Assembly: GCA_026770025.1 (NCBI GenBank)
Contig: JAMXDE010000010.1
Coordinates: forward strand, 868,001 to 932,000
DNA length: 64,000 nucleotides
Direction: 5' to 3'
Source: Craspedostauros australis
Taxonomy: Eukaryota > Bacillariophyta > Bacillariophyceae > Mastogloiales > Achnanthaceae
Of this stretch, positions 1 through 64,000 are shown piece after piece. The notes beneath the pieces were generated by a model, which saw nothing but the letters and a program-made list of their open reading frames with translations, made no database searches and was not told where the DNA came from. Numbering within the stretch: the first letter of the stretch is position 1; the number at the start of each line of letters is the position of its first letter. A program made the position numbers and the translations under genes.

Positions 1-2582
1 CGGACGATGTGGAACCGCAGAGTGTCACAGTTCTCGACTCCAAGCAGCCTTTCACCAAGCTCCGCATAACGCTTCCAACTCCGCAGATTGCCTTGGACTT
101 GATGCTTCGGTACCGCAGCACCGGTCTATCGCCATCCGCCTTGTTCCGATCCATCCCGATACCCGAAGGCTTTGCGTTTGGCAATCAGACGTTCCAAATC
201 ACGCCGGTGACGACGGCGCCGTTACCTGACAAGTGCTGCTGGCCGCGATCCAACCCTCCCAAATTCAGACGCTTGTTGGGTCGACCAGATGACGACAACG
301 TTGCAGCGCTGGAGATGGAACGTTCGCAAACGCGCTTCGTCTTCGTCACGGGTCTGCTTCAAACCAAGGTCGTGCCAGACGATTCACCATGGAAGCAAAC
401 GCACACCGTTATCAATGCCATCCGGCAATGGGCCAACACCTACGATTCATCGGGACTGGGGGTGGAAGTCTTCGTGACGCCCAAGAAGATGAAACAGTCC
501 TGTCATCTGGGCATGCGCTCGTCGGAGGACGCGAAGCGGATGGTGGAATCATGCCAAGGCATCCGTGTGGATTGGAACGTCCAGGAGCATGCCAGCGGCA
601 ATCTCTTCTTGGACTACGCCGCCGTCACACAACGTTCGTTGATGAAATCACAGGCACGCCAGTTAGGTGCAGATGGCAACGATGTGCGTGGCGAGCCGTC
701 ACGGCCCGAATGCACGTCCACAACGAGTGGCGTTCACGTGCCAGGTTTGGTGGTGATCGATGATTACGTGTCGGTCGAAGAGGAAGCAGCCTTGATGGCC
801 GTCCTGACAGGTCCACAAGCACCCTGGGCACCGGATCAGATCAACAAGAGCAACACCGGCTCGGTCAAGCGCAAGGTGCAGCATTATGGATACGTCTTTG
901 ATTATGAGACGGCCGATGTGCTGCGAGATCGGTCTGCGAAGGGTGCCGATTGTCCTGCGATGCCGTCGGTTCGTTCTCCTGCGCGCGCAAAAGAGGCAGG
1001 AGATGTAGACGAAAACGCTCAGACTAGTAACGGCACTGGTGATCAGCACGGATTAAGCCTGGAACAGCTGTCACAATCCTACGCCAAGGAGGGATACGGC
1101 TGGGATGTGCTGGGTTGCGTGGTGCAGAAGACTCGACGGTATCCATTCCATCCAAGGCAGGCTTCAGCTTCTGATCCCGAAAGCGAACCCACCACCACCA
1201 CAGATGCGCAAGATGTCCAGCGGTATCCGAATATCAACCAACTCACTGTCAACCACTACAAATCTGGGGAGGGTATTGGATCGCACGTTGACACGCCGCC
1301 AGCATTTGCGGATGGATTGATCAGCATCTCATTGAACGGCGGCATCGTCATGGAATTCCGCAGGGTCGGCGCCGACGTGAAGAAGCTGGTCCATTTGCCA
1401 GCCAGATCGCTGGTGCTGATGTCCGGTCCCGCCCGGTACGAATGGGAGCACATGATCGTCACGAGACGGACGGACACGGTGGATGGCAATGTCATCCCGC
1501 GCAAGCTGCGCGTGAGCCTCACGTTGCGAACAGCCATCTCATTGCAAGGTCAACCAATGCCACTTGTCGAAAGAGACTTCACAACGCCGCCTGTCTGGGG
1601 CAGTGGCAGTGTCAACGGCAGTCGCAGCGACGGTAGGAAGGATGGCGGGACGTCGACCGAGGGCGCAGCCAACGCTCTGGTCACACCATCCACGGAACGA
1701 GATCACGTGCATGCCGTGTACGACGCGATCGCAACGCAGTGGCACCACACGAGAGGTAAACGCGGGGTGCTGTGGCCAGGCGCGACGCAGTTTCTGAAAA
1801 GGCTCCCAAAGGGATCGGTCGTTGCAGATGTTGGATGCGGCGATGGCAAGTACTTCCCGGCCGTTTGGAACGCTGGGTCCTTCGTGATCGGATCTGACAT
1901 CAGCCGACCGCTGCTGGTGGAAGCGATGAATGCGCCGATGGCGCAGCAGGATGTGACCGAAAATCGACGCGTCCCGCAGCAGTACCAGCAGCTGCAGCGA
2001 CGACCGGCCGTGGCTGTGGCAGATTGCATGTCGGTTCCCATCCGCAGCAAGAGCGTGGATGCCGCGATCTGCATCGCAGTCATGCACCATCTCAGCACGG
2101 AGGCCAGGCGCATCCGATGCATCGAGGAGCTGACGAGGATCGTGCGTCCCAACGGACTGATCAACATCCAGGCATGGGCGATGGAGCAGGCAACCTCTAG
2201 CCGACGCAAGTTTGCTGCGCCCGACGTCTTCGTTCCGTTCAACGCGCAACCGAAGTACTTGGACAGGGTGGAGAAGTCCACCAAACCCAAGGACCAGCCA
2301 AAGTCCACATCCCAACCGAATGCTCCATCATCTGCAACAATGCCACAGGGCGAGAATAACGATGCGCACATATCAACAAGGAAGAGCGTGGCGCAGTCCT
2401 ACTCTGAGGCATACACCAACGCGGATTACGACGAGAACAAGGGTCTGGTGGTGTTCCAACGGTACTGCCACATGTACCGCACCGGCGAATTGGAGCAACT
2501 GGTCGCCAAGGTGCCGGGCGTGCGGTTGCTGGAGAGTGGGTACGAAACTGGCAACCACTTCGTCATCCTGGAGGTGATCTGA
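1..2582 (+). CDS. ALKBH8: ALKBH8-like tRNA wobble-uridine hydroxylase/methyltransferase, 5' partial
   Basis: The frame is open to the left window edge (the codons before position 9 are sense and position 9 is GTG, not ATG), so the start lies outside. The order is an N-terminal region of about 200 residues in the place where ALKBH8 has its RRM, an AlkB 2-oxoglutarate/Fe(II) oxygenase domain from about residue 245, and a Trm9-like SAM methyltransferase from about residue 560. Visible oxygenase residues are HVD (about residue 424), the distal His in EWEHMIV, and the C-terminal arginines in PRKLRVSLTLR. The methyltransferase has VADVGCGDGKY (motif I) and GSDIS. In known ALKBH8 proteins the methyltransferase makes mcm5U at tRNA position 34 and the oxygenase hydroxylates it. 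Both modules look intact. An insertion of about 90 residues splits the oxygenase domain. The family call is secure; the exact product is inferred. Confidence 0.85.
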   Translation, partial: DDVEPQSVTVLDSKQPFTKLRITLPTPQIALDLMLRYRSTGLSPSALFRSIPIPEGFAFGNQTFQITPVTTAPLPDKCCWPRSNPPKFRRLLGRPDDDNVAALEMERSQTRFVFVTGLLQTKVVPDDSPWKQTHTVINAIRQWANTYDSSGLGVEVFVTPKKMKQSCHLGMRSSEDAKRMVESCQGIRVDWNVQEHASGNLFLDYAAVTQRSLMKSQARQLGADGNDVRGEPSRPECTSTTSGVHVPGLVVIDDYVSVEEEAALMAVLTGPQAPWAPDQINKSNTGSVKRKVQHYGYVFDYETADVLRDRSAKGADCPAMPSVRSPARAKEAGDVDENAQTSNGTGDQHGLSLEQLSQSYAKEGYGWDVLGCVVQKTRRYPFHPRQASASDPESEPTTTTDAQDVQRYPNINQLTVNHYKSGEGIGSHVDTPPAFADGLISISLNGGIVMEFRRVGADVKKLVHLPARSLVLMSGPARYEWEHMIVTRRTDTVDGNVIPRKLRVSLTLRTAISLQGQPMPLVERDFTTPPVWGSGSVNGSRSDGRKDGGTSTEGAANALVTPSTERDHVHAVYDAIATQWHHTRGKRGVLWPGATQFLKRLPKGSVVADVGCGDGKYFPAVWNAGSFVIGSDISRPLLVEAMNAPMAQQDVTENRRVPQQYQQLQRRPAVAVADCMSVPIRSKSVDAAICIAVMHHLSTEARRIRCIEELTRIVRPNGLINIQAWAMEQATSSRRKFAAPDVFVPFNAQPKYLDRVEKSTKPKDQPKSTSQPNAPSSATMPQGENNDAHISTRKSVAQSYSEAYTNADYDENKGLVVFQRYCHMYRTGELEQLVAKVPGVRLLESGYETGNHFVILEVI

Positions 2583-2720
2583 GGCATGACATTGGTCTGG
2601 TTTGGGGTTGGGTTGAGTTGGGTAGTCGCTGCGAATGTACGTAGACATAATGTGCGTCACAGAGGACCTCATTTCAGCCCTTCAGCGTAAATGTTGCGTT
2701 GATAGTTGTGAAGCTGCATC

Positions 2721-5700
2721 ATGGTTTGTTGTCATCTGGAGTTGAGAGTGCGCTCCTCTACTCTACGACCTGCTCTACACTTGTTTGCCTATCGCCGCTA
2801 TTGGAAATTGCGCTTATTGGTCCAACCACCGCAACCCCCAAAAGATCCGAGGCGAAGGCAAAAGCGGGGCATGATGCAACGAAAGGGGTCATTGGTGATC
2901 CACGGGATCCGCCAGCTTCGTCAAAGCCGATTGGAAGTGAAATCAGTTTCGCGCACAGTCCCAATCGACACGCAGTGCAGAATCAAATCGAGCAGCAATC
3001 TGTCAGAAGCAGAAGCAGAAGCGATATTAGTCTACGAGGAGTCCAACATGACAGAGGATTCCGTTAGATACCAGATCACCGGCCGGGTGGCGCACTCGCG
3101 GATCGCACCGCTGCTGCCATCGGACTGGATTGACTGCAGCCCCACTGCTGGAGATGCGACGGCTCCAAATTCAGAGCAATCGCTGCAAGAGGAGGACGAT
3201 GGTGGTGACCGGCAGAGCATCGACTTCCTGTGGGAGAATGCTCCTCGTCACGAGACGAGAGGATACCGGGACAATGTGAAGGTGTACTCTCACCTTCCCA
3301 ACGGAACTTCCATCTTGGACAGCAAATGGGTGCTGGGCCGTTTGCTGGGTCGCGATGTTTGCGATGGCACTGACGATCCTTGCTTGGCAACTCTGTCCAC
3401 CCACTGCGTGCAGGGACTGGCAGGCTTTCGATCATTCTGCCATGAAGTTGGTCTCGTGCCAATCGACAGCAGCAACCGCAACGCTGGGACTGTCGCTGAC
3501 AACGATGTTGCTGGGGTTGGCGGCACTGAAGCACAAAGGCCAACTCAAGCCAACGACTTTTCTGTTGCAGCTTTTGCAGATTTGTGCGACAAGGAGGACG
3601 CATCTGCGTCTGCGAAAGGCGAGGCATCCCCTCCTCCGGCTCCCACCAATTTCTGGGTGCTCAAGGACTCCAGCAGCAACGGTGCTGGCGGGATTTGGAT
3701 CGTCGGCCCAGAAAACGTCCACAGATTCTTGGATGCATCCACATCGCCACTCTTCGAGACGCATCGGTACGTTCTTCAGGAGTACGTTTGGCCGCCGATT
3801 CTGTATCAACAGAGGAAGTGCCATGTTCGCGTCTATGGACTCGTGACTTCAGATGGCAGGTCATTCTGCCATCAGCGTTGCTTCCTGCATGTCGCCAACG
3901 ACATCTTCCAATACACGTCGCCGACAGTATCATCATCTGCAGCAGCAGCGGCAGCGACAACAGAATCGGTTCGTGCAAGCGGCGATACTGAGTCCATGTC
4001 CCGAGAGTCATCCAAACAGATCTTTCATGATTCCGTGCACATCACCAACTGCTGTGCCAACAGCCACGATCAGCACAAGTTTGCAGGTGAAATCTTGGCG
4101 GACCTGCAATCCGACCAGTGGGGCGTGGATCCAAACGGAGAGACCATCGTCCTGCTCAAGCAGTTCTACCCATCCATCAAGTCCACCCTCAGCGCCCTCA
4201 CCGAGCGCTCATGGCCCTTCTGTGGCAACGGAGGCAGAGCCAACAACGGCTTCGAATACCTGGGAATGGATTTCATCCTTTCCTTCAAACAAGATGAAGA
4301 CGATCCCACCCGAACGCATCCCGTAGCGTACCTTTTGGAGGTCAACGCCCCGCCTTCGCAGGACACAGCGACTGGCTTGCCCCACGCGGAGGACCTGCAC
4401 AACGACGTTCTGAGGGATCTTCTTCATCTCTGGGTGATTCCGAACATCATGCCTGGAATTCCGGAACGACCAGGTGGTTGGATGTGCGTCTACCAACATC
4501 AGGACGAATCGGAAGCGGAACGGCGCCAGCAAAACGAGAACACGAAGACTAGCGACATCGTACCGTCCAAGGCCGTCATCCTCAACAAAATCCGATGGAC
4601 GCTCTATGAAAAGAAGCTGATCAAGTCGGCTGCATCCAAGCGATCTTCCGTTGCCGCAGCGTCTCATTCTGCTATCAAAGGCAACGACAACGACAAACAA
4701 CAGACTGCCCCGGCATCAGCGAAAACGGCAACGGTATCAAAGACAGAATCAACGTCGAACACAACCGGTACGCAGCCCTGTGAGAAGTGCAAGATTGACA
4801 CAGCTGCGCATGATGATACCAACGAGATGGACCAAGACATGAAACACCGTGCGTTCTGCCACAATGTCGCAAGCTACGCTCAATCTCAATCCCCGTTCTT
4901 TGGTTATCATGATCAACATACCACAACCACTGCATCCAATCCATCCAAACCACCCAATCGACAGCCGCTGTTCTTTGAGAGTGCTGGGGGCGCGCAAGTT
5001 CCAGAATCAGTGCGAGCCTCGATGATGAAGGTGCTGCAATTCCGACATCGTGACATTGTTGGCAAGCGCTGCAAGGAGGCTGCGCGTGATACCATCCGGC
5101 GCATGCTTGGTGCCTCCGAGGATCGGTATTCCATCTTTCTAGGACAGAATGCAACGACCCTGCTTTCGCTGTTAGCATTCGCGTACTTGCAATGCGGATT
5201 GTTGACGTGCGCCGATGAGGTCATTATTTGCACGGAAAATCATCTCGCCAACGTCGATCCGTGGCTCAAGGTCTCCGCAATCTCTGGATGTCAAATCAAG
5301 TGGTGGAATCCATTTCGATCGCGCAACAACACCAGCAGCGAAGGTGATACCGATGCAAGAGACAGCCGCGGGGGTAATGGTTCAGATGATCGAAAACGAA
5401 TTTGGTCAAATGACCTCAACGATTTGGTTTCACCCCGGACACGCATCGTCGCCATCTCTCATGCATCCAATTTGTTGGGAGAAGTTCGTGATATTCAACA
5501 GATTCAGGGCATTGTCAGGAAACAATCCGACGGCCGTGCTCACTGTGTCGTCGATGGTGTCGCTGTGGCACCTCACATCTATCCCAACATCGACACCAAC
5601 ACTGTGGACTGGTACGTAATTTCGTGCCACAAACTATTCGGCCCTCACATCGGTGCGCTGGCAGGATCCAACAACGTTGTGCAATCCATGTCCGAGGACC

Positions 5701-6452
5701 CAACCGCTGTGTTCAAGTCGCTGGAACTCGGCACCATCAGCTACGAAGCATGCGCGGGCATTGTGGGTTTGGGTCAGTACTTCAGCAACCTGGTGGATCG
5801 CTGTTGCGAGGGCAGTCGGGTGCCACTGATGGACAAAACTCAGCTGCACGGATATGATCAAGAACCGGGACAGCAGGGAGCGCTCGGAGACAGCGTCGGT
5901 GGGAAACACCGTATTGTCTCCGTGAGTTCCATCTTGTCCTCGCAGGGTTTTCCACATACTCAACAACAGACGCACTCCGAACCAACGCAAGAACAGGGGA
6001 AGCAACAGCATCCTGAGCAAGCAGATCCATTTCGCGTTGTTCCGAAAGCACACATCGTGGATGCGTATCGACATGTTTTGGAAACTGTCGAGCCAATACT
6101 GTATCAGCACCTCGTGGCGATGTTGCAAAAGTCCACAGACAAGATCCGGCTGTTGCAATCTTCGTCGTCGTCATCCTCGTTGCACGTCACCTGCAATATT
6201 CCATCCACGCATCAACGACTTCCGATCGTGGCATTCGTCCATCGGACGCTGGCTCCGGCCGAGATTGTGCAATTCTGCCAATCGAATGACATCCTTTGCC
6301 GTGCCAGTACGTTCCTTGCCACGCAGTGGATGTCGGATGACTTTGAGTTCGATTGCAACGAGGGAGTCGTGCGGTTCTCCATGGCACATTACAACGGAAT
6401 CAATGAAATCGAGCGTGCCGTGACTGTCCTTGGTACGATGGAAGGTTGGTGA
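2721..6452 (+). CDS. Fusion of tubulin-tyrosine-ligase-like domain and class V aminotransferase (cysteine-desulfurase-like)
   Basis: One uninterrupted frame of 1,243 codons. The N-terminal half (about residues 300-560) is a TTL-type ATP-grasp: WVLKDSSSNGAGG for ATP binding, KCHVRVYGLVT (compare KFDxRxYVLVT of TTL enzymes), and LLEVNAPPSQD with the metal-binding Glu and Asn. After a Ser/Lys-rich linker, residues about 748-1243 form a PLP fold-type I class V domain: FFESAGGAQVP, QNATTLLSLL, ENHLANVDPW, VVDGVAVAPH and SCHKLFGPHIGAL, whose Lys (about residue 968) should bind PLP. These signatures match the VC1184-type cysteine-desulfurase-like family. The first 109 residues are basic and unlike the rest, so translation may begin at the ATG at 3048 (MTEDSVRYQ) instead. 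The next gene lies tail to tail. What two such activities do in one chain is unknown. Confidence 0.8.
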   Translation: MVCCHLELRVRSSTLRPALHLFAYRRYWKLRLLVQPPQPPKDPRRRQKRGMMQRKGSLVIHGIRQLRQSRLEVKSVSRTVPIDTQCRIKSSSNLSEAEAEAILVYEESNMTEDSVRYQITGRVAHSRIAPLLPSDWIDCSPTAGDATAPNSEQSLQEEDDGGDRQSIDFLWENAPRHETRGYRDNVKVYSHLPNGTSILDSKWVLGRLLGRDVCDGTDDPCLATLSTHCVQGLAGFRSFCHEVGLVPIDSSNRNAGTVADNDVAGVGGTEAQRPTQANDFSVAAFADLCDKEDASASAKGEASPPPAPTNFWVLKDSSSNGAGGIWIVGPENVHRFLDASTSPLFETHRYVLQEYVWPPILYQQRKCHVRVYGLVTSDGRSFCHQRCFLHVANDIFQYTSPTVSSSAAAAAATTESVRASGDTESMSRESSKQIFHDSVHITNCCANSHDQHKFAGEILADLQSDQWGVDPNGETIVLLKQFYPSIKSTLSALTERSWPFCGNGGRANNGFEYLGMDFILSFKQDEDDPTRTHPVAYLLEVNAPPSQDTATGLPHAEDLHNDVLRDLLHLWVIPNIMPGIPERPGGWMCVYQHQDESEAERRQQNENTKTSDIVPSKAVILNKIRWTLYEKKLIKSAASKRSSVAAASHSAIKGNDNDKQQTAPASAKTATVSKTESTSNTTGTQPCEKCKIDTAAHDDTNEMDQDMKHRAFCHNVASYAQSQSPFFGYHDQHTTTTASNPSKPPNRQPLFFESAGGAQVPESVRASMMKVLQFRHRDIVGKRCKEAARDTIRRMLGASEDRYSIFLGQNATTLLSLLAFAYLQCGLLTCADEVIICTENHLANVDPWLKVSAISGCQIKWWNPFRSRNNTSSEGDTDARDSRGGNGSDDRKRIWSNDLNDLVSPRTRIVAISHASNLLGEVRDIQQIQGIVRKQSDGRAHCVVDGVAVAPHIYPNIDTNTVDWYVISCHKLFGPHIGALAGSNNVVQSMSEDPTAVFKSLELGTISYEACAGIVGLGQYFSNLVDRCCEGSRVPLMDKTQLHGYDQEPGQQGALGDSVGGKHRIVSVSSILSSQGFPHTQQQTHSEPTQEQGKQQHPEQADPFRVVPKAHIVDAYRHVLETVEPILYQHLVAMLQKSTDKIRLLQSSSSSSSLHVTCNIPSTHQRLPIVAFVHRTLAPAEIVQFCQSNDILCRASTFLATQWMSDDFEFDCNEGVVRFSMAHYNGINEIERAVTVLGTMEGW

Positions 6453-6676
6453 CGTACCTATGGTAGTCGTAACGGCAGACTGACAAAAGTCAGTGCTTGC
6501 TCGGAGTACAGTATTCCACAGTACGAGTATTGTTTTGCTTGTGCACAACATGGCAGCTGTCATCGCGTGCATACTATTAAAACGAGGTACCAAAGGACAC
6601 TCTGGAAGGGACGGACGCATTCTTGTCATTACACTACTTTGTATCATGTGGAGCACCTCCAATTACACGAGCTTGA

Positions 6677-9600
6677 TCATACTCTGTCAAAGACCCAAGT
6701 GGTGTACCCAGGTCTCTGGTTGTAGTCGGTGCCGCTCTTCTTGCCACCACAGGCCTGTTTGATGATGGATTTGAGGCGCTTCCATGCTGACTTGTTGTCC
6801 TGCTGCGCGATGTTCACAGCCTGCTGGATGAAGTTCTGCCGCGCTCCGTCGCTCATCGTATCGAAGTAGCGGCCCGCCAGCAACGACGGGCGGGCGTGGG
6901 CGGCATCCACACGGAATTGCACCCTCATGGACATGTCGTAAATCGTGCCGAAGGTTGCCGTGTCCCGGGCCAACGCCTGAAAGAAGGCGGCGTACACGAA
7001 TGGAATGTACTCGACAGCCCAAGGCGGGAGCCCGCCCTGTGCTGCCCGAAACAAGGCGCCACCGATGATCGCAAGGCCCTGCATTCTTGGATCTTGTTGG
7101 GCGCCGTCGCCTTCCATTGGTTGGATGGGCACCTTTTCCATCATTGCGAGAGCAACGTGCTCCATCATGCCACCGTTGCCGCTGATCAAGAAGAAGTTAT
7201 CGAGGAATTCCATCAATGCCAAGGTCTGTGGACCATCCATGCTCATGCCAGGGTCGTTCTGGCGGTCCTTCTGCAGCTTCCCCAAAGATGGGTAGAGCAG
7301 GAGGCAGACACAAGATACCAGCGAATTGACGAGCAGGCCTTGGATACTGTCCATGTTCACATCCCAATGCAGCTCACGCACCGCAGCGCAGATGCGGGTC
7401 ATAATTGTGATCCATGTCTCCAGAATATGCGGCCGCGGATCTTCAAAAGATCCTTTGGCAGTGGGACTTGGACATGGCGACAGCACCACCGATAGGACAG
7501 CCTCCTGAACTTGCGTTAGGAGATGGAATGTGGTGGATGTTGCGGATTGAGGGCTCCTCGTCCTCGCCGCGCGGTCAATGATTTCGTACGAAGCACGAAG
7601 CAAGAGCCCGGAAGGTATGGATTCGCCGGACACAACCTCTTCATGGAACAGTATGCTTGAAGATGCCGGTCCCTGTCCGCACTGGAAGGTGATTGCGTAG
7701 CATTCTGCCTGGATCAAGCTGACGGTGGACTGGGCGAATGCAGCCGGAATCGCGGTATCCTGCAGGCATTGCACCAGCGTGAATGAAGCTGCACGTACTC
7801 GGTTCCACTGTTGCAGCTCCTCAAGGGAGAGCTGACGAGCATTGCCAACAAGGCTCTTGAAACCCAGTTGGACTGCGTTGTGCAGCACTTCCAAGCAGCG
7901 ATGCGGCAGCTCATTCTGAGGTGCCTGCAGTTGAAACACGTCGCGGAGCTTCGCTGGTGTGAACGAAGCGAGGTCAAGTGCGCACTCTGCAATGTCGCAC
8001 AGCTGAACAATCGTGAAGTCGTTCTGTTCGTTGTGACAAGCTGCAATCGATGTCAGGCATTCGTTCAGGATGCTATCTGTGACGCCGACCAAGGGCTGTG
8101 CGTTGCCATGCTGGCGGGCCAGTTCCATGTCGCAGATGACGCCCAACAAGATGCGCCTTGATTTGGGGAACACGCCCCGTCCATGAAACACGCCATAACC
8201 GCGGTTCTTCTCGACCTGCTTCAAGTCGACATACAGCCGAGACAGCTCGTGGACGAAGTTGCCGTCGCTGAGCCTTGACATGAATTGCAGCAGCGCCTTG
8301 CTTTCCTTGACGAAACGCATCAGCACCAAGCAGCCCACATGATCCTCGCCTCCTGGGCTGCGCATGGCTCCTCTGATGTCGTATCGCGTGCTGGAAAGGG
8401 TTGACGGAGCAACCAGCTCGGGTAATTTGGAAAGCGAGACTGCTGCTGCGCGGACTACAATTTGTACGGTGTTGGCGATGCTGTCGTTGCCATCCGTCGA
8501 TGTGACGAGGTTGTGAAGCATTGGGGTCATGGATCCCATCGCTAGGTTGTACAGGCGGCTGGTCGGGAGCACGGCTTGCATTGGTGCATTAGCAGCGAAC
8601 AGGGACAGCAACCGTTGACCGATGGTAGCCGCAATGCTCAGCGCCGTTTGGATGATGTGCTGTACCTGGCCGTTAAATTCGCTCCCAAACACCAGAGACA
8701 GCTGCTGCTGCTGCTGACCTGTCATGACCATCTTCGTGAGCTGATTCAATGGCTTGGCCAATGCGGAGAAGGCATGCAATGCAGGTTCGTCGATCGCGTC
8801 ATGCTGAGCATTCAAAATTGCAACAGAGCACACTTGCATGATCTGCGATATGATGGCCAGAGCAACGTTTGCTCGCAGAACGATGCTCTCTGTCTCATCG
8901 CCGCTGTTGCTGATGTTGTTCATGCCTGGCGGTAGCGCAATGACGGCCCGCAGAACGTCGCGGACTTCGTTGCGTTCTATTTCCAGCGAATCTTCGTTGT
9001 CAATCGTGAGATCATCGAAGTAGCGCGGCGGATACGCGCATTTGCGCGCCAAAGTCATCGTTAACGTGGAGAAGCATTTGCATAGTGCGTCCATGAACTC
9101 TGGACGCAGCAATTGCGGGGAACTGCCTGGTTTGGACAATTGTTCAACGACGGCGGCATGCAAGGAGTAGAGGATCTCCATGGCAAAGGCGCGCACGCTG
9201 CGACAGTTGGAATTGCAAATGGAGCCAACTGCGGATGCGACGGCATCGAACAGCGGTTGTGCGCTGTGTGGTGGGTTCGGCTCTGCCAAACGCCGAAACA
9301 ATGCCGGGAGCGCAGCGTTGGCGGCTGCTGCCATGCATCCGACGGGGCTTTCACCGAAGGATTCGCCGTCGTCAGCCACGGATCCAAGTTCGTGTTGGAA
9401 GAGCGCGTTGAGTGGCTCCCAAACTTGCGCCAGCAGCTCGCACGCAGCATCGCAACGATATCGCACTTCAGTTTGCGCCATCGTCATGATGGAATCGGTG
9501 GTGCGCTCCCTAAGAACCGCTTGCTGTCGCTTCTTGGCTCGGCTGGATGTTCGCCTTTTGTTCGGTTGCGACGATGATTCCTGGGACTGGATCAGAGATG

Positions 9601-10894
9601 CCGATAGAACTTTCTCCAATGACCACGTCCCTCCCTCGAAGACGGCGATCATGAATGCGATCGAAGCTCTCGTGGCGGCCGGATGCTTCTGCGCTACTTC
9701 CAATTGCAGCGCACTCGACAGCACGAGCACGCACTGACGGATAACGTCGAGTGGGATGGATGCATACTTTGCCCATTGTTGCAGGGTGGTCAACGTGAGC
9801 ACGAACAAGTCCGACTGGGAGTACGCCATCTGATCGGTGGCAGATGACAGCACGGCCTGCGCCACCAACTCGACGCCCTGCGCTCTGAGCTCGGTGTTGA
9901 TTGCCTGAAAACAGCGCGAATCTACGGACAGCCGACCAAGGGCACCGCTGCTTCCACCCTCGCTGCCCGCGAGCAGAGCGTCGGGTATGGCGGACAGACA
10001 CGCGTGCTTGGCCTGCATTGCTATTTGATTGAGCTCCTGCGGATTGTGCACCGCAACATGGGATTTGGAGCATGCCAACGACTGCGTGCTGGAGAGCATT
10101 TGAAGGATCATGGAGATGATGGGCTGGTCCGTGCTTGGCTGCGGGATCGATATCGGTGAATACCGCAACCTCGCAGCGAGGACGGCAAGCACGGATCCCA
10201 ATGTTGCCGTTAGCGGTCGGATGGACGCGGTCGTTTTGCTGTTGTGATGCGAAGCGATGGTCAAGAATTGCACAGTCGATAAAACGATCATGGACATGTT
10301 GCCCTTGACGGCGCCTTCGGTCGTTTCAGAAGCGTTGTAGGTGTACTGCGCGAAGATATCGGCGAAGATGGGATGAAATGAGCACAGCCAGTGTTGGTAG
10401 AGCGGTCCCATCTGTTCAGAAGGGAATTGAAGCGGGTGGATGCCCTGCTGTTCGATTTCCACGTCGATGGCCTCCTCCAACTTCAACCGTCTCGTCCGAT
10501 GGACAAGGGTCTGTGCAGCAAACAAGGCCTCTGCATAATGAACCTGCTGGGTCGATGAATCTCCCGACATGAAATCGCAAAGCAACCGTATGCAAGCCAA
10601 CCATGTGGAACCGACATCAGCGGGATCGTGTGGACATATGTGTTGCTGCTGTTGCTGCTGATGATGATGTGATTCTGCTTGGGTAGCCGTATCTCGTTGG
10701 CGCTTGACCTGAGAAGAGAGCTTGCGGCGGATGTTCCTGCTCTGAAATGACATCAGGTAGTCATGCGCTTGCTTCGGTGTCGGTCGGTTGCCATTTTGGA
10801 ATGACGCATCGACATGAGGCAGCGAGTACAGACAACCCAAGGCCAACCTCAAGTCAGACCAGCGGGCCGGCATGGCCTGCTGCTGCTGCTGCAT
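6677..10894 (-). CDS. Importin-13/transportin-3-like karyopherin
   Basis: A single-exon gene of 1,405 codons starting at an ATG followed by a short poly-Gln run. The protein is mostly helical and Leu/Ala-rich, as expected for a HEAT-repeat solenoid. The N-terminal segment has LRLALGCLYSLPHVDASFQ and HYAEALFAAQTLVHRTRR, which resembles the importin-13/transportin-3 N-terminus, where FAAQTL is typical. The tail has WKRLKSIIKQACGGKK, similar to the C-terminus of that subfamily. Such proteins carry cargo (for example SR proteins) between cytoplasm and nucleus under Ran control. At about 1,400 residues it is longer than the usual 920-1,000, with low-complexity insertions such as the His/Gln run near residue 77. 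An exportin-type karyopherin remains possible. The gene converges with the upstream fusion gene, with only 224 bp between the stops. Confidence 0.65.
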   Translation of the reverse strand: MQQQQQAMPARWSDLRLALGCLYSLPHVDASFQNGNRPTPKQAHDYLMSFQSRNIRRKLSSQVKRQRDTATQAESHHHQQQQQQHICPHDPADVGSTWLACIRLLCDFMSGDSSTQQVHYAEALFAAQTLVHRTRRLKLEEAIDVEIEQQGIHPLQFPSEQMGPLYQHWLCSFHPIFADIFAQYTYNASETTEGAVKGNMSMIVLSTVQFLTIASHHNSKTTASIRPLTATLGSVLAVLAARLRYSPISIPQPSTDQPIISMILQMLSSTQSLACSKSHVAVHNPQELNQIAMQAKHACLSAIPDALLAGSEGGSSGALGRLSVDSRCFQAINTELRAQGVELVAQAVLSSATDQMAYSQSDLFVLTLTTLQQWAKYASIPLDVIRQCVLVLSSALQLEVAQKHPAATRASIAFMIAVFEGGTWSLEKVLSASLIQSQESSSQPNKRRTSSRAKKRQQAVLRERTTDSIMTMAQTEVRYRCDAACELLAQVWEPLNALFQHELGSVADDGESFGESPVGCMAAAANAALPALFRRLAEPNPPHSAQPLFDAVASAVGSICNSNCRSVRAFAMEILYSLHAAVVEQLSKPGSSPQLLRPEFMDALCKCFSTLTMTLARKCAYPPRYFDDLTIDNEDSLEIERNEVRDVLRAVIALPPGMNNISNSGDETESIVLRANVALAIISQIMQVCSVAILNAQHDAIDEPALHAFSALAKPLNQLTKMVMTGQQQQQLSLVFGSEFNGQVQHIIQTALSIAATIGQRLLSLFAANAPMQAVLPTSRLYNLAMGSMTPMLHNLVTSTDGNDSIANTVQIVVRAAAVSLSKLPELVAPSTLSSTRYDIRGAMRSPGGEDHVGCLVLMRFVKESKALLQFMSRLSDGNFVHELSRLYVDLKQVEKNRGYGVFHGRGVFPKSRRILLGVICDMELARQHGNAQPLVGVTDSILNECLTSIAACHNEQNDFTIVQLCDIAECALDLASFTPAKLRDVFQLQAPQNELPHRCLEVLHNAVQLGFKSLVGNARQLSLEELQQWNRVRAASFTLVQCLQDTAIPAAFAQSTVSLIQAECYAITFQCGQGPASSSILFHEEVVSGESIPSGLLLRASYEIIDRAARTRSPQSATSTTFHLLTQVQEAVLSVVLSPCPSPTAKGSFEDPRPHILETWITIMTRICAAVRELHWDVNMDSIQGLLVNSLVSCVCLLLYPSLGKLQKDRQNDPGMSMDGPQTLALMEFLDNFFLISGNGGMMEHVALAMMEKVPIQPMEGDGAQQDPRMQGLAIIGGALFRAAQGGLPPWAVEYIPFVYAAFFQALARDTATFGTIYDMSMRVQFRVDAAHARPSLLAGRYFDTMSDGARQNFIQQAVNIAQQDNKSAWKRLKSIIKQACGGKKSGTDYNQRPGYTTWVFDRV

Positions 10895-11450
10895 TTTATC
10901 CTATCGATCAACACTCAACGACACTATGGGTGGTGCCTGTTGGATGGTTGGGTGCGGCAGATTCAAGGCCGGCTATCGATGTGATTCGGGAGAAGACGCA
11001 CAAGTTTGTGAAGTGGATTGTGGGTACGCAAATCATCCAACGATGGTGCTGAGATGTGAGATTTTCGTGTTTCATTTTCTTTCCCGAAAAAAAAAAAAAC
11101 ATCGATTGGCCACAAACAAGACGCACCGAATCTGTTGATGCGCTCTCTCTAGACTTCCCTCGATGACTAGATCGTATCCGGAAGGCGATATTGCATACCC
11201 TAATCTAGAGAGATAGAGATAGAAGCATGTACTATGAGAGATACATGCCCCAATCGAGGCCAGTAGCCCTGCCGTAGAATAAATGCGTATTTGCCACTCT
11301 CGTTGGTGGAGTTGCATTGTTAACCGATTCTGAGGTACTCTGGAACTTGGTTAAGTTCGTCGTTGCAAACCTACTGCACTGCTGGCTATTCTGTACCTAC
11401 GATCTACGTCATGCTGTACCCTGTCGCGTTGCTTCTCTCTCTCTCTCTCT
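10895..11450. other. Intergenic spacer, no gene seen
   Basis: This lies between the start of the karyopherin gene and the end of the FKBP gene, both on the minus strand, so it should hold the karyopherin promoter and the FKBP 3' end. It contains an A run at about 11087-11099, and a CT repeat (about 11433-11450) abutting the FKBP stop codon. The short frames here have no recognisable protein features. Confidence 0.5.
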
Positions 11451-12200
11451 TTAGGCACCTCGGAAACGCTCCAATTGAACATCGAACAAGAGGGCACCGT
11501 CGCGTCTTGAATTCTTCACGACCGAGTCCAGCGCGCGTTGGTCGTTCGCGTTCATTGGCCTGGGCTCCAATTCCTGCGATTTGGTGGTGTATCCCAGCTC
11601 TTGTGGCACGATGATGCGACGAATGCCGCCCTTCTTCATGCCCACGAGGCCCTGCTCGAGCCCGGGCACGGCCTGGCCCTTGCCGAGGTCGATAATCAAG
11701 GGAAGTGCGCCGAAGCCATCGGGGTTATTGTTCTTGGTGTTGTAGAAGATGATGCCGTTGAGGTTCAGCAAGCGGCCGGAGCATTGGATGTTGACCCGCG
11801 CCGAATCGGGCTGGATCATCGCGTCTCCCGTGCCTTCCTTGATGTCCTTGATCTTCACGCCGCTGGGGAGCGTCACGAACGGCGCTTGGCCGTCTGGAGC
11901 AGGTGCCTGCGTCCCCACGTTCTTGAATTCTTCCGGTTTCGATGCGTCGGCCGCGTTGGCGCGTAGAGTCGGAGGTGCCTGCCAACCTGTGATGCCTGCG
12001 ATTGCAACAGAAAGCGCCGCTCCAACGAAGCTGCGTCGGGGGAGTTGTTGGTGTGGAGTGGTTGTCGCACGATCAACCATTTTAAGGTTGCCGGCGCCTG
12101 TGTTCCAAGCACAGGCCTGCATCGCGCAAGCGCTTGCGAGTAGCATCAACATCAATGATGTATTCCATCTGGTGGAAGACAATCGCGCATCAAACATCAT
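11451..12200 (-). CDS. Thylakoid-lumen FKBP-type peptidyl-prolyl isomerase
   Basis: I chose the ATG at 12200 (MMFDARLSS, 249 residues). A longer open frame upstream starts with GTG and is Thr-rich, without targeting features. Residues 15-31 are a hydrophobic signal peptide ending near QACA with Trp at +1, close to the ASAFAP-type motif of red-derived secondary plastids. A Thr-rich transit-peptide-like stretch follows. Then comes a twin-arginine signal, RRSFVGAALSVAIAG (residues 55-69), ending at ANA/A near residue 83. This three-part leader predicts the thylakoid lumen. The FKBP domain covers about 105-249, with VPGLEQGL and VPQELGY. The usual active-site Trp (VIKGW in FKBP12) is Leu, as in several weakly active lumenal FKBPs. 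The role is probably folding or assembly of photosynthetic complexes. Confidence 0.85.
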   Translation of the reverse strand: MMFDARLSSTRWNTSLMLMLLASACAMQACAWNTGAGNLKMVDRATTTPHQQLPRRSFVGAALSVAIAGITGWQAPPTLRANAADASKPEEFKNVGTQAPAPDGQAPFVTLPSGVKIKDIKEGTGDAMIQPDSARVNIQCSGRLLNLNGIIFYNTKNNNPDGFGALPLIIDLGKGQAVPGLEQGLVGMKKGGIRRIIVPQELGYTTKSQELEPRPMNANDQRALDSVVKNSRRDGALLFDVQLERFRGA

Positions 12201-12652
12201 GTCCTGACTGGTGGTTGTGGTTGCAGTTGCAGCTACAGTTGCAGTTGTTGTAGTGATGTCACAGCGTGGATTGCAAGTGTGGACGATCGGATGGTTGGAT
12301 GGTTGGATGGCTGAATCTGCCATGATGTGAGTGACGCACACCGATCAACGATCTTGTTTCTGAAGATCGAGCCACCAACGGCAACAATTTGGCGCCAGTT
12401 GACTCAACCGAACGAAACCAGTTTCGAAAGCACTCACGAGCTCTGCGTTGTCTTGTTGTTGGAGGCAACCACCCCAAACGCGAACAAGTCCACAACAGAA
12501 CACAAGAACGTCCACGAAGGCCATACGATCATACCATACTGCATTGAGTATAGTAGAATAGATCGTATTCGTAGAGAGAGAGATGGAGCAATCTCCTGTC
12601 AACAGACGCACGCAACACAAATACAAACACAGCAGAGACAAAACAACACAAA
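12201..12652. promoter_or_regulatory. Probable divergent promoter region (FKBP / Tim17-like)
   Basis: This is a 450-bp spacer between two genes reading away from each other, so it should hold both promoters. It has tandem GGATGGTTGGATGG at about 12290-12309, a run of six GA repeats near 12575, and an A/C-rich leader just before the Tim17-like ATG (ACAAAATGCC). No TATA box is clear. The regulatory assignment rests on layout only. Confidence 0.4.
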
Positions 12653-13081
12653 ATGCCAGCTGACGACTACGAATACGTGTCGTACAAAGGCCCACGAACG
12701 ATCGTCGCGGAGACGGTCTACTGCTTCTTGCGTGGCAGCTTGTACGGCGCGGCCTTTGGTTTGGTCACGCCCTTCCATGCACCTGGATCGCCAGGGGCGC
12801 TGAAGGAGCTGCAGACGGGGAGATTCACACCGGCGCCTGTGTTCGGGTCGCTACGCTCGGTGCCCTCGAACGCCATCGTCTTTGGCTCGTTGCTCGCATC
12901 GCAACGATTCGGTTCCAAGACGTGCGAGTGGATGCGGGGGCAGCAGGATTGGTGGAACGAAGCTGCGGGGTGCCTCGTGGCGTATCCGTACTACCAGTTC
13001 TGCTTGGTCCGCAATCTGCGAACGCACAATCGAGTTGTGGGGACTATCCTGGCTTGTAGCCTCGTCTACGCCAATCTGTGA
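12653..13081 (+). CDS. Small Tim17/Tim22/Tim23-family-like membrane protein
   Basis: 142 codons, starting at an ATG in good context. The protein has about four short hydrophobic segments rich in Gly, Ala and Ser: GSLYGAAFGLV (residues 23-33), SNAIVFGSLLASQRFG (about 72-87), a segment around AAGCLVAYPYY, and VVGTILACSLVYANL at the end. The stretch after the second segment (RGQQDWWNEAAGCL) resembles the R-x(2)-D-xWN-x(2)-AG pattern of Tim17-family proteins. The length fits both an inner-membrane translocase subunit and the NDUFA11-like complex I subunit of this superfamily. There is no cleavable presequence, also usual for the family. A profile search is needed to tell which subfamily it is. 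Confidence 0.5.
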   Translation: MPADDYEYVSYKGPRTIVAETVYCFLRGSLYGAAFGLVTPFHAPGSPGALKELQTGRFTPAPVFGSLRSVPSNAIVFGSLLASQRFGSKTCEWMRGQQDWWNEAAGCLVAYPYYQFCLVRNLRTHNRVVGTILACSLVYANL

Positions 13082-13851
13082 CGATGGTCTTGCGTTCCGC
13101 CGGCCCCGTGATGGGCCTGCATAGATACAACTCTTTGTGGTAGGGGATTATCCACCACGGGTGACTAGCAAGTCTTAGCGACTCAACTCTACGGATACTC
13201 TTTGCTGCTCGTCCTTGCTGGTCGAGGATCGCAGTTGCGCATCCCTGCGATGCTTCGTCATCATTCCGATCGCTGGTCTAACTGCACGTACTGCTCAAAT
13301 GGCGAGGAGCATTGCGCAACCCAAGGATCAGCCATGCCTGTTGGACATCATGTGTACGGACAGCAGTCGAACAGGCGGGGCACGACCGACCGGCCCGTGT
13401 AGACACTCGACATACGCGTTCGTGTGCGCAACACTCTCATTAGAGTACACACTCGTCTAGTACCATATCATGAGTAGTATGAAGGTGCTGGACAATTGAT
13501 TCGCAAGGCACATTTCATAACATCATAGTGTTTACAACGTGTTATGAACACAAAAACGTCGGTATCACTTTTCGAAGCAGCTTGAGAGTGTCATACCCGG
13601 TGCAACAAAACACTGTGACGTGGACCACAGTGGAATCGCATGAAGTCATGTCACAGCCGGTCGAGATAGAGCGAGGCGTCGGCTGCCGATTGCGACTGAC
13701 ACATCTTCCAAATTGTATACAGTTGCTCAAATGGTCATCATGCACCACCGTGCCCGCAAAGAAGAGTACAGCTCACCATAGAGCAGACTGGTTCGTCTAC
13801 TCGTCTGTTCCACAAAGTGCCCATCGTCGTGATGTTGCGAAATACTGACAT
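13082..13851. other. Intergenic spacer, no gene seen
   Basis: This lies between two converging genes (Tim17-like on plus, kinase on minus), so it should hold only 3' ends. Small frames occur on both strands but have no domain features. GAGTA/TACTC motifs occur near 13193 and 13444. Confidence 0.5.
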
Positions 13852-16800
13852 TCAACCTTCCGGCGAGCTGTCGCCGTCGGCGGGTGGCTCTTGTTTGTGG
13901 TGCACGGCTTGGCGTTTCAGCTCCCATTCTCGCTGGAGCTGTTCAAGACGACGATTCTGTTCAATCTCTTCTTGTTGGATCCGTTTCTCGAATTCAACGC
14001 GGTCCTTCTGGTGCTTCTCCACGCTCTTCTTGTGCTGTGCCTCTCTTTGGGACTGGGTGCGTTGCAGATTGTCCATGCGATTGTCGAAGACCTTCTTGGT
14101 CCTCATCATCATCTTTTTCATCTCAGCATCTAACCGTTTCAGTTCTGCAACATCCTCCGTCGCCATACCATCGTAGTTGACACTGGCGCGCCTCAGTTCA
14201 GCAGCCGCTGCGTTTGCGCTTATCGTGTTCTCGCTTTCGTGGCTGGGCGCTGGTTGGCCACCACCAACTGCTTGCGTCTTATTGGCTGAATTTGCCATGC
14301 CGGCGCCATTCCTTCCTGGTTGCGGTGGACGATGCTGCGCAGGCACGGTGGTGTGTACCTGACTTGCTGGCTCCACGCGAGAGCCAGCAGGGCCGTTGGC
14401 TTTGGGGGCACGTTGCATTGGAGTTCCCGACGTCCCGTTCAACAAGGCGTCTCGTGCAGAGTTTGATGGGTTTTGAGACATCAAGCCTTCCCCATTCAAT
14501 GGCACGCTCGATGAGGATTGGAGTGATGGCAGCGGTTGCTGCTGCTTCTGCTGCAAGGGCACCTGTTGATGGACCATGCTCTGGTTGTTCTTGGCTAAGT
14601 GAGGAGCATGCTGCTGCGATGGTGCTGCTGAGTTTGCAAGAGGCTGCGTGTTCGGCTGTTGCCGCACTCCCCCCATTTGGGGTTGGGTTCGCACATGCTG
14701 CTGCGGTGGATGCTGCTGTGGTGGACTGGGGTACTCGCCGTTGGGCGGTTGCGCCGCCACAGAAGGAGTGGCTGCGCCCTGGCCCGCAGTTTGCTGGGCA
14801 TACACTGTAGGGCCAGCATGGGCACGGTGCAAGTTGGCGTCGATGTCACCATTGAGTTGCGGTGCTTGAGGAGAGGGTTGCTGCTGTGGCTGCTGCTGCT
14901 GGGAGATAGGGGGCCCTGTCATGGTCTGTGATTGCGACTGCAGCTGTTGATGGGCCTGCGCCTGCGCCTGTGGCTGTTTGTGCTGTGGAGCAGCTGCCAT
15001 TCGCGGCGCATACTGATTCGGTGCTGGTTGAGTCTGGCTTGGTTGGTTCTGTCCCATGGATTGAGGTTGATGTTGGATCTGTGAGGCCATCATCTGAGGT
15101 TGATGTTGTTGCTGCTGCTGTTGTTGGTGTTGTTGATGGGGTGGATGACGGTGATGAGGGTGTTGCTGCTGGGCTGATTGCAAGGTATGTCCGTTGTGAT
15201 GATTTTGATCGAGTGATTTGCCGAGCTGTGGGTCTGCTTGATGCTGTCTTGGCGCATTGAGCGACGTTGGCAGCTGTTGTGGCTGCGTCTGGGTCTGCGG
15301 CTGCATGCGCTGAGTTTGCACTGAGGTTAACTGTGTTGTGTGCAATCCATTGGAGTGTTGTGCGTTGTGCTGTTGGTGAGATGGTGGTAGCGGCGGCAGT
15401 GATGGTGGTTGATGTTGCTGCTGCTGCTGCTGCTGCAATGCTGGCTGATCAATCGATGGAGATCCTTGGGTTTGCATCTCCAGCTGCGTTTGCGCATTTG
15501 GCTGACGCTGCTGCTGCTGCTGCTGCGGCTGCATTCCTCCTGACTGTTGCCTTGGACGTGATTGCAATGGTTGCATTGGGGGAGGCGCTTGGACTGAAGA
15601 TGATGGAATGCTTCTGTAATCTTGGATGGACTGGTGGGAGACGGACGGGGTCATGCCCTGGGTTGGGAATTCCGGAAGGCTCCCTGTGTGCTGATGCATC
15701 ACGGCTCCGGGCTGCAGTGGGGGCAGCTGTTGCTGTTGCTGCTGCGGTTGGGGAGGAAGAGGAGGTGGCATCTGAACTTGTTGCTGTTGCGGCTGGTGAT
15801 GATCTTGCGGCGGCGCCAGTGGCGCTGGCAAGGGTTGGCGTTGGTTTACTGGTTGAGATCCGTTGGTGGGAGCGTTGCCAACACTGTTCGTGCCAACGTA
15901 CGTTTGTTGGGGTGCTTCCGAGACCCTTACTGGCTGCTGCTGCTGCTGCGGCTGTGGTTGTACTTGGACCTGCGGCTGCAATGGAGGCTGCGTGGATTGT
16001 TGTTGCTGTTGTTGCTGCTGTTGTTGCTGCTGTTGTTGCTGCTGTTGTTGCTGCTGTTGTTGCTGCTGTTGTTGCTGCTCGTTTTGCCGTGTCTGGTATC
16101 TGTCTTGTGCCATTCTCGCGCTGCAGGCGAGTGCACTGATCGTCTCGCTGATTTCCAGGACGGCATCTTGCGGGATGCCAAGCTCTGTCACCATTTCCTT
16201 GGCGACCTTGACGGGATCGTCTGTTACAAGATGAAACTCAAATTGGACATTCTGCGTTTGGCCGTCAACGGGTAACGTGATGACGAGCTTCAAGATGCCA
16301 TCGGCGTAGGGCCGCGACTCGGCATGTTCGTGCTCCAGGACGACAGCAGCGACCAGATATTGGAGTTGAGAGGGTTGGTCGCCTGCGGCCTGGCCATCTT
16401 TCGTTTGGGTTTGAAGTGGTGCCGCTTCGGCCCTGTTGATGATGTCAGGGGCACCTGCCCTTGGGATCACGTTGCTTGGCGCCGCGGATGCAGCTGCAGA
16501 TGCCTGTCCTTGTATGACCGTCGAATTCGCTGTCGAGGCCACGGTGTCGTCTCTTGCGCGAGAATGATCCTGCTGCACTTGTCCTTCTTGGCTTACCGTC
16601 TGAATGCCTGTGGCCTGTACCATCCTACTGCCATTGTTTGGTGCAGCTGAAGTGAGAGCTGCACTGGCGGTCGTAGAATTGAGGCTCGTGCCAGCGCTTA
16701 CGGTTCCACCGTTGCCTGCCAGAGCACCAACATCCTTCGCTTGGCTGACGTTGGCGCTTGTGATCGGCCTTGTTGTGGCGTGACCGTCACTGACACCAGT

Positions 16801-19275
16801 GTTTGCTGATGCGTTTGTATTTGTATTCGTGCTTGTGCTTGTGGTACCGTTGCCGCCATGCTCGTCCTCGTCATCATCCTCTTTCAGTTCTTGCCCACGT
16901 CCCATCATGACCTTCACCTTCTTCATGTTCACCTCGCTGTCGGGCATTTCGTCGAACCGATCTGACTCATCTTCCTCCAAAGAAGTTGAGCGTGGTTCGT
17001 GCATAGGCATTCTGGACGGAGACGCACCCCCGATTTCTGAACCAGAGTTCCTGGCCTTCGCTGCTCCTGCTGCTGTTGTTGCTGTCTGTGGCGCGGTTGT
17101 GGATGCAGCTGCCGTTTTGGTTGCGTTTGAAGTTGACGCTGCTGCTTGATCATTGTGCTGTTGTTGGTGTTGCTGTGATTGCAGTTGGCCGTCTGACCGT
17201 TGCTTGTCTTGCGACTTGTGGCTTTCGTGAAGCTTCCTGGATTGCTTCGTGAATGAAGACGATTCGTTAGAGGCTTCACCTATTGTGCGTTGTCTCAACG
17301 CAGGCTTGACCTCGACCTCGTCCTCATCGCTGGGGCGTTTGAACAAGAACTCGTGAGCGAGGAGCTCTTTGGCTGTTGGGCGGACGTAGTCGCCGTCATC
17401 GTTCTTGTGCCCCAAGCAGTACTTGATGAATTCGCGAGCGTGCCTCGATTCCAGCCGGTGGAGGACCTCCGGCGGTTCGCCCCTGGTGACCCGTTTGTAG
17501 ATCTGGGCTGGGTTGGTGCACTCGCTGTACGGTATTTCTTTCGTGAAGATTTCCAGTAGACACATTCCAAATGCGTATATATCGACCTTCTCGTCGTATG
17601 AGTTCTCTTCGTACATGTCGGGGGCCATGAACTCCGGCGTGCCGAGCACGCTCAAGACCTTGCCGTTGCGATGGACCGTGGACAGGCCAAGATCCCCGAT
17701 CCGCAAATCACCGCTGGTGCCGTTGATGAAGATGTTCTCGCACTTGAGATCGCGATGGATGACGGGTGGGTCCTGGGCGTGCAGGTATTCCAACCCCTTG
17801 AGTATTTGAACAGCCCATCGCTTCGCGATCTTCCACCGGATGACCTGCACTTTGTTGATGAAGGACTTGAGCGTGCCAGAAGAGAGTATTTCTGTGACGA
17901 AGTTGACCTCCTGCCGCTCCCTGTTGACCCACGATCCGTGGAAGCTGATGATGTTGGAGTGGTGGAGTCTCTCGAGCAGCCTCACCTCATTAACGATGCG
18001 GTTCCTTTCGGTCTTGGGAACGCCTGCAAGATTGACGACGTTCCATGCCACCTCGATTCCCTCCTGCGTGTCGTAGGCGCGGTAGACATCCTTCGAGGCT
18101 CCGCTCCCAAGCTTCTCCATGAACCGAATGTAGCGACCGCCGGGTGATCGCTCTGCTATCGAAGAGTTCTGCCCCGATCCCATGATATCATCCAATCCAT
18201 CTAGATCCAGCGATTCCGCGTTGGTGGCCTGAACGACGACTGGAGGGGCTGTGGCCGCAGATGCGTCCGAGTTCTCCGAAAGCGCTCTCGTTGTGTCGTG
18301 GCCAGGCCGCGATACTGACGATGGCAACAAGGCAGAAGACGATACGGCAGCGCCCGAGGCCAAAGTGCTCGCGTGCTGCACATGCTGCATGTTGGAGTCG
18401 CTGTTGGCCGATATGGACATGGTGGGCATGGACATGACAGACGGATCATCTCGGGCCTCGCCTGTTCCAGTTTCTCGAATCACTACAAGCGGCACTTCTG
18501 CGTCTGCGATCGTGGTGCTATTGCTGTCTTCCGCCGCTGCCGTTGAATTCGCGATCGTAGTTGTAGTTGCAGTGCCAGGTACAGTTGTAGTCACAGCCGG
18601 GGTATCGGACCCAGTTGCAGGTGCATTGATAGGTGCACTGACTGGTGCATTGACAGGTGCAGGTGTCGTAGTGGTGGCAAATACCACCTCTCCATCTCCA
18701 ATGTTCCCATCTACGGTCTCTGTTGCTTTCAAATCATCAGATTCTACCTCGTGTTGCTGCTTCTGCTGCTGTTCCTGCTGATCCTGTGGCTTGGTAATCC
18801 GTTGTTGTTGTTGTTGCTGCTGCTGCTGTTGCTGCTGCTGCTGTTGCTGCTGTTGTTCTGCCGCGGCATTCGGTGCTCCTGCCACAGCTCTGTTTGTCGC
18901 CGCTGCTTCCGCATATGTCGCTGCAAGCCCGGCCTTGGTGACACCGGTAGCATGAGTTCCAGCAGTTGTACTCGTGCTGTCAGGGGGAACAACTGCATGA
19001 TCGTCACCGTCATTGTGGGCATCCGCGTGCGAATGATTGTGAGCGTGAGTGTGAGCATCATGGTGAGCATCATTGTGAGCATCATTGTGACCATCGCCAC
19101 CAGGCTGTGGCTGCTTGGGAGTCGCTGTGGGTATTTGTCCGTGCGTTGAGACAGAGACGAGAGCCGAGGCAGGTGCGGGGACAGAAGATGAGCCAGGCAA
19201 TGCCTCATCCGCTGCGTTTCCTCCCGCAACCACCGACGCCGACTTGTCGCTGTTCTGCGCAGTCTGCGATGCCAT
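13852..19275 (-). CDS. WNK: WNK-type serine/threonine kinase with polyglutamine tracts
   Basis: The ATG at 19275 (MASQTAQNSD, 1,807 residues) is chosen because the frame upstream starts with TTG. The kinase domain is at about residues 378-645. The lysine usual in VAIK is absent (EVAWNVVNL), and a lysine sits in the glycine loop instead (GSGASKDVYRAYD), the hallmark of WNK kinases. HRDLKCENIF and GDLGLS are intact; APE reads APD (GTPEFMAPDMYEE). At about 968-1052 is an OSR1_C-like domain (LKLVITLPVDGQ and EFHLVTDDPVKVAKEM), as in metazoan and plant WNKs. The rest is low complexity: an N-terminal Gln run (about 139-157), a 30-residue Gln tract (about 1065-1095) and a Gln/Pro-rich tail. A basic coiled coil fills about 1690-1790. 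WNKs act in osmotic and ion control; the substrate here is unknown. Confidence 0.9.
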   Translation of the reverse strand: MASQTAQNSDKSASVVAGGNAADEALPGSSSVPAPASALVSVSTHGQIPTATPKQPQPGGDGHNDAHNDAHHDAHTHAHNHSHADAHNDGDDHAVVPPDSTSTTAGTHATGVTKAGLAATYAEAAATNRAVAGAPNAAAEQQQQQQQQQQQQQQQQQQRITKPQDQQEQQQKQQHEVESDDLKATETVDGNIGDGEVVFATTTTPAPVNAPVSAPINAPATGSDTPAVTTTVPGTATTTTIANSTAAAEDSNSTTIADAEVPLVVIRETGTGEARDDPSVMSMPTMSISANSDSNMQHVQHASTLASGAAVSSSALLPSSVSRPGHDTTRALSENSDASAATAPPVVVQATNAESLDLDGLDDIMGSGQNSSIAERSPGGRYIRFMEKLGSGASKDVYRAYDTQEGIEVAWNVVNLAGVPKTERNRIVNEVRLLERLHHSNIISFHGSWVNRERQEVNFVTEILSSGTLKSFINKVQVIRWKIAKRWAVQILKGLEYLHAQDPPVIHRDLKCENIFINGTSGDLRIGDLGLSTVHRNGKVLSVLGTPEFMAPDMYEENSYDEKVDIYAFGMCLLEIFTKEIPYSECTNPAQIYKRVTRGEPPEVLHRLESRHAREFIKYCLGHKNDDGDYVRPTAKELLAHEFLFKRPSDEDEVEVKPALRQRTIGEASNESSSFTKQSRKLHESHKSQDKQRSDGQLQSQQHQQQHNDQAAASTSNATKTAAASTTAPQTATTAAGAAKARNSGSEIGGASPSRMPMHEPRSTSLEEDESDRFDEMPDSEVNMKKVKVMMGRGQELKEDDDEDEHGGNGTTSTSTNTNTNASANTGVSDGHATTRPITSANVSQAKDVGALAGNGGTVSAGTSLNSTTASAALTSAAPNNGSRMVQATGIQTVSQEGQVQQDHSRARDDTVASTANSTVIQGQASAAASAAPSNVIPRAGAPDIINRAEAAPLQTQTKDGQAAGDQPSQLQYLVAAVVLEHEHAESRPYADGILKLVITLPVDGQTQNVQFEFHLVTDDPVKVAKEMVTELGIPQDAVLEISETISALACSARMAQDRYQTRQNEQQQQQQQQQQQQQQQQQQQQQQQQQQQSTQPPLQPQVQVQPQPQQQQQPVRVSEAPQQTYVGTNSVGNAPTNGSQPVNQRQPLPAPLAPPQDHHQPQQQQVQMPPPLPPQPQQQQQQLPPLQPGAVMHQHTGSLPEFPTQGMTPSVSHQSIQDYRSIPSSSVQAPPPMQPLQSRPRQQSGGMQPQQQQQQRQPNAQTQLEMQTQGSPSIDQPALQQQQQQQHQPPSLPPLPPSHQQHNAQHSNGLHTTQLTSVQTQRMQPQTQTQPQQLPTSLNAPRQHQADPQLGKSLDQNHHNGHTLQSAQQQHPHHRHPPHQQHQQQQQQQHQPQMMASQIQHQPQSMGQNQPSQTQPAPNQYAPRMAAAPQHKQPQAQAQAHQQLQSQSQTMTGPPISQQQQPQQQPSPQAPQLNGDIDANLHRAHAGPTVYAQQTAGQGAATPSVAAQPPNGEYPSPPQQHPPQQHVRTQPQMGGVRQQPNTQPLANSAAPSQQHAPHLAKNNQSMVHQQVPLQQKQQQPLPSLQSSSSVPLNGEGLMSQNPSNSARDALLNGTSGTPMQRAPKANGPAGSRVEPASQVHTTVPAQHRPPQPGRNGAGMANSANKTQAVGGGQPAPSHESENTISANAAAAELRRASVNYDGMATEDVAELKRLDAEMKKMMMRTKKVFDNRMDNLQRTQSQREAQHKKSVEKHQKDRVEFEKRIQQEEIEQNRRLEQLQREWELKRQAVHHKQEPPADGDSSPEG
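15995..16080 (-). repeat. Trinucleotide CAG/CAA repeat coding polyglutamine
   Basis: On the plus strand this reads as alternating TTG and CTG triplets with a regular TGTTGCTGT period. On the coding strand it is CAA/CAG and encodes about 28 consecutive Gln within the WNK-type kinase. The regular mix of the two codons suggests growth by duplication of a 9-bp unit. It is a likely site of length variation between alleles. Confidence 0.85.
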
Positions 19276-20929
19276 GGTCTTCCAGTCCTTTGGCGCGCAC
19301 AGCACCTTCAAACGAACAGCACGGCAAGATCGATGGGAAGTGACCAACGCTCTCCTTGCGCCACGCGTGCTGGCAACGAGACACAGCAGCAAAAGCCAGT
19401 GTCAGACGGAGCCTCTGTCTCAAGTTCTGTCCAGCTCGCTCTCCCGAAGAGAGAGAGAGGAAGGGTGGAGGGTCTCGTGGTGGAACGACAGCCTGCGAGC
19501 TTGCTTGAGGCGCGTTGCGGTCGATCCCTCGTCAAGTGGATCTCCCCACGCCGGACCTGTTGCGTCTACGGTCCTTCCAGATTGCTTTGCGTTGTGATTT
19601 TAGATCCCAATCGAGGGTATGGTGACCACCTTGTCGATCGCCATGGACGGCCGTCTCTTCTCTTGTTGGGGTCCTTGCTTTGCCTTTTTCCCTCGCATTG
19701 TATTGCGTCGATCGTTTTCGTCGCCTTTCATGTAGCGTTGCATCGCGTTGGGCCTCCAAGGGAACCAACACACCTGGGATCAACGACGCGAAAGGGCAGA
19801 AGAAGGCAAGGGAGCAGAAGACGCAAAACAGCAACCGCGGCAGCGCACGAAGACCGTCACGCGCAGCACGACACAGACAGACACACAGACACAGACACAG
19901 ACAAGCACACATCCTCTCTCTCTCTGTCATCGAGCGGCGTCCAACCCGCAGCAGCGGATCCTGTCGTACCGCGTACTGTATCGTGTCGTATGATTCGTCT
20001 GCCAACACGACAGAACGCGAGACCCCTGTGACGCGGCGCACAACCCCGAACACCAAAACCCTTGCCCTCCCTCTGACCAAGCCCACCGCCACAACGTCGA
20101 CTCACGCTTTGTGTCGTCATTTGAAGTTCTGCGCGCGGAGGGCTGGCTTTGGTTCTCGTGTTCTCACGAGAAGTTCTGTACTCCAGACGATACCACGCGG
20201 TACCTCGAAGTACTACAATAAAACACGATTTGTTTGTTGTCACACAAATACGGCAGGAATCTTCTATAATATCCGGGTTACTGTTTGATACCGTGTTGGG
20301 AGGACCTCGTCTTGTCCCCACGAAGCAATTGTGTTTGTGTCGAGAGCGTGTCGTTCGGATGTCTCACCATTGTGCTTTAAAAATATGTGTTGTGCGAAGC
20401 GAAGGGCAGACGAGAGATAAGCTGGGTCCAACGAATTCTCAACCGCCCCAAACGAAAAACCTGAAGAACGGCAACACGAAACACGACCACAAAAGAAACG
20501 AAGAGAGAGAGAGGCTGCGACATGACCGGGGAGTTGTCGGAAAAGGAGAAAAGCTTACTTTTTATGTCGGAATTGGCAAGACTAGGTACTTGATTAGACA
20601 TAAATATGTGATGTGCACCCATCATGGTACTTTGTTTGTTCCTACTACTATTGAGTGCTTAGTTTGTGCTCTCCTTTGTGTTTCTGTTTCTGTTGTTTTC
20701 GTTGTTTTTTGGTGTTTGTTTTGGTTTTGTTCGTACTGTTGTCGTGATTCTGTGTGATCTACTCTGGGGAGTAGTGCTCTCTGTCTGTGATTTCTGTGTG
20801 TTTTGCTGCTTCTCGTGTGATGTTTCTGGTGTTGACGCATTCACGCTGATGCGGTGATTTTGTTGTTGTTGTTGTTGTTGTTGTTGTTGACGCATCCAGG
20901 CTGATGCGGTGTGCTGCGTTCCGCTGCAC
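19276..20929. promoter_or_regulatory. Long spacer upstream of the WNK-like gene; no gene seen
   Basis: The kinase promoter should lie here. There are tandem ACAGAC units near 19876-19906, CT repeats at about 19916-19927 and GA repeats at about 19449-19461 and 20503. Several frames of 150-230 codons overlap one another on both strands between 19.3 and 20.8 kb, which argues against any single one being coding. Its right end holds a TTG microsatellite and a duplicated hairpin motif, listed separately. Confidence 0.45.
20831..20911. repeat. TTG microsatellite flanked by two copies of a 26-bp hairpin-forming repeat
   Basis: Two near-identical 26-bp units (20831-20856 and 20886-20911, two mismatches) begin GTTGACGCAT and end GATGCGGTG. 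Each contains an inverted pair (CGCATC / GATGCG) that could fold into a small hairpin. Ten or so TTG triplets lie between them. The block sits just past the stop codon of the next gene (20930), so it is probably in its 3' untranslated region. Confidence 0.75.
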
Positions 20930-23044
20930 TTAGGCGTTCACAGTGTGCCCTGTTGCATCGGCAGACACAACACTGCCATTCACTCCATCAGGCATTCCTG
21001 CCGCAGCTCCGCCTGATACCTCATCCACTTTCAGGCGGAGCACATCATCACGACGTGGGGCGTCCTCACCGTTGCGGGGGCGCACAGAGCCAGTCAGAGC
21101 TGTCATCTCCATCTCGACAGTGGGGATGGAGCTCCCAGTACTGCTGGATTGAGAGGAGCTCCAGACTGGGTCGGGAACGCCACCACCAGGCAACCCGCTG
21201 GGATTGTGAGAAGCCAGGGATGCGTTGGTGTGAGCTTGAAGGAGCTGCGCCTCAAGCTCAGCCAACCGGGCCTGCGCATGCTGCTCGCGAGCATGAGCTT
21301 CGTTGCGCATGGCCTCGAACTGGGCCCGAGCTTCATGCTCAATTCGGGCCTTGGCCTGAGCATCCAGCTGGGAGCGCTCTTTTGCCGCACGCAAGAGAGC
21401 CTCGCATTCGGCCCGTTCCTTGCGAGCTAGCTCTTGCGCTCGAGCAACTTGGGCCGCGGCCTCGCGTTCCATCTGCTGGCGGATCGCAGTAGTCTGCGCA
21501 GCATTCTGATTGGTTGCAGGAGGGCTGGCAAACCCGGCACCAGCATTGGGAATTGGAGATCCGAATGAAGCAGGATGATGGTTGCCGCTGGCGCCGCCTG
21601 GCTGGGCTGGGGAAGGATGGCCAAAGGGGTGGGAGCTGAATCCTTGCGCGGTCGGGATGGCGGGCGCAGGCATGGTGGGATTGAAGGAGTACACCATCCC
21701 ATCCAAGCCTCGGACGCCACGACGACCAGCTGTCCCGAACTGCTGCTGATTGAAGTTCTCTTGGAAAAAGCAGAATGTCACCAGCATGGTGGTTCCGAGG
21801 TAGTTCTCCACGATCTCAAAGTTGGGCTCCTCGAGGTCCTTGGTCTTGACGTTGCGGAAGAGACTGTCAATCTTCCTTGGGAGGCTGAACTGGCAGCTGA
21901 CAACGAGCTCGCCTGCATCGTCGGTGACCTTCCGAGCGAGATCTTGGAAATAATTCTTAGCTGCCGCAAGGCTTGTAGAAAACCCTTTGTCATAACCATA
22001 GACTCCGTAGATGCACTCTGCTGTGAAGTACATCTTTGGCACTTTGTAGGTCAGCTTCAGTGTCCATCCTTCATCCTCTGTAGACAGCGCCACAGAATCC
22101 GGATCCACCTTTGCGTCCAGGACCACAAACATGTGAATCCCCTCCCTGTAGCGCCCTGTTCCGTTTGCAGCTGTCAATGGATCAAAAGCACGTTCAGTGA
22201 ATGATCCGAGCTTGACCATGTCCAGTGCAGGGCTCATGGCGCGATCTGCGCTCCGGATTCCCATGTTGTTCATGGCATCCACGATGGTCTTGTTGTTGGG
22301 TGTGGCGTCGCGCTTGGGGGCAGGAGGAGGTGTTGGTTTGTTCACGTCTCGGACAGGGGGTCCACGAGGGGCTTGAACTCCACGACGAGGCATAATGAAT
22401 GGTGGGGTAGCTTGAGAGAGATCGTCGTCAACGAATCCTGGGTCGAGCTCCAAGCTGTCTGAAGATACAGCAGAGCCGAGACGATCAGAATGAACAGAAG
22501 GAAGGTAACTTTCGTCGTCGTCCGAAGAAGAACCGCGAGCAAGATCAGCAGCAGGAGGGTGATTGGCATCGGTGTTGTTAACAGCGCCTTGCGCTGGTCG
22601 GTAGTTCAGGTTGATCCCGCGTTCTTGACGCAACTCTGCGAGGCGTTCTGTGGAATCCAGACCGCACCTCTTGCGAAAATCAGATCCAAATCCTGTGCAC
22701 AGCGAAGCAAATCAGAGCTGTGTGAGAAGAGATTTGTTTCACGAGCATGTCAGGACAGTCGGCAATCACAATAACAGTCACAACATGCAACATCACAAAA
22801 CGGACGCACCTTTTCCACTCTCGAGGAACTTCAGCAGACGGGCCCAACAATTGAGAAAATTCTTCTTCGTGTTCTTCTGGCTGTAGAGACTGTGCCACTC
22901 GACGTGCGACTCCCAGAAGTTCGAGAAGCCTTCCTTGGTTGGTTGGAAGCGAGGGGGATTGGAGATGAAACCTTTGATGATGTATGCAGCGTGATCTCCT
23001 GCGGGTGACCACCTTTGAGCTTGAGCAACTTGGATTTGTGCCAT
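20930..23044 (-). CDS. Two-exon gene of unknown function with coiled-coil C-terminus
   Basis: Coding parts are 22810-23044 and 20930-22692 on the minus strand, giving 665 residues. The intron (22693-22809, 117 bp) starts GTGCGT and ends CACAG, and joins GKG to FGSDFRKRCGL in frame. The first exon starts at an ATG (MAQIQVAQAQRWS) and is Trp/Phe/Lys-rich (FSNFWESHVEWHSLYSQ). After an acidic stretch, a folded region (about residues 200-400) includes FVVLDAKVDPDSVALS and YFTAECIYGVYGYDKG. Residues about 470-570 form an Ala/Glu/Arg-rich coiled coil (ARIEHEARAQFEAMRNEA). I do not recognise the family. It may be a lineage-specific or element-derived gene, as it borders a mobile-element island. Confidence 0.7.
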
Positions 23045-23750
23045 CTTGGAGGTAAGCTGAATTGTGGGATTGTGATGGACACCCCTGCTACAGCAGATAC
23101 TGCGAGTGCAGCGCTGCAAACAACTCGACCAATGCTGGGAGATGGTATCATCGATCGATCAATCAGCTGTCGATTCAATTCAAGCACGCAGGTAGGAGCA
23201 ACGCAGCCAGACTACGGCAAGCATCCAGGCTGTCACATCCGTCATTGCCTGTTTCAATCAGCAGTATTGCACAGATGAGGAGGATCGTGGTGCGTACATG
23301 AGGGCATGAGGTGCCATCATCCTGTTTGGTTCGGAATGAAACTTCCTCGTGGGTCGAATTTGCTTTTTGTGGGAGCTCAGTTGGATTTGGTGAGCATACT
23401 CAGCTTCATGTGCTTTGGACGGCTCGCTTGGAATGATGTCTGCAAATCAGTATATTGACCCTCCGACAAGAAATTCTTAGGAACCGACGGTATTCGTTTT
23501 TGGGGGGACAAGTACCTGGTTTTCGCCGACAAGTCTCATGTGTGCTTTCCTACGCAACAGTCAGTAGTAGCTCACGTAGAAAACAAAAGACAGAATTTGT
23601 TGTTCGCCATTTCTGGTCCGACGAGTCAGAAGTTCTAGTCCGACGGTTACTAAACCGTTAATTTTCCTGCCTATTTAGTATCTGTCGGATGGAAATCGTG
23701 TACTTGTCGGATGCGGATTGCGTACTTGTCGGACGCCTTTTTGAAATGGT
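23045..23750. other. Spacer with CCGAC motif array
   Basis: This lies between the start of the unknown two-exon gene and the transposase remnant. It holds no convincing gene. Its right half (23461-23735) is an ordered set of CCGAC/GTCGG motifs described as a separate repeat. Confidence 0.45.
23461..23735. repeat. Array of CCGAC motifs in inverted arrangement (possible foldback element)
   Basis: Five CCGAC cores lie in one direction (near 23463, 23484, 23526, 23618 and 23639), then three in the other (near 23683, 23706 and 23728). The outermost copies form an inverted pair, TCCGACAAG at 23462 against CTTGTCGGA at 23725. Inner pairs share GACAAGTAC with GTACTTGTC. This could be the terminal inverted repeat or a subterminal array of a small non-autonomous DNA element, or a cluster of binding sites. 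Confidence 0.45.
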
Positions 23751-24737
23751 GTGGAGTGGAGTACTCGATTCTACTTGTCATTGGCTTGTGTCGAAGCCAG
23801 TTCCACCAAACAGCATGTTGACCCTGTCACAGGACAGCTCATCGCAGAGGTGCGCTTTGGCCGATCGGCCTGTTCTCCGATTTGCGTTGCCACATGCAAC
23901 GGAAGCAGACACACGAACCAAGGGTGCTTCACAACGACGATCCAAGCCAAGCACCAACATCTCTTGCTCCTCTCTCCTGTGTTGAGTTCAGACGAAGGAA
24001 GAACACCATCCAACCCTTCCAAAGGTGATCTCTTGGTGGCGGACATCATCAACTGGGGTACTCCAGTCACCACAGAACCATGGTCTTCGGTTTTCGCATC
24101 GCCATCATCGCACGGCCAACATCAATCAAAAACCACGAACACAACGCGATGCTCTGCTTCCAACGATTCAAATGCAGAGGGATGCGAATGGCTCCATGCC
24201 AGTGGCTGCATCTACTGGTGCAAGCCAGCAACCATGGGCAAAAGAAGGCAGATGAAGCAGACAGCCCCATCATCGGACACAGAATCTCCAGTTGGCCGAT
24301 TCTACATGATTTGGAGAGGCAGGGACAGCCATCACTTCAGCTCCAGCTTCTTACTTCGATCCAATCTCCAACCAATGTTGAATGGCGCCTACGATCATCG
24401 ATATTCTATTGGCAGTGTGCAAGACTTTCTTGATCTTGCGCGCTACATCCTTCTCACGCCTGGCCAGTGCATCACCAATCTATGATGCCGATCAGGTGCA
24501 TTCGGGGAGGACTTTACCGTTGCATTTGGGATTTCGCCTCATCTCTGCCCTGTACTGTGGGCACTTGCAGCACGTCGTGGGGACCTGAAGCCAAAGCATC
24601 TCCTTTGGGCCCTGTACTACATGCGGCACTACCCATCCGTGCGCATGGCATGCGTCTTCCTTTGGACCACAGATAAGACTCTCAAACTCCATATCTGGTC
24701 AGCCATCAAGGCTGTAGCGGATTTGAAAAATGATGTG

Positions 24738-24837
24738 GTAAGTCCAAGGGGAATGCATTTCACTCACAATTGATTCAGCAACAAACAAGCTCACATCTTT
24801 TGCACTGCTTGTCTCTCTTCGACGTCGCCATGAAAAG
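24738..24837 (+). other. Phase-0 intron in the transposase gene
   Basis: It begins GTAAGT and ends AAAAG, 100 bp long. Removing it joins LKNDV to ILWENRY, which restores the usual spacing between the helical region and the first catalytic Asp. A retained intron argues the element moved as DNA rather than through a processed RNA. Confidence 0.8.
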
Positions 24838-24885
24838 ATCCTGTGGGAGAACCGATACTCTGGGGATTTGAACAGATCGTGCCTG

Positions 24886-25672
24886 TGTTGGCAAGTTCCG
24901 CTCACAGTAACCTACGGTCGTGGAAGATGGTGGTGGTTGATAGTCGTCTGTTTGCTATTTCATTAGTTGGCTACTCCGATGCTCTTGGTGTACACCAGTT
25001 GTCTTGCCCGATGCTCTCGGCGCTTCAATCTGTTTCGTAGATTCGGTCTCCGACTATGAGTCGGTACGCGAGATCCTCTCTCGCTCCTCTCTGTATTCTC
25101 TCTCTCTCTCCATCGTGTGCTCGTGCTACACGATACTCCGTGTTCGATGCGTGCTCCGCATTCGACACTCCGTTCATTCAGTACTGGCTTCTATTCCATG
25201 AGTACTTACCATTTGAAGTTCACCTTCAGTATCCATGATCTTCATGGGTCATCGTATCTTCGCCTCCTGCTCTGACTTGGAGACAGCTGTCGACGTGGTG
25301 ACATGTTGACATCATGTCGACGTCAGTAGGCGTCCTTCTGTTCTCCAGATGTCACGTTCCATTGGTGATGCAGTAGTCTGTCAGATGATATCGTCATCTG
25401 AGGTTTAGTTGGGAAGTACCTCGAGATTCTCTTGGTACTATTGATGCATGGACGGACGATCTTCTGATTCTCCCAGAAATCGTCATTTGCAAATTTCCTC
25501 CAGAAATCTTGCCCCTTTTCGTGTGTTCCATTTCCCCTGTAATTCTGACGAATCACAGTATACTATCGACACGAATGTAGTTATACCGTCCAAGTGCGTA
25601 TGAGAGAATAGCGGGTGAACGATGCACATATACACGTACATCTTGACATATACTCACATGTACATCTCGACA
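24886..25672. mobile_element. Solo LTR inserted in the transposase gene
   Basis: The 787-bp segment starts TGTTGG and ends TCGACA, the canonical TG...CA retroelement termini. It is flanked on both sides by TGCCTG (24880-24885 and 25673-25678), which reads as a 6-bp target-site duplication. Taking out the insert and one duplication rejoins the transposase frame exactly (NRSCL to VTVDGTD). It codes for nothing recognisable, so it is probably what is left after recombination between the two LTRs of a full element. It is unlike the copia LTR near 61.4-62.0 kb in its terminal bases. Confidence 0.8.
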
Positions 25673-26158
25673 TGCCTGGTCACTGTTGATGGCACTGATT
25701 TCAAGATCAACGAGCCAACCCCATTCGACCGCAAGTGGTATTCGCACAAGTTCCGATCGGCTGGAATCAGATATGAGATCGCTGTGTCGATCCAAAAGGG
25801 AGATATTGTATGGATGAATGGTCCGTTTGCTTGTGGGCGGCACCCAGACCTCAAGATCTTCCGCTCTTTGCTGAAACAGTACTTGGATGATGGTGAGATG
25901 GTGGAGGCTGATCGTGGATACCGCGGTGACGAAGCTGTCCAAACATCCGATGATTTTGTTACAGAGGCAGAGAAGCAAGCCAAAAGCCAAGCTCGTGCTC
26001 GCCATGAGACTGTGAATGGCCGCTTCAAGAATTGGAAGATCCTGGAGAATCGTTTCCGCCATGACCTTATGTTGCACAAGCATGTGATGAAAGCAATTGT
26101 CACCATAACCCAGCTTCAAATCGAACATGGCAACTCTCTATTCCAAGTACAATACTAG

Positions 26159-27618
26159 ATCATACAAGTTTCAACAATACTGAGAGATTCGTGGTCTGGA
26201 ACGCATCTTGCAACAGCAACCAGGAGATTGAATCGCGTCGAATCCGGCAAATAGAAGAGCACTGCACCGCCACTCATATACTATAATCGTATTAGATCTA
26301 TTCTCAACTTTACTATTGACAAGATACACCACACCTTGTCCTGAACTGTGAGACGATGCAGCAATTCTGGGATGGATAGGACGTCAACGAGCATGTAAGC
26401 GCAGCACGATGAGAAAGTACTGCACTACTCTGCGTGCGCAAAATTGTGTGAGCTCTTCAGACAGTCAACTCGAGAACAAAGCGCAGCGAAGGAGACCCAA
26501 TAGAGCAACCGCCTTCGCTTGGGTGTGTACAACGTTGCTTCGTATTCAACGATACGAGACTCAACAACGCGACCATGGAGGTACGATCTCTCTCTCTCTC
26601 TCTCTCCAGAGGGAGTATGCTGCGGTGTGCGTGCACGGTCTGCGCATGTTGCAACAAAATGGAGCGTGTCGGCGCGTGATCAGCTCTGATATCATTGCAC
26701 GGGACAAGGATTCATACTCTATCAACATCGATTGGGCTGCTACTCCTTGAGTCTGCTGCTATCAATGTTGCACAAAGATGGATGAGAGTGACACCCAGTG
26801 CATAACGATGTGAAGAGTGACGATTGGTGGTTGGTCATCAGGCCACCCCGCGTTGTGGTGAATTTTTGCGGTTCGATACTACTGGTGGATTCCTCGCGCA
26901 CTCTCCTGCAGGCAATTCTCACTGATGGGAATCAAACGCATCACATCGTCAAGAAGGTAAATGGCGTGGGTCAGGAACGATACTCGATCGTCCCTGGTGG
27001 GCTTTTGATGAGTTCAATATAATAGTAGTACAAGCCAACAAACCAGAAGACAAGGACTTGTTCTGCCGACCAAGAAGACAGTGCGCTTTGTGGACCACCG
27101 CGACAAAGTGTGACGAGAATGAGCAACACCAAAACACCGCCGTCGCGAGGAAATCCCATCTCCACACACGTGACAATGCGGGACTCAGAGATGATCGATT
27201 GCTCTCGTGAACCAACTGGGCATTCTTGTCCTAGTCGTATGAGTCGAACATCTCGAATTGGGTGCGCTCCATCACGCGTGGCGAACTGGCAACTGGTAGT
27301 TTCTTGTCATCTGTGAACAGACTCCGACACAAAAAACGTGATTTTCTCTTTTTCCGATAACTCCCGGAGGCAAACAACCGCAACAACGCACACGAAACAC
27401 AAAAGATTGGAAAGAAGAAACGAGGGAGCATCCTTGACCATTTTCCATCGCTTGCTGCATCTGGATCGCGAGAGACAGACGAATACGAGTGGAGCACCCC
27501 ACAAAGACGGAGATCGATTCAAAGAAGGTACTTACAATATTTGTGAGCACATACGATACGATATAGCAGTACTATTCTATTCTATTCTATTCAATATTAC
27601 AATACCAAAGAACGCAAC
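26159..27618. promoter_or_regulatory. Spacer upstream of the KH-domain gene; no gene seen
   Basis: Part of this should be the 3' flank of the Harbinger-like element and part the promoter of the KH gene. A CT repeat lies at about 26588-26607. A pentameric TTCTA run (TATTCTATTCTATTC, about 27573-27590) lies just upstream of the KH start codon. Frames of 90-110 codons here overlap on both strands and have no features. Confidence 0.45.
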
Positions 27619-30424
27619 ATGTCGACAGGAACAACAAGCGCAGAGGACGCCCTCGCGAAGGCCAAGCAAGTTGCCGCCGAGCTGGGAGGTGACGCGACTT
27701 CGCCAGATGCAACGGGTGCATCATCAGCGGCCAAGCCATCACGAGCGGGGACCGGGACCAAGCGCAAGCGCTGGGGAGTGGCTTCGGATGTCGCGCCTGC
27801 AATCACCCCCGCAGCTGCCCCTGCTGCAACGGAGGCACTCCCGGGTCTCGCCAGCGCCAGCAAGCGTCTCAAGGATGCCAACCAGCCCATCTCGAGACGA
27901 TTCTGGGTCACCACTTCGGAAAATCGCACCGAATATCACTACTTCATGTACCTTCCCAAGCGTCTGGAGGACGTGAAGAAGCAGGTTGGCAAGGACGCTG
28001 AAGGGAAGGGGGTCAAGATCGTGCTCAAGGGACGTGGCGCGAAGGGAACTGCGCCGCTCCCTGGCGTCCCAGAAGAACCCATGAACGTTGTGGTGGAAGG
28101 CTCGCCAGATCTCCTCACGAAGGCGGACGAGCTCGTGGATGCCCTGCTCAAGGAAGCGGAGGCTGCCCCGCTTGCCGCCGAGGGGGGACTCCCGCCACCG
28201 CCAGGTGCGGTGCCCGTCGAGACTGCAAACCCATCGTCCGCGCTCACGGTCCAAGCATCGTACAGACCAGCCTCGGTGGCTCAAATGATCGCCGGCACCA
28301 ACAATCCACTCGGAAATGTCGACCCTTCGCAACTCATCGAGGACAAGATCCACGTGCCAAATGGCGTCGTGGGATTTGTCATCGGCCGTGGCGGAGAGAA
28401 CATCACATCGTTGCAGGTACGTGTCTGCCATCAGCCTGCATATGCGTGTCATGTCTCGTATTCTATTATTCGTGAGAGTATTCATATTTGTATTGATGCA
28501 TTTGGAACGCAATTGGAACGGAACTGAAGGGAAAGGAAACGCAACGACAGGAGAGGAGAGGAAATGATGAAATGAATACCCACTCGATGTGTCTCTTATT
28601 TTTTGCGTTCCCGCATTGTTCCTTTTCTCCTTGTATTCTATTCTACCAAACACCCTTCGTTATTTCCACCATGTGGAATCAACATGATCATGCTTGTCCG
28701 ATGACGTGGGATCGTGCAATGGTGCCATCGTCACTTGCTCGTAATCCAATGCGCACCCACTCTTGATTATTACGCCTACTACACGTGCACTTCACTTATG
28801 CAGGCACGCACCGGGTGCAAGGTCCAAATCCAAAAAGAGCACGAACTGTCGCATGGCCAAACACAACGCGTCATCACGCTCTTGGCCCCGACGCAAGCAG
28901 CCATCGATGAATGCCGCGAGCTGATCAACGACATGGTCAAGGACAGAGTACGCACTTCCGGTGGCGGGGGCGGTCCCGGTGGCGCCTCGCACAAGGGCAA
29001 ACTCCTTGATGCCATGGCTTCCGGGCACGCCGTCGTCACGCTTGACATCCCTGACGCCGATGTCGGGCTCGTCATCGGCAAGGGCGGCAGCACGATCAAG
29101 ATGATCCAGGATACCACAGGCTCCTCCATCCAGATTCCGCCAAGCGGAAACATTGGCAATCCCAGCATGAGGACTGTCAACATCACAAATCCAAATGAGG
29201 AGGGCGCACAAGCTGCGAAAAGAGAGATCGAGACTCTGCTTGCGAACAAGCAAAGTCAGGGACCTCGTCAGCACCATCAGCATCTCAATCAAGGATCTCA
29301 ACTCACGATGCAAGTCATGGTACGTGCAGTTCCAGAACGTACCGGTGCGATTGTGATGCACTTGCTCGAAAAGCTTGGCTGTGACCCGATTGTGCTCGTT
29401 GTTGTTCTCGTCATTGGCCTGTGCTGCACTGCGTTGGTCTGCTGGGACATAGTTCTGTGTGTTCCGGCCCCATAGTGCCCTCTCGCTTGTTCCTGGTATC
29501 CGTTCCGATGATTTTCTCACAATGGTTTTGTCCTCATGCTGCTGCAATCTTCTCCTCCACACCCGTATCACTGCGCATCGAACGTCGATGCTCATTGAGC
29601 AGATCCCGGACAAGGACGTGGGACTGTGCATCGGTCGGCAAGGTTGCGTGATCAAGGAGATGCAACGCAAATCCAACACGAGGATCCAGATCCCTCCACA
29701 CCCGGCGCCAGGCCAGATGCACCGTTTGGCGACAGTGTCAGGAAGCAAGGAAGGCATTGACATGGTGAAAGGGATGATCGACCGCATCGTTGCCGAGCAA
29801 TCGTCGTCATCCGTGACAGCTGGCACAGGACACGGGGCACCATTCAACCAACGCCACCAGGCCGGGGGTCACTACCAACACCGCACCAGCCAGTACACTC
29901 CCCACACCAATCACTACGGGAACGGCCCCATGGGAGGACAACCTCACCACCAACAGCCACATCAGCAGAACCAAAACGCGCACCAATGGCAGGGATACCA
30001 TGGGGGACAGCAACAGCAACATGGCGGGCACGGCATGGCGCCAGGGCAGGCTGTTGCCCAGCAGGCAGCCGCTCCAGCTCCGCCAGCGCAGACGACTAAT
30101 CAGTACCACGAGCAGTTCTTCCGCTACATGTACTACTACGGTGAAGAGGCCGCAAGGAAGTATTTCGGCGCGTGGTCACCAGTGCCCGGCACCCCGAATC
30201 CCTACGGTGTCAATCCACAGGGTATCACCGCGCCGCCTTCGTCACCTGGGACACAGGGTCAGGGCGCAGCCCCTGGAACGGGAGCGACACTAACTTCCGC
30301 ATCAGCTCACGTGCCCCCGCAAGCTGCGCAGGCATCACCAGCTGCGGCCGCAGCTCCACCGGCACGGGACTCGAGCGTGCGCAAGGTCTCAAATCTGCCA
30401 GCATGGATGACGCAGCAGAGCTAA
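27619..30424 (+). CDS. Multi-KH-domain RNA-binding protein (FUBP/KSRP-like)
   Basis: Three exons (27619-28416, 28804-29319, 29603-30424) encode 711 residues. Both introns start GTACGT, end CAG and are phase 0. They are placed so that each split KH domain is restored: GFVIGRGGENITSLQ joins ARTGCKVQIQKE, and LTMQVM joins IPDKDVGLCIGRQG. After a KRKRWG basic motif comes a diverged KH-like region (VKIVLKGRGAKG, about residues 95-185) recalling KHDC4/BLOM7. Three classical KH domains follow with GxxG loops GRGG, GKGG and GRQG. The tail is Gln/His/Pro/Ala-rich with a FFRYMYYYGEEAARKYFGAW segment. FUBP-type proteins bind single-stranded nucleic acid and act in transcription, splicing or mRNA decay; which of these applies cannot be read from sequence. 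Confidence 0.85.
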
Positions 30425-31447
30425 ACGGCTTGCCGCTTCACAATCAGACTTCGACCTCAAACTTGCACTGACGCGCACCATTCTGTGATCTCTGATACCA
30501 CGTAACACATGCAATGCTTCGGCTTGCTCTACTCCACATCCTCACCAATGAATGCCATGCTGCAACCGTGCATCGATCTCACGCCGTTGCAAGGAATCGC
30601 TCTTCATGATCGTGCGTTGCGCCACGTTTCATACTTTTCCTTTCATCATCGTGAACGCGTGCTTCCACAAACAATCATCAAAAACAACTTTCGACACAAT
30701 TATGATATCCTCGCTGACAACCTAACAATCTCACCCAACTATACATGCACAGACACAAATGCACCATGCATGTCATACTTGTGCGATGATTCTACAAACT
30801 TACCTCTTACTTCTTCACGGGACGCTTTACCGATTCTTCTTCTTCTCTTTTCATGTCCATAGGCGGTGACGTACCAGTATGGATGACTTGGATCGCGACA
30901 ACAAGATGAACTTACACCGTGACCACTTCCATGCGCTGTTACATTACATTCAACAACTTTGCATGCCATACACCATACTTGTACATACTCCACGTGCAGT
31001 CTAACCCTCCGATGTTCGTGCATCTCACGTTCATTACGCTTTCCTCGAGGGGCCGAGCCTGGAGGAATTCACGCTGCGTACTCTTCTCGTATGTACACGC
31101 CGACCTCACGATTTTTTGCCATGCATTGAATCCCGCTGCAACATCACAAGTTCTTCATGCCCGCATGTACTAATACTCTATGAGGATCCAACCACTCTTT
31201 CATTCACCTAATTGTCTGCTCCACAAAACCTGCGCGATGAAAGTATCCCCATCACGCTACGAATAGGCTGCAGCAACATGTTGTACCCTGCTCTGTCGGC
31301 TGTAATACGCAATACTCTAGACACTCCTGTCTCAGTGTTGAATACCAGCCATGGTATGCGTACATCTGTGTACATACGAGAACATTGGAGCACTTGCACA
31401 TATGTGGCTGAGAAATAACAAAAGTGCTGGACAATAACCACCCCACT
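30425..31447. other. Intergenic spacer, no gene seen
   Basis: This is about 1 kb between the converging KH-domain and deubiquitinase genes. Frames of up to 117 codons are present without recognisable features. It is AT-richer than the flanking coding DNA and carries TACTCT/CTCTA motifs near 31169 and 31313. Confidence 0.5.
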
Positions 31448-34400
31448 CTATTCGCGAATGTAAAACAGAAGATAGGCCCCCTCGGAGTCCAGCACGTCGG
31501 TCTCTTGGCTTCTGGTGACGATCGCGTCGTTGCAGTGATACCATTGATCGTCCACCTTTACGTTCGATACGTAGTGACCACTTTGCATCGTGCCAATGTG
31601 ATTTACTGTCCCGTACAGTCTGTATGCGACTCGAGCATTTGCAGCAGAGCCATCTGGCGGATCTGTGGTGGATGGAGCAGCGATGCTGCTGCTGACCTCG
31701 CACCAATGCGACAGCAGCGGACCCATGTTGAGGCCTTTGGCTGGGAAAGATACGTAGTTGTTGATCTTGCGATTGCGCGACGCATCGAACCGTTTGAGTT
31801 GCAGGCACAGGATTTGCGGCAGCTTCGACACCGTGTGCTGCTTCTGCGTTGCAGTCTTGGCCTTGCAGGTTGGGCAGAACACAGAATCGCCGAGCTTCTC
31901 CGGCAGAATGAAATGATCCAAGCAGCTCTCAATGCTGATGGAGACGGCGTCCGGGTCGTGCTTGCCGCGGTTCTCCGCCTCAAGTCGCTCCACCTCCTCT
32001 GACAAGGTCAGCGAGATGTTCAGGAAGGGCTCCAGCATAACGCGCTTACCACCGCACTCGTTGCACACCAGGACAGAACGCAACATCCCCTCAAATAATC
32101 GTTTGACGATGTCCGCGCTGCCATCGCCATCCCCAGCTCTCTTCGTGGCACCTGACGCGGAACTCTTCGTCTGGTCTTGCTGCTGTCGTTCCTTCACTTT
32201 CTGCTGGTAGTCCTTGGATGGCACAAGGCTGTTGATGGATGCATGGACGCGCTTCTGGTGTGATTTCATGTGCTTGCACAGCAGATCCAAAAATGAATGT
32301 AGGAATTCTTGCGCATCATGCTGCTCGTACCCCGCTAAATGGTCCATCCCACCGCTCTTCCATGCGGCAGTCAGCAGATCGGAGGTGATCAACGGCTCGC
32401 CCTGCAGCACGGACTTTTCCACGATGGGTTCGCGAGCATCCTTGATGGCGCTCACGAGCAATGGGCGCGTCGTATCCTCGAGGACGGCGTAAATGTCCCT
32501 GCCGGTGGAGCTGCCGAAGTAAGACAGCATCAGCCGGTCCATCTCGCAAGCGAGGCAGATGACGTTGGCGCTCGCTGTGACCTTGGCCTTGTCCTTCTTC
32601 TTGATCTTGCCATCGTGCTTGAACTTCATTTCCTCGGCAGCCCGTTGCCTGTAGATGAAGCACGCGGAGTGGTGATGACCGACCTCGTCGAGGAAGAATT
32701 TCTGCAAGGGAACACTGTGGACCAGGCATTGCAAGACGGCGGTTTGGAAGCAGGTGTTGCCCAAGTTGAACATGCCCACAGGAGCGCAGATCATCGGGCG
32801 CTTTCGATCCCCGCTGAGCAGCTGCCTGGCTCGTTCGATGCAAAAGTTGATTGCCAGCGGCCGTGTGAACAAGCAGCGTTCGGCCGTGCGGCCCTGAAAG
32901 AGGTACGTGCGTCTCATGATGAGCTGCGATGCCAGCAGGTGCTCCTTCGGGACGGCCTGTGGGTACGAGGCGATCAGTCCACGCCACACGATGCCTTGGT
33001 CGGGGGTCTTCATGAATTGAAAGGCGTCGAAGGATCGGCGTACCATGACCTCGGACCACGTGCAGGATGGGAGCGCGGCTTCGTACTCCAGCCTTTGCCG
33101 CTCTTGTTCGAAGACGGGGTGGTAAACGAAGTCGCCGCACTTGAAGCAATACACCTTGCTCTTGGGCCCGCAGGTGACAGCAAAGTTGTGGCCCGACATG
33201 AGCATGTGCGTCAGCATGTGCTGCCGCGAGGACCCCGACATCGATCGTGGCGCGCATGCCAAAAAGGAGCACTCCAGACACTGCATAATTTCGTCTCCGG
33301 TCAACAGTGGAAGTGCTTTGGATGAATGCTTGGTTGCGCCGTTTCCCCCTTGGCGCGATTTCGTCGTCGTCGTCGTCATTTTTCGATTCGTGCATATCGA
33401 GCACATTCGCAGTGGCGAAGTGCCGCCTCCGTTGGGGTGCAAATAGAATGAGCTATGCTGCATCTGTCGTTGCTCGTGCTTAACTTCCGCTTGGTTGGTC
33501 AGGACGCACTGTCGGAAGGCCTGCATCCATCTCTCCACCTGCGACCAGCTGGCGTCTCTCACAGCTTGCCACTTGGGTTGCTCCGTTGTGGGGATCGAAA
33601 TCTGAGAATCTGGCCTCAATGCTGCCAACAGAGCTGCGCGGTACTGATCGCCATCCCGCTTGCGCTTGACCTTGACAGATGCCTTCTTCTTGATTCTGCG
33701 AGAGAAAGCAGCACGGCGTATGGAATCAATCCGTTCCTCCTCCACGCGAAGCTCGTAGTAGCGACCTTCCGGCATGAATGGCGTAGTCAAGGCATCCTGA
33801 ATAGGCGGTTTTGTCACACCAACCATGCTTGTGACGACGTCGGCACTAGCATCTTTCGAAGGCACCGCGGTCTGCGATAAGGACTGCACCTTTGGTGGCG
33901 TGGAACCCACAGGTTGCAATGTCAACCGCTTCTTCTGCTTCACCTTTAGTTTGGATTGTGAGATTGCGGTTGCGTTGGCTTGTTTCTTGTCCGACACAAC
34001 ATCAGACTTTTTGCTCTGACCGGCCTTGGTGGTGGCTGAAGCGGAAGTTGGTTTGACATCCGATGTCGAAGTGGTTTCCATGGGGACAACGCTGGAGTCA
34101 TCCGTTGTCGTCTTCGGATCCTTCTTTTCCTTATCCGTGCTTTCCTTCTCAGTGCGTTCCTTTGCGCTTGTACTTGTACTTGTACTCGCGCCTGTATCTG
34201 CGCCTGTATCTGCCCTTGCATCTGTGGCTAGATTGCCAGTCTTGGCACCTGGAATGCTCATCGCCGGCTTTGGATTTGGTTGTGCATCAGGTTTTGACGT
34301 TGATGTTTCTGCTGATTTTGCATCTTTCTTGGTGTCTGCCTTTGTGTCTGCTTCATCGCCTGCCTTCGTGGTTGCTTCGTCATCTGCCTTTGCTTCTTCG

Positions 34401-36205
34401 TTGGCATCTTTGGCATGTGCCTTTGTGTCAGCCGTGATATCTGGCTTCAAATCCTCCTTGGTGTCTGCCTTGGCATCTGATTTCGAGTCCTCCTCGGTGT
34501 CTGCCTTTGCATCCTCCTTGGAATTTACCGTGGCGTCTTCTTTTGCAGTTTCATCGACGCCTTTCTTCTCATCTTTCTTGTCGTTTTCCTTGGCACTCAC
34601 CTTGACATCGTCCTTGGCATCTACCTTCATGTCTGCTTTCAGGTTGTCTTGCGCTTCATTCGCACCTTTGGGTTTTTCCTTTTCCTCCTTTTTGGCATCT
34701 CTGGTCTTTTCAGTATTCTCTGTGTCATCAGCATCGCTGCTCTTGCTTCTTGCGCGTAGATTATCCGTGCTATCCTTGGATGCCTCTTTGGCGGACGTTG
34801 CCTTCTTCGCATCCTCTCCATCATCATCATCAGCTGCCGTCTTGGCATTGGGGTCTTCTCCCTGTTCTTTCTTGGAGTCTTCGGAGGAAGGGATAAGATC
34901 TGGCTTGGACTTCTCTTTGATCGGAGATTCATCTTTCTTTGATGGCTTGCCCTGCGCATCGGTGGATTCCACCTCCATGGGTGTTGGAGATGCATCTTTC
35001 TCGCTTTGCTTGGAGGATTGAGACGTCGATTTGCCTTTCGTTTTCTTTGCATCGTTCTCGAGTTTGGCCTTTGGTTGAGATCCAGTCTGCGATGTCTTCG
35101 GAGACGACGAGGATAGCACCTGCGTTGGTTTTGCTGTCGACTTTGAGCCACCCGTTTTCTCATCTGCCTTTCCTTTCACCTTTGTCGAAGCTGCCGTTGT
35201 TGGTGTTGCTCGTTTATCGTCTGCCTTTTTGGGTTTCGCGGACGACGTCTTGGTGGGCGTGATCTTGAATGCAGGCGGCTTTGTCGTCTGCGAACGGTTG
35301 GGCGGTACCAATGGCTTGGATTTGCGTTTCTTCGTGGGGCGTGCCTCCATATCTTCGTCATCTGACGAGAAATCCCGCGGAATCTCAATGATGGACGAAT
35401 CCACGGTGACGGGACACCAGGCCTCGGCGATGCCATCCACCATCATGGCAAGCATTCTCTGTTGTTCTTCGCCGTATAGTGTGCTGGGTGGTCTCCTATT
35501 GAAGACCGGCACGTCTGGTCCAGATGACGATGACGATGGCATTGCCATGGACGTGGTGGAGTAAGGCTGAGAGCTCGATTCGGTGCGCGATGAATGATGA
35601 GAAGTGCCTGCTGCGGAGGAGTGCATCGACGGTTGTGCCATCGATGACGATGCCGAAGCTGAGAACGACCCCGCTGCCGATGATCCCGATGCGTGCATGG
35701 ACCTGGAAGATGTTCGGGCTGATGATGATGAGAGAAAGGGATCATCGAGCTGCGAGGCAAGGTGGAGATCATGGATGGGATTCGCCACAACCCATCCTCT
35801 GGGGTGGGCCGGGGCCCTGGCAATGTCGAGCTTGAGGGCGTGCGGGAGATGCTCCTGCAGATGCGGACAAGCGCATGCCTCCAGCTCGAGCTGCTGCACC
35901 TGATCGACCACCGATCCCACCTTGTTGAGAGCTGCCGTGGAAGGCAGGCCCAAGAGGAATGACTTGTTGAGGGATGCCATAGCTGAGGCCACAATCCCGG
36001 CCATGGCGCTGCTGGAGTCCCCGCCCTTGGTCGTCCCGCTCGCTCCTTGCGTCTGAGAGGAGGATCCTCCGGATGCCGATCCCGCTGCTGATCCGCTTCC
36101 GTGCTGGCCATCCTTCTTGACCTTGCTGATTGAAGGAGGCAGCTGCTGCTCAACGACGAACGCCGGGACCGCGGTCGTCGATGATAGAGGTGGGATGAAC
36201 GACAT
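31448..36205 (-). CDS. USP22: USP22/Ubp8-like ubiquitin-specific protease with zinc finger
   Basis: A single-exon gene of 1,585 codons from the ATG at 36205. The C-terminal 450 residues form a USP catalytic domain: Cys box GMFNLGNTCFQTAVLQ (about residue 1148), QHDAQEFLHSFLDLL, zinc-knuckle pairs VCNEC and FCPTC, and His box MQSGHYVSNV with WYHCNDA (about residue 1535). A ZnF-UBP-like Cys/His region precedes it (about 933-1025: CSICTN, CLECSF, CFKCGDF). This order matches USP22/Ubp8, the histone H2B deubiquitinase of SAGA. The N-terminal 900 residues are disordered and very rich in Lys, Asp, Glu, Ala and Thr, with near-repeats of a KADTKED-like unit (about residues 550-670). Known USP22 proteins are near 500 residues, so this one is greatly extended. 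SAGA membership is inferred. Confidence 0.8.
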   Translation of the reverse strand: MSFIPPLSSTTAVPAFVVEQQLPPSISKVKKDGQHGSGSAAGSASGGSSSQTQGASGTTKGGDSSSAMAGIVASAMASLNKSFLLGLPSTAALNKVGSVVDQVQQLELEACACPHLQEHLPHALKLDIARAPAHPRGWVVANPIHDLHLASQLDDPFLSSSSARTSSRSMHASGSSAAGSFSASASSSMAQPSMHSSAAGTSHHSSRTESSSQPYSTTSMAMPSSSSSGPDVPVFNRRPPSTLYGEEQQRMLAMMVDGIAEAWCPVTVDSSIIEIPRDFSSDDEDMEARPTKKRKSKPLVPPNRSQTTKPPAFKITPTKTSSAKPKKADDKRATPTTAASTKVKGKADEKTGGSKSTAKPTQVLSSSSPKTSQTGSQPKAKLENDAKKTKGKSTSQSSKQSEKDASPTPMEVESTDAQGKPSKKDESPIKEKSKPDLIPSSEDSKKEQGEDPNAKTAADDDDGEDAKKATSAKEASKDSTDNLRARSKSSDADDTENTEKTRDAKKEEKEKPKGANEAQDNLKADMKVDAKDDVKVSAKENDKKDEKKGVDETAKEDATVNSKEDAKADTEEDSKSDAKADTKEDLKPDITADTKAHAKDANEEAKADDEATTKAGDEADTKADTKKDAKSAETSTSKPDAQPNPKPAMSIPGAKTGNLATDARADTGADTGASTSTSTSAKERTEKESTDKEKKDPKTTTDDSSVVPMETTSTSDVKPTSASATTKAGQSKKSDVVSDKKQANATAISQSKLKVKQKKRLTLQPVGSTPPKVQSLSQTAVPSKDASADVVTSMVGVTKPPIQDALTTPFMPEGRYYELRVEEERIDSIRRAAFSRRIKKKASVKVKRKRDGDQYRAALLAALRPDSQISIPTTEQPKWQAVRDASWSQVERWMQAFRQCVLTNQAEVKHEQRQMQHSSFYLHPNGGGTSPLRMCSICTNRKMTTTTTKSRQGGNGATKHSSKALPLLTGDEIMQCLECSFLACAPRSMSGSSRQHMLTHMLMSGHNFAVTCGPKSKVYCFKCGDFVYHPVFEQERQRLEYEAALPSCTWSEVMVRRSFDAFQFMKTPDQGIVWRGLIASYPQAVPKEHLLASQLIMRRTYLFQGRTAERCLFTRPLAINFCIERARQLLSGDRKRPMICAPVGMFNLGNTCFQTAVLQCLVHSVPLQKFFLDEVGHHHSACFIYRQRAAEEMKFKHDGKIKKKDKAKVTASANVICLACEMDRLMLSYFGSSTGRDIYAVLEDTTRPLLVSAIKDAREPIVEKSVLQGEPLITSDLLTAAWKSGGMDHLAGYEQHDAQEFLHSFLDLLCKHMKSHQKRVHASINSLVPSKDYQQKVKERQQQDQTKSSASGATKRAGDGDGSADIVKRLFEGMLRSVLVCNECGGKRVMLEPFLNISLTLSEEVERLEAENRGKHDPDAVSISIESCLDHFILPEKLGDSVFCPTCKAKTATQKQHTVSKLPQILCLQLKRFDASRNRKINNYVSFPAKGLNMGPLLSHWCEVSSSIAAPSTTDPPDGSAANARVAYRLYGTVNHIGTMQSGHYVSNVKVDDQWYHCNDAIVTRSQETDVLDSEGAYLLFYIRE

Positions 36206-37012
36206 GGTGGAACCTCTCTACCGATGATCGCGCAGAGTAATGCCGGCTGTTAGCTATTGTGCTGTTGCGCCAGTTGCGCCTGTTGCGCTTGTCGTTGTGT
36301 TCGCTAGTGCCTCTCTGTCTCCTTGTCTCACAGCGACTGCGTTTGGGTATGCAGAGTACGACCTGTTCCACGTATAGTCCACGTATAGTCCACGTATAGT
36401 GCTCTCGTCTGCGATGTGTGAGTTTTGTGTGGTTGGCGTTTGGTTGTGTCAAATGATTCTTGTGGATGTTTGGGAGTTGGGGTGAAATTCAAGATTGACA
36501 AGAGGCCGTTGATTGGTTGTGTCCGTTTCATCGTTTGATTCTGTTGCGGATGTCCGTAGCATGCGACCCAGCGGATCAAAAGTTGTCGGCTCGTGATTGG
36601 CTTTCGTTCTATGCAGCTGTGCGTTCCCCTTCTTACTGCCCCGACAATTCGGTGATGTCCCATGTGACAAATTGGTGAAGCGAAATGCCACCAATGCAGC
36701 GGTTATCCGCGGAAAGGCGAAATTCAAAAAGAAGAGCACAACGGTAACAATGTGAGCAGGCAGGACGCCTGCGACATGGCACGAGGCTCCACACGAATGG
36801 AGCAGACAACTCGAAATTCTTGCTGTTTGCCCAAACGACCATGATGCGTGCGTGGGGATGTCACACGGCCAACAGGCGAGGCAACGAGTCTTTGCGGACC
36901 AAGGGTGTTGGCACTGGTGTTGGATGGGATGGCGCCAAACAAACCCAACATCGATACCAGCACGCGGTCTGCCCCTGCTCTCTGTTCGCAAAGGCACTCT
37001 TGACAACAGACG
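36206..37012. promoter_or_regulatory. Probable divergent promoter region
   Basis: This is an 807-bp spacer between the deubiquitinase (minus) and the membrane-protein gene (plus), which point away from each other. It contains a threefold 11-bp repeat with CACGT cores (36368-36400, listed separately), about 165 bp upstream of the deubiquitinase start. No gene is evident. Confidence 0.4.
36368..36400. repeat. Three tandem copies of CCACGTATAGT
   Basis: Perfect 11-bp units at 36368-36378, 36379-36389 and 36390-36400. Each has a CACGT core, which bZIP and bHLH factors often bind. Its place in a divergent promoter makes a regulatory role plausible but unproven. Confidence 0.75.
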
Positions 37013-39877
37013 ATGCGGATGCTCTGTGGTAGTCGTACCAGTGCATACATGAACCTTGAATTGCCCAGAATCAGAAAGCAATCACGAGAAGCTGTCGGGA
37101 CGACAACCAGCAACGCTGCGTCCTTGTGCTGGCGAAGACAGTGCTTCGGTGTCACACTTTGCTCGCAAGCAGTTGCGAAGCGCTCGGATCATCGTCGTGC
37201 CAGTGCCATACGAGCCGCGAGTGCGCTTGGGGAGGAAGACGACATGGACCAATCGTTGCCTGTGGGCGGTGAAGAACCCCATCGCGGCGACCAGCTGCCG
37301 CTGTCGGAGATCGTGGCGACGGAAGATCCCGCGGATATGCATGTGGACATCGATGAGAATGACACCATGGACGCTGCTGCAACTGCGTCTGCTGCTGTGG
37401 CTGACGGAGACGGCGCAAGCCCAACGACCGAGGGGCGGCAGACGAGCGCAGATCCACGCGCATCCTTCGCGCCATGCTCACCGACTGGGATGAGGCGCAC
37501 CTTTCCTGGAATACAGCTGCCGCTGGTGCTCTGCTTCTTGTTCGCTCTGCTATTAACGGATCAAGCAGCTGCGCAAGGATGGCCGCGGCAAGGCAAGCGA
37601 TCGGGAAAGCAGCATGCAGTGCAACAGTCGCACGGCCAAACTCGCAAGGGCCAGCTGCATGCAGCAGATCGCATTCTGGACGAGGCCGGGGCCGACATCA
37701 TCAAGGAATCAGTCAGGGTGGACTTCGAGGTCGCCGAGGTGCCCATGCCAAAGTCGGCGGACATGGATGAGTTCACGCAGCTGGTCAAAACTACGCTGCA
37801 GGATTACCTGAAAACCACCCTCCAGGCGCTCCTGCGGAATGACTTCGTCGACCTGCGGGCAGTCAGCTTGCTCGTCACCGCGCTGCGGACACGGCGGCTC
37901 GTTCGCGGGAGGTGGCTGCAGGCTCCCGCTTCCACCGACCAGCCAGTCACGCTGCAGGTGGGTGGCGGGGTGCAGTTTGACATCCAATCGGGTGGTGGAG
38001 TGGATTTGGACACATTCCGCAATTCGGTCAATCAAGAAATCAACAGTCTCACATCGGATGACAACATTCGTCAGGTGCTGCAGGACGCCAATGTCACTGG
38101 TGCCAATTCTGTATTCTTGACGTCCACAGCCGATACCGAGGGCAACGATGGTGATGGCACGGATCAGCAGAGCAACGCAACACGGGAAGAAACGGCCCCA
38201 GATGACAATTCCGATCGAGGACCGTCAACGCTTTCCATCATCTTTGGCTTCACGCTCACGGGGATCGCGACTGCGGGGCTCTTCGTCTACGCGTACCTCT
38301 TCTATCGCAAACGCAAAAAGTCGCTCGCCAAGAAGCGCCAGCGCAAGGAAAGCGTCACGTACACCGGTGGTCAAAGGCCCGCTACGGATTCCACGAGACC
38401 GCCCGCGTCTGCCTTCAAGCCGAACCGCATATCGCCCCGGCGATCAGTCGCCCCCACGCCACACGCGAACATACCCGACGCGGCCGATGAGGAAGAATCG
38501 TCAACGTCGTCCTACAATGGCGTCGACGAATCCGACGATGTTACGCAGGACGTCTTTGCGAAGGAGCTGCAGATGGCGGCGTCGCTCGATCAGCGGGCTT
38601 GGGAAGATTTCCAGCGCAAGACCGATGATGAAGACGGTGCGGCTGGTTCGTCGGTAGACCAGGACGATCCAACATCACCCTTCGCCGCCAAGACCCCGCA
38701 GCCATCACCAGACAGCAACGGCGACTATAGCGGCACGCGATCCTTCCCATACGGTGACGAAGTTGACAACTCGCCGGAGGCAGAAGCTGCCGCGAGAAGC
38801 TTCCCAACCAACGCCATGCCCGACGACGACGAACCATCCGAAGAGGGAATCGAGTGGACGACCGAAGATTTGGCTGGCGTGACACAAGGGGACCGAGAAG
38901 GGGAAGCATCGCCACTCACAACCGATATTGTCATGGAGGTCGAACGGTTGTCCACATTCGTCAAGCGGTATGAGCAACGCAAGGAACGCCAAGTCCAGAG
39001 GGAGCACGAGATTCGCTCCCGCGGCTTTGCGAGAATCGGCTTCGATGGACAGATCGTTGACAACAGCCATGTCGATGAGAAGAAGGAGGTAGACATGTAC
39101 ACACCCGGAAGTGGAAGGAGCGGATCGCACAACCAACAACAGCAGCAGCAGGAACCAGCCTCGTCACCAACCGAGCAACGCATGAACATCCCTGTCCCGC
39201 ATGTACGAGCGATGGACAATCGAAATGAAGTCAGTCTCGAAAATCTGGATTTGGATGATGACGAGACCACGCTGGAGGATCCAAATATGCGCCTTGGGAT
39301 TACTCCGTTCTCTGTCCAAAGACCGGGGACGATCTCGTATGAAGGCGTCGCATCGCCGATGAAGCCCATGATGCAAAGCATCATGCGGAGTTCAGAACGA
39401 AATGCAGAACCGAGCGGCCGTGACGAAGACGACGGTGCTCGCGAAACAACTCCTCCGGCTGTACAAAGCCGCGGCAGCCCAGCATCCCAGGCCACCCACC
39501 GCACGGCAGCCTCAGCTGCATCCGAACGGCAGCAACGCGAGGCCGCCAACCGATTGATGCTGGCGAAACTCCGCGGCGTTTCAACGTCACCGCCAAAGGG
39601 AGACCGGTTGACGTCGCTCCGAGAAAGGACGTCCATCATGGACACAACTCGATCAGAAGCCGGCGTGAGCAACGTGCAGTACCAACCCCAATTCAACCCC
39701 GTCGCGAGTACCAATGCCGCCATCGCAGCCGCCAAGGCCAAATTCCGCGGCAGCGTCAAGGATCTACGTTCCAAGTTCGAAAACACCACTCATCGAGGCG
39801 CCATCTTCCCACCGGATGTGAGCTGGCAGTACGGTTCGTCTGCACCTTCATCGGTCGCGGGGAGCGCACACTTATGA
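37013..39877 (+). CDS. Membrane protein of unknown function with disordered cytoplasmic tail
   Basis: The open frame has 954 codons. Two hydrophobic segments are clear: LPLVLCFLFALLLTDQAAAQ (about residues 165-186) and IIFGFTLTGIATAGLFVYAY (about 408-428), the latter followed by FYRKRKKSLAKKRQRK as a cytoplasmic stop signal. If translation starts at the ATG at 37490, the first segment is a typical cleavable signal peptide and the product is a type I membrane protein of about 795 residues. Starts at 37013 and 37244 are also open. The lumenal or extracellular part (about 190-400) holds a compact region (TLQDYLKTTLQALLRNDFVD, then VGGGVQFDIQSGGGVDLDTF) that loosely recalls SEA-like domains. The long acidic Ser/Arg-rich tail looks disordered. 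I do not recognise the family. It converges with the receptor-like PARP gene, stops 223 bp apart. Confidence 0.7.
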   Translation: MRMLCGSRTSAYMNLELPRIRKQSREAVGTTTSNAASLCWRRQCFGVTLCSQAVAKRSDHRRASAIRAASALGEEDDMDQSLPVGGEEPHRGDQLPLSEIVATEDPADMHVDIDENDTMDAAATASAAVADGDGASPTTEGRQTSADPRASFAPCSPTGMRRTFPGIQLPLVLCFLFALLLTDQAAAQGWPRQGKRSGKQHAVQQSHGQTRKGQLHAADRILDEAGADIIKESVRVDFEVAEVPMPKSADMDEFTQLVKTTLQDYLKTTLQALLRNDFVDLRAVSLLVTALRTRRLVRGRWLQAPASTDQPVTLQVGGGVQFDIQSGGGVDLDTFRNSVNQEINSLTSDDNIRQVLQDANVTGANSVFLTSTADTEGNDGDGTDQQSNATREETAPDDNSDRGPSTLSIIFGFTLTGIATAGLFVYAYLFYRKRKKSLAKKRQRKESVTYTGGQRPATDSTRPPASAFKPNRISPRRSVAPTPHANIPDAADEEESSTSSYNGVDESDDVTQDVFAKELQMAASLDQRAWEDFQRKTDDEDGAAGSSVDQDDPTSPFAAKTPQPSPDSNGDYSGTRSFPYGDEVDNSPEAEAAARSFPTNAMPDDDEPSEEGIEWTTEDLAGVTQGDREGEASPLTTDIVMEVERLSTFVKRYEQRKERQVQREHEIRSRGFARIGFDGQIVDNSHVDEKKEVDMYTPGSGRSGSHNQQQQQQEPASSPTEQRMNIPVPHVRAMDNRNEVSLENLDLDDDETTLEDPNMRLGITPFSVQRPGTISYEGVASPMKPMMQSIMRSSERNAEPSGRDEDDGARETTPPAVQSRGSPASQATHRTAASAASERQQREAANRLMLAKLRGVSTSPPKGDRLTSLRERTSIMDTTRSEAGVSNVQYQPQFNPVASTNAAIAAAKAKFRGSVKDLRSKFENTTHRGAIFPPDVSWQYGSSAPSSVAGSAHL

Positions 39878-40100
39878 TCAACATCGAAGTCAGCAGCAGC
39901 AATCGCAGCAGTGCCAGTCCGTGCGATACAATCTTAAAACTAAAGGGTATAGAGTGGTATAGTTGTACGACCTACAACACTCGAGTATGCAACGTGTATG
40001 GTACGTAGTTTACAGCATGGACAGCAAGAGAGGAGGCATATTGGAGCCTCCCCATATCTACTCAACGAGCACGATTGATGACCTTTGCGATCGATGATGC

Positions 40101-43100
40101 TCAATCGGTTTGCGGGTGGCATCGGAACTTGACCAGGTACTCGGGATAGGCCTGAGCGTCATGGTACACGACGAAGACTGACGGATTGTCGGCATTGTCG
40201 ACGGTCGAATCAAACAGCTCCAAGCGGTTGTGCGGCTTGGAGTTCGGAGTCAGCTGTCCGTACGTCCCGCCGCACCAATCTCCAACGGCCACGCGGCACA
40301 TGAATACGTGCTGAAGGCCATTCGCATCAGGGACCGAGTAGGTTGAGTCAACGGAATAGGACGAATCGCGGGCGAAGTACACGCCCTTCCCGTACGCCAC
40401 GGCGTTGCGTCCCGCGAAGGATCTGTTGAAACCCTGTCGCTGGATCTTGCGGATGTTATGTTCCACGGTGCCGTGAAACAGCCACTTGCGCTCCACCTCG
40501 TAGCTCTTGTTGTGGATGATAGTCTGTGGATTTTCCTCGAATGCGAGCTTCATGGTCTGCCTTTTCACTGCGTAGGTTTGCCACAGCGGCAGATTCTGAA
40601 TCCGTGTGATGGATACGATTTCAATCGATTCGCGGCTGCTGGGATACAGTCCCTTTGCAAAGTAATCTTGCACCTTCGTGAATTCGCGCGATCCATGCCT
40701 CAATGGGAAACGCCCATCGTGCATGCCCGTGCTCCCGTCCTTGGATAACTCCCAGGCGGATGGTGTTTTCAAAGAAGAGACTTCGTCTCCCATGGTCTTG
40801 ACCAGCTCCTCCATCGCGTCGGTGTCGGCAGGTTCCGTTGCCAAGATTGGGAACCACCCGGAGCTGATGCGATTCTTCAACACCTGAGACAGCGTATTGC
40901 TTATTTCGATGCCGAAGGCGACGGATTGCTCGTCGCCAATCTTTGCAGCGTGCGCCCGGAATGGATCGATCAGGACATTCCCATACGCCCATTCATCATC
41001 CAAGGGGTGCCTCTTCATCGTCTGGATGATCTGTCCCTCGGCGATGGGCAGCAGCTCGTCGTTTGTATCGTCAACATCTGTGCTGTTCGGCAGAGGCGGG
41101 AGCCGAGCGTGATGTTCGGAGTCGAGATCGATCTCCACCTCTTCCCGAAAGATGCCCCGTCGATATTCTGTTATCAAGTTGACCTGGGTCATCCCGGAGA
41201 AGTCCAGCTCGTACCGAGGTCCAGTCTGCGGGACAAGCTTGTCTTTCGCAGCAACATGTGTGGAATCGAGTATGTACGTGCTGGAACCGTTGGATTTTGT
41301 GTACTCCTGAAACGCATTCTCAATCTGGTTCGACGTGGCAGCGTTGTACCCAACGTAACGCGTGCCCGGCATCCTCCTGGACTTGGGATGGCTGTCGATC
41401 ATGTGCGGGTCTTCCATCCAGTACCAAATGCCAATCATTGTGGGCGTGTTGCTCGTTTCCGCCTGATGTGCGCTATACGTAGCAGCCGTGCGGAAGGGCA
41501 CCGTTTGTGTCACCCTCCGGATTCCATTCATCTGAAGCTCCAATTGCTTTGCCATCAACGTGATCTCGTTCGTCAGACCACGTTTCTTCGATCTGATCTT
41601 CGTGTATTTGTAGGCGATGGCCACCAGAGCCAGGACAGCAGCTGCCAGCACAAAGTAGATGTACAATGGTAGGCTGTATTCCTCACCAGGCACAGGGGTC
41701 GAAGCCGCCGGGATGGTTCCGCAGGCGGTGGCCTCGTCTAATGCTGTCGGCGTGACGCACACTTGGTGCTGGTCGAGTGTGAAGGTGGGCTCAGTGCCAT
41801 TGGACGGCACTGAAACATCGCCAATCGCCTCCCACTTGTAGGATTGATCTGGGCCTGGCTTAAGATTCAGAATGGAATATGTCGGATCTTTCCTGTCACC
41901 TGTTCCAGTAAAAGCGACCGGGCCGCTGAGGCCATCCTCGAAGGTGAGTCTGCGCATTTCCCGAACTACTGCTTCGCCATCACTTCTCCTGTCGGCGGGG
42001 ACGCGACCGATTGCTTTGACTATGGAAACAGTCGCGTCCACAATTGTTTTGGCGGCGTAATCTTCGAATCCATCGTACGTCTGGAGCCCCAGTTGTGCTT
42101 GGCGCGCATTGAAACGATCCAGGAAATCCCTGTAGTGTTCATTCGTTTCGCGGAAGGGGACCAGACCAAGGTAGCCTGGGTATGGTTTTTCTGGCGAGAA
42201 CTCTGGGATGTACCGTAACGCCCACGCAGATGGGCCCACCCAAATTGTATCATCTCGCACGAGCCCCTCAGCGTTTACCTGGCCCAAGATCTGACCGACA
42301 TCTTGGGCATGCGCCACCAGCAGGATGACCCTCGAGTTGCGTTCAGAATCGATCGCTGGCAAGCTCTCCATGGCCTGTCGGACAGAATCGGGGTCGATGA
42401 TTTTCCGAGTGGGGTTGAGGGGGTCCTCACTCCTGAATGTAAGCGCGGACGTTTGGTAGGATGTGCGGTCGGTCGAGTCCCAGATCTCGCGAAACGCCTT
42501 GGTCATGTCCCTCGGGAATTGCTTGTCGGTCATGACGATGTGGACGTTGTCCCACTCCATCGCCTTGAGCATACCGACGATGGCTCCAACTTGACCGAAT
42601 GCAGTATCGGGAGAGACCATTCGAGAGAACATGGGGTAGTTGTGTGCGTTGTTTGTGAAGATGGGCGACGTCGATGCGGTTGAGACCTGCGGGATGCTTT
42701 CCAGCCCTGACATGATGGCGACTATGTTGGAAACTCCGCTGCATTGGCCGCCTACGATGCCATGGATGTTGTTGTTGAACTTCGATCGGAGCTCCCAGTA
42801 GGCCCCGGCAGCATGCGATGGATCACACGCAGAATCGCCGCTGTCGAAGCGAATCTTGAAGCGGCCGTTCACGAACACGTCATCGTGCCATCCGTCCGAT
42901 GGGTCGTTGAGGAAGGCGATGGCGGCATTGAACACATCCAGACCAAATGGGGCGTCGAGAGCGTCGTAGATCCCGGCGATGTTGACGACGGGCAGCATCT
43001 CCGAGGTCTCATCGCCGGTGATGGTCTCGTTGAGGCCGCGTTGCTTTGGTGAGACCCCTGCCGGCAGTCGTCGTGGGTCGTTGGCTGCCAGCATGCTGCC

Positions 43101-43142
43101 TTGCGCATCGCCGATGGGCGTGGTGGGAGTGTCCTGTGCCAT
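40101..43142 (-). CDS. Receptor-like PARP: ANF/periplasmic-binding domain, membrane helix, WWE, PARP catalytic domain
   Basis: One exon of 1,013 codons from the ATG at 43142. Residues about 50-440 resemble a type 1 periplasmic-binding/ANF-receptor fold: GIYDALDAPFGLDVFNAAIA, a GGQCSGVSNIVAIMSG loop, PQVSTASTSP, and YDGFEDYAAKTIVDA. A single membrane helix follows (IYFVLAAAVLALVAIAY, about 490-507) with basic residues after it (KYTKIRSKKR). Residues about 567-664 look like a WWE domain (GIWYWMED, IENAFQEY, YELDFSGMTQVN, RRGIFR). The PARP domain ends the protein: WLFHGT (His), GKGVYFARDSSYS (Tyr), and VFVVYHDAQAYPEYLVKF. The residue matching PARP1 Glu988 appears to be Val, so mono-ADP-ribosylation (or none) is expected rather than polymer. 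The model has no N-terminal signal peptide; a short upstream exon may be missing. Confidence 0.85.
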   Translation of the reverse strand: MAQDTPTTPIGDAQGSMLAANDPRRLPAGVSPKQRGLNETITGDETSEMLPVVNIAGIYDALDAPFGLDVFNAAIAFLNDPSDGWHDDVFVNGRFKIRFDSGDSACDPSHAAGAYWELRSKFNNNIHGIVGGQCSGVSNIVAIMSGLESIPQVSTASTSPIFTNNAHNYPMFSRMVSPDTAFGQVGAIVGMLKAMEWDNVHIVMTDKQFPRDMTKAFREIWDSTDRTSYQTSALTFRSEDPLNPTRKIIDPDSVRQAMESLPAIDSERNSRVILLVAHAQDVGQILGQVNAEGLVRDDTIWVGPSAWALRYIPEFSPEKPYPGYLGLVPFRETNEHYRDFLDRFNARQAQLGLQTYDGFEDYAAKTIVDATVSIVKAIGRVPADRRSDGEAVVREMRRLTFEDGLSGPVAFTGTGDRKDPTYSILNLKPGPDQSYKWEAIGDVSVPSNGTEPTFTLDQHQVCVTPTALDEATACGTIPAASTPVPGEEYSLPLYIYFVLAAAVLALVAIAYKYTKIRSKKRGLTNEITLMAKQLELQMNGIRRVTQTVPFRTAATYSAHQAETSNTPTMIGIWYWMEDPHMIDSHPKSRRMPGTRYVGYNAATSNQIENAFQEYTKSNGSSTYILDSTHVAAKDKLVPQTGPRYELDFSGMTQVNLITEYRRGIFREEVEIDLDSEHHARLPPLPNSTDVDDTNDELLPIAEGQIIQTMKRHPLDDEWAYGNVLIDPFRAHAAKIGDEQSVAFGIEISNTLSQVLKNRISSGWFPILATEPADTDAMEELVKTMGDEVSSLKTPSAWELSKDGSTGMHDGRFPLRHGSREFTKVQDYFAKGLYPSSRESIEIVSITRIQNLPLWQTYAVKRQTMKLAFEENPQTIIHNKSYEVERKWLFHGTVEHNIRKIQRQGFNRSFAGRNAVAYGKGVYFARDSSYSVDSTYSVPDANGLQHVFMCRVAVGDWCGGTYGQLTPNSKPHNRLELFDSTVDNADNPSVFVVYHDAQAYPEYLVKFRCHPQTD

Positions 43143-44184
43143 CTCCTCTGCTCTGTTCCGGCGTTGTCTTGCCGCAGGCTCTTCCTCGCTCCAAGTTGCT
43201 CGACTGTGGCAATGATGCTGTCAGCCTCTGGAACATGCATACTCGCACCTGTATGGCACTAATGGAGCAACATGCATGCAAGATAGATGAGCCAGAGAGA
43301 GAGGGCGTGTGTGTGCGTGTGAAGCTGAGGAGGAGGCACCACCAGTTCGCACCACAACCCGTTGGTTGCGCGAGGTCCTCCTCTGCTGTTGTTGTTGCGG
43401 AGTCCTCCGGAATCCTCTCTTCTGTTGCACAGCGCATGATACGGACATGCCTGCGGATGGCGAAGACTGCTGACCGGCATCTCCCCTCTTGTTCTTTTTG
43501 GGTACCCATAGCGAAACAACCGGGTTCACATCTTTGTGGATCCCCATTCCACACATAGAGTACTCCAGTACACGTGTGCTACTCTATTCGCTCCCCAAAT
43601 GATACGTTGTGACTGCCATGTGCATGTCTGAGAGGCTTAATAATAAATTGCTCGTTCGGGTCGCCGACCGATCATATGGAACCGTGTCGTAGTTCTGTCT
43701 CCTCGTAGCGAAACTGTGCTGAACAGAATCACGAAAATGTGGGCGCTCAACTCTGTAGTCTTCACAGAATAGTGTAGAGCCGTGCTTTGCCTCCTACGTG
43801 AGCCGTAGCTGTTTGTGGTCTTGTTTGGGTGAGTCCACGCTTTGCTCTCGCATTCTGCCAACCTGCTGTCCAGTTCAACCTAGGCGATCTCTCTCTCTCT
43901 CTGGAAAAGAGAGCAATAGAGAGTAAATTACTGTAGCAGTATGTGCTTACTCTAGCAGTATGTGCGTTTCTTTCTAAACAGTATGTTATATTTGGGATCA
44001 AGAGTCTGTCTCCATCTGCCCACTCTCGGATTCGCCGGGTGTCAATGAATACCCAGAGTACTTGTATTTATCCCTATTCCCTTCATGCTCGTGCGCGTAG
44101 GCTCGTGCATGTGTGAGCTAATTCCACTTGTGCATGCCAACGAATACCATGGAGTATGGTACCACGCGTGCATGGGTGAAGAGC
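43143..44184. promoter_or_regulatory. Spacer upstream of the receptor-like PARP gene
   Basis: About 1 kb. The PARP frame stays open for some 25 codons upstream before a stop, and CACAG and ACAG sites near 43215 and 43250 could be splice sites, so a 5' exon with a signal peptide might lie in 43.2-43.5 kb; I could not fix one. Further right are TAGAGTACTCCAG (43556), a direct repeat TAGCAGTATGTGC (43934 and 43953) and GTAC-rich motifs. No independent gene is seen. Confidence 0.4.
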
Positions 44185-47100
44185 TTAATGGAATTCGTTT
44201 GGATCGGTCCAGGCATCGGCGTCCTTCTCCCCTTGGTAATGCTCGAACAAAGTCTTTGGCTCGAGGCTGTGTGTGGTTCCCTCGTGCTCGTGGATGGCGT
44301 TGGCGAAGCACTTGACAAGGTTCACGTTGGTGAGAAGCGGAATGCCGAAGTCGACGGCTGTGCGGCGCATCTGGAAGTTGTCCTCCAGGCGGGTGCTCTC
44401 GTGGGTTGGGATGTTGATGACCATGCAGATCTCGTCGTTCTTAATCAGTTCGATGGCGCTTGGTGCATCCTCGGTGGCCTCTTCCGTTGGGTAACTGACA
44501 ACCTTGCATGGGACGCGGTTGGCCTTGAGGATTTCGGCGGTGGCCTTGGTGGCGTGCAGGGTGAAACCGAGCTCGTGCAGCTGGTAGGCAGAGTGGGTGA
44601 ATTCATCCTGCAAGCTGGCCTGGACTGAGACGAGGATGTTCTTGCGTGGCAGCTGGAAACCGGTGGAGAGCATGGCCTTGAGGAAGGCCTCCTCGCGGGT
44701 GGCTCCGAAGCATGCGACTTCTCCGGTAGAAGCCATCTCGACACCGAGGACTGGGTCAGATCCACGGAGACGCGTGAAGGAGAACATGGGCGCCTTGACA
44801 CCGACGAACTGGCTTGGGCGGTCGCGCGTGGTCAGGTCCGGGAGGTTCATGTCATCGGTGGGTTGACCGATGATGGCCTTCGTGGCGGCCTCGATGAAGT
44901 CGACTCCCATGGTCTTGGAGACGAATGGGAAGGATCGGGAGGCGCGGACGTTGGTCTCGATGCACATGACGTCGGTTCCCTTCGCCACGAACTGGATGTT
45001 GACTGGACCTGTGATGTCCAGTCGGCGCACGATCTTCTCAGCAGCGTCACGGACTCGCTGCTGGGTGTAGGCGGACAGTTCCTGCGGTGGGAGGACGAGG
45101 GTGGCATCTCCAGAATGGACGCCAGCATTCTCAATGTGCTCGTGGATGGCAGCGGCGATGATCTCACCCTTGCGTCCGACACCGTCGAACTCGATCTCGA
45201 CGGCACCCTCGATGAAGTCAGAGATGACGACTGGGTGGTCCTTGGAGACGGTGGCAGCCTCGTTGAGGAATGCCTTGAGCTGCTCGTCGCTCCAGGCCAC
45301 GTTCATGGCGGCTCCGGAAAGCACGTAGGAAGGACGGACGAGGACTGGGTAACCGACGTCGTTGGCGAAGTCAAGGGCGCTTTGGGTGCTGGTGAGCTCG
45401 AGCCACTTTGGTTGCTGGACGCCGATCTCGTCGATCATGGCAGAGAACCTGTTGCGGTCCTCGGCGTTGTCGATCATGTCTGCGGAGGTTCCCAGGATGT
45501 TCACGCCAGAGTTGGCGAGCGGGATGGCAAGGCCGTTGGGGATTTGTCCACCGACGGAGACGATGACACCGTCGGACTTGTCGCGGTTGTAGATGTCGAG
45601 GACGCGCTCCCTGGAGAGCTCCTCGAAGTAGAGTCGGTCGCATTCGTCGTAGTCCGTGGACACGGTCTCTGGGTTGTAGTTGATCATGGTGGATTGGTAT
45701 CCCATCTGCCTGAGGGCGCGGATGGCACTCACTCCGCACCAGTCGAACTCGATGGAAGATCCGATGCGGTACGCGCCGCTTCCGAGCACGATGGCGCCAC
45801 CGTCAGCTGGTTCCACGTCGTTTTCGTCTCCGTGGTAGGTCATGTAGAGGTAATTGGTGGCGGCTGGGTACTCGGCGGCCAGTGTGTCGATCTGCTTGAC
45901 GAACGGCTCGATGCCGAGGGAGACACGCTTGGCGCGGACCTCGTCTTCGGTCGCTCCTCCCTTGATCATGGAGCTGATCTGGATGTCGGAGTATCCGTTC
46001 TGCTTGGCCTCCAAGAGGAGTTCCGCTGGCAAATCGGCGAGGGTGTACTGCTCGATGGCATCGCGGGTCTTCACGATGTTCTCCAGACGGCGCAAGAACC
46101 AGTGGTCGATCTTGGTGATCTCATGGATCTCCTGGACGGTCATGGTCTTGTCGTACATGGCCTGGGCGATGGCGAAGAGGCGGCGGTCGGTTGGGACATC
46201 AAGTTCCTGCTTCAGGTCCTCCAGGGTCTCGAAGCGGTCGTGCTTCTGGAATCCAAGGACGGATGGATCGACCATGCGCATGGCCTTCTGGAGGGACTCC
46301 TCCATGGTGCGGCCGATACTCATGACCTCACCGACACTCTTCATGGCAGATCCGATCTCGGTGCTGACACCCTCGAACTTGGTCATGTCCCAGCGTGGGA
46401 TCTTGGTGACGATGTAATCCAGACTTGGCTCGAAGGCTGCCTGGGTGCGCTTGGTGACGGCGTTGATGACTTCCGTCATGGGGATTCCCAGACAGAGCTT
46501 GGCAGCGACGAAGGCGAGCGGGTATCCGGTTGCTTTGGAGGCGAGTGCGGAGGAACGCGAGAGGCGTGGGTTGACCTCGATGATGCAGTATTCCATGGAT
46601 TCTGGGTGCAGGGCGTACTGAATGTTACATTCACCGATGATGCCAAGGTGACGGACGACCTTGATGGCGGTTTCGCGGAGCATGTGGTACTCGTCGTTGG
46701 ACAGGGTCTGGGATGGGGCCATGACGATGGAGTCTCCCGTGTGGATTCCCAACGGATCGAAATTCTCCATGTTGCAGACGGTGACGCAGTTGTCGTGAGA
46801 GTCACGGACAACCTCGTACTCGACCTCCTTCCAGCCCTTCATGCTCTTCTCGACCAGGATCTGTGGCGAGACGCTGAGGGCCTTCTTGGCCATGTCGCGC
46901 AGGTGCGCCTCGTCGCTGCACATGCCGGATCCAAGGCCTCCGAGAGCGAAGGCAGATCGGATCATGCATGGGTAGCCGATCTCGGCAGCGGCAGTGACGG
47001 CATCTTCGACGTTGGTGGCGGTGGTGGATTGGGCGATCTTCTCTCCGATCTCGTTGAGCTTGTCGTTGAACAGCTGACGATCCTCGGTGTCGATGACGAC

Positions 47101-49526
47101 AGGGATTTGGGTTCCCAAAACCTCAACGCCGTGCTTTTCGAAGATTCCATCGCGGTACATGTCAACGGCGCAGTTGAGAGCGGTCTGGCCTCCCATGCTG
47201 ATGATGATACCGTCTGGCTTTTCCTTCGCGATGATCTCCTCGACAAACTCTGGAGTCACTGGCAAGAAGTAGATGTGGTCGGCCTTGTGCTCGGACTTCT
47301 TGTCCATGTTGGTCTGGACGGAGGCGATGTTGGGGTTCATGAGGACGACCTCCTTTCCTTCCTCCTTGAGAGCCTGTGATTGTGATCATGGGTGGATTTA
47401 TGTATGTATGTGTGTACGTGTGTGCATGCGTGTGTGTTTGTGTGTGTGTGCGCGTGAATGCATGCGAAAGGATGAGAAGAAACTGTGAGCGGGAACGAGC
47501 ATCCAATAAAACCGCGAATCAATAGAAAGACAAGCAACCAGGCAAGCGTTGCATCAAGCTGGCAATATCACGTGAATGCAGAGTGCTCGCAGCGTACTCC
47601 ACAGGAACGCACCTTGATAGCCTGTCCACCAGAGTAGTCGAATTCTCCGGCCTGTCCGATGGATGTACCACCGGATCCGAGCATGAGGATCTTTTGCACC
47701 TGTGGTCTCTCCGGTGGTGGCGGGCGGACTGGGAAAGTGATCTTGCCGGTTGGGTTCTGGCAATGCTCAAGGAAGACATCGAACATGAACTCGGTGTCGG
47801 TGGGTCCGGCGGAGGCTTCTGGATGGAACTGGGCGGTGAAGTATGGGCGGGTTTCGTGGGCGATACCCTCGTTGGATCCGTCGTTGGCGTTGGTGAAGAG
47901 TGTCTTCCAGCCTGGCTTGAGGGTGCTGGTGTTGATGTGGTAACCGTGGTTCTGCGGTGTGATGTAGCAGTCACCCGTCTGGTGGTTGACGACGGGCTGG
48001 TTCTGTCCACGGTTTCCGAATGGAAGCTTCTCGGCCTTTCCACCGGCGGCCAATCCCATGAGCTGGTTTCCGAGGCAGATACCGTAAATTGGCTTGACCT
48101 CGCTGTCCGGGCAGTTGACGACCTTCTCCAATTCGTTGATGGTGACCTGGCACATGGTCGGGTCTCCTGGCCCGTTGCTGAGGAACAGACCGTCGAACTT
48201 GTGCATCTCAGATGCGAATGGGTAATCCCACGGCACGACTGTGAGCTCGACATCGCGCTTGACCAGCTGGCGGATGATGTTGAGCTTCATACCGCAATCG
48301 ACTCCGATGACCTTGATCTTGTTTCCCTTTCCGTAGACCTTTGGCTCTTTGAGGGAGACCTCACCGACGAGGTGGCGGTCGTTGGGGTTCTCCATGGTGG
48401 AGAAGTTTGGAAGTGGTGCCTCCAGATCAACTTCGATGCGTCCAAGGAGGGCGCCGTTGTCGCGGATCTTCTTGGTGAGCAGACGGGTGTCGATGCCGGC
48501 CAAACCGGGGACGCCCTCCTCCTTGAGCCAATCGCCGAGACTGCTGGCGGCGTTCCAATGAGAGTAATGGTGGGAGTAGTCCTGCACGAGGAGTCCGGAT
48601 GCGTGGATGCGGGTGGACTCGAAGAACTTTGGGAGACCGAATTCGTCAATGACGGAGCGGTCTGGCACACCGTAGTTACCAACCATCGGCTGGGTCAGCG
48701 TGAGGATTTGTCCCTGGTAGGATGGATCCGTCAGGGACTCTGGGTATCCGACCATACCGGTGGCGAACACGACCTGAAATCACGACGGTAATAGCAGTGG
48801 TCATGATAATATTGTTGATGACACGATGGGGATGGCGACGAAGATGGCGACGATTTTGACGAAGGATTCAAAATGGCGTGAGAGTCATGTGCGCAAAGGA
48901 AGGTGCAGTGCATTGAATCCTCGACACTGCCGATGGATCCAAGAATCGGCCGGTTGCCGTCATCGGTGGTCAGCGGTGTAATTGTTCCGTCACATCTGCC
49001 CGCGATATGATGCTCGTGCGGCAGGGCATCGAATTCCCATTGCTGTTCACCACATTCGTGTCAGGTTTTGGCGATGCGAGCATTCCTTGTGTGCTCTTAT
49101 TCGAATGACCGCACCACAGCGGATGGAATTCTTCGATACATGGCCCTCGCAAGGCACCGTGCCGCAATGACACGACGAGAGTGACGCACGAGAAAAGTGC
49201 AGGCACAAGGAACTCAAAAGCAGCCAGCCGCGCAGATCGTCATCGTTGCGATGATAATCGTTGTGATGTGGCAGAGCAATGGCAGCAGCGACGATGGTGA
49301 TAATCAATCGGACTGTTTCAGTATCGGGACATACCTCACCCTCCACACTCTCGTGACATCCGAATGACTTTCCCACGAGGGTTGTACCGTCCTCGAGATG
49401 CAATTTGGCAACTGCCGTTGGCTTGGCGGCATCATCTCCGGATTGCGTGGACATGAACATGCGCGTCGATCGTGCGCGCAAAGCCGCTGGGGTGGTGCCG
49501 CTGCTGCGGGCGAGCTGGCGGATCAT
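44185..49526 (-). CDS. CPS: Carbamoyl-phosphate synthase, fused glutaminase and synthetase chain, mitochondrial-type leader
   Basis: Three exons (49335-49526, 47613-48773, 44185-47373) give 1,513 residues. Introns of 561 bp (GTATGT...CAG) and 239 bp (GTGCGT...CAG) are phase 0. The leader MIRQLARSSG...ALRARSTRMF is Arg/Ser-rich without acidic residues, typical of mitochondrial import. The glutamine amidotransferase part keeps the catalytic Cys (YGICLGNQLMG) and His/Glu (AQFHPEA). It runs directly into the synthetase (ILMLGSGGTSIGQAGEFDYS), with two ATP-grasp halves (IRSAFALGGLGSG; VRPSYVLSGAAMNVAW) and a C-terminal MGS-like allosteric domain (HATKATAEILKANRVPCK). Glutamine, bicarbonate and ATP are turned into carbamoyl phosphate. 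The fused mitochondrial form matches CPS III/CPS1-type enzymes and the diatom urea-cycle enzyme; a pyrimidine role is the alternative. There is no fused ATCase or dihydroorotase. Confidence 0.9.
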
Positions 49527-52396
49527 GTTGCCGTTGTTGTGATTGTTCTTTCGGTGGAAATCTTGGTGTGTGTGATGACTTGTCCTGAGCGAGAACGATG
49601 CGGATGGTTGCAACGATAACGAGAGGATCAATGAACAAAGCAGTTTGGACTTCGATGGTGACGCAAACGATGGCGATGTGCTTCTGGTTTCCAGCGTCGG
49701 TGGTTGTTGAAGTTTGATGTTTGGGTTTGATCAACAACGTTGTCGACACTTCGGAATTTGTGAGTTTGGAGATGTGGTTCCTGCAGAAGTTTTTGCAAGT
49801 ACGTTTTGAGATTGTTGTTGTTGTCGCTGTTGACGGACAATGAATGGTTGGTTTGGATTCGGTTGGTCGTCACACGTTCGCCCTCATCCGTCCAGGCTTT
49901 CCTGGTTGGTGGGCGTTGTCGTCTCTGGAATTGCTGGTCGTTGTGTGTGGTTCGTTGTTCGCTTGTCCTTCTTCTTGCAGATTGTCACATGTCGGTGAGG
50001 TGTTTGCGTGGCGGGCTATCATTCCCACGTTTTGATTGCAAATTCAAGCGTCGCCACACAATGATGAGAAGTGCACGTGTCGTCGCAAACGAACGGAGGA
50101 AGGATGTGCAATGATGATGACAATGTGACGTAGAAGACGTTTTGTATTATTCGACACTCATTTGCATCAAGGCTCATAACCCAGTTTGGTCACACCGAAT
50201 CTGAACCGTATGCGTTCGCTTCTCTTTCTGCCTTCTCCACCAACGTCACACCCGTCACACGAAACTGCAACACGAAAGTAATGACGAAGACCAAAAGATT
50301 CTGGTTAGAATTATTGGCCTCCCGCAGGTACTATTGGGACACCTTAAAGATTTAATCAAAGGGGTCCAATTTGTCATGCTTGATACCTCCTGTGCAGTCT
50401 TGTGTTTTGCACGGACGAAAACTGACCATCAACATCACAATTGTGTTAGCGTGGGAATCAAACCAAGACTTCCAAACGTGATCTTCGTCCTCCATGCAGG
50501 AAGGCCAGGATACATCTCCTTCCAATTGCATGCCTGCGACATCAAACAAAGATCGCCCAAGACCTCTGATCTTGGCATGAGTGGACAGGCATGGAAGAAC
50601 ACACCAGTGGGCGATGTATTGCACGAAACAACGTGTCAAAACAGGCACGATCGATCATCTGAACATCCTGAAGTCATGTGGGTTTTTCATGGTGAATGTG
50701 TGTACAACATTGCCATTCATACTGTTCATTCTGCTCCCATTCATTCAGATGATCTATCAATAGTCATAAAATTGCAAAGCTTTCACATTACAACCAAATA
50801 CTTTCACAAACAAACACATTTCCTTTTAGCCTACGTTCCTTTTGTACACCCCGACGTCACACGATTTTCTCTTGAAGTCGGTCCGGGTTGCAACTTTGAT
50901 TCCTTGTGCAACAAGACAAGAAGAAAACCAACATCACAAAGATTCCCTTCCACCACGCTCAATCAATAACAACTTCGCCCTCTTTCTTTCATTCGCCTAA
51001 GTCAACGGGCACAACCCAGCAGCAAGAAAAGCAGAACTGCTTCAGTCCAATCAGGACTCTCTACAACACACACAGAACTACCTAAAATCCAACTATTATG
51101 TTGCAACGATCTTTCCCATTGGTGCTTTCTGTCCTCTTGAAGGAAGACGGTCGAGTACGAGGCCATGAGAGAGATGGAGTGGGGATGGCTTCGGCACGTC
51201 CAGCATACTTTCCATCGACATGAACTCCATTTTGTTGACCAAGGTGGGTGAGAGGACAAGACGATGAAACTCAAACTCCTTTGCCATCGACATCTTTCCA
51301 TTGGGTGTGCACGCAAAGTTGTACCATGCCATGCCTCACGATGGCATGGCACATGATGATGAGGAGCGAGTTGGATTGAGCTTGAGAAGCGCAAAATGAA
51401 GATGCAATCAAAAGATGAATGGAGAGGACGCAGGAGAAAGGGAAGGGGAAGGCAATGAAACAGTAGTTTTGCGATAGCTCGGGCGGTACTCCTGAATTCC
51501 ACCTGATCTGAGTAGGAAACATGCCCAGCACATTGCCTCTTCGAGATCACTTGCAATTGGAAGCAGATCATGCCTTGATACTCATACCAATCCAATACTC
51601 CCAAGCCATGTCGTACCAAGATAACGAATGACTGAAATCCTTCATTTGCGATGCCATGTCAAAGAGTTGATAATTGTTGACATACCTCTGCAGGAGACGC
51701 TGTATAACACAGCACAACTGCAAACGCCGCCAACCACCTGTGCCAAAGAATGTCGATCAATTTGATGATGAGCCGAAGGAGGGTGTGATGTTCACTGGAA
51801 TTTAGTCGATCGATGGCCGACACAAGGCGGATGGATCCATGATGCAAGTATCGACCTTTGCTGCTTGCGAGGGAGAGAGGCGCATTGCTGTTGCTATCCG
51901 CTGTGTTCAATTCATCGGTGCTTCCGCATTGGTGTATGTGTAGTTCATGCTGCATTGCACTGCACAAGCATCCGATCTGCCGTTTTCGGTTGCCCAACCA
52001 ACCACTTCATTTCTTCAGCTTGGAGCGTTGTTGTTGTTTCTTTTCGGAGCTGTGGTGAAATAAGCAATATTCAAAATAACCCTTTGAGAAACTGGACTTG
52101 TGGATGTTGGACTCATCCGATTGTGTCATATTAGTACATGTTTAGTCTTTCATAAAAATCGTCATTTTGCCGAAAAGAAGAACTGGAAATTGACAAACAA
52201 ACCACAACCGTCACAAATACGACAACGGTCACAATTGGCACACTCTGCACGATCGCCGCAAACGACAAAAGGAGACCCTCCACCAAGAGAGCACAACCAA
52301 ACGATCGAACCACCAAGGCAAGGAACCAAGCAAGGCAGTAGGCACATACTCAAGGGATAAAGTCATACTCTACTCGATTACACTCTGAGTGAAACA
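49527..52396. other. Long spacer with no confident gene
   Basis: This is 2.9 kb between the CPS start (minus) and the acidic Trp/Phe protein start (plus), so promoters for both should lie at its ends. A plus-strand frame of 211 codons at 50334 has no recognisable features and starts in AT-rich DNA. A weak spliced candidate on the minus strand (51096-51997) is listed separately. Just before the right-hand gene there is a dense TACTC/GAGTG cluster (52348-52391). Confidence 0.45.
51096..51997 (-). CDS. Weak candidate: small spliced gene, family unknown
   Basis: Three open segments can be linked by plausible splice sites. Residues ending VVLCYTASPAE stop at a GTATGT donor near 51688. A segment SFVILVRHGLGVLDWYEYQG follows a TTTCAG acceptor near 51637 in the same phase. 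The last segment starts near AWYNFACTPNGKMSMAKEF (51332) and runs to a TAA at 51096. The first part has one hydrophobic stretch. No domain is recognised and the second junction is uncertain, so this may be chance. Confidence 0.2.
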
Positions 52397-54811
52397 ATGT
52401 CGGCAGGTGATGGATGGGATGACGACGATCTGGACTTCGGCGATGATGGTGATGATCTGGACTTCGAAGCGAACGAGATGAACGAGATCCAGGAACCAAA
52501 GGCCGAGGCATTGGCGAACGAACAGGACATTGGCATCGGTGGCGGAGATGAGGGTTGGGGTGACGACGATGACCTGGATTTCGGCGACGAGATCGATGAG
52601 ATTGGTCAGGTAGGGACAGGAATGGCTCACACCAATGTCAATCGCAGCGAGATCGACGACATCGACGACGATGTCCCCGCATCCCCCATTGCCAATGATG
52701 GCTGGGGCGACGAGGACAACTTCGACTTTGACAATGACGATGACGATGCCCCTGACAATGGCGGAATCGGCGACGCAAGCGATGTTTCCGCAGCTGCTAA
52801 TGCTCCCGCGCCGCCTTCACAGTTCCATAACAACAATCATCATCATCATCAAGCACCAGCCCCGATGATGGCGCACGTCACGTCTCACAGGCACCAGCAG
52901 CTGGTGGATCAACTGGTCAGATACGTGGGATCTTTGTCGCACATCATCCCATCGATCAATGCTGTGCTCGAATTCGAGTACAACACACCGGAGAAGGCGG
53001 CAGAGCTCGTGCACTACTATGGGCAGCGAGAGAAGCTGGCCGAGTACACCCGGAACAAGGAAGTCCCTCGCATGGACTATCACGTCGTCCTCCCGTACGG
53101 CCACGTTGAGACCGACAAGTCGCAAGTTGTTTCGCTGCTCTCCGATGACCGCCTCATCTCCAGATGCGCCAACCAGTCCTTGTTGGCGGATCTGCTGCAG
53201 GTTCTCACTGGGCCCGATCTGCTCATCCGTCCACAGTACCTGGCGACCTGCATCGCGGAGTGGTGTCGTTTCACGGTCCACTTCAATGAAACCCCACAGG
53301 AGGACACCGTCGATTGCCTCTGCGTCCTCAAGCTCTCGTTGCCCAGCGACGATGGCAGCCGTTTCGATCTCGCTGAGGTCAAATCGTCGATCGTCTTCCA
53401 GCCCAATCCAAACCATGGGGCCGCAACTATCGAGTACCGAGTCCACACGGTGCAGTGCATGATCCCACAGTCGGATTGGGTGGCTGTACTTTCGAAGGCG
53501 GCAACATTCCTGGAAGAGATGGACATGCCATCGATGATGGAGGACAGCAACATGTACGCGCAGCAGAATGCTCCTGCCGACATGTTCCGCGATGCCTTCG
53601 TGGAGCGCTCAGGGCGCCTGTTCAACCAATCTGCGGAAGGCATGAAATCGGCGTTGCAAGAGATGGGCTCCGTCGTCAATCTCAAGCAGAAGATCGCTTT
53701 GGTCAAGGGTGGTGTGAAAACGCTTTCCAACCTCCTCCCGGATTCCAACATCGTACGCGAAGCCGAAGCTGAAGCTCTTGCCTACGCGGCACAGCAGCAG
53801 CAACAGCAGCAACAATATCAACAGGCCAATCGATTCAACTTTGGTCCACCGCGCGCTGGCAATCAACCACCCAACCCATCACATCCAATGCCACCCCAAG
53901 GTGCTCCGCCGGGGCGGAATGCCCCCGCGCGGCCAACGTCCATCCTCGGTGGCTTTGTTCGATCTGGATGGAGCCGCCTTTCCAAGTCCGTGGCAATGCC
54001 AGAGGACGATGAAGCGATCTATGGTGTGAAACCCACCAACAATCCGAATCAGCAACCGCAGCAGTCGCAACAGGGAGAGTTCAAGTTATACAACCGCGAT
54101 AGCCCTCGGGATGCCCCACGGAACAACGATGCCTTTCCGGCCGCTGCTCCCATGTTCCCGCGGGCTGGCAATGCACATTTGAAGCCACCGTCCAAACCGG
54201 CACAGCCTGCACCTGCTGATGTCCCTCACAATCACGGGGCACCATTCGAACAACCGCAACAACCATCACCACCAGCAGCAACGGTCCCGCCAACAACTCA
54301 AGCGCACGAGTTCGCACCAGAAGCCCCCATCCACTTGGCTGGTGCGAGCAGTCGCGAGGAAGCCACCAACGATGGTGGTTTTGATGTGCCTTCGGCAGAG
54401 CAGCAGCAGCAACAGCATGTTGTCAAGGAAGCGCCTAGAATCGAAAATGAGGACCATGTATCACCACCACCACAAGCAGCGACACCTTCTGCGATTCCAG
54501 ATCATGCGGACACGGCCGAGGTCGAGCCATCTCCGAGTATAGAACATCAAGAATTCGTTCGCATCGAACAGACTCATGCGCAGCCGGAGGTCCAAGATCA
54601 CGTCACCCAGGTGGAACATCATGATGCGGCCAATTGGGCTATCATAGACAACATGAACGTTCCGCCACAGCAACAGCAACAACCCATAGTTCAGAAGGCA
54701 AGGCACCTCTTCTGTGCACCAACATTCGTGGACATGCCGCAATACGACGCAGCGACCGACGTCCTCCCAACGCGCAAGCGATGGCAAAACCCAAGACCGA
54801 ATCGACTTTGA
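52397..54811 (+). CDS. Acidic Trp/Phe-motif protein of unknown function
   Basis: A single exon of 804 codons starting at an ATG. The N-terminus has three copies of an acidic motif, GWDDDDLDF, GWGDDDDLDF and GWGDEDNFDF (residues 6-120), of the kind that binds coat or adaptor subunits in vesicle traffic proteins (for example Dsl1-type tryptophan motifs with COPI). A folded central region (about residues 165-470) follows, with HQQLVDQLVRYVGSLSHIIP, AELVHYYGQREKLAEYT and DLLQVLTGPDLLIRPQYL. The remainder is Gln/Pro-rich and disordered, with a basic SGWSRLSKSV segment near 520. The tail ends in basic residues (PTRKRWQNPRPNRL). I do not recognise the central domain. A vesicle-transport role is an inference from the motifs only. 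Confidence 0.7.
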   Translation: MSAGDGWDDDDLDFGDDGDDLDFEANEMNEIQEPKAEALANEQDIGIGGGDEGWGDDDDLDFGDEIDEIGQVGTGMAHTNVNRSEIDDIDDDVPASPIANDGWGDEDNFDFDNDDDDAPDNGGIGDASDVSAAANAPAPPSQFHNNNHHHHQAPAPMMAHVTSHRHQQLVDQLVRYVGSLSHIIPSINAVLEFEYNTPEKAAELVHYYGQREKLAEYTRNKEVPRMDYHVVLPYGHVETDKSQVVSLLSDDRLISRCANQSLLADLLQVLTGPDLLIRPQYLATCIAEWCRFTVHFNETPQEDTVDCLCVLKLSLPSDDGSRFDLAEVKSSIVFQPNPNHGAATIEYRVHTVQCMIPQSDWVAVLSKAATFLEEMDMPSMMEDSNMYAQQNAPADMFRDAFVERSGRLFNQSAEGMKSALQEMGSVVNLKQKIALVKGGVKTLSNLLPDSNIVREAEAEALAYAAQQQQQQQQYQQANRFNFGPPRAGNQPPNPSHPMPPQGAPPGRNAPARPTSILGGFVRSGWSRLSKSVAMPEDDEAIYGVKPTNNPNQQPQQSQQGEFKLYNRDSPRDAPRNNDAFPAAAPMFPRAGNAHLKPPSKPAQPAPADVPHNHGAPFEQPQQPSPPAATVPPTTQAHEFAPEAPIHLAGASSREEATNDGGFDVPSAEQQQQQHVVKEAPRIENEDHVSPPPQAATPSAIPDHADTAEVEPSPSIEHQEFVRIEQTHAQPEVQDHVTQVEHHDAANWAIIDNMNVPPQQQQQPIVQKARHLFCAPTFVDMPQYDAATDVLPTRKRWQNPRPNRL

Positions 54812-54947
54812 ACAGACCACTTTAGTCTGCTCTCATCAAGTGAATTGCCCTTGTCACAGAGCGCAATCCTCTTAGCATACGTACCTTTGCTTCCTCTTCA
54901 AAAATGCTACCATGCTCGATTAATGCATTACTCTACTCATACATACT

Positions 54948-57900
54948 CTAGGATAATTCAGAGCTACCATCGTCTTCTAAAGGCACAACGTCGCTCTTCT
55001 TGTTCCTCCATGGAAAGATGCGCAACTTGTGGGGCGCACGATGCGGTTTCTTGCAGTACAAGTCATCCGAAACACTATCGAAATCATCGGTCTTCATACC
55101 ATCGAACGGATCTTCGCTGGGAAGCTTCGCGGACCGCTGCTGTTGCTGTTTCTGCGACTGGTACTGTTTGCTGCCAGCTGTGGCAGTGGTGTCAATGCGC
55201 ATGCTATCAGGATACGCATTGACTTTCATGAGGCCTTTCTGGTGACCTGCAGCCGCTCCTTCATTGTCGTTGCCATGTTGTCCGATATTGCTGCGCTCTC
55301 TGAGCTGAGTGGAATCCACAGAACTTGCCTCCGATACGTCATCACCGATGGCAACGTGGGCATCGCCAACAACAGTGGCATGTCCCTTGGTCGTTGGATC
55401 CAACATGATGGATTTTTCGAAGGAATCGCTGCTGTCAACGGATGGCTTTCGCAGCACCATGCGGGGACCAATAGCCATGTCAGCGGTGTCAGTGTTCGAT
55501 GCGGGGTGTCTGTTGCTGTTGCTCTGCCCCGCGCTGCTTGGTTTGTTGCCAAACGCAACATGCTCTCCATGGTCGATGTGTGCCTCCCAATGATGATGTT
55601 CGTCATCGTCGTCATCATTCCTTCGACGGGGAATCTGCGGCGTTTCGGACACACGAAGCTTTTCGGATGGCGAAAACAGCGATCTGGTGGACACGGTGTT
55701 TTCGCCGATCGTGCGTTGGGCCATTGAGAAGTTGGTGGTGATCGTGGACGCGCCCAAGGTGTAACCGTCCATGGATGAGGCGTCGTCATGCGCGTACGGA
55801 TCATTCTCCTCCTGGATGATGTAGTCATCGAGGTGGCAGCTGTTCTTCAGCCGCTGTCTGCTGTGCTGCCTGCTGGATGACATCATCGACCTTGAGTTGG
55901 GAGTCAATGTCAAGGATGATGACAGCGGGGAACGGTGATTCGATCTCACCATCTCGATCTCCGGCACGGGGGTATTTGGGAAGCCATCCGGATGCTGTTG
56001 TTGCGGATGCTGTTGTTCTTGCTGATGATGGTTGTGACGTGCATGTTCGCGATCAGGCTGACGTCGTGGCTTGGCGGACCTCAGACCTTTTCTTCGAGGT
56101 GGAACAAACGTGGCATCCAAGGTGATTATTTGCTCGCGATGCCTGTTGATTTCGTCGTCGTTGTCGATGCTGTCAGCGTTACGGTTTCTGGGTGAATAAG
56201 TCTTCCTCCTCGGCGATGAGGCGTTGGGCGACCTTCTGTTGGAACGTGGCGATAGTCTCTCACCGGTCCTTCTCCCACTGGGCTTGGAATGGTCCTTGAT
56301 GAGGGTGTCATAATTGTTGCTATCGTCGTCGTCGTCACCGTTGACAATGCTGTCGTGGGCGCCGCCATGAATGTCAATAGAGAAATGGTTGACAAGATCC
56401 TGCGCGTTTGATCTGTTTCGGCTGCCGGATCGTCTCGTGGTGGTAGGCGTCCTTGTGCGTTCGACGGATGAGTGGTTGTCAAGAGCGCCCCCGAACTGTA
56501 TCTTCGGCGAAGAAGAAGAAGATGAGGATGATGGTAATGACTCCGTAACCCCTGATTGTTTGAAGCGGATGCTGCCCGTCAAATCCGAATCGGTGAGGAT
56601 AGAAACGTCGCCACTTAATGTGCGCTGCGGTTTCTTCGATCGTTCGAGAGTGGTGTCATCGTCGGTTGTCCACATGTCGCTGTTGATGAAGGATGCAGAA
56701 AATCGATCCTGGTTGGAGCTCCGACGGGAGAGCTTGTCGTGCAGTGTGGAGATATCCACGGGGTCCGAAGGCATCGAGAAGGTTCTTGATCGTGTTCTCT
56801 GCTGATCGGAAAGTGACTGTGAGTCATGCAGATGGCTCCCTGCCTGCGAGATATGGTGCGTGTCATCTTGGATGTCTGAGTCCTCATCCAATGACGGTGG
56901 GTCACTCGTGTTATCTGCCACACTGGGGTCGTCCTCCCCAGGGTCTTCGCTAGCACTGCCATCGACACCATCAGTGACATCAACGTTACCATCGACGGCG
57001 ACGTCTTCTCTCTCTTCATCATCATCGTCGTCGTCGTCGTCATCGTCAAACTCAATTGCCACCACAAGCACCATCTTCTCGGCATGCCCTCCAGGGGTGT
57101 CCTCCATGATGTTCCATTTCTTACCACCACGGAACCCCTTCAGTGGACGGCGGGAGACAGCGCCGCTGCCGCTCTTGCTTCCGTTGTGTTCGGATGATGA
57201 TGTTGTGCTGGTGCTACAGCTGTTGGTGCCATCGCTGTCGGTGCCCTTGGTGTTCCTGCCGGTACGGTTGTTGTTACTGTTGCTGTTACTGTTGCTGTTG
57301 TTGTTGCTAGTGTTGGCTGCCCTTCTGTCTTTCGTTGTGTTCTTGTCCGTGCGGCTGTCCTTGTCTTTGTTTTTGCCTTTGCTGCTGTTTGTAACTGTTC
57401 CTTGGCCCTTCTCCTTGCCCTCGTCTTTGGTGTTGTCCATGTCTTCATTTTTGCTCGTGTGCCAACGCTTAGCCTGATCTTTGCCTCTGTCTTTTGCTCT
57501 ACTGCCTGCGTCAGCGGATACTTTTGACTTGGGTCTGGACTTTGGTGACCTGAGCTTAGATGAAGCATGAGGCGTCGATTGTGACTTCCTGCCCGACCGG
57601 GGCGACAGCATCCCGTCCTTGTCTCTGTTTTGAGAACTCGATGTTGACGTCATGCTCCGTCGATTGGTGTTGCGGGGTGACCGCAACGGTCGCGGTGACC
57701 TTGGAATCTTCGGGGATCTGTCACCGCTTGCACCAGGAGGATGAGTAGGCTCGATGTGGGTGGTGTTTGATTCTCCGGCCGATGCTGTCATGGTCAATGG
57801 AGGTGATGATAATGGCATTGGCATCGATATTGATGTGGACATCGATGTCGCTGCCGACGCTGATGTCGGTGATCGATGAGCAGATGGCCTGGTCGAACGT

Positions 57901-58283
57901 GGGGATGTTGTCGGTCGAGTGGAATTGCTTTCACCCTTTCCGGTTCGATTGTTGTTGTTGTTTCCCGCTCTTTGAGCATCCGCCCGCCTACTCGTATTAC
58001 TGGACCCCGTTCGTGTTCCCGTCCTTGCGCTGCCCCCGTCCGGCTTCGCTGCTGTTGGCGTTCTGGTTCCGCGCCTGTGGGGCGAATCTGAGGTGTGAGA
58101 CGTCTTGGGCGATGCTCTTGGCGCGGCTGCGTTTGGGCGGGGATCCGAAGCATGGGAATCGCGTGATGTCGCTGTTTCTATCTCTGGTGGTGGTGGAGGT
58201 GATCGTGGTGACACAGGCGTTGCAATGGGAACCGGGCCGTCACCCGCAGTCAACGAGGCCTCTCCTTCTTCAGCAGACATCAT
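54948..58283 (-). CDS. Large disordered Ser/Arg/Asp-rich protein, family unknown
   Basis: The frame begins at MMSAEEGEAS (ATG at 58283; an in-frame GTG lies three codons upstream) and encodes about 1,111 residues. It is dominated by Ser, Arg, Pro, Thr, Asn and Asp, with a ten-residue Asp run after MVLVVAIEF near residue 430 and many SPR/SPK-type sites that proline-directed kinases could use. The most structured stretch is GFRGGKKWNIMEDTPGG followed by MVLVVAIEF. A second conserved-looking patch is the C-terminal HRAPHKLRIFPWRNKKS. No catalytic or membrane segments are visible. It ends 136 bp from the stop of the convergent upstream gene. It could be a scaffold or cytoskeletal regulator, but nothing in the sequence proves it. 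Confidence 0.65.
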   Translation of the reverse strand: MMSAEEGEASLTAGDGPVPIATPVSPRSPPPPPEIETATSRDSHASDPRPNAAAPRASPKTSHTSDSPHRRGTRTPTAAKPDGGSARTGTRTGSSNTSRRADAQRAGNNNNNRTGKGESNSTRPTTSPRSTRPSAHRSPTSASAATSMSTSISMPMPLSSPPLTMTASAGESNTTHIEPTHPPGASGDRSPKIPRSPRPLRSPRNTNRRSMTSTSSSQNRDKDGMLSPRSGRKSQSTPHASSKLRSPKSRPKSKVSADAGSRAKDRGKDQAKRWHTSKNEDMDNTKDEGKEKGQGTVTNSSKGKNKDKDSRTDKNTTKDRRAANTSNNNSNSNSNSNNNRTGRNTKGTDSDGTNSCSTSTTSSSEHNGSKSGSGAVSRRPLKGFRGGKKWNIMEDTPGGHAEKMVLVVAIEFDDDDDDDDDDEEREDVAVDGNVDVTDGVDGSASEDPGEDDPSVADNTSDPPSLDEDSDIQDDTHHISQAGSHLHDSQSLSDQQRTRSRTFSMPSDPVDISTLHDKLSRRSSNQDRFSASFINSDMWTTDDDTTLERSKKPQRTLSGDVSILTDSDLTGSIRFKQSGVTESLPSSSSSSSSPKIQFGGALDNHSSVERTRTPTTTRRSGSRNRSNAQDLVNHFSIDIHGGAHDSIVNGDDDDDSNNYDTLIKDHSKPSGRRTGERLSPRSNRRSPNASSPRRKTYSPRNRNADSIDNDDEINRHREQIITLDATFVPPRRKGLRSAKPRRQPDREHARHNHHQQEQQHPQQQHPDGFPNTPVPEIEMVRSNHRSPLSSSLTLTPNSRSMMSSSRQHSRQRLKNSCHLDDYIIQEENDPYAHDDASSMDGYTLGASTITTNFSMAQRTIGENTVSTRSLFSPSEKLRVSETPQIPRRRNDDDDDEHHHWEAHIDHGEHVAFGNKPSSAGQSNSNRHPASNTDTADMAIGPRMVLRKPSVDSSDSFEKSIMLDPTTKGHATVVGDAHVAIGDDVSEASSVDSTQLRERSNIGQHGNDNEGAAAGHQKGLMKVNAYPDSMRIDTTATAGSKQYQSQKQQQQRSAKLPSEDPFDGMKTDDFDSVSDDLYCKKPHRAPHKLRIFPWRNKKSDVVPLEDDGSSELS

Positions 58284-60035
58284 CGCAACCACATCCCCTT
58301 GTTACCAATCTTCTCCGATCCTCCCCAACCTGTTCGAACTTCCTTCAAACAGAATGCGATGGAATGGAATCGGATAGAGTAAGTGAGTGAGCGACAGTAC
58401 GGGCAGATGTTCGCGCTGGCGTACGTAATTGCTTGATGTGAGCAAGTGTGGGAGTAGCTCGTGCGAGTACTCGACATGCAGGTACGTATCGCAGAAGCAG
58501 AAGCAGAATGCAATCCGACCAGCGATGCAACAACGCAAAAAGTTATTATGTTTGCGAAGATGCAGTTGCGTTGTTCTGCTTCTCTTTTGTTTGTCTTCTA
58601 TCTCCTGTGCCTCGCGGTTGTCGATCAGCTCTGGCGGTGTTGGTCTCTCCTCTTGGCTCTGCTGGAGTGTGTTCACTTCCCAACCCGCAGAGGGCAACAG
58701 AACGAGATCCTTGTTGTGTTCTGTTTCTCTCGCTTGCGTTCTCGTCTACGCTATCTGCGCAATGCGGCTGTTTTCTCCACCCCGCACTCGCTCTTCTCTC
58801 TCTCTTGTTGGGTTGGGACACGCCAATACGCGCCAAACCTCTTCGACCTTCTACGCCTTTTTGTACCCGCAAATTCGTTCCTCCCACGCAATTTCTCTCT
58901 CTTCCCCTCTGGCTACTTTTTTGTGCGCAGTTGCGTTCACGTTTGCGAGGCACCAAAGACACGATGTCGACTTTTCCAATGCGCAATTTTGTGTGTAGTG
59001 CACGCACACGTCAGCGTACGCACAATGAGATATCAATACTCTACCGAGAAGTTATCGCATTGCGAAGATACCAACAATGCACGCAACAAAGGAGTTTTCC
59101 AACAGCAACATTCGATATCTTGATCGTGATATCTGTGAAATTGCGTGCAGTGCCGCATCTTGTTCGTATCAAGAAGCGGATGGAACACTTCTGTGTTGTC
59201 CGATCCGGGCAATAATTGCAGGTTGAAGTTGCGGTTGGTCTTGCGTGACTGCGACGCGAATGGCACACAGCTTGTGTCGTACGAGTATTGGTACTACTAT
59301 GCAGGCAGACTCAGAATTGAGTACCCAACACGTACATACCTATCTGCAAGCAATAGAAGTAGAGTAACTGCAAGGCCGTTTCACATTGCGCGCAGGTGTT
59401 GCAACATTCCCAACAACCCAAGCGGGCGAATATGCAAATGAAGTATTATAATATGACTCCAAGGGGAAAGGAGGAGTACATATGATGAATAGAGTATTAC
59501 GAGGCTCTCTGGAGCCCATACGTACTCCTTGAGATTGGGCTTGCTGGGCTGTGCCTAACACAGGAATATGCACTGCTCACTCCCTTCTATTCTAGAATAT
59601 ACTACTATATTATATTATTTGGAGTAAAACACAAGGTTGAACCTGGGTGGTTTGGCCAGAGAGCAGTCCTCTCTCTGGAGTATCATGGAGTGCACGATCC
59701 AACAGGAACAGGCATGCTCTGGATACTGCCTTCCATGCTGCCACCCAGGCCAGCTCCATTGAAACCCCCAAGAGTAATGGCATGAAATGAGCAGGTGTAA
59801 GTATGTCAGAAGAGGGGAAAGAGATGCAGCAGGAATATCAATACACCATCCGCATGCAGGAGTAACAAGTGAGCCTCACGCATGTGCGGGTGCAGTCGAA
59901 TCCCTTTGCTGCTGTCAGCATTGCATAGTGTCCAGATAGTCCCGTGACTCTTCCACCGTTGAAGACGTACGTAGGACCAGTACAAAAATTCGCACGTAGA
60001 ACGCGTAGAATCAGTACTAGCACAAAAACCTGACA
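58284..60035. other. Spacer with overlapping open frames, no confident gene
   Basis: About 1.75 kb. Between 58.4 and 59.2 kb all three plus frames stay open for 190-255 codons, but the translations are Cys/Leu/Ser/Arg-rich with no features and cannot all be genes. CT-rich tracts (58791-58806) lie within. The part from 59.3 kb on is AT-rich with TATTATA-like sequence near 59606. The left end should hold the promoter of the disordered-protein gene. Confidence 0.45.
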
Positions 60036-61412
60036 ATGGTGCGCACCGACGCCCAAAACAGTCCTGTCAAAGTGAACCAGAGTGCTCGAACGGCATCGAC
60101 CATGGCACGAGGACGCACAGGAAGAGGAGGCCGTCAGGCCCGTGGTACTGGCCCCAAAGGAGGTGGCCGAGGAGGCAAGAGGCAATCCAGGGAATCTCCA
60201 GGGAAAAAGACGGCAAAAAAGACTCAGACAGCGAACAAGAACGGGTTGATTTGGAGTCACCAACACGAGCGAAGCTGGGGTGACATCCTTCGCGAGCGAA
60301 ATTTGATGACTCGCGGCTACGAACCCTTCCCAGCGGCAACCGGGGTTGAAGGAGCGCTTGACGAGTCCATTGCCTTTGTGAAAGAGATGAGACCAGAGCT
60401 CGCCAACGGAGCATCACTCCAGCAATGGAAGGGACTCTTCAGCGATGCGTATGACAACAAGCTGCCGGCGGAGTCCAACCTCCAGATGATACAAATCATG
60501 CTGAGGCTGCTGACTACCTCCAACATCTTCTCGTCGTCCATGTGGAAACTGGGGCAGATCCAGTCGACGCACGAGACTGCCGCCTGGATCGCGGCCAGGA
60601 CAGTGTTCATGGAAGTCAAAGGCATATTCCTTGACAAAGACGGCGACGAGATAGTGGCACAATCCAGCTCACCCAATCCGAAATCCAAGAAAAAGTCGAG
60701 GAAGCCAAAAAACAAGGTGAAGGCGTACCCAAGAAAACAACCACAGGCCCGCGAGCTGGTGAGCGTCAACGACGTCCTTAGCGAATTCCACAAGACCTTC
60801 TTCGACGTCCGCCTCCCAATGTCAAGGGAAGGGAGCGAAACTCCACTGGCACAGGCTATTGCAGGGCTGAATACCTTACGTGCGTTCGTCTTCCGAGCCG
60901 ACTCAAAAGCACAAATCCTCGCATGGAGAAAGAGCAAAGAGGTGCGCCCGTGGACCGCAGCAGATGTGGCCTGGACCAACCGCGAGACAGTGAAGCAATT
61001 CGTCGACAGCCTGTACGCAAGAACCGGATTCATGACATACACGCGGGTATGGATCGCCCACAAACAAGACCTTGACGTATTCGAAGACGACGGCACGCTG
61101 GCAACTGCAGCAATCTCGTTTCGGAAATCCGACATTCAAGAACACAACATCGTGGCGGCAGGATGGCTATTCGGCAGCCACAGCACCATGAACACGGATG
61201 ACCTGGCAGAGGTGATCAACGAGCATGAATTCGTTCAGAACCAATGTGTGGTCCAGCTCCGCATACGCGAGATACAGCTGGTGAAGAGAAGAGGGAGAAG
61301 AGCAGAATCCGACGACTACCGCAGCAGGCCAAGGGCCACGCACATCATGTGCGGGGAGTCCAAATCCGCGATCTGCAGAATTGCGATGAAGGACATGTTC
61401 AACAGTTGTTAG
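60036..61412 (+). CDS. Basic protein of unknown family, possibly cut short by a copia LTR
   Basis: 458 codons from an ATG in CAATGG context. The first 65 residues are an Arg/Gly/Lys-rich tail (RGRTGRGGRQARG, GKKTAKK) suited to nucleic-acid binding. The rest is mixed helical sequence with SWGDILRERNLMTRGYEPF, QMIQIMLRLLTTSNIFSSSM and TWVxIAHKQD-like blocks around residues 340-350. No catalytic motif or zinc knuckle is visible. It may be an ORF1/gag-like gene of a retroelement or a lineage-specific gene. The stop codon lies in TGTTAG at 61407-61412, which looks like the outer end of the adjoining copia LTR, so the natural C-terminus may be lost. Confidence 0.55.
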   Translation: MVRTDAQNSPVKVNQSARTASTMARGRTGRGGRQARGTGPKGGGRGGKRQSRESPGKKTAKKTQTANKNGLIWSHQHERSWGDILRERNLMTRGYEPFPAATGVEGALDESIAFVKEMRPELANGASLQQWKGLFSDAYDNKLPAESNLQMIQIMLRLLTTSNIFSSSMWKLGQIQSTHETAAWIAARTVFMEVKGIFLDKDGDEIVAQSSSPNPKSKKKSRKPKNKVKAYPRKQPQARELVSVNDVLSEFHKTFFDVRLPMSREGSETPLAQAIAGLNTLRAFVFRADSKAQILAWRKSKEVRPWTAADVAWTNRETVKQFVDSLYARTGFMTYTRVWIAHKQDLDVFEDDGTLATAAISFRKSDIQEHNIVAAGWLFGSHSTMNTDDLAEVINEHEFVQNQCVVQLRIREIQLVKRRGRRAESDDYRSRPRATHIMCGESKSAICRIAMKDMFNSC

Positions 61413-62037
61413 AACGTAATCGTAGATGGGTGTGAAGGATACCGCACCGAGAACGTAGAGTGATCAAGTCGTTGTTGTTGGTGAGGAGAGTGTTTGTTTA
61501 CTGTGTTATTCGTATGGTAGTAGGAATGCTGTCGAGCTCACAAGATGGTTTCTTGAGAACTGTGAGCATGAGAGAGGCATGACATGATCTCATGCAATTG
61601 CAGATGAAATTAACACGGAGACAACACGGCAAATGTGCGTGTTACTGCGTGAAGATGAGGTGCAAAAGGTCAATGAACAAAACACCGCGATAGCCCGTGT
61701 TGTGAATTACGTCTTCTCACGATGTTGCTAGTAGTACGATCACACGATTGATCGTATTCACTTGAGAAGGTCATGGCAAGATTCGCACGTGTCACACCCA
61801 AGATCCAAGTCTGTCCTGATTGGGCAGATTGGTTCATCTTGGCAAGAAATCAATTTCCGCGACATTTTGGAACTGTGATTGAGGGAAAACGATTCTTGCG
61901 ACGCGAAATGCGACACAAATTTGACACAACGGATTTTCGACCAAAATTTCCGTTCGGAACGGAAAAGGTAAGAAAAGTGGAGATTTCTGATTGGTCGACG
62001 GGTGTCGCTATTGTTAGAGATTTAGCGTGCGCTAATA
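61407..62037 (-). mobile_element. Probable 3' LTR of the Ty1/copia element
   Basis: Read on the minus strand it begins TATTAG directly after a purine-rich TTTGGGGAG (62038-62046) and ends CTAACA at 61407. These are the inverted termini expected of a copia LTR (TGTTAG...CTAACA) with one base changed at the start. The length is about 631 bp. The other LTR and the target-site duplication lie beyond the window, so the ends cannot be confirmed here. Confidence 0.5.
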
Positions 62038-62046
62038 CTCCCCAAA
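62038..62046 (-). other. Polypurine tract of the copia element
   Basis: On the minus strand this reads TTTGGGGAG, between the pol stop codon (62062) and the proposed 3' LTR. Such a tract primes plus-strand DNA synthesis in LTR retroelements. It is short, so the call depends on its position. Confidence 0.45.
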
Positions 62047-62061
62047 GCGTGTCCCGGACAT

Positions 62062-64000
62062 TCAGGTCTTGTAGGTCGGGGAAGAGGACTCAGTGTGCCC
62101 TTTCCAGAAGAGGATGGGCTTCACGAGGGGCCAGAAGACAGCCCATGGAAGGAACTTCGTCATCACGTCGGCGACGTTCTGCGTGCCGGGGATCTTGATG
62201 AAGTAGAGGATGCCAGCGGCGACAGCGGACCGAACGCGATGGTAGGCCAGTGCGTTGTGGCGCTTGGAGAGCATGCTCTTGGGGACCGTGGAGGAGGTGA
62301 TGACGGACTGATTGTCACCCAGCATCCAGCTGGGGCCGTCGATCGGAATGCCCATTTCACGAAGGGCAAGACGGAGGGAGATGATCTGCTCCGTAGCTTG
62401 ACGGGCAGCGACGAACTCGGACCCGTAGGTGGCGGTCTCAACCGTGCCTTGACGCTTGGAGAACCATTCGATGGGGGTCTGGTTTACCAGATGGAGAGCA
62501 CCTGTAGCGGATCTGCCAGTGACTTGGCAGTGGAGAAGGTTGGCGTCGACGAACGTGGTGGTTCGGACTGGTTTGCCTTTCGGCTCGGGGATGTCGTCCG
62601 GAATCTCCTCGGAGGTCTTCCCGTAGACGGAGTAGATCCAGTCATGGTTGGGAACCTCGTAGTGAAGATCGAAGCGGGGAACGCAGGTGCGGAAGCGGAT
62701 GGCAGCATCAGGGTGCTTGCGAAGGTATCCGTACACTCGCTTGGCGCGGTCCAGATGGCCTTGGCGGGGAGCTGAGCGGAAACGTGCCAGCGTCATGACG
62801 GCGACAGAGATGTCAAACCGTCTGAGGGAGATACACCACTGGAGTGCACCGATGAGCGACATGAACTTGCGCTTGTCGGTTTCGCTGAGTTCGGAAGAGG
62901 TGTCAAGCTCGGGACTGTCGGCCTTGTCGAGGGGGCAGCTGATCTTGCGTGGAAGCTCGCTGAACATGCGCTCGTAGTTCTCCATCATCCGCTTGATGTA
63001 GGATTGCGGGGAGAGCTTGAGAGTGCCGTCGGGATCACGGCCGAAGTCAGCACCGAGATGGTACTTGATAGGACCAACTCCCTTGAGCTGGTACCCGTAC
63101 TTCGAAGAGAGGATGTCGAAGAAAGCCTTGGGGTCGGCCATCGTCGCGGTGAGGTCATCGACGTAGACGCAGACGTACTCCCAATGGGAGTTGGCGTCAC
63201 GCATCCAGACGTCGGGATCGGAGCGGCATTGGAGGAAACCCATGTCGCGAAGGGTGTCGGCGAGAGCCTCATGGAATCGGGCGCCCGATGTGCGCAGGCC
63301 GTAGAGTGCCTTGACTATCTGCATGGTATGACCAGCGAAGTCACCGAATTCGTCACCAGCGATGAAGCAGATGCGTTCTTGAGTGAAGGCCTCAAGATAC
63401 GCATTGCCGATGTCTCCAACCCATGTTGGAATGCCGTTGAGTTCGCCGGCGAGGAGGGAGAGGCGGAGAGAGCGAAGACTGACCACACCTGCGTAGGATG
63501 CATCCTTGCAGGGGTCGGTGAGGTGACCACCAGCGACGCAGCGCGCCTTGTGACGGAGGTCATGCTTCACAGCATAGACCCATTGGAGGCGGATCTTCTG
63601 GAAGCCGGAAGGGACAGGGGCGCCTTTGCCGAGAGACTTGAAGGTGTGGTACCCGAAGAGTTGGTCCATCTCCTTCTTCTCAGCGTCGGCCCAGAGAGTG
63701 TTGCCGTTCTTATCGTCGAGTCGCAGCGCTTCTTTGTGGTTGCGGGGGACTTGGACGCCGAACTGGAAGGTGGGAGCGTGGTTGAAGGTCTTGGATTTGT
63801 TGACCTGGCGCTCGAGACGATTGGTGCGGATGGCGAGGCGCTTGAGGCGCTTCCAGCCAGGCTCGTCGAGCAGCTCGTGGCGGCGGCCGTAGGCAGCGCA
63901 AGAGACAGGATCATCCTGAATCATGATGGAGAGGGGTTCGGTGGAGGTGGAGCCGTCTCCCCATTTCACGATGACGTTGAAACTGGATCCCTTGTAGGAG
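62062..64000 (-). mobile_element. pol: Ty1/copia retrotransposon pol: reverse transcriptase and RNase H, 5' partial
   Basis: The frame is open to the right window edge. The codon shown as a start at 63969 is GTG and sense codons continue upstream, so gag, protease and integrase should lie beyond 64,000. The RVT_2 reverse transcriptase covers most of the first 370 residues: WVYAVKHDLRHKARCVAGGH, VGDIGNAYLEA, ALYGLRTSGARFHEAL and the catalytic YVDD in VCVYVDDLTATM. A copia-type RNase H follows (TTFVDANLLHCQVTGRSATG, GSEFVAARQATEQI, GDNQSVI). The C-terminus has the usual NVADVMTKFL. There are no stops or frameshifts in over 640 codons, so the copy may be young. It ends in TAG/TGA-bounded DNA with a purine tract and LTR to its left. 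Confidence 0.9.

Follow-up and report, generated by a model that had tools for sequence, protein, structure and literature searches.

A probable receptor mono-ADP-ribosyltransferase with a Venus-flytrap sensor domain in the diatom Craspedostauros australis

In this study, we describe a gene in a 64,000-nucleotide stretch of the C. australis genome (the window) whose product is probably a single-pass receptor mono-ADP-ribosyltransferase for small molecules, one of five in this diatom. The gene is encoded on the minus strand, with its ATG at 43142 and its stop codon ending at 40101, and comprises 1013 codons with no internal stop, while stops interrupt plus-strand frame 1 over the same interval. 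An earlier sequence-only reading, which named no strand for the gene, had proposed that a periplasmic-binding-like domain, a membrane helix, a WWE domain and a PARP domain are joined in one frame, and both the order and the single helix were verified by Pfam and hydropathy. Each of the four Pfam families found in the protein exceeded its curated cut-off. In the following, C8 denotes the window gene, and C19, C30, C57, C9 and C1 denote other proteins of the same genome. The features are:

40101..43142, minus strand: whole coding frame, flytrap - membrane helix - WWE - SH3-like - PARP (1013 aa plus stop)
42873..43142, minus strand: residues 1-90, hydrophilic N-terminus, then first part of the flytrap (alignment with C19 and C30 from about residue 52)
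41856..42872, minus strand: ANF_receptor / Venus-flytrap ligand-binding domain, residues 91-429 (Pfam E 1.8e-36; mGlu7 E 7.5e-15)
42606..42740, minus strand: Ser135, Thr158 and Asp179, opposite the amino-acid-binding Ser165, Thr188 and Asp208 of mGlu1 (alignment to mGlu7)
41721..41759, minus strand: juxtamembrane cysteine pair Cys462 and Cys474, predicted to lie on the outer face of the membrane (alignment)
41616..41672, minus strand: single membrane helix, residues 491-509 (hydropathy)
41151..41366, minus strand: WWE domain, residues 593-664 (Pfam E 1.7e-6)
40827..41075, minus strand: weak SH3-like stretch (..GQII..WAYG..GWFP), residues 690-772 (five-member profile)
40122..40691, minus strand: PARP catalytic domain, residues 818-1007 (Pfam E 4.4e-26; five-member profile 3e-52)
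40473..40475, minus strand: catalytic His890 (alignment)
40377..40379, minus strand: catalytic Tyr922 (alignment)
40176..40178, minus strand: Val989 in the position that polymerases fill with Glu (alignment)

The sensor-helix-PARP architecture of the window gene is confirmed as real. C19 represents a second, full-length copy of the whole architecture on another contig (52% identical), and comparison of the two revealed purifying constraint in the outer, helix and inner parts (dN 0.38, dS 1.43; dN/dS about 0.26), which continues across the helix-region junction (dN 0.57, dS 2.23). In all four parts of the gene, the codon index was higher in frame (0.27-0.37) than out of frame (0.18-0.24), the gap being smallest in the helix part (0.27 vs. 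0.23). The E-values, the full-length paralogue, the in-frame codon index and the constraint between C8 and C19 argue against chance, and the recurrence of the architecture, in full on C19 and with a different PARP cassette on C30, argues against misassembly, so that either origin of the frame appears very unlikely. That two neighbouring genes, or wrongly joined sequences, are read here as one frame is hardly credible given the identical junction on C19, the further flytrap-helix-PARP gene on C30, the constraint on the junction itself and a frame free of internal stops; the misassembly near the helix that the sequence-only reading had named as a possible refutation is likewise improbable. As to transcripts ending between the two halves, a further point raised there, the constraint between C8 and C19 does extend through the junction.

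The missing periplasmic-binding similarity in the N-terminal part, named there as another counterargument, was not borne out, since this similarity is strong. Besides the ANF_receptor match, Peripla_BP_6 was detected at residues 91-422 (Pfam E 2.5e-13), and the mGlu7 flytrap was matched in the PDB sequence search by the front piece alone. The flytrap matches listed (60 of 68) are mGlu, calcium-sensing and GABA-B receptors, and not natriuretic receptors. Binding residues were placed using a correspondence between mGlu7 and mGlu1 numbering which we take to hold. Three of the five residues of the amino-acid-binding motif (Ser, Thr, Asp, Tyr, Asp), described for mGlu1 in the excerpted text of PMC2680970, are kept in the window flytrap (S135, T158, D179), which departs from it at the other two (Phe209 for Tyr, Ser305 for Asp). 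The cysteine pair, ending in C-G-x-I-P, is present in each of C8, C19 and C30, the first cysteine of C30 being matched by eye from a different alignment column.

Only residues 491-509 reach the 19-residue hydropathy of at least 1.4 by which the helix was called. No Lys or Arg occurs in the 15 residues before this helix and six occur in the 15 after it, and all five sensor-helix-PARP proteins of the genome follow such a positive-inside pattern (Lys/Arg 0-2 before, 6-9 after). Glycosylation motifs are no denser in the outer part (two outside vs. four inside).

On the predicted inner side, the conserved W-x-W of the WWE region is located at residue 573, and the five-member profile matched the WWE domain of TRIP12 (E 7.8e-6). 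For the SH3-like stretch, the same profile listed 20 chains, all weak (best E 0.13) and thus with no significant SH3 match, although 19 of the 20 are SH3 chains. The PARP domain reached 92.1 bits for PF00644 (cut-off 26.7), with PDB sequence matches to PARP15 over residues 814-1007 (E 2e-41) and PARP14 over 840-1007 (E 3e-41); the earlier placement at 880-1013 was right about the class and too narrow in extent compared with the Pfam span. The His and Tyr of the NAD+ site are conserved in 10 of 10 aligned PARP domains. At the third triad position, a Val had been suggested from the sequence and was located as Val989, the counterpart being Leu in PARP15 and Glu in all three PARP1-like proteins of the genome; C8, C19, C30, C57 and C9 carry V, V, I, L and I, respectively. 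As this residue is not Glu, the window PARP was filed as a predicted mono-ADP-ribosyltransferase. C9 shows His-Ser instead of His-Gly, and a Lys at the third place of C21 is probably a misalignment and was left unused. No cyclase or kinase domain was among the four Pfam families matching the window protein at E up to 1.

The five sensor-helix-PARP proteins (C8, C19, C30, C57 and C9) are encoded on five contigs and combine three outer-domain types with two PARP cassettes. While the flytraps of C8, C19 and C30 share 34-58% identity over about 420 aa, the PARP of C30, which precedes its WWE domain (WWE 1.4e-12, PARP 4.5e-12), is only 22-24% identical to those of the cassette group. Conversely, the PARPs of C8, C19, C57, C9 and the soluble C1 share 41-63% identity and are preceded by a flytrap (C8, C19), a dCache domain (C57), a taurine-binder-like domain (C9) or nothing (C1). 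Since like flytraps occur with unlike PARPs and like PARPs behind unlike sensors, sequence comparison indicates that outer sensors and inner PARPs are recombined, as would be expected if their pairing were under selection. The existence of such a family, with three outer domains and two cassettes, strengthens the receptor reading.

A search of the genome for the PARP family yielded 12 places, namely the five intact cassette frames (C8, C19, C1, C9, C57), three disrupted copies of the C1 cassette (C36, C48, C10:1319k), three PARP1-like genes, each with WGR and PARP_reg (C24, C10:972k, C8:593k), and C21; C30 lies outside this list and was found through its flytrap. In the flytrap tree, the three PARP flytraps split from seven others with a support of 100. 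Supports among cassette PARPs were 25-59 in the PARP tree and 60 and 76 in the inner-part tree, which is compatible both with loss of the receptor part by the soluble C1 and with its gain by the receptors. The 7tm_3 domain, absent from the window protein, was found in five of six other ANF_receptor frames scanned (the genome has 11 such places apart from the window gene). A search of the viral contig collection with the window protein gave no match, and the five-member PARP alignment gave 57 viral and 58 genome-contig pattern matches, none confirmed by tblastn, in collections that are viral and prokaryotic and hence silent on other diatoms. In the genome that carries the window, 61 Chloroa_b-bind and 88 Silic_transp matches point to a diatom.

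Overall, these data support the receptor interpretation put forward in the sequence-only reading. The flytrap would face the extracellular space or the lumen of the secretory pathway, where it could work as a dimer and close around a small molecule, with an amino acid or a derivative as the likeliest ligand. Closure might shift the two helices against each other and reorient the paired cytosolic WWE-SH3-like-PARP tails, whereupon the PARP domain could modify itself or neighbouring proteins with single ADP-ribose units taken from NAD+, and the product could be held or read by the WWE domain. The sister proteins may respond to other ligands, e.g., taurine or sulfonates in the case of C9 and carboxylic acids for the Cache ectodomain, but these are guesses, as both NCBIfam matches remained under their curated cut-offs (taurine 68.9 bits vs. 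304; Cache 28.5 vs. 700).

The start of the protein complicates this picture. A hydrophobic-score scan found no signal peptide at the start of the window protein or its C19 twin; C30, C57 and C9 have signal-peptide-like starts (scores 2.54, 2.58 and 1.89). Within 1.8 kb upstream of the window gene, no ATG reached a score of 2.0 as a 5' signal-peptide exon, although such a scan can miss a real signal peptide, as the start of C9 itself falls under this threshold. Four upstream ATGs of C19 did reach 2.0 in the same scan; for the ATG at -189 there is no usable donor, and the other three, for which in-frame GT-AG joins are possible but otherwise unsupported, were not counted. A laxer scan was also applied (score 1.3, 1.1 kb upstream of the window gene), and the one ATG it showed, at -1074 (score 1.75), overlaps the end of the neighbouring carbamoyl-phosphate synthase gene. 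In a search for an upstream exon common to C8 and C19, two of nine frame pairs beat the best of their 20 shuffles (98 vs. 79 and 54 vs. 49), the pair scoring 98 being a low-complexity Ser/Pro/Thr stretch; no convincing exon emerged upstream of either gene. The start codon of C19 was chosen by us, an earlier in-frame ATG lying 29 codons upstream. Membrane crossing of a 490-residue N-terminus without a signal peptide would be unusual, which counts against the receptor reading, as do the density of glycosylation motifs, the two departures from the amino-acid-binding motif and the His-Ser of C9.

Flytrap, Cache and taurine-binder ectodomains are typical of outward-facing sensors, and this, together with the signal-peptide-like starts of C30, C57 and C9, makes it unlikely that the protein is placed inside the cell, in the membrane of the ER, the vacuole or the plastid envelope, with a flytrap that senses metabolites of the lumen for a PARP in the cytosol, an option otherwise consistent with the start of C8 and C19. 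A precedent for such a location is PARP16, described in the excerpted text of PMC3372510 as ER-anchored with its catalytic domain in the cytosol. Decay of the window gene, leaving a receptor stripped of its signal peptide and no longer delivered properly to the membrane, would also fit the start of the window protein and the three broken C1 copies elsewhere in the genome; this is highly doubtful in view of the intact 1013-codon frame, the low dN/dS relative to C19 and the likewise missing signal peptide of C19, the state therefore being common to both copies. Quite improbable is also a receptor with a PARP domain that acts in binding or scaffolding without ADP-ribosylation, a role to which the non-Glu third residue would be suited, since His and Tyr are conserved throughout the aligned domains and the best solved matches, PARP15 and PARP14, are named mono-ADP-ribosyltransferases. 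Inactive PARPs do exist, e.g., human PARP13 with its triad Tyr-Tyr-Val. Arabidopsis RCD1 is a further example according to the excerpt of PMC4245714.

We thus return to the receptor mono-ADP-ribosyltransferase, which appears to represent a new receptor type conveying an outside chemical signal to ADP-ribosylation inside the cell. The output of known enzyme-linked receptors is, to our knowledge, phosphorylation, dephosphorylation or cyclic nucleotides, and ADP-ribosylation is known from stress, repair and antiviral signalling within the cell. In a limited search of the open-access literature, no description of a receptor PARP was found. The earlier statement that PARPs are otherwise soluble or organelle-tethered is slightly too strong, as Perina (2014) notes an N-terminal transmembrane domain in a PARP from a sponge, and H_lectin and transmembrane domains among the PARPs of Rhizaria. 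We lean, with some reserve, towards the view that receptor ADP-ribosyltransferases form a separate class of cell-surface receptors beside receptor kinases and cyclases, and that diatoms build them by joining one of several exchangeable ectodomains for nutrient sensing (amino-acid flytrap, Cache, taurine/sulfonate binder) to one of two different PARP cassettes. Organic molecules dissolved in the water would then be read directly as protein mono-ADP-ribosylation. If true, ligand binding and an NAD+-consuming modification would be coupled in one molecule, the ADP-ribosylation field would gain a PARP that a definable small molecule can switch, and amino acids, taurine or similar extracellular nutrients would be linked to NAD+ metabolism in ecologically major algae.

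On the best reading, the protein follows the plan of the receptor guanylyl cyclases and Venus kinase receptors, but its output enzyme is new. The natriuretic peptide receptors GC-A and GC-B combine an outer ANF_receptor flytrap, one helix and an inner enzyme, the arrangement predicted for the window protein, and also possess a juxtamembrane cysteine pair, but their enzyme is a cyclase and not a PARP. PARP16/ARTD15, in contrast to the window protein, has a C-terminal tail anchor and is not known to carry a ligand-binding ectodomain. Its predicted likeness to that protein lies in being a membrane-anchored mono-ADP-ribosyltransferase with a cytosolic catalytic domain (PMC3372510, excerpt). Venus kinase receptors resemble the window protein in its probable amino-acid-type flytrap with the retained motif Ser, in the one helix and in the predicted inner enzyme, which in these invertebrate proteins is a tyrosine kinase instead of the WWE-PARP cassette of a diatom; the bee receptor dimerises and is activated by L-arginine (PMC2680970, excerpt). 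PARP14/PARP15-type mono-ADP-ribosyltransferases (Clade 3 PARPs) are similar, judged by sequence matches, in providing the best PARP matches, in having WWE in the same protein and in the non-Glu triad, whereas the window protein has no macrodomain match and features a membrane helix and a sensory ectodomain. Finally, diatom class C GPCRs, also encoded in the same genome, have a periplasmic-binding-like flytrap (PMC3727952, excerpt) but seven helices, and the similarity of their flytraps to the PARP-receptor ones is confined to pieces (best E 4.5e-8), compared with E-values of about 4e-72 or better when the PARP receptors are matched with each other.

The putative receptor PARP of the window is encoded by a stop-free frame of 1013 codons, which runs on the minus strand from 43142 to 40101 and carries the following Pfam matches, all above the curated cut-offs.

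Pfam matches in the window protein
Residues 91-429, minus strand: ANF_receptor, the Venus-flytrap ligand-binding domain (1.8e-36)
Same part as ANF_receptor, minus strand: Peripla_BP_6
Residues 593-664, minus strand: WWE (1.7e-6)
Residues 818-1007, minus strand: PARP (4.4e-26)

A single segment (491-509) passed the hydropathy test. For the N-terminal end, used alone as query, the metabotropic glutamate receptor 7 flytrap was the best match (7.5e-15), and the best sequence matches of the C-terminal end were the catalytic domains of PARP15 (2e-41) and PARP14 (3e-41). The architecture proposed in the sequence-only reading, i.e., ligand domain, one helix, WWE and PARP, is borne out by the Pfam domains, the one helix and these PDB matches; the PARP domain extends beyond the borders given there, and the strand, which is minus, had been omitted.

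The window covers C8:868001-932000 in a genome of 74.8 Mb and 90 contigs. In this genome, a second protein with the same domain order (C19; proteins are named after their contigs, the window protein being C8) shares 52% identity with the window protein over residues 50-1007. Between these two, dN and dS were 0.30 and 1.26 for the flytrap, 0.57 and 2.23 for the helix region, 0.55 and 1.90 from helix to PARP and 0.29 and 1.30 for the PARP domain, which, with dS near saturation and only the direction counting, points to constraint in all parts. Moreover, the in-frame codon index of the window gene exceeded the out-of-frame values in all four parts, and the next same-strand gene upstream, encoding the carbamoyl-phosphate synthase large chain, has its end 1 kb off. 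Judged by its sequence, the gene is very unlikely to be an artefact.

With the full-length protein as query, the genome showed 12 matching places including the window, five of which were read as membrane PARPs.

Membrane PARPs of the genome
C8, C19: flytrap, helix, WWE, SH3-like part, PARP
C57: signal-peptide-like start, dCache_2 (1.8e-21), helix, WWE, PARP
C9: signal-peptide-like first exon (by eye), taurine-binding-protein-like domain, cysteine-rich stretch, helix, WWE, PARP
C30: 1140 aa, signal-peptide-like start, flytrap, helix, PARP (4.5e-12), then WWE (1.4e-12)

C30 was read across two GT-AG introns. The WWE of C19 lies under the curated Pfam cut-off (0.011), yet aligns with that of the other members. 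At a hydropathy cut-off of 1.4, an extra borderline segment appeared in the sensor domains of C30 (1.42) and C9 (1.53), and one start-located segment each in C30 and C57. The stretch between WWE and PARP resembles a split SH3 domain in its pattern, and a five-sequence profile reached 20 PDB chains at E <=10, 19 of them SH3; because the best E was 0.13, we name this part SH3-like only.

The flytraps of C8, C19 and C30 share 34-58% pairwise identity over ~420 aa (E about 4e-72 or better), and their matches to this genome's class C GPCR flytraps are confined to pieces of <=177 aa (best 4.5e-8). The PARP domains of C8, C19, C57, C9 and the soluble WWE-PARP C1 are 41-63% identical, with front parts unrelated or absent, and the C30 PARP reaches only 22-24% identity to this group. 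Because of these pairwise identities, one front appears paired with two PARP cassettes and one PARP cassette with three fronts. Recurrence of this kind would not be expected from a useless accidental fusion, and no other single argument is as strong as this pairwise comparison. Three degenerate copies of soluble C1, with stops or frame changes, lie at C36:440846-442271, C48:236996-238424 and C10:1319314-1326621 (L017, L018, L019), the last interrupted by an element of Copia type, recognised by its RVT_2, gag and integrase matches. Furthermore, C1:2039694-2050400 (L040, L041) holds three class C GPCR-like genes in tandem with flytraps 83-91% identical; a Pfam scan of the first and third gave ANF_receptor and 7tm_3.

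Regarding topology, 0-2 Lys/Arg precede and 6-9 follow the helix, placing the basic residues on the PARP side in all five proteins. Cys106 and Cys134 are common to all three flytraps, each of which also has a juxtamembrane Cys pair ending C-G-x-I-P, and all four outer cysteines of the window protein fall in these two pairs; the pairs suggest disulphides and, with them, an outer location of the flytrap. Counting against this location is the missing signal peptide of C8 and C19, at whose starts none was found (best hydrophobic scores 0.64 and 1.54; 2.54, 1.89 and 2.58 in the signal-peptide-like C30, C9 and C57). The 5' signal-peptide exon sought following the sequence-only reading did not emerge either, with no convincing candidate upstream of C8 or C19. 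Either an exon was missed, or the helix itself could serve membrane insertion.

In mGlu1, five main residues bind the amino-acid group of glutamate, as given for Venus kinase receptors (PMC2680970). Ser, Thr and Asp are conserved in the window flytrap (S135, T158, D179), and Phe and Ser occupy the last two positions, which would fit an amino acid or derivative as ligand. The outer domain of C9 matched TIGR01729 (4.8e-19) and a solved taurine binder (1.5e-11); taurine for C9 and a carboxylate for C57 are suggestions from matches below the NCBIfam cut-offs.

All ten aligned PARP domains keep the His and Tyr of the NAD+ site. The third triad residue is V in C8 and C19, L in C57, I in C9 and C30, T in soluble C1, and E in three PARP1-like proteins of the same genome. 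A non-Glu residue here usually indicates mono-ADP-ribosylation, the activity this rule predicts for the receptor PARPs. The C9 PARP (L016:7011-7637), reading His-Ser-Thr as against His-Gly-Thr, may be weak or altered in activity. A further PARP domain, of WHGT type, lies at C21:588386-588889 inside a very large frame of 3391 codons.

By its domains and helix, the window protein would be a single-pass enzyme-linked receptor, with a predicted outer flytrap and a putative control of the enzyme by ligand. Among the open-access titles and abstract openings listed, there was no receptor with a PARP tail, which is no proof of novelty. PARPs were apparently absent from the diatoms searched, according to Citarelli 2010 (PMC2964712), and Thalassiosira oceanica has at least two (Perina 2014, PMC4245714). 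The nearest possible precedents among the papers covered, both described in Perina 2014 (PMC4245714), are a PARP of a sponge, which has a transmembrane domain at its N-terminus, and Rhizaria PARPs with H_lectin and transmembrane domains. As far as searched, a PARP as output enzyme of a single-pass receptor is new; a bolder reading would be a new class of receptor.

Adjoining the receptor gene, a 954-codon protein (37013-39874, plus strand) gave no Pfam match; by eye, it is hydrophobic over a stretch close to its start and has a single likely helix and a tail that is long and charged. A 1243-codon frame (2721-6449, plus strand) combines matches to tubulin-tyrosine-ligase and to class-V aminotransferase. 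This pairing is unusual and may reflect either a genuine fusion or two genes sharing the frame. At 9-2579 (plus strand), a 2OG-Fe(II) oxygenase and a methyltransferase share one frame, the layout of ALKBH8-type tRNA-modifying proteins. Across many contigs of the whole genome, Silic_transp gave 88 matches, of which 32 cover >=480 of 513 profile positions (28 without internal stop) and many others are partial or broken; diatoms usually have a handful of silicon transporters, and the family is very large here.
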